Assembly: GCA_020058355.1 (NCBI GenBank)
Contig: JAGVEG010000043.1
Location: 1 to 10,901, forward strand
Source of the DNA: Candidatus Berkelbacteria bacterium
GTDB taxonomy: Bacteria > Patescibacteriota > UBA1384 > CAILIB01
Length of the DNA: 10,901 bases
Direction of reading: 5' to 3'
Positions 1-10,901 of this stretch are shown here, piece after piece. Each line of letters begins with the position of its first letter. Position 1 is the stretch's first letter. The notes beneath the pieces are model-generated. The model saw nothing but the letters and a program-made list of their open reading frames with translations, did not search any database and had not been told where the DNA came from. The translations under genes and the position numbers were made by a program.

Positions 1-199
1 CGTTGCGGACATTCAATTCTTTGACGACGACCGCCTGCTCGTCGCTTTTAAAAAGTCGTTTCGGCTTCAGCGTAAACTTCAGCTTGGATTCTTTCAGTTC
101 TTTGATCCAGTGTTCGACCAAGGCCGGTGTAGAGATGCCGCGCGAAGTTTTGGCCTGCTTCGTGTCGATGAATCCCTGCGCGTTCTTGACGTTCTGTTC
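1..199 (-). CDS. Fragment of an unrecognised gene, probably foreign to this locus
   Basis: The minus strand stays open for about 66 codons from base 199 to the window edge (frame with codons at 199-197 and so on down to 4-2). The predicted peptide has the mixed charged and hydrophobic pattern of a real protein, including a helix-like stretch [16 protein letters not shown]. It contains no methionine and no stop, so both ends would lie outside: the 3' end beyond base 1, and the 5' end lost at the junction near base 200. I do not recognise the family. The + strand here is also open, but its peptide is rich in Ser, Phe and Cys and does not resemble L14. The frame also stays open by chance into the L14 DNA beyond 200. 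An artefactual open frame cannot be excluded. Confidence 0.35.
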
Positions 200-200
200 A

Positions 201-458
201 GTGAAAAGCGCCGCACCAAATGCTGGCGTGAAGAAGAAGGACGTTGTGAAGGCTGTTATTGTACGCACAAAGAAGCATATCAAGCGGGCCGATGGCTCCA
301 CGATTCGCTTCGATGACAACGCTGCAGTAATCGTCATCAACAACGAAAAAGATAATAACCGTAACCCTCGGGGTACCCGCGTCTTCGGACCGGTTGCTCG
401 TGAGCTTCGTGATCGTGGCTTTGCCAAGATTATTTCGCTCGCTCCTGAGGTGCTCTAA
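201..458 (+). CDS. rplN: Ribosomal protein L14, 3' part only (N-terminus missing)
   Basis: This encodes the C-terminal ~85 residues of 50S protein uL14, which binds 23S rRNA at the intersubunit face. Recognisable L14 sequence starts at [18 protein letters not shown] and runs through [34 protein letters not shown] and the classic ending [11 protein letters not shown] full L14 is about 120 residues, so roughly the first 40-45 are absent. The in-frame + strand sequence before base 198-201 has no resemblance to L14's conserved N-terminus. The gene is therefore cut at about 200 and fused to unrelated DNA. It sits 9 nt before rplX, in the standard spc order. L14 is essential, so the intact copy presumably exists in the cell and the break reflects assembly or a rearranged duplicate. 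Identity of the fragment is certain; the start coordinate is the apparent junction, not a start codon. Confidence 0.93.
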
Positions 459-467
459 CGAACTGCC

Positions 468-791
468 ATGCTCATTCGTACTGGTGACACCGTTCAGGTG
501 CTCGCAGGCAAGGATCGCGGTAAGCGTGGAGCGATTCTTGCGGTACAGCCGCTTGCACAGAAAGTTGTCGTGGAGGGTGTCAATATTGCCACTCGTCACC
601 TCAAGGCTCGTGCTGGTCGTACCCAGACCGGGATCGTTCAGCTTCCTGCAGCGATGCCTTGGTCTAAGGTAATGCTCGTCTGCCCATCGTGCGACAAGGC
701 AATGCGTCCTATGTCAAAGATTGCAGCCGACGGTACCAAGCAGCGCACCTGCCGCAAGTGTGGTGCAGTTATCCCAGCTGTAAAGCGGTAA
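468..791 (+). CDS. rplX: Ribosomal protein L24
   Basis: 107-residue 50S protein uL24, an early assembly protein that binds the 5' domain of 23S rRNA near the exit tunnel. The N-terminal KOW motif is clear (residues 3-28, with GDTVQVLAGKDRGKRGAI), followed by the L24 signature VEGVNIATRHLKA (35-47). The C-terminal half carries two CxxC pairs (C72/C75 and C95/C98), a zinc-ribbon arrangement found in many bacterial L24 proteins, ending in CGAVIPAVKR. Length is normal. It starts 9 nt after rplN and ends 9 nt before rplE. The spacer before the ATG (cgaactgcc) has no Shine-Dalgarno motif, so translation is likely coupled to rplN. Confidence 0.97.
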   Translation: MLIRTGDTVQVLAGKDRGKRGAILAVQPLAQKVVVEGVNIATRHLKARAGRTQTGIVQLPAAMPWSKVMLVCPSCDKAMRPMSKIAADGTKQRTCRKCGAVIPAVKR

Positions 792-800
792 TCCACTTCT

Positions 801-1367
801 ATGGCCAAGACTGCAACACTCCAACCCCTCGTTGAGCGCTACCAGAGCCAGGTTCTTCCTGCGCTTAAGGAGCGTTTCACCTACTCAAGCACCTATTTGA
901 TCCCAAAGATCACCAAGGTAGTTGTTAACGTAGGTATCGGCGATTTCCGCGAAAATAAGAAGGCAATGGAAGACATTATGTTGACCCTTACCAAGATTAC
1001 TGGTCAAAAGCCAGTTATGGTAAAGGCTCGTAAGTCGATCGCTGGCTTTAAGATTCGCGAAGGAATGGAAGTCGGCATTGTGGTAACCCTTCGTGGTGCC
1101 CGCATGAACGACTTTGTTCAGAAGCTTATCAGCGTTTCACTGCCTCGTACCCGCGACTTCCGCGGCATTAAAGAGACAGCTGTTACTGCTGATGGTAACC
1201 TGAATGTAGGTATCAAAGATGCCTCCATCTTCCCAGAAGCTCCTGTTGACCTTACTACCTTTGGTATTCAGGTCACCGTAGTTTCCACTGCCCGCACCCG
1301 TGATGAGGCTTTTGCTCTTTACACTGGTCTTGGCTTTCCTATCCAGGGTCACGGTAATCTAAGCTAA
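801..1367 (+). CDS. rplE: Ribosomal protein L5
   Basis: 188-residue uL5, a 50S central-protuberance protein that binds 5S rRNA. Conserved L5 blocks are present: [14 protein letters not shown] (about 34-47), [19 protein letters not shown] (66-84), the [15 protein letters not shown] segment, LPRTRDFRG (113-121), and [15 protein letters not shown] (132-146, matching the usual GNY..G..EQ.IFPE). The canonical E-Q of that last block reads D-A here, a mild divergence. The ATG at 801 gives a full-length protein with a short N-terminal tail. It lies 9 nt after rplX and 4 nt before the S14 gene. The preceding spacer tccacttct is pyrimidine-rich and has no Shine-Dalgarno motif. Confidence 0.97.
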
Positions 1368-1371
1368 TCCT

Positions 1372-1557
1372 ATGGCACGCGTCGCAATGATCGTCAAAGC
1401 CGGCCGGACTCCAAAGTTCTCAACCCGCGTTATTCGCCGCTGCACCCGCTGTGGTCGTAACCGTGGCGTTCTCGGATTCTTTGGTCTCTGCCGTATCTGC
1501 CTCCGTGAGGCAATCCACCGTGGTGAAGTACCAGGAGTCCGCAAGGCTTCTTGGTAG
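1372..1557 (+). CDS. rpsZ: Ribosomal protein S14, zinc-binding (type Z)
   Basis: 61-residue uS14 of the short zinc type, which sits in the 30S head near the decoding region. The zinc-binding cysteines are C24-x2-C27 and C40-x2-C43 (CTRC and CRIC), and the protein ends with the typical basic [11 protein letters not shown]. The length of 61 matches the C+ paralog of Firmicutes and many CPR bacteria rather than the ~100-residue C- form. It starts only 4 nt after the rplE stop with the context taatcctATG and no Shine-Dalgarno. A 36-nt gap with no visible signal follows before rpsH. Many annotators would use rpsN for the same locus. Confidence 0.97.
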
Positions 1558-1593
1558 TCCGCCCAGTCACCTTATTTATCGTAACGTACTCGC

Positions 1594-1956
1594 ATGGATA
1601 CCCTCGGTAACATGTTGACAACCCTCCGGAATGGCCAAATGGCCAGTCACAAGGAGGTAAAGGTTGTTCGCACCAAACTCAACCGAGCCGTCCTTGCCGT
1701 CCTCACTGAAGCTGGCTATGTCGGCGAAGTAAAAGAGGACGGGGCTCACCTCGGTGTTGTCCTGAAGCGACCAGGTTTTGAGTCGCTCCGCCGTATCAGC
1801 AAGCCTGGTCGTCGGCTCTACATTGCAGCAGACCGTATCCCACTCATTCGTAGTGGTCGCGGTGTGCTCATTCTCTCAACCAACAAGGGTGTTATGACCA
1901 GCCGCAAGGCACGTCAGGACCGTGTTGGTGGCGAGATTCTCTGTGAAGTGTACTAA
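1594..1956 (+). CDS. rpsH: Ribosomal protein S8
   Basis: 120-residue uS8, which binds the central domain of 16S rRNA and in model bacteria also represses the spc operon. The N-terminus MDTLGNMLTTLRNG matches the usual D-x-x-x-x-MLT-x-IRN block. Downstream are RISKPGRR (67-74), GVLILSTNKGVMT (90-102, usually STSKGVMT) and the end VGGEILCEVY. The ATG at 1594 is the only sensible start because an in-frame TAA lies at 1582-1584. There is no Shine-Dalgarno motif in the 36-nt spacer, and coupling from rpsZ would be weak over that distance, so initiation here presumably uses another route. It ends 9 nt before rplF. Confidence 0.97.
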   Translation: MDTLGNMLTTLRNGQMASHKEVKVVRTKLNRAVLAVLTEAGYVGEVKEDGAHLGVVLKRPGFESLRRISKPGRRLYIAADRIPLIRSGRGVLILSTNKGVMTSRKARQDRVGGEILCEVY

Positions 1957-1965
1957 CAGGCCATT

Positions 1966-2508
1966 ATGTCACGTATTGGAAAGCAACCTGTTACCCTTCC
2001 ACTCGGTGTTACTATTGAGCCACAACTTCGCGAGTATATCGTGAAGGGTTCAAAGGGCACCCTGACTGTACCTCGTTTCGAAGGTGTCGTTCTTACTGTT
2101 GAAGCTGGCAAAGCTGCTACCTTCACCTGTGAAAAAGATGAAAACCGCGCACTCTGGGGTCTGTCACGTTCACTTCTGCAGAACGCCGTTATCGGTGTTT
2201 CTACTGGATGGACAAAAACTATGGAGCTTCATGGTGTTGGTATGCGTGCCGCTCTTCAGGGAACGACACTCAACCTGAGCCTTGGGTTCTCACATCCTGT
2301 TGTGGTTGAGCCACCTGCAGGAATTACCTTCTCTGTTGAAAAGAATACCGTAACCGTCAGTGGTATCGATCGCCAACTCGTTGGTGAGATCGCGGCCCAA
2401 ATCCGTAAGCGTCGTAAGCCTGAGCCATATAAGGGCAAGGGTATCCGCTACGCTGGCGAATACGTCCGCCGTAAGGCTGGTAAGACTGGTGGAAAGGGCA
2501 AGAAGTAA
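1966..2508 (+). CDS. rplF: Ribosomal protein L6
   Basis: 180-residue uL6, a two-domain 50S protein near the factor-binding centre. Visible hallmarks are the start [12 protein letters not shown], the first-domain repeat [11 protein letters not shown], the linker block [20 protein letters not shown], then HGVGMRA and LGFSHPV (107-112), and the nearly invariant C-terminal motif [11 protein letters not shown] (152-162), with a Lys/Gly-rich tail. Length is normal. The spacer before it is 9 nt (caggccatt) without a Shine-Dalgarno. Its TAA overlaps the ATG of rplR by one base (TAATG), a classic re-initiation junction. Confidence 0.97.
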
Positions 2509-2855
2509 TGGCTACTGCATACGTTCACAACCTCCGCGTTCGTCGCACCATTCGTGCTCGCGCTCGTATTGCGGACAATCAGTCAATCCCACGTCTTCAC
2601 GTTAATCGTAGCCTTCGTCACATTAGTGCACAGGTTATCGATGACCAGAAGGGTATTACCCTTGCTGCAGCTTCAGACATTGCTATGACAACTGGTACCA
2701 AGACTGAGCGTGCCGCTCAGATTGGTGAAATGGTTGCAAAGGCAGCGTTGGCAGCTGGTGTAACTGCTGTACGATTTGACCGCGGTTCTGCAAAGTACCA
2801 TGGTCGTGTCGCAGCCGTGGCTGAGGCAGCTCGGGCTGCTGGTCTAACGTTCTAA
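2508..2855 (+). CDS. rplR: Ribosomal protein L18
   Basis: 115-residue uL18, which binds 5S rRNA with L5 in the central protuberance. Conserved blocks are [20 protein letters not shown] (27-46), [10 protein letters not shown] (48-57) and the C-terminal [20 protein letters not shown] (90-109), with AGLTF at the end. The arginine-rich N-terminus is the typical rRNA-binding tail. The start overlaps the rplF stop in a TAATG arrangement, so translation is most likely coupled by termination and re-initiation. It ends 9 nt before rpsE. Confidence 0.97.
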
Positions 2856-2864
2856 CGGTCCATT

Positions 2865-3341
2865 ATGCGCCCTCCACGTAACGCCCCAACAGCTGAAGAG
2901 CAGGTTCGTCCTGAATTTGAAGAGACTACCGTTGAGATCAACCGTATTACCCGTGTGGTAAAGGGTGGTCGCCGTATGCGTTTCCGCGCCCTTGTGGTTG
3001 TTGGAAACCGTGACGGAAAGGTAGGAGTAGGAGTTGCAAAGGCAAGCGAAGTACAGCTTGCAGTACAAAAGGCTTCAGCTGCTGCAAAGCGCAAGCTGGT
3101 TACTGTTGATCTGACTGCTGCTCGCTCTATTGCTCACGAAGTGCAGGCTACCTACGGTAGTAGCACCGTGCTCCTGAAGCCAGCTGGAATTGGTACTTCT
3201 TTGATCGCCGGTGGTTCCGCTCGTTCGGTACTTTCACTGGTTGGTGTTGAGAACGTCCTTTCCAAGAGTCTTGGCTCAAACAATAAGATGAACGTAGTGA
3301 TGGCAACCCTTGCCGCACTCGCTCAGCTTCGTACTAAGTAA
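2865..3341 (+). CDS. rpsE: Ribosomal protein S5
   Basis: 158-residue uS5, a 30S protein at the mRNA entry channel that affects decoding fidelity and helicase activity. Motifs include INRITRVVKGGRRMRFRALV (26-44), VGNRDGKVGVGVAKASEV (46-63), LLKPAGIGTSLIAGGSAR (103-120) and the end SNNKMNVVMATLAAL. The N-terminal part before residue 25 is an acidic, proline-rich extension (PPRNAPTAEEQVRPEFEE). Start at 2865 is preceded by cggtccatt, again 9 nt and with no Shine-Dalgarno. The next gene is rplO after 9 nt: rpmD (L30), which stands here in most bacteria, is absent. Confidence 0.97.
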   Translation: MRPPRNAPTAEEQVRPEFEETTVEINRITRVVKGGRRMRFRALVVVGNRDGKVGVGVAKASEVQLAVQKASAAAKRKLVTVDLTAARSIAHEVQATYGSSTVLLKPAGIGTSLIAGGSARSVLSLVGVENVLSKSLGSNNKMNVVMATLAALAQLRTK

Positions 3342-3350
3342 TCAACGGCT

Positions 3351-3764
3351 ATGCGACTTCATGATCTGATCGCTGCACCACATAAGTCCCGCCGTCGCGT
3401 GGGCCGTGGTATTGCAGCTGGCCAGGGTAAGACCGCTGGCCGCGGTACCAAGGGTCAAAAGGCTCGTACCGGCGCTAACTCCAACATTCCTCGCGGATTC
3501 GTTGGTGGCGCAACCAGTTTTATGCAGAAACTCCCGAAGCTTAAGGGCTTCACAAGTCATCGTGTAAAGCCAGTTGCACTCAATAGTGACCGTATTCGTC
3601 AGTTCTTTGACGCTGAGGAAACCATTACTCTGCACGACCTCGTCCTTCGCGGACTTGTTGACGACACCGAAGCTCTCCAGGGCATCAAGATCGTTGGCGA
3701 CAAGACCGGCCTCAAGATTGAGGAAAGCCCACTCCTGACCGTTAGCGGTAAGAAAGAGGCCTAA
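3351..3764 (+). CDS. rplO: Ribosomal protein L15, short C-terminus
   Basis: 137-residue uL15, a 50S protein whose extended glycine-rich N-terminal arm threads into 23S rRNA. The arm is plain: HKSRRRVGRGIAAGQGKTAG and RGTKGQKART (11-40), then IPRGFVGGATSFMQKLPKLKGF. The C-terminal globular part goes through GIKIVGDKTGLK (111-122) but then ends in EESPLLTVSGKKEA. The usual last helix (pattern FS..A...IE.AGG) is not recognisable, so the protein appears slightly truncated relative to the family's ~145 residues. It is the last gene before the terminator at 3791 and so closes this transcription unit. Spacer from rpsE is 9 nt. Confidence 0.96.
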   Translation: MRLHDLIAAPHKSRRRVGRGIAAGQGKTAGRGTKGQKARTGANSNIPRGFVGGATSFMQKLPKLKGFTSHRVKPVALNSDRIRQFFDAEETITLHDLVLRGLVDDTEALQGIKIVGDKTGLKIEESPLLTVSGKKEA

Positions 3765-3790
3765 GCCTTCTTGATTCGGACAAAAGAATA

Positions 3791-3825
3791 CCGCCCTTCC
3801 CCAGAAATGGGGGAGGGCGGTTTTT
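3791..3825 (+). terminator. Strong intrinsic terminator after rplO
   Basis: A 12-bp stem pairs 3791-3802 (ccgcccttcccc) with 3809-3820 (gggggagggcgg), with a single G-U pair, around a 6-nt loop (agaaat). It is followed immediately by five Ts at 3821-3825. This is a textbook rho-independent terminator for the + strand, 26 nt past the rplO stop. It ends the ribosomal run at a point where spc operons normally continue into secY. The minus-strand gene ends at 3836, so the hairpin could also stop transcription from that side, but the minus-strand tail (tattcttttg) is only moderately T-rich. Confidence 0.92.
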
Positions 3826-3835
3826 AGTGTACCGA

Positions 3836-4582
3836 TTAAGTGTTGTAAGCTCGTAACACTCTTTCCATAAACGCCAACTTTTTATCTGGATCGTTAGGAA
3901 AATAATGCTCGTAATAAGCAAGGCAACCTTGTATCTTCAGGCAGAGAAGTAGATTCCCGGCTTCCTGCGGTGGTGCAGCTAAGAATGGGTCAGGTAGAAA
4001 AGAGCTCTCATCGCTACGCCATTTCATATGCAGTATCCTCTGGTTCTTGATCTCATTACCTTGATAATGTGCTTCTAGATGACCTCGCATATCTTCAAGG
4101 ATACCACTATACAAGTTGCCAACTACAATTCTAAGCAACTCGCCCTCGAACGAATATACCCTAAGTTCCTCTTTAGCATACTCTTTAGGGGTTTCATTTG
4201 TTGAACTAGTACCATTAGTAAGATATTTCCAAGCATGGTTTAGCTCGTGGAGCATAAAAACACCATCCATTATGTCACCTCCGCTATTCTCTGATGTGTG
4301 AAGGACTTTTTGTTCGCTGTCATATGCCCAGTCCCGCATATGGTTTCCAAGGCGTTTTCGATCGCTTGGAAGGAGTGGGAGTAGCCAAAAACTCTCGCCC
4401 TCCACAACGGCATTTTCTGTGGCAACAATGCTTATGCCATTTAAAGATGCTAACTTCATGTTTGCTGTGGCAAAGTTCAAGAGAAGCCACGCGTGCTGAT
4501 TGTTAGTTTTTTCACAAATCAATCTAGCTGCAGAAAGTAGTGCTTCCATTCTGCTTTTTCTTTCACCAATATTCATATACAT
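3836..4582 (-). CDS. Putative HExxH metallopeptidase-like protein, antisense insert
   Basis: 248-residue protein of no family I can name. The key feature is M110-LHELNHAWKY: a HELNH motif at 112-116 that fits the zinc-binding HExxH of gluzincin-type peptidases. Glutamates at 138-139, 146 and 148 in the segment KEELRVYSFEGELL are candidates for the third zinc ligand, spaced as in minigluzincin-like proteins. There is no clear signal peptide or transmembrane segment, so it looks cytosolic. The start at 4582 is supported by GGGAG on the minus strand 7 nt upstream; Met3 is an alternative. Arginines near the start use AGA (R8, R11, R20), and sampled lines are 35-40% GC, unlike the CGT/CGC-rich ribosomal genes around it. 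It lies opposite in strand to everything else here. Peptidase activity is inferred from the motif only; acquisition by transfer is likely. Confidence 0.8.
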   Translation of the reverse strand: MYMNIGERKSRMEALLSAARLICEKTNNQHAWLLLNFATANMKLASLNGISIVATENAVVEGESFWLLPLLPSDRKRLGNHMRDWAYDSEQKVLHTSENSGGDIMDGVFMLHELNHAWKYLTNGTSSTNETPKEYAKEELRVYSFEGELLRIVVGNLYSGILEDMRGHLEAHYQGNEIKNQRILHMKWRSDESSFLPDPFLAAPPQEAGNLLLCLKIQGCLAYYEHYFPNDPDKKLAFMERVLRAYNT

Positions 4583-4589
4583 TTTTGTA

Positions 4590-4594
4590 CTCCC
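4590..4594 (-). promoter_or_regulatory. Shine-Dalgarno site of the antisense gene
   Basis: On the minus strand the sequence reads GGGAG, then 7 nt (tacaaaa), then ATG at 4582. This is a well-placed ribosome binding site and decides the start of the HELNH gene. Most native starts in the window lack such a motif, which makes this one stand out. Confidence 0.6.
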
Positions 4595-4637
4595 AAGCTC
4601 TTTCTAAGAACATCAATAGGTCTGTGCTCTTAGTATT

Positions 4638-4666
4638 CTTTAACCATAACTTTTAATCAGTGTCAA
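4638..4666 (-). promoter_or_regulatory. Possible promoter for the antisense gene
   Basis: A perfect -35 hexamer TTGACA lies on the minus strand (tgtcaa at 4661-4666). A 17-nt spacer leads to TTAAAG at 4638-4643, which matches the -10 consensus at only three of six positions. The start codon is about 56 nt downstream. The -35 and spacing are persuasive and the -10 is weak; no start site can be proven from sequence. Confidence 0.35.
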
Positions 4667-4780
4667 AAGGCTTCATGAATCTGGATGTTCCATGTCGTCA
4701 TCCTAGCATCGGCACGGCTAATTGCCCAAACCCCAAAAACCCCGTAGGCTACAGCTGTCTGATTCGTAAGTGAATGACCT

Positions 4781-6088
4781 GTGGCTAAGAAGCAAAACCT
4801 CTTCCTGCAATTTATCAAGCTTCCAGAGATGCGGCGCAAGCTCTATATTGTGCTGTTCTTGGTAGGCATCGTGCAGCTGATCAACGTTATTCCAGTTCCT
4901 GGAGTTGATCGTGACGCGCTCAAGCAGTTCCTGACGGATAGCCCTGCTACCGCATTGTTGAACGTCTACACGGGTGGAGGACTTACGAATTTCTCCATTG
5001 CCTTACTTGGCGTTGGTCCATACATTACCGCCTCAATCGTTTTCCAGCTGCTTACCCATGTCATTCCTCAACTTGAAACCTTGAGTAAGGATGGTGAAGT
5101 TGGCCGCCGCAAGATCGCTCAGTATACCCGCCTGGCTTCAGTGCCATTCGGTATCATTCAAGGTCTAGGAATGCTTACCTACCTGAAGAACGCTGGCGTT
5201 TATACGGATTGGGGAGTGTGGCCAATTACGTTTACGCTCATTACAGTTATTGCTACCAGTGTACTGCTCATGTGGATTGGTGAGCTCATTACTGAGTATG
5301 GAATTGGTAACGGTCTTTCGCTCTTGGTTACTATTGGTGTGGTTTCAACCTTCCCACAGTCGATCAGTAACACTCTTGCTGTCTATGAAACGGGAGTTAC
5401 TACTGATCAACTGATTAAGCTCGGTGTCTTTGCGGTTGTTGCTGCAATATTGTTCATGGGTATTATCTGGGTAACAGAGGCAGTGCGGGAGATTCCTATT
5501 ACCTATGCACGCCGTTTGCGTAGCGGTGCTGCTCAGGAAATGGGAGGGGGTAATGTTACCTCTGTTCTTCCTTTGAAGCTGAATGCTGGTGGTGTAATCC
5601 CAATCATTTTTGCGGTAAGTATGCTGCAATTCCCATTGGTGGTTGCTGAGTTTATGCGCCAGTCAGCTAATGAGCGGACTCGCATTTTCGGGGGAGAGAT
5701 TGCGGATTTCCTCAACAACAACTGGATCTACGCGGCGCTCTACGCGCTATTGGTTATTGCCTTCACCTTCTTCTACGCGACGATTATCTTCCAGCCAAAG
5801 GATCTTGCGGAGAATCTGCAGAAGCAAAGCGGCTTCATTCCGGGCATTCGCCCTGGCACTGACACCGAAAAGTATCTCGGAGGGGTGGTCATGCGTCTTA
5901 CGGTGCTGGGTGCTATCTTCCTTGCGGTTATTGCGGTGCTCCCAGTGATTATTCCAAGTATTACTGATGTACAGACCCTGCGCCTTGGTGGAACGAGTTT
6001 GCTTATTGCGGTTTCCGTTGTACTTGAGATTATCCGTCAGGCACGATCACAGGTGATCATGCGCTCGTATAACCAATATCTGGCGTAA
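4781..6088 (+). CDS. secY: Preprotein translocase subunit SecY
   Basis: 435-residue channel subunit of the SecYEG translocon, which moves unfolded proteins across or into the cytoplasmic membrane. Ten hydrophobic segments can be traced, the first at about 20-39. Signature blocks are GVGPYITASIVFQLL (77-91), YGIGNGLSLL (173-182), LPLKLNAGGVIPIIFA (263-278) and the cytosolic loop GFIPGIRPG (351-359) with GTSLLI (404-409). The start is GTG at 4781, giving MAKKQNLFLQFIKLPEMRRK. There is no strong Shine-Dalgarno before it. It begins a second transcription block downstream of the terminator and insert, and its TAA is followed directly by the adk GTG with no gap. Confidence 0.97.
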   Translation: MAKKQNLFLQFIKLPEMRRKLYIVLFLVGIVQLINVIPVPGVDRDALKQFLTDSPATALLNVYTGGGLTNFSIALLGVGPYITASIVFQLLTHVIPQLETLSKDGEVGRRKIAQYTRLASVPFGIIQGLGMLTYLKNAGVYTDWGVWPITFTLITVIATSVLLMWIGELITEYGIGNGLSLLVTIGVVSTFPQSISNTLAVYETGVTTDQLIKLGVFAVVAAILFMGIIWVTEAVREIPITYARRLRSGAAQEMGGGNVTSVLPLKLNAGGVIPIIFAVSMLQFPLVVAEFMRQSANERTRIFGGEIADFLNNNWIYAALYALLVIAFTFFYATIIFQPKDLAENLQKQSGFIPGIRPGTDTEKYLGGVVMRLTVLGAIFLAVIAVLPVIIPSITDVQTLRLGGTSLLIAVSVVLEIIRQARSQVIMRSYNQYLA

Positions 6089-6697
6089 GTGTTGCGTCCA
6101 AATATTCACTTAATTGGTATCCAGGGGAGCGGCAAGGGAACCCATGCCGCTTTGCTGGTTGAATCACTTGGATACACCTATCTTGGCTCCGGTAATCTCC
6201 TCCGTGAGCGCTCCCACGCTGATGATCATCTTGGTCACTACTTGGCGCGAAACCTTGAAGCTGGCCGACTGGTTGCAGATGTAGTGCTCTACCAGGTTTT
6301 GGCAGAGTTTCTTGAGAAAAACCCAGTAACTACTGGTCTCATTGCTGACGGGGCAATCCGTACCCTTGAGCAGTACCAGGCCCTCCTTCCTCTCTGGGAG
6401 ATCTACCATTTGGAGCCGCCGCGCTTTGTGCAACTGGTAATCGATGACGAAACGGCGATCGAGCGCATTGAACAGCGCTCACAAGAAGCGCAGGACACTG
6501 CCTACCACCGTACCTTTAGTGGTAAGTTGGTGAATCGAACTGACAATAATCCCTTGGCAATTGAGGAGCGCATCGCGCTCTTCCATGCCCGCACCGAACC
6601 TCTCCTAGCTTACTTACAAGAACAGGGTCGCCTCATTAGTGTTGACGCCTATGGCGAGAAGGCCGAAGTACACCAGGCCATACTTGAGCGACTATGA
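6089..6697 (+). CDS. adk: Adenylate kinase, divergent
   Basis: 202-residue P-loop nucleotide monophosphate kinase; Adk interconverts ATP, AMP and ADP in the cytosol. The P-loop is GIQGSGKGT (10-18, usually GxPGxGKGT). LGSGNLLRE (32-40) replaces the usual TGDxLR, and DGAIR (87-91) replaces the near-invariant DGFPR. Catalytic arginines can be placed at R130, R150 (in RTDNN) and R161 (in EERIALFHARTEPL), equivalent to E. coli R123, R156 and R167. The LID segment between is short and lacks zinc cysteines. The start is GTG at 6089, immediately after the secY stop, and the last bases overlap map (ATGA). Position between secY and map supports adk; a related NMP kinase with shifted specificity is the alternative. 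Confidence 0.87.
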   Translation: MLRPNIHLIGIQGSGKGTHAALLVESLGYTYLGSGNLLRERSHADDHLGHYLARNLEAGRLVADVVLYQVLAEFLEKNPVTTGLIADGAIRTLEQYQALLPLWEIYHLEPPRFVQLVIDDETAIERIEQRSQEAQDTAYHRTFSGKLVNRTDNNPLAIEERIALFHARTEPLLAYLQEQGRLISVDAYGEKAEVHQAILERL

Positions 6698-7446
6698 TTG
6701 CAAAAACTCCCCAAGACATTACGAAACTCCGTAAGGCTGGTGCTCTGCTGGCCCGTGTTTTGCGTGATGCCCAAGCTGCGGCTATTCCCGGCGTAATCCT
6801 TGAAGACCTCGATAAGCAGATTCATGCGTGGATTACTGCGGCTGGTGCCACACCTTCATTCCTCGGTCACCAGGGCTACAGGTATACCTCATGTCTTTCA
6901 GTGAATGAACAGGTAGTACACGGAATCCCCTCGTCATACGTCCTACAGAAAGGTGACGTCCTTGGGATTGATGTCGGCCTCTGGCTTGACGGTGTTTGTG
7001 TTGATGCAGCGCGCACTGAAGTAGTGGGTATGCTCCGCAGTGAGGCTCCAAATACAGTTCAGCATCTTCTGGATCACACTCAAGAAGCACTGAAGGCCGG
7101 AATGGCTGCTGCAAAGCCAGGACGCCGTGTAGGGTCTATAGGAGCAGCGGTGCAGGATGTAGCTGATCGCTACGGGCTCGGTATTGTACGTGCTCTCTGT
7201 GGTCATGGGGTAGGGAAGGCAGTATGGGAGGCTCCCGAGGTACCAAACTATGGACGCACCAGTGATGGTCCCTTACTCCGCGTCGGGCAGGTATTGGCAA
7301 TCGAACCAATGCTTACCCTGGGTGGGGGAGATGTCGTTACGCTTATCGACGGTTGGACAGTAGCTTCTGCTGATGGCTCTCTTGCGGCACAGATGGAAGA
7401 AACGGTACTTATTACTAAGAGTGGGGTAGAGGTGTTGACACGCTAA
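6694..7446 (+). CDS. map: Methionine aminopeptidase, type I
   Basis: 250-residue pita-bread metalloenzyme that removes the initiator Met from nascent proteins. All five metal ligands are present: D93 and D104 (in GIDVGLWLDGVCVDAART), H171 (GHGVG), E204 (AIEPM) and E235 (QMEET). H76 in NEQVVHGIP matches E. coli His79. The conserved second active-site histidine, E. coli His178 in FHEEP, is Trp here (W178 in KAVWEAPEVPNYG). There is no zinc-finger extension, so it is the short type Ia form. The ATG at 6694 overlaps the adk TGA (ATGA), indicating coupled translation. After it the operon is interrupted by a small membrane-protein gene before infA. Confidence 0.95.
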   Translation: MIAKTPQDITKLRKAGALLARVLRDAQAAAIPGVILEDLDKQIHAWITAAGATPSFLGHQGYRYTSCLSVNEQVVHGIPSSYVLQKGDVLGIDVGLWLDGVCVDAARTEVVGMLRSEAPNTVQHLLDHTQEALKAGMAAAKPGRRVGSIGAAVQDVADRYGLGIVRALCGHGVGKAVWEAPEVPNYGRTSDGPLLRVGQVLAIEPMLTLGGGDVVTLIDGWTVASADGSLAAQMEETVLITKSGVEVLTR

Positions 7447-7488
7447 TTTTCTTTCTGTTAAGACTATTGCGAAAGGTTTACTAAAATA

Positions 7489-7878
7489 ATGGAAAACTTC
7501 CCTCCCCACTTACTGGGGCTCGCTCTCGTGGTTTCTCTCGCGATTTCCGCTCTGTTGCTGGACCATAATCTCAAAATGAAGACTTGGCGAATTACTCCAC
7601 TGGCACATGCACGGTATGTGGTGCAGGCTACTGCTCAGGCAGTTGCTGTAATAATCACTCTTATCTTCAAAGCCAACAGCTACCCGGTTATTGCGTATTC
7701 GTACCTTGGGGCGCTAGTAATCGCCTTGTGGGCGGTATTTTATAACCACCGCATGTCGTTCACAAAGCGCTACCCGCGCCAACTCGCTGACTTCGGGGTT
7801 GTAGCAATGCTACTTGCTTCCCTTCCGCTGTTCGCTAACCCTGATTACTTCCCGGCACTAGCCTTTCGGAATCCCTAA
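7489..7878 (+). CDS. Unrecognised small membrane protein (4 TM segments)
   Basis: 129-residue hydrophobic protein with four predicted membrane spans at about 8-25, 42-60, 66-86 and 101-116, joined by short basic loops (KMKTWR at 30-34, YNHRMSFTKRYPR at 85-97). I do not recognise a family, and no catalytic motif is evident. It lies on the + strand between map and infA, where those genes are usually adjacent, 42 nt after map and 135 nt before infA. The basic loops after the first and third spans suggest both termini face outward by the positive-inside rule. A purine run gaaagg at 7471-7476 is rather far (12 nt) to serve as Shine-Dalgarno. Codon use is not obviously foreign. It could be a lineage-specific envelope protein. 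Confidence 0.75.
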   Translation: MENFPPHLLGLALVVSLAISALLLDHNLKMKTWRITPLAHARYVVQATAQAVAVIITLIFKANSYPVIAYSYLGALVIALWAVFYNHRMSFTKRYPRQLADFGVVAMLLASLPLFANPDYFPALAFRNP

Positions 7879-7890
7879 TCGTTTCTTACG

Positions 7891-7920
7891 AGCCCGCTCA
7901 CCATTTACCGGTGGCGGGCT
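7891..7920 (+). terminator. GC-rich hairpin after the membrane-protein gene
   Basis: Bases 7891-7902 (agcccgctcacc) pair with 7910-7920 (ggtggcgggct): 7 bp plus 4 bp separated by a single bulged T, with a 7-nt loop. It begins 12 nt past the stop at 7878. The downstream sequence cttgacttat is not a real T-tract, so termination would be weak or need a factor; it may instead be an RNA 3'-end or attenuator structure. Confidence 0.5.
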
Positions 7921-7921
7921 C

Positions 7922-7951
7922 TTGACTTATATAGGGGAAGTGTGATCTTAT
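7922..7951 (+). promoter_or_regulatory. Possible promoter upstream of infA
   Basis: TTGACT (7922-7927, five of six to the -35 consensus) is followed after 18 nt by TCTTAT (7946-7951, four of six to the -10 consensus). It lies directly behind the hairpin at 7891-7920, the expected place for a new transcript serving infA and the alpha operon. Matches of this quality also occur by chance. Confidence 0.35.
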
Positions 7952-7981
7952 TAGGAAGACTTTCACACCGAAGGCCCCTAT
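7931..7981 (+). promoter_or_regulatory. Inverted-repeat element in the infA leader
   Basis: Nested complementary arms are present: atagggg (7931-7937) with cccctat (7975-7981), gtgtga (7940-7945) with tcacac (7963-7968), and tctt (7946-7949) with aaga (7956-7959) around a 6-nt loop. It is either an RNA stem-loop in the infA leader, a candidate for autoregulation, or a DNA operator. It overlaps the proposed -10 box, so if that promoter is real the intact RNA hairpin would only form in read-through transcripts. Its end is 32 nt before the infA ATG. Confidence 0.5.
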
Positions 7982-8013
7982 CTTAATGCGCATCAAGCAC
8001 ACTTCACTACTCC

Positions 8014-8304
8014 ATGGCTAAGGAAGCTACCCTCACTTTATCAGGCGAGGTAGTTGAGAAGTTGCCCAACGCTCAATTTCGTGTTGAGCTCGCGCAGGTT
8101 AACCGTGTGATCCTCGCACGGCTCTCGGGTAAGATGAAACAACACTTTATTAAAGTTGTTGTGGGCGACTGGGTAGAGGTCGAGTTATCACCCTACGATC
8201 TTACGAAAGGGCGCGTTCTCACGCGTCTGAGTACTGAAGAGGCACAACAGCGCAGCGCTGAAAAGCGTCGTGCGCAGATTGCTGCATCAGAAACCGGTAA
8301 CTAA
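8014..8304 (+). CDS. infA: Translation initiation factor IF-1 with C-terminal tail
   Basis: 96-residue S1/OB-fold protein that occupies the 30S A site during initiation. The IF-1 core is plain: [16 protein letters not shown] (11-26), [20 protein letters not shown] (33-52) and the signature [16 protein letters not shown] (56-71). Usual IF-1 ends near residue 72; here about 24 extra residues follow, [20 protein letters not shown] and ETGN, a charged, helix-prone tail of unknown role. Start ATG at 8014 has the pyrimidine-rich context ctactcc and no Shine-Dalgarno. It heads the infA-rpmJ-rpsM-rpsK-rpsD-rpoA-rplQ run and lies 6 nt before rpmJ. Confidence 0.96.
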
Positions 8305-8310
8305 CCATCC

Positions 8311-8424
8311 ATGAAGGTCTCCGCATCCGTTAAGCCTCGGTGTCTCAAGTGTAAAGTAATCCGCCGTCACGGCCGGGTTATGGTCATTTGTGAAAACCCA
8401 CGGCACAAGCAGCGTCAAGGCTAA
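8311..8424 (+). CDS. rpmJ: Ribosomal protein L36
   Basis: 37-residue bL36, the smallest 50S protein, which binds 23S rRNA near the L7/L12 stalk base. Translation begins [20 protein letters not shown] and ends [12 protein letters not shown]. The zinc ligands are C11, C14, C27 and H32, the standard C-x2-C-x12-C-x4-H pattern, so this is the zinc-binding (C+) form. Length is exactly typical. It lies 6 nt after infA and 10 nt before rpsM, the conserved position. Confidence 0.97.
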
Positions 8425-8434
8425 CTTTTATCCT

Positions 8435-8821
8435 ATGCCACGCGTAGCCGGTACAACCATCCCCAACGAAAAGAAGATTGAGTACAGCCTTACCTATATT
8501 TACGGTATTGGTCTTACTCAAGCACGAGCAATCCTTGCAAAGGCACAGGTAAACCCTGCAACCCGCGCAAATAAGCTCACCGAAAGCGAACTCGATACGA
8601 TTCGCTCTATTGTTGATAGTGAGCATACAGTAGAGGGTGACCTCCGCCGTACCATTACTGCCAACATCAAGCGTCTTCGTGATATTAAGTCCTACCGTGG
8701 CGATCGCCATGCGAAGGGTCTTCCTCTTCACGGTCAGCAGACGCGTACTAACTCACGTACCCGTAAGGGTAAGCGTGTTACTATGGGCAGCGGCCGCAAG
8801 GGCGCAGCTCAGAAGACATAA
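8435..8821 (+). CDS. rpsM: Ribosomal protein S13
   Basis: 128-residue uS13 in the 30S head, contacting P-site tRNA and 5S/L5 bridges. The ATG at 8435 gives the standard start MPRVAGTTIPNEKKIEYSLT; an in-frame upstream ATG at 8390 would lie within rpmJ and is not used. YIYGIGLTQARAILAKA (21-37) carries the helix-hairpin-helix-like GIG motif. The C-terminal signature RHAKGLPLHGQQTRTNSRTR (91-110) is followed by KGKRVT and a basic tail. The spacer from rpmJ is 10 nt, with tatcctATG and no Shine-Dalgarno. Confidence 0.97.
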   Translation: MPRVAGTTIPNEKKIEYSLTYIYGIGLTQARAILAKAQVNPATRANKLTESELDTIRSIVDSEHTVEGDLRRTITANIKRLRDIKSYRGDRHAKGLPLHGQQTRTNSRTRKGKRVTMGSGRKGAAQKT

Positions 8822-8833
8822 CGGCATACCATT

Positions 8834-9250
8834 ATGGCAGCAGCTCCTTCTAAAAGCGCAGCAGCACGTGGTACTTCACGTCGCAAGCGCGCTACCCGTA
8901 AGAACGTTGGTCTTGGTGTAATTTACATCAGCGCCAGCTTCAACAATACCCGCGTCACTGCAACTGATAGCGGTGGAAATGTACTTGCTTGGCACTCAGC
9001 TGGATCCCACGGATTCAAGGGTGCACGTAAGTCCACTCCATTTGCTGCTACTCAGGTTGCAACGAACGTTCTGGAGAAGATTAAGCCTATGGGCATTACG
9101 CACGTTGAAGTACGTATTGCTGGTGTAGGCACAGGTCGCGATGCGGCTCTCCGAGCGCTTACTGGCAGCGGTATGACTATCCACACCATCCGTGATCTTA
9201 CGCCGGTTCCCCACAACGGATGCCGCCCACGTAAGGCTCGTCGCGTCTAA
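8834..9250 (+). CDS. rpsK: Ribosomal protein S11
   Basis: 138-residue uS11 on the 30S platform beside the mRNA exit site. Core blocks are GVIYISASFNNTRVTATDSG (28-47), SAGSHGFKGARKSTPFAATQ (55-74), RIAGVGTGRDAALRAL and the end HNGCRPRKARRV (127-138). The first ~24 residues are an Ala/Ser/Lys/Arg-rich extension (AAAPSKSAAARGTSRRKRAT) that is common in variable form. The spacer from rpsM is 12 nt (cggcataccatt) without a Shine-Dalgarno. Next is rpsD after 11 nt. Confidence 0.97.
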   Translation: MAAAPSKSAAARGTSRRKRATRKNVGLGVIYISASFNNTRVTATDSGGNVLAWHSAGSHGFKGARKSTPFAATQVATNVLEKIKPMGITHVEVRIAGVGTGRDAALRALTGSGMTIHTIRDLTPVPHNGCRPRKARRV

Positions 9251-9261
9251 CCGGGAATCCT

Positions 9262-9858
9262 ATGGCACGCTATATCGGTCCCAAAATTAAGCTTTCCCGT
9301 CGCTTTGGTATCAAGCTTGGTCTTCGTACCAATGAAGAGGCGGTAACAAAGCGCCCTTACAAGCCAGGTCCTCATGGTCCTCGTGGTCGCCGTGGTCGTC
9401 CGAAAGAGTACGAACTACAGCTAGCCGAGAAGCAAAAGGCTCGCTTCATCTACGGTGTTCTTGAAAAGCAGTTCCGTCGTTACTACGAAAAGGCACTGAA
9501 GTCAGAGAACGTAGGTCTCGCACTTTTGCAAACCCTTGAGACTCGCCTCGACACTGTTGTCTACCGTGCAGGGTTCGCCCTCACTCAGCAGCAGGCTCGC
9601 CAGTTCGTGACCCACGGTCATGTCCAGGTGAATGGTCAGCGGCTTTCTATCCCTTCCTACGCAGTACAAGTTGGTGATTCTATCACTCTCGACAAGAATA
9701 TTCTGATGAAGATTGAAGAATCCCGCGGTACCGCTGTCGATCTGCCTGTCTGGCTCCGCAAGGAAGCTCGTTCAGTCCAAATGCTTGAAGTACCAGCTCG
9801 TGATCAAATCACTGCGTTGGTTGATGAGCAGCAGATTGTCTCATTCTATTCACGTTAA
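9262..9858 (+). CDS. rpsD: Ribosomal protein S4 (zinc-less form)
   Basis: 198-residue uS4, a primary 16S rRNA-binding protein; in E. coli it autoregulates the alpha operon. It begins MARYIGPKIKLSRRFG, continues with a basic KPGPHGPRGRRGRPKEYELQ block (34-53), and holds the S4 RNA-binding domain at about 94-150 (TRLDTVVYRAGFALTQQQAR, VTHGHVQVNGQRLSIPSY). There is no cysteine at all, so the N-terminal zinc knuckle of C+ S4 proteins is absent. The C-terminal end is QQIVSFYSR. The spacer before it is 11 nt (ccgggaatcct), with no good Shine-Dalgarno. Confidence 0.97.
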   Translation: MARYIGPKIKLSRRFGIKLGLRTNEEAVTKRPYKPGPHGPRGRRGRPKEYELQLAEKQKARFIYGVLEKQFRRYYEKALKSENVGLALLQTLETRLDTVVYRAGFALTQQQARQFVTHGHVQVNGQRLSIPSYAVQVGDSITLDKNILMKIEESRGTAVDLPVWLRKEARSVQMLEVPARDQITALVDEQQIVSFYSR

Positions 9859-9879
9859 TCACCCGTAGCACCCACTACC

Positions 9880-10836
9880 ATGATGGATCAGATCATCCTC
9901 CCATCCACAACGGTGCTCAGCGAGAGCGGTCTTCAGGGCAGTTATGCCGTTGAGCCACTTTTCCCTGGGTATGGTTCCACGCTTGGCGTTGCGCTTCGTC
10001 GTGTGCTCCTGTCCTCACTTGAGGGTGCCGCCGTGGATACAGTGCAGATTGATGGTGTAGAGCATGAATTCTCAACCATTCCTCACGTACGTGAAGATGT
10101 GGTTCAGATCATCTTGAACCTCAAGCAGCTCCGCTTCCAGCTCCACACCGAAAGTGCTGAGCTCGTGCTTTCTGCAAACGCTGCAGGTGTTGTAACAGCG
10201 ACTGCCTTCAAGGCAAATGCTGACTGTTCAGTAGTTAATACTGATCAGGTTATTGCAACGCTTGATGCTGGTGCAAAGCTTGAGATGCGCATCACGGTTA
10301 TCCGTGGTCGCGGCTACATTCCTGTAGAGCGCAAGAATGACCGTCCTAAGGCTATTGGTCTTATTACGGTTGACAGCATCTTCAGCCCTGTAGCTGCTGT
10401 CTCTTACCGCGTTGAGAGTACTCGCGTTGGTCAGATGACAAACTTCGATAAGTTGATTATCGATATTACAACCGATGGTAGTCTTACTCCTCGCGTTGCA
10501 CTTGATCAGGCTGCAGTTGTACTGCGTCGCCAATTCGCTGCAATTGCTGGTGTTTCTGACGATGCTCTTCTTGAAGAAGAGGCTGAAGAAGCAAAGACTG
10601 CTGCTATCGAGGTGGTGCATGTTGCCTCTGAAGAGGGTGACGGTACTCTGCTTGATCCTAAGACCAAGATTGAAGATGCAGGTTTTTCAACCCGCACCGC
10701 CAACGCTTTGGTTGAAGCTGGATACAAGACTCTCTCTGGTCTGAAGCGTCTTTCAGAGCTGAAGCTCCAGGGAATCAAGGGTCTTGGTACCAAGGGTCTT
10801 GAAGAAGTGCGCGAGGTTCTCGCACGCACCGCATAA
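9880..10836 (+). CDS. rpoA: RNA polymerase subunit alpha
   Basis: 318-residue RNAP alpha, the assembly scaffold for beta and beta'. The N-terminal domain shows EPLFPGYGSTLGVALRRVLL (25-44), EGAAVDTVQIDGVEHEFSTI (48-67) and VREDVVQIILNLK (70-82), the dimerisation core. RGRGYIPVE (142-150) and NFDKLIIDITTDGSLTP (188-204) follow. A flexible acidic linker (DDALLEEEAEEAK, 227-239, and SEEGDG) leads to the C-terminal domain with STRTANAL (270-277), holding R272 and N275, equivalents of UP-element-binding R265 and N268 in E. coli, and GLGTKGL (301-307). Two adjacent ATGs (9880, 9883) are possible starts. It lies 21 nt after rpsD and 18 nt before rplQ. Confidence 0.97.
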   Translation: MMDQIILPSTTVLSESGLQGSYAVEPLFPGYGSTLGVALRRVLLSSLEGAAVDTVQIDGVEHEFSTIPHVREDVVQIILNLKQLRFQLHTESAELVLSANAAGVVTATAFKANADCSVVNTDQVIATLDAGAKLEMRITVIRGRGYIPVERKNDRPKAIGLITVDSIFSPVAAVSYRVESTRVGQMTNFDKLIIDITTDGSLTPRVALDQAAVVLRRQFAAIAGVSDDALLEEEAEEAKTAAIEVVHVASEEGDGTLLDPKTKIEDAGFSTRTANALVEAGYKTLSGLKRLSELKLQGIKGLGTKGLEEVREVLARTA

Positions 10837-10854
10837 CTTTCCCAGGGAATTCGT

Positions 10855-10901
10855 ATGCATACTCCTAAACTAGGCCGAAAGCGCGATAACCGCGGCCGTA
10901 C
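10855..10901 (+). CDS. rplQ: Ribosomal protein L17, first 15 codons
   Basis: An open frame starts at ATG 10855 and runs off the window: MHTPKLGRKRDNRGR. The short basic start with a K-LGRK-R-D-x-R pattern fits the N-terminus of bL17, and rplQ regularly follows rpoA. Upstream, aggga at 10844-10848 is one of the few purine-rich Shine-Dalgarno-like sites here, with a 6-nt gap to the ATG. Only 15 codons are visible, so position carries much of the call. Confidence 0.75.
   Translation, partial: MHTPKLGRKRDNRGR

Follow-up and report, generated by a model that had tools for sequence, protein, structure and literature searches.

What is a gene read against the operon doing between rplO and secY? The two are core genes, normally adjacent, and their junction is among the most conserved gene adjacencies in bacteria. 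The stretch of DNA analysed here (the window) is one whole contig, 10,901 bases long, from a draft assembly of Candidatus Berkelbacteria bacterium (803 kb in 115 contigs, 84.6% complete). Its plus strand carries rplN (truncated), rplX, rplE, rpsN, rpsH, rplF, rplR, rpsE and rplO, and, beyond an insert, secY, adk, map, a 129-aa membrane ORF, infA, rpsM, rpsK, rpsD and rpoA. These names come from reading the translations, with SecY matched in Pfam and L15 matched only below the Pfam cut-off. The best 80 relatives of SecY were 41-47% identical to it, and came from Patescibacteria groups or carried no group name, from which we take the organism to belong to the Patescibacteria (CPR). Between the end of rplO and the start of secY lies a gap of 1016 bp that holds one minus-strand ORF (Table 1), whose protein appears as 246 aa in its database record.

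Table 1. Coordinates of features at the rplO-secY junction, numbered from the first base of the window.
Feature	Position	Strand	Basis or remark
rplO (uL15), last gene before the insert	3351..3764	+	Pfam Ribosomal_L27A below cut-off (18.1 vs 21.5 bits); tblastn to relatives
Strong hairpin with T-run, between rplO and the inserted gene	3790..3821	.	Terminator scan; folding z-scores
Inserted gene for HExxH protein, 248 aa	3836..4582	-	ORF list; family profile match; alignment
Glu139, proposed third zinc ligand	4166..4168	-	Alignment; 22 residues between His116 and Glu139
HELNH, residues 112-116: two proposed zinc His and proposed catalytic Glu113	4235..4249	-	Sequence; alignment
Divergent intergenic stretch of 198 bp, inserted gene/secY	4583..4780	.	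Promoters of both expected there
secY, intact, GTG start	4781..6088	+	Pfam SecY 8.2e-97

To place this arrangement, the junction was read in related genomes. The host's class was represented by 55 genomes, the host's own included; secY was matched in 39 of 41 genomes, and 30 of these became loci, counting the window. The junction counts cover loci with a callable L15, which leaves out 4 of 29 class relatives (L018, L019, L025 and L033) and 2 of 80 other Patescibacteria loci (L039 and L044); gene starts were assigned automatically, and gaps may be wrong by a few codons. The gap was -14 to 114 bp in 24 of 25 class relatives and 637 bp in the remaining one (L015), with a median of 19.5 bp when the window is counted in, and the three relatives from the host's taxonomic family with both genes had gaps of 5, 30 and 34 bp. 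An antisense ORF of at least 100 aa was present in none of the gaps of the 25 class relatives with both genes called, and among 104 Patescibacteria junctions only the window had one. A preliminary description of the locus, made by reading its sequence, had claimed that an antisense gene splits rplO from secY and had proposed checking whether secY directly follows rplO in relatives; the junctions bear out the split, and they rule out that the same gene sits at the same place in all relatives.

Extra ORFs of at least 100 aa, in either orientation, were found in the gap at 3 of the 104 junctions, the window included. In L015 (reverse strand 2740-3440), a plus-strand ORF of 216 codons reads by eye as what we take to be a nitroreductase-like protein, and in L095, the only such locus among 78 further Patescibacteria loci, ORFs of this length lie in a gap of 572 bp. 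These other inserts indicate that the rplO-secY junction accepts genes, and the window shows that it can be opened in the host lineage with both genes retained. Insertions into this ribosomal cluster are unusual but have precedents: for Gammaproteobacteria and Bacilli, genes inserted between its operons, replacement of rpsN2 type within spc and, in one species, relocation of secY outside spc have been reported (PMC8046335). In contrast to the case described here, the events noted from that study include no antisense HExxH gene at rplO-secY. In the open-licence literature, we found no description of an insertion at this junction or of the HExxH family considered below.

The insert is known from a single contig, and in its first ∼190 bases rplN is cut short by what resembles another gene in reverse orientation, as might be expected if a foreign fragment had been joined into a draft assembly. 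Within positions 1-190, the N-terminal part of rplN is not encoded, and the reverse strand is open through 66 codons; the truncated rplN ORF shows homology only from codon 62-66 onward in the 15 matches listed, and the host genome contains this stretch only once. This contig end is either a false join, which is the likely reading, or a genuine rearrangement cutting rplN. However, a false origin of the insert would need two bad joins, both intergenic, that left rplO and secY whole and in native order and orientation, and the insert itself has no second copy in the host genome. Since the doubtful end is 3.6 kb away and both flanking genes are whole, we do not think that the insert is an artefact, an explanation that we judge very improbable.

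For composition, the reference was a set of 115 ORFs, picked mechanically and each 150 aa or longer, from ∼151 kb of the host genome. The inserted gene has a GC content of 42.3%, compared with a mean of 50.5% (5th lowest of the 115, 2.0 sd under); by GC3 it ranks 10th from the bottom (1.4 sd) and by codon score 9th (1.6 sd). AGA and AGG make up 7 of its 13 Arg codons, compared with 10.7% in the background ORFs. Its composition is thus atypical, not unique, in agreement with the preliminary account of an AT-richer gene using AGA codons. The codon score by itself is no proof of coding, because the inserted gene (-0.042) scores slightly lower than its own antisense reading (-0.018); antisense readings of other host genes average 0.011.

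The same account had noted no obvious mobility gene nearby, and reading the ORF list of the 10.9 kb window revealed none. No tRNA was found in the window, nor any Rfam match at gathering score. The borders of the insert carry no direct repeat, and integrase, target duplication and terminal inverted repeats, the features of a mobile element, were not found for it. A 9-bp inverted pair (3783-3791/4633-4641) was rejected as an insertion scar, since by our own estimate chance alone would produce such a pair in a stretch as long as this one. Transfer is suggested by composition and by the patchy distribution described below, for which an old, fast-evolving gene lost in many relatives is the alternative.

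Relatives of the inserted-gene protein were hard to see. A single-sequence search of about 5.8 billion (5.77 billion) sequences returned only the protein itself, as did further single-sequence searches, and such a search detected a relative in 0 of 4 genomes of the host's taxonomic family. The protein had no match above cut-off in Pfam, NCBIfam, PHROG, PADLOC or PDB; matches to Pfam ORC1_wHTH (E 0.043) and to a PHROG acetyltransferase (E 0.19) were rejected as weak. When 61 related genomes were scanned loosely, seven faint matches other than the protein itself turned up (E 0.005-0.25). Five were examined. Four of these (L002, L003, L005 and L006) are uninterrupted frames, 320-354 aa long, that carry HExxH as well as a hydrophobic stretch near the N-terminus; L004, the fifth, is not of this kind. 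A profile built from the first alignment found matches in 7 of the 55 class genomes (E <= 1) and, across the phylum, in 17 of 286 genomes (E <= 0.01). An 11-row core alignment then gave matches in 22 of 379 phylum genomes and 20 of 314 genera at E <= 0.001, a count that includes the host genome, 8 seed-giving genomes and weak matches, and in 16 of 379 at E <= 1e-9. Members outside the seed set include G158 (5.9e-61), which shares 72% identity with a seed, G345 (7.4e-17) and G323 (6.1e-28), which is interrupted by an internal stop. Searching the database with the 11 rows added three more proteins, two of them near copies of existing rows, while scans of viral contigs with the relatives and a plasmid search with L131 found no relative. 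Pfam and PHROG scans of 11 members gave no convincing match (best Pfam E 0.0045, best PHROG E 0.075).

To evaluate whether the window belongs with these proteins, a profile of 10 relatives was built without it and run against 13,247 sequences, comprising 6123 ORFs, their reversals, the inserted-gene protein and 1000 shuffles of that protein. The inserted-gene protein scored 68.0 bits (E 5.5e-19) over residues 7-181, and no shuffled or reversed sequence was found at E <= 1 (0 of 1000 shuffles). The 10 seeds were chosen for holding HExxH and came from searches begun with the window, which makes the test independent of the window's letters, not of seed choice. Residues 105-150 contribute most of the profile score, giving 39 bits on their own, and 35.1 bits remained when the HExxH helix (residues 108-120) was masked. 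Residues 1-104 gave 14 bits (E 0.016), masking residues 105-150 left 10.9 bits (E 0.15), and residues 151-248 gave no match to the family profile. Among 36 other HExxH ORFs run as a control, the top two were an interrupted family member (L150) and the window copy, and the rest reached no more than 19.8 bits. Local hhalign paired the protein with the family at a probability of 98% over 212 columns.

The leave-out, shuffle, mask and HExxH-ORF tests together indicate that the family is real, that it is hard to see and that the inserted gene is coding, the last point following also from the window-free match itself. On this profile evidence, the inserted gene belongs, as a divergent member, to an HExxH family with a patchy distribution in Patescibacteria, a membership that was not visible to the sequence-only reading behind the preliminary description. 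An apparent orphan thus becomes a family member, with up to 22 of 379 phylum genomes carrying one, and offers an entry point to proteins that may be exported by Patescibacteria.

The aligned set comprised 23 members, that is, the leave-out profile matches down to E 4.9e-6, minus L150 and the window duplicate, plus the very weak L005; it includes three weak members and omits L160, L161, L136, L133, L139, L135, L132 and L138. His112, Glu113 and His116 are each kept in 22 of the 23, and Glu139 in all 23. No other residues of the alignment are as well conserved as HExxH and Glu139, Gly49 being kept in 16 and Leu150 in 14. Conservation of HExxH is partly built in, because the set was drawn from profile matches and profiles favour HExxH. 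These counts uphold the earlier reading of HELNH followed by a plausible downstream Glu, and they separate the two ligands which that reading had offered, Glu139 being retained and Glu146, kept in 12 of 23, losing ground. Glu-zincins are defined by a Glu as the third zinc ligand (PMC3890501). HExxH followed, 22 residues on, by an invariant Glu is an arrangement of their kind, and Glu139 is thus the better candidate. We infer a putative gluzincin-like zinc peptidase with His112, His116 and Glu139 as ligands and Glu113 as the base.

Structure prediction was too poor to judge the metal site, with AlphaFold2 giving a mean pLDDT of 35.4 for the protein alone and 40.4 with 4 sequences. In the weak second model (pLDDT 40.4), HELNH lies in a helix at 102-123 and Glu139 in one at 132-154. 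Foldseek found no meaningful fold match (best E 4.0), and its list was set aside. The family profile found nothing under E 0.35 among PDB sequences; five PDB matches at E 0.35-1.5, one of them to a snake venom metalloproteinase along the HExxH segment, were not used.

The protein has HExxH followed by Glu, like the minigluzincins to which the preliminary description had likened it and like SprT/WLM-type peptidases; Wss1/WLM, SprT and minigluzincins are grouped together in PMC4559962. In contrast to these, its domain is ∼240 aa long, it had no match to SprT-like (PF10263) in the Pfam scan, and hhalign against SprT-like gave 23% over only 37 columns for the family and 1% for the inserted-gene protein. 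A low hhalign value does not exclude a shared fold, since M78 and SprT-like, both known HExxH families, gave only 9% against each other; the family against SecY gave 0.2%. These hhalign comparisons were made in local mode, with sets trimmed to mutually similar sequences (5 of 8 for DUF6782, 9 of 12 for SprT) and a usable ORF from 9 of 12 loci for M78. DUF6782, a putative metallopeptidase (PF20573), also has HExxH, and 1 of 11 family members matched it below threshold (E 0.073); the lowest Pfam E-values among members were for DUF4785_2nd (0.0045) and DUF3920 (0.0076), in one member each. A DUF6782 hit over cut-off was found in only 1 of 145 phylum genomes, not the host's, and hhalign to the weak DUF6782-like ORFs gave 5% over 14 columns; most DUF6782 loci fell below the cut-off and probably belong elsewhere.

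The preliminary description had also suggested a regulator resembling HExxH anti-repressors. Like M78 (ImmA/IrrE), the family has HExxH with a downstream Glu-bearing stretch, and the two aligned over 63 columns at 34%, with 58% and 9% for the halves of the family; this weak likeness is at the level of the shared HExxH superfamily. The inserted-gene protein itself gave 1% in hhalign and no match to Pfam M78 (PF06114) at E <= 1. M78 genes passed the cut-off in 18 of 145 phylum genomes, and the host genome has a sub-threshold match on another contig. M78 peptidases have a repressor substrate encoded by a neighbouring gene, and no repressor gene adjoins the inserted gene, whose neighbours are rplO and secY. 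These results do not support the anti-repressor idea, and by sequence the protein is not SprT-like/minigluzincin, M78 or DUF6782; if the proposed site is right, it would work like a Glu-zincin, with membership in the named families unsupported.

A zincin-like fold could nevertheless be kept for a non-catalytic binding or regulatory role, as in a pseudo-peptidase or an anti-repressor. One member, L157 (G014:C17:10310-11047), lacks HExxH and keeps the Glu, a natural pseudo-enzyme suggesting that the fold may persist without catalysis, and the very fast drift of the family, along with its weak similarity to M78, would fit such a role. On the other hand, HExxH and Glu are both kept in the inserted-gene protein and 21 other aligned members, and the 1% value against M78 and the absence of an adjacent repressor gene apply here too. 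We regard a non-catalytic role as unlikely, and continue with the putative peptidase.

Where the protein would act is suggested by its N-terminus. In 17 of the 23 aligned members, a 15-residue stretch with mean hydropathy of 1.80-3.11 lies within approximately the first 100 residues, as in a signal or anchor; hydropathy was taken on stop-to-stop frames, and a few untranslated residues may be included. In contrast, the inserted-gene protein has no such stretch (peak 15-residue hydropathy 1.11), and a signal was not lost through start choice, since only seven codons separate the ATG from the upstream stop. The feature is also absent from L131, L146, L154, L134 and L137, and, being common, not universal, it was not treated as family-defining. 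L131 and L146 are short leaderless relatives, 72% identical, from two genomes.

The missing signal might also mark a transferred gene that is being lost and is retained by chance at a harmless site. Such decay would be consistent with atypical codon use, the lack of a clear promoter, the long branch of the inserted gene in a tree of 20 rows and the stop codon that interrupts the relative L150. It fits less well with a 248-codon open frame in which HExxH and Glu139 are intact, with a Shine-Dalgarno-like GGGAG 7 bases upstream of the ATG and with the maintenance of a signal-less form elsewhere, in L131 and L146. We therefore hold a decaying remnant to be quite improbable, and a maintained cytoplasmic protein remains the preferred reading.

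No catalogue entry was found for the family (members include P0002, P0004, L121, L126 and L131). In multiple alignments the inserted-gene protein is 13-23% identical to the family, compared with 31% to the fragment P0003 over one fifth of the length. No other member was seen at rplO-secY. By eye, no recurring neighbour was found at 20 loci, two of them at contig ends, and a Pfam scan of 10 neighbours found, among others, a serine recombinase (L164), a subtilase (L166), HSP20 (L171), dnaB (L174) and ychF (L182). The recombinase of L164 (5493-6710; Resolvase, Recombinase and zinc ribbon), divergent from the member and 160 bp from it, was the sole clear mobility gene among the 10 scanned. At L165 (1091-3016), two diverged family copies stand in tandem near genes that we take, by eye, to be for ATP synthase. 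Members at L166, L171 and L178, at least, are antisense to both mapped neighbours. Single-gene cargo working alone would fit both the lack of recurring neighbours and the antisense placements, and rapid evolution of a family that lacks partners suggests that the substrate is a narrow and shifting target. The tree, which left out three weak members (L129, L005 and L159), had good support for 5 of 17 inner branches; it did not place the inserted gene and points to no donor. A wider reading, which we offer tentatively and at less than even chances, is that of a Patescibacteria-centred metallopeptidase family without an entry in the searched catalogues, spread as single-gene cargo and diverging fast enough to leave its members at ∼20% identity, mostly exported or lipid-anchored with a few cytoplasmic members, perhaps acting when cells meet hosts or rivals, and here breaking a highly conserved adjacency.

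How the operon tolerates the insert may depend on the hairpin behind rplO. It has 14 pairs and folding z-scores of -6.25 (plus strand) and -4.48 (minus strand), and lies 15-46 bases past the stop codon of the inserted gene, short of rplO. The terminator scan, which found 2 sites where shuffles lead to an expectation of 1.4, called the hairpin on the plus strand and not on the minus strand, where it is nonetheless a strong fold before a U-rich tail; we infer a two-way terminator. Terminator-like hairpins also occur in the rplO-secY gap of 2 other class loci (L011 and L022) and 6 of 78 others, suggesting that in some relatives transcription may stop after rplO. No good sigma-70 match was seen in 4583-4780. 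The orientation of the inserted gene and the upstream region that it shares, divergently, with secY would suit a locus acting on rplO or secY as an antisense RNA or transcription roadblock, not via its protein. However, the gene overlaps neither neighbour, its transcript would meet the hairpin before rplO, and its protein resembles relatives in other contexts, all of which makes such a role exceedingly improbable.

We consider it probable, by a modest measure, that the locus holds an acquired solitary HExxH gene for a putative cytoplasmic gluzincin-like peptidase, lodged in the rplO-secY gap behind the hairpin. In this account, a solitary gene of the patchy, very fast-evolving Patescibacteria family would have been acquired and would have settled in the intergenic space facing against the operon. 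His112, His116 and Glu139 would hold one zinc and Glu113 would activate water, and the substrate, in the cytoplasm, would be a protein or a peptide. The insert may be tolerated because the strong hairpin would close the transcripts arriving from both sides, that of rplO and the antisense one, and so separate them, and because a promoter of its own, within the 198 bp past the inserted gene, would drive secY.

Two other features of the cluster lie downstream. The infA-rpsM gap (8305-8389) is 85 bp; rpmJ, which is commonly found between these genes, would not fit in it. Between map and infA, the 129-aa membrane ORF (7489-7878) has a sub-threshold match to UPF0014 (E 0.00042, 20.2 bits, cut-off 22.6) and tblastn (E <= 1) found no relative in the loci covered from other genomes. 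In 8 loci with both genes found, the distance between the map and infA matches is 57-129 bp, and the ORF is possibly a second insert in the same ribosomal cluster.
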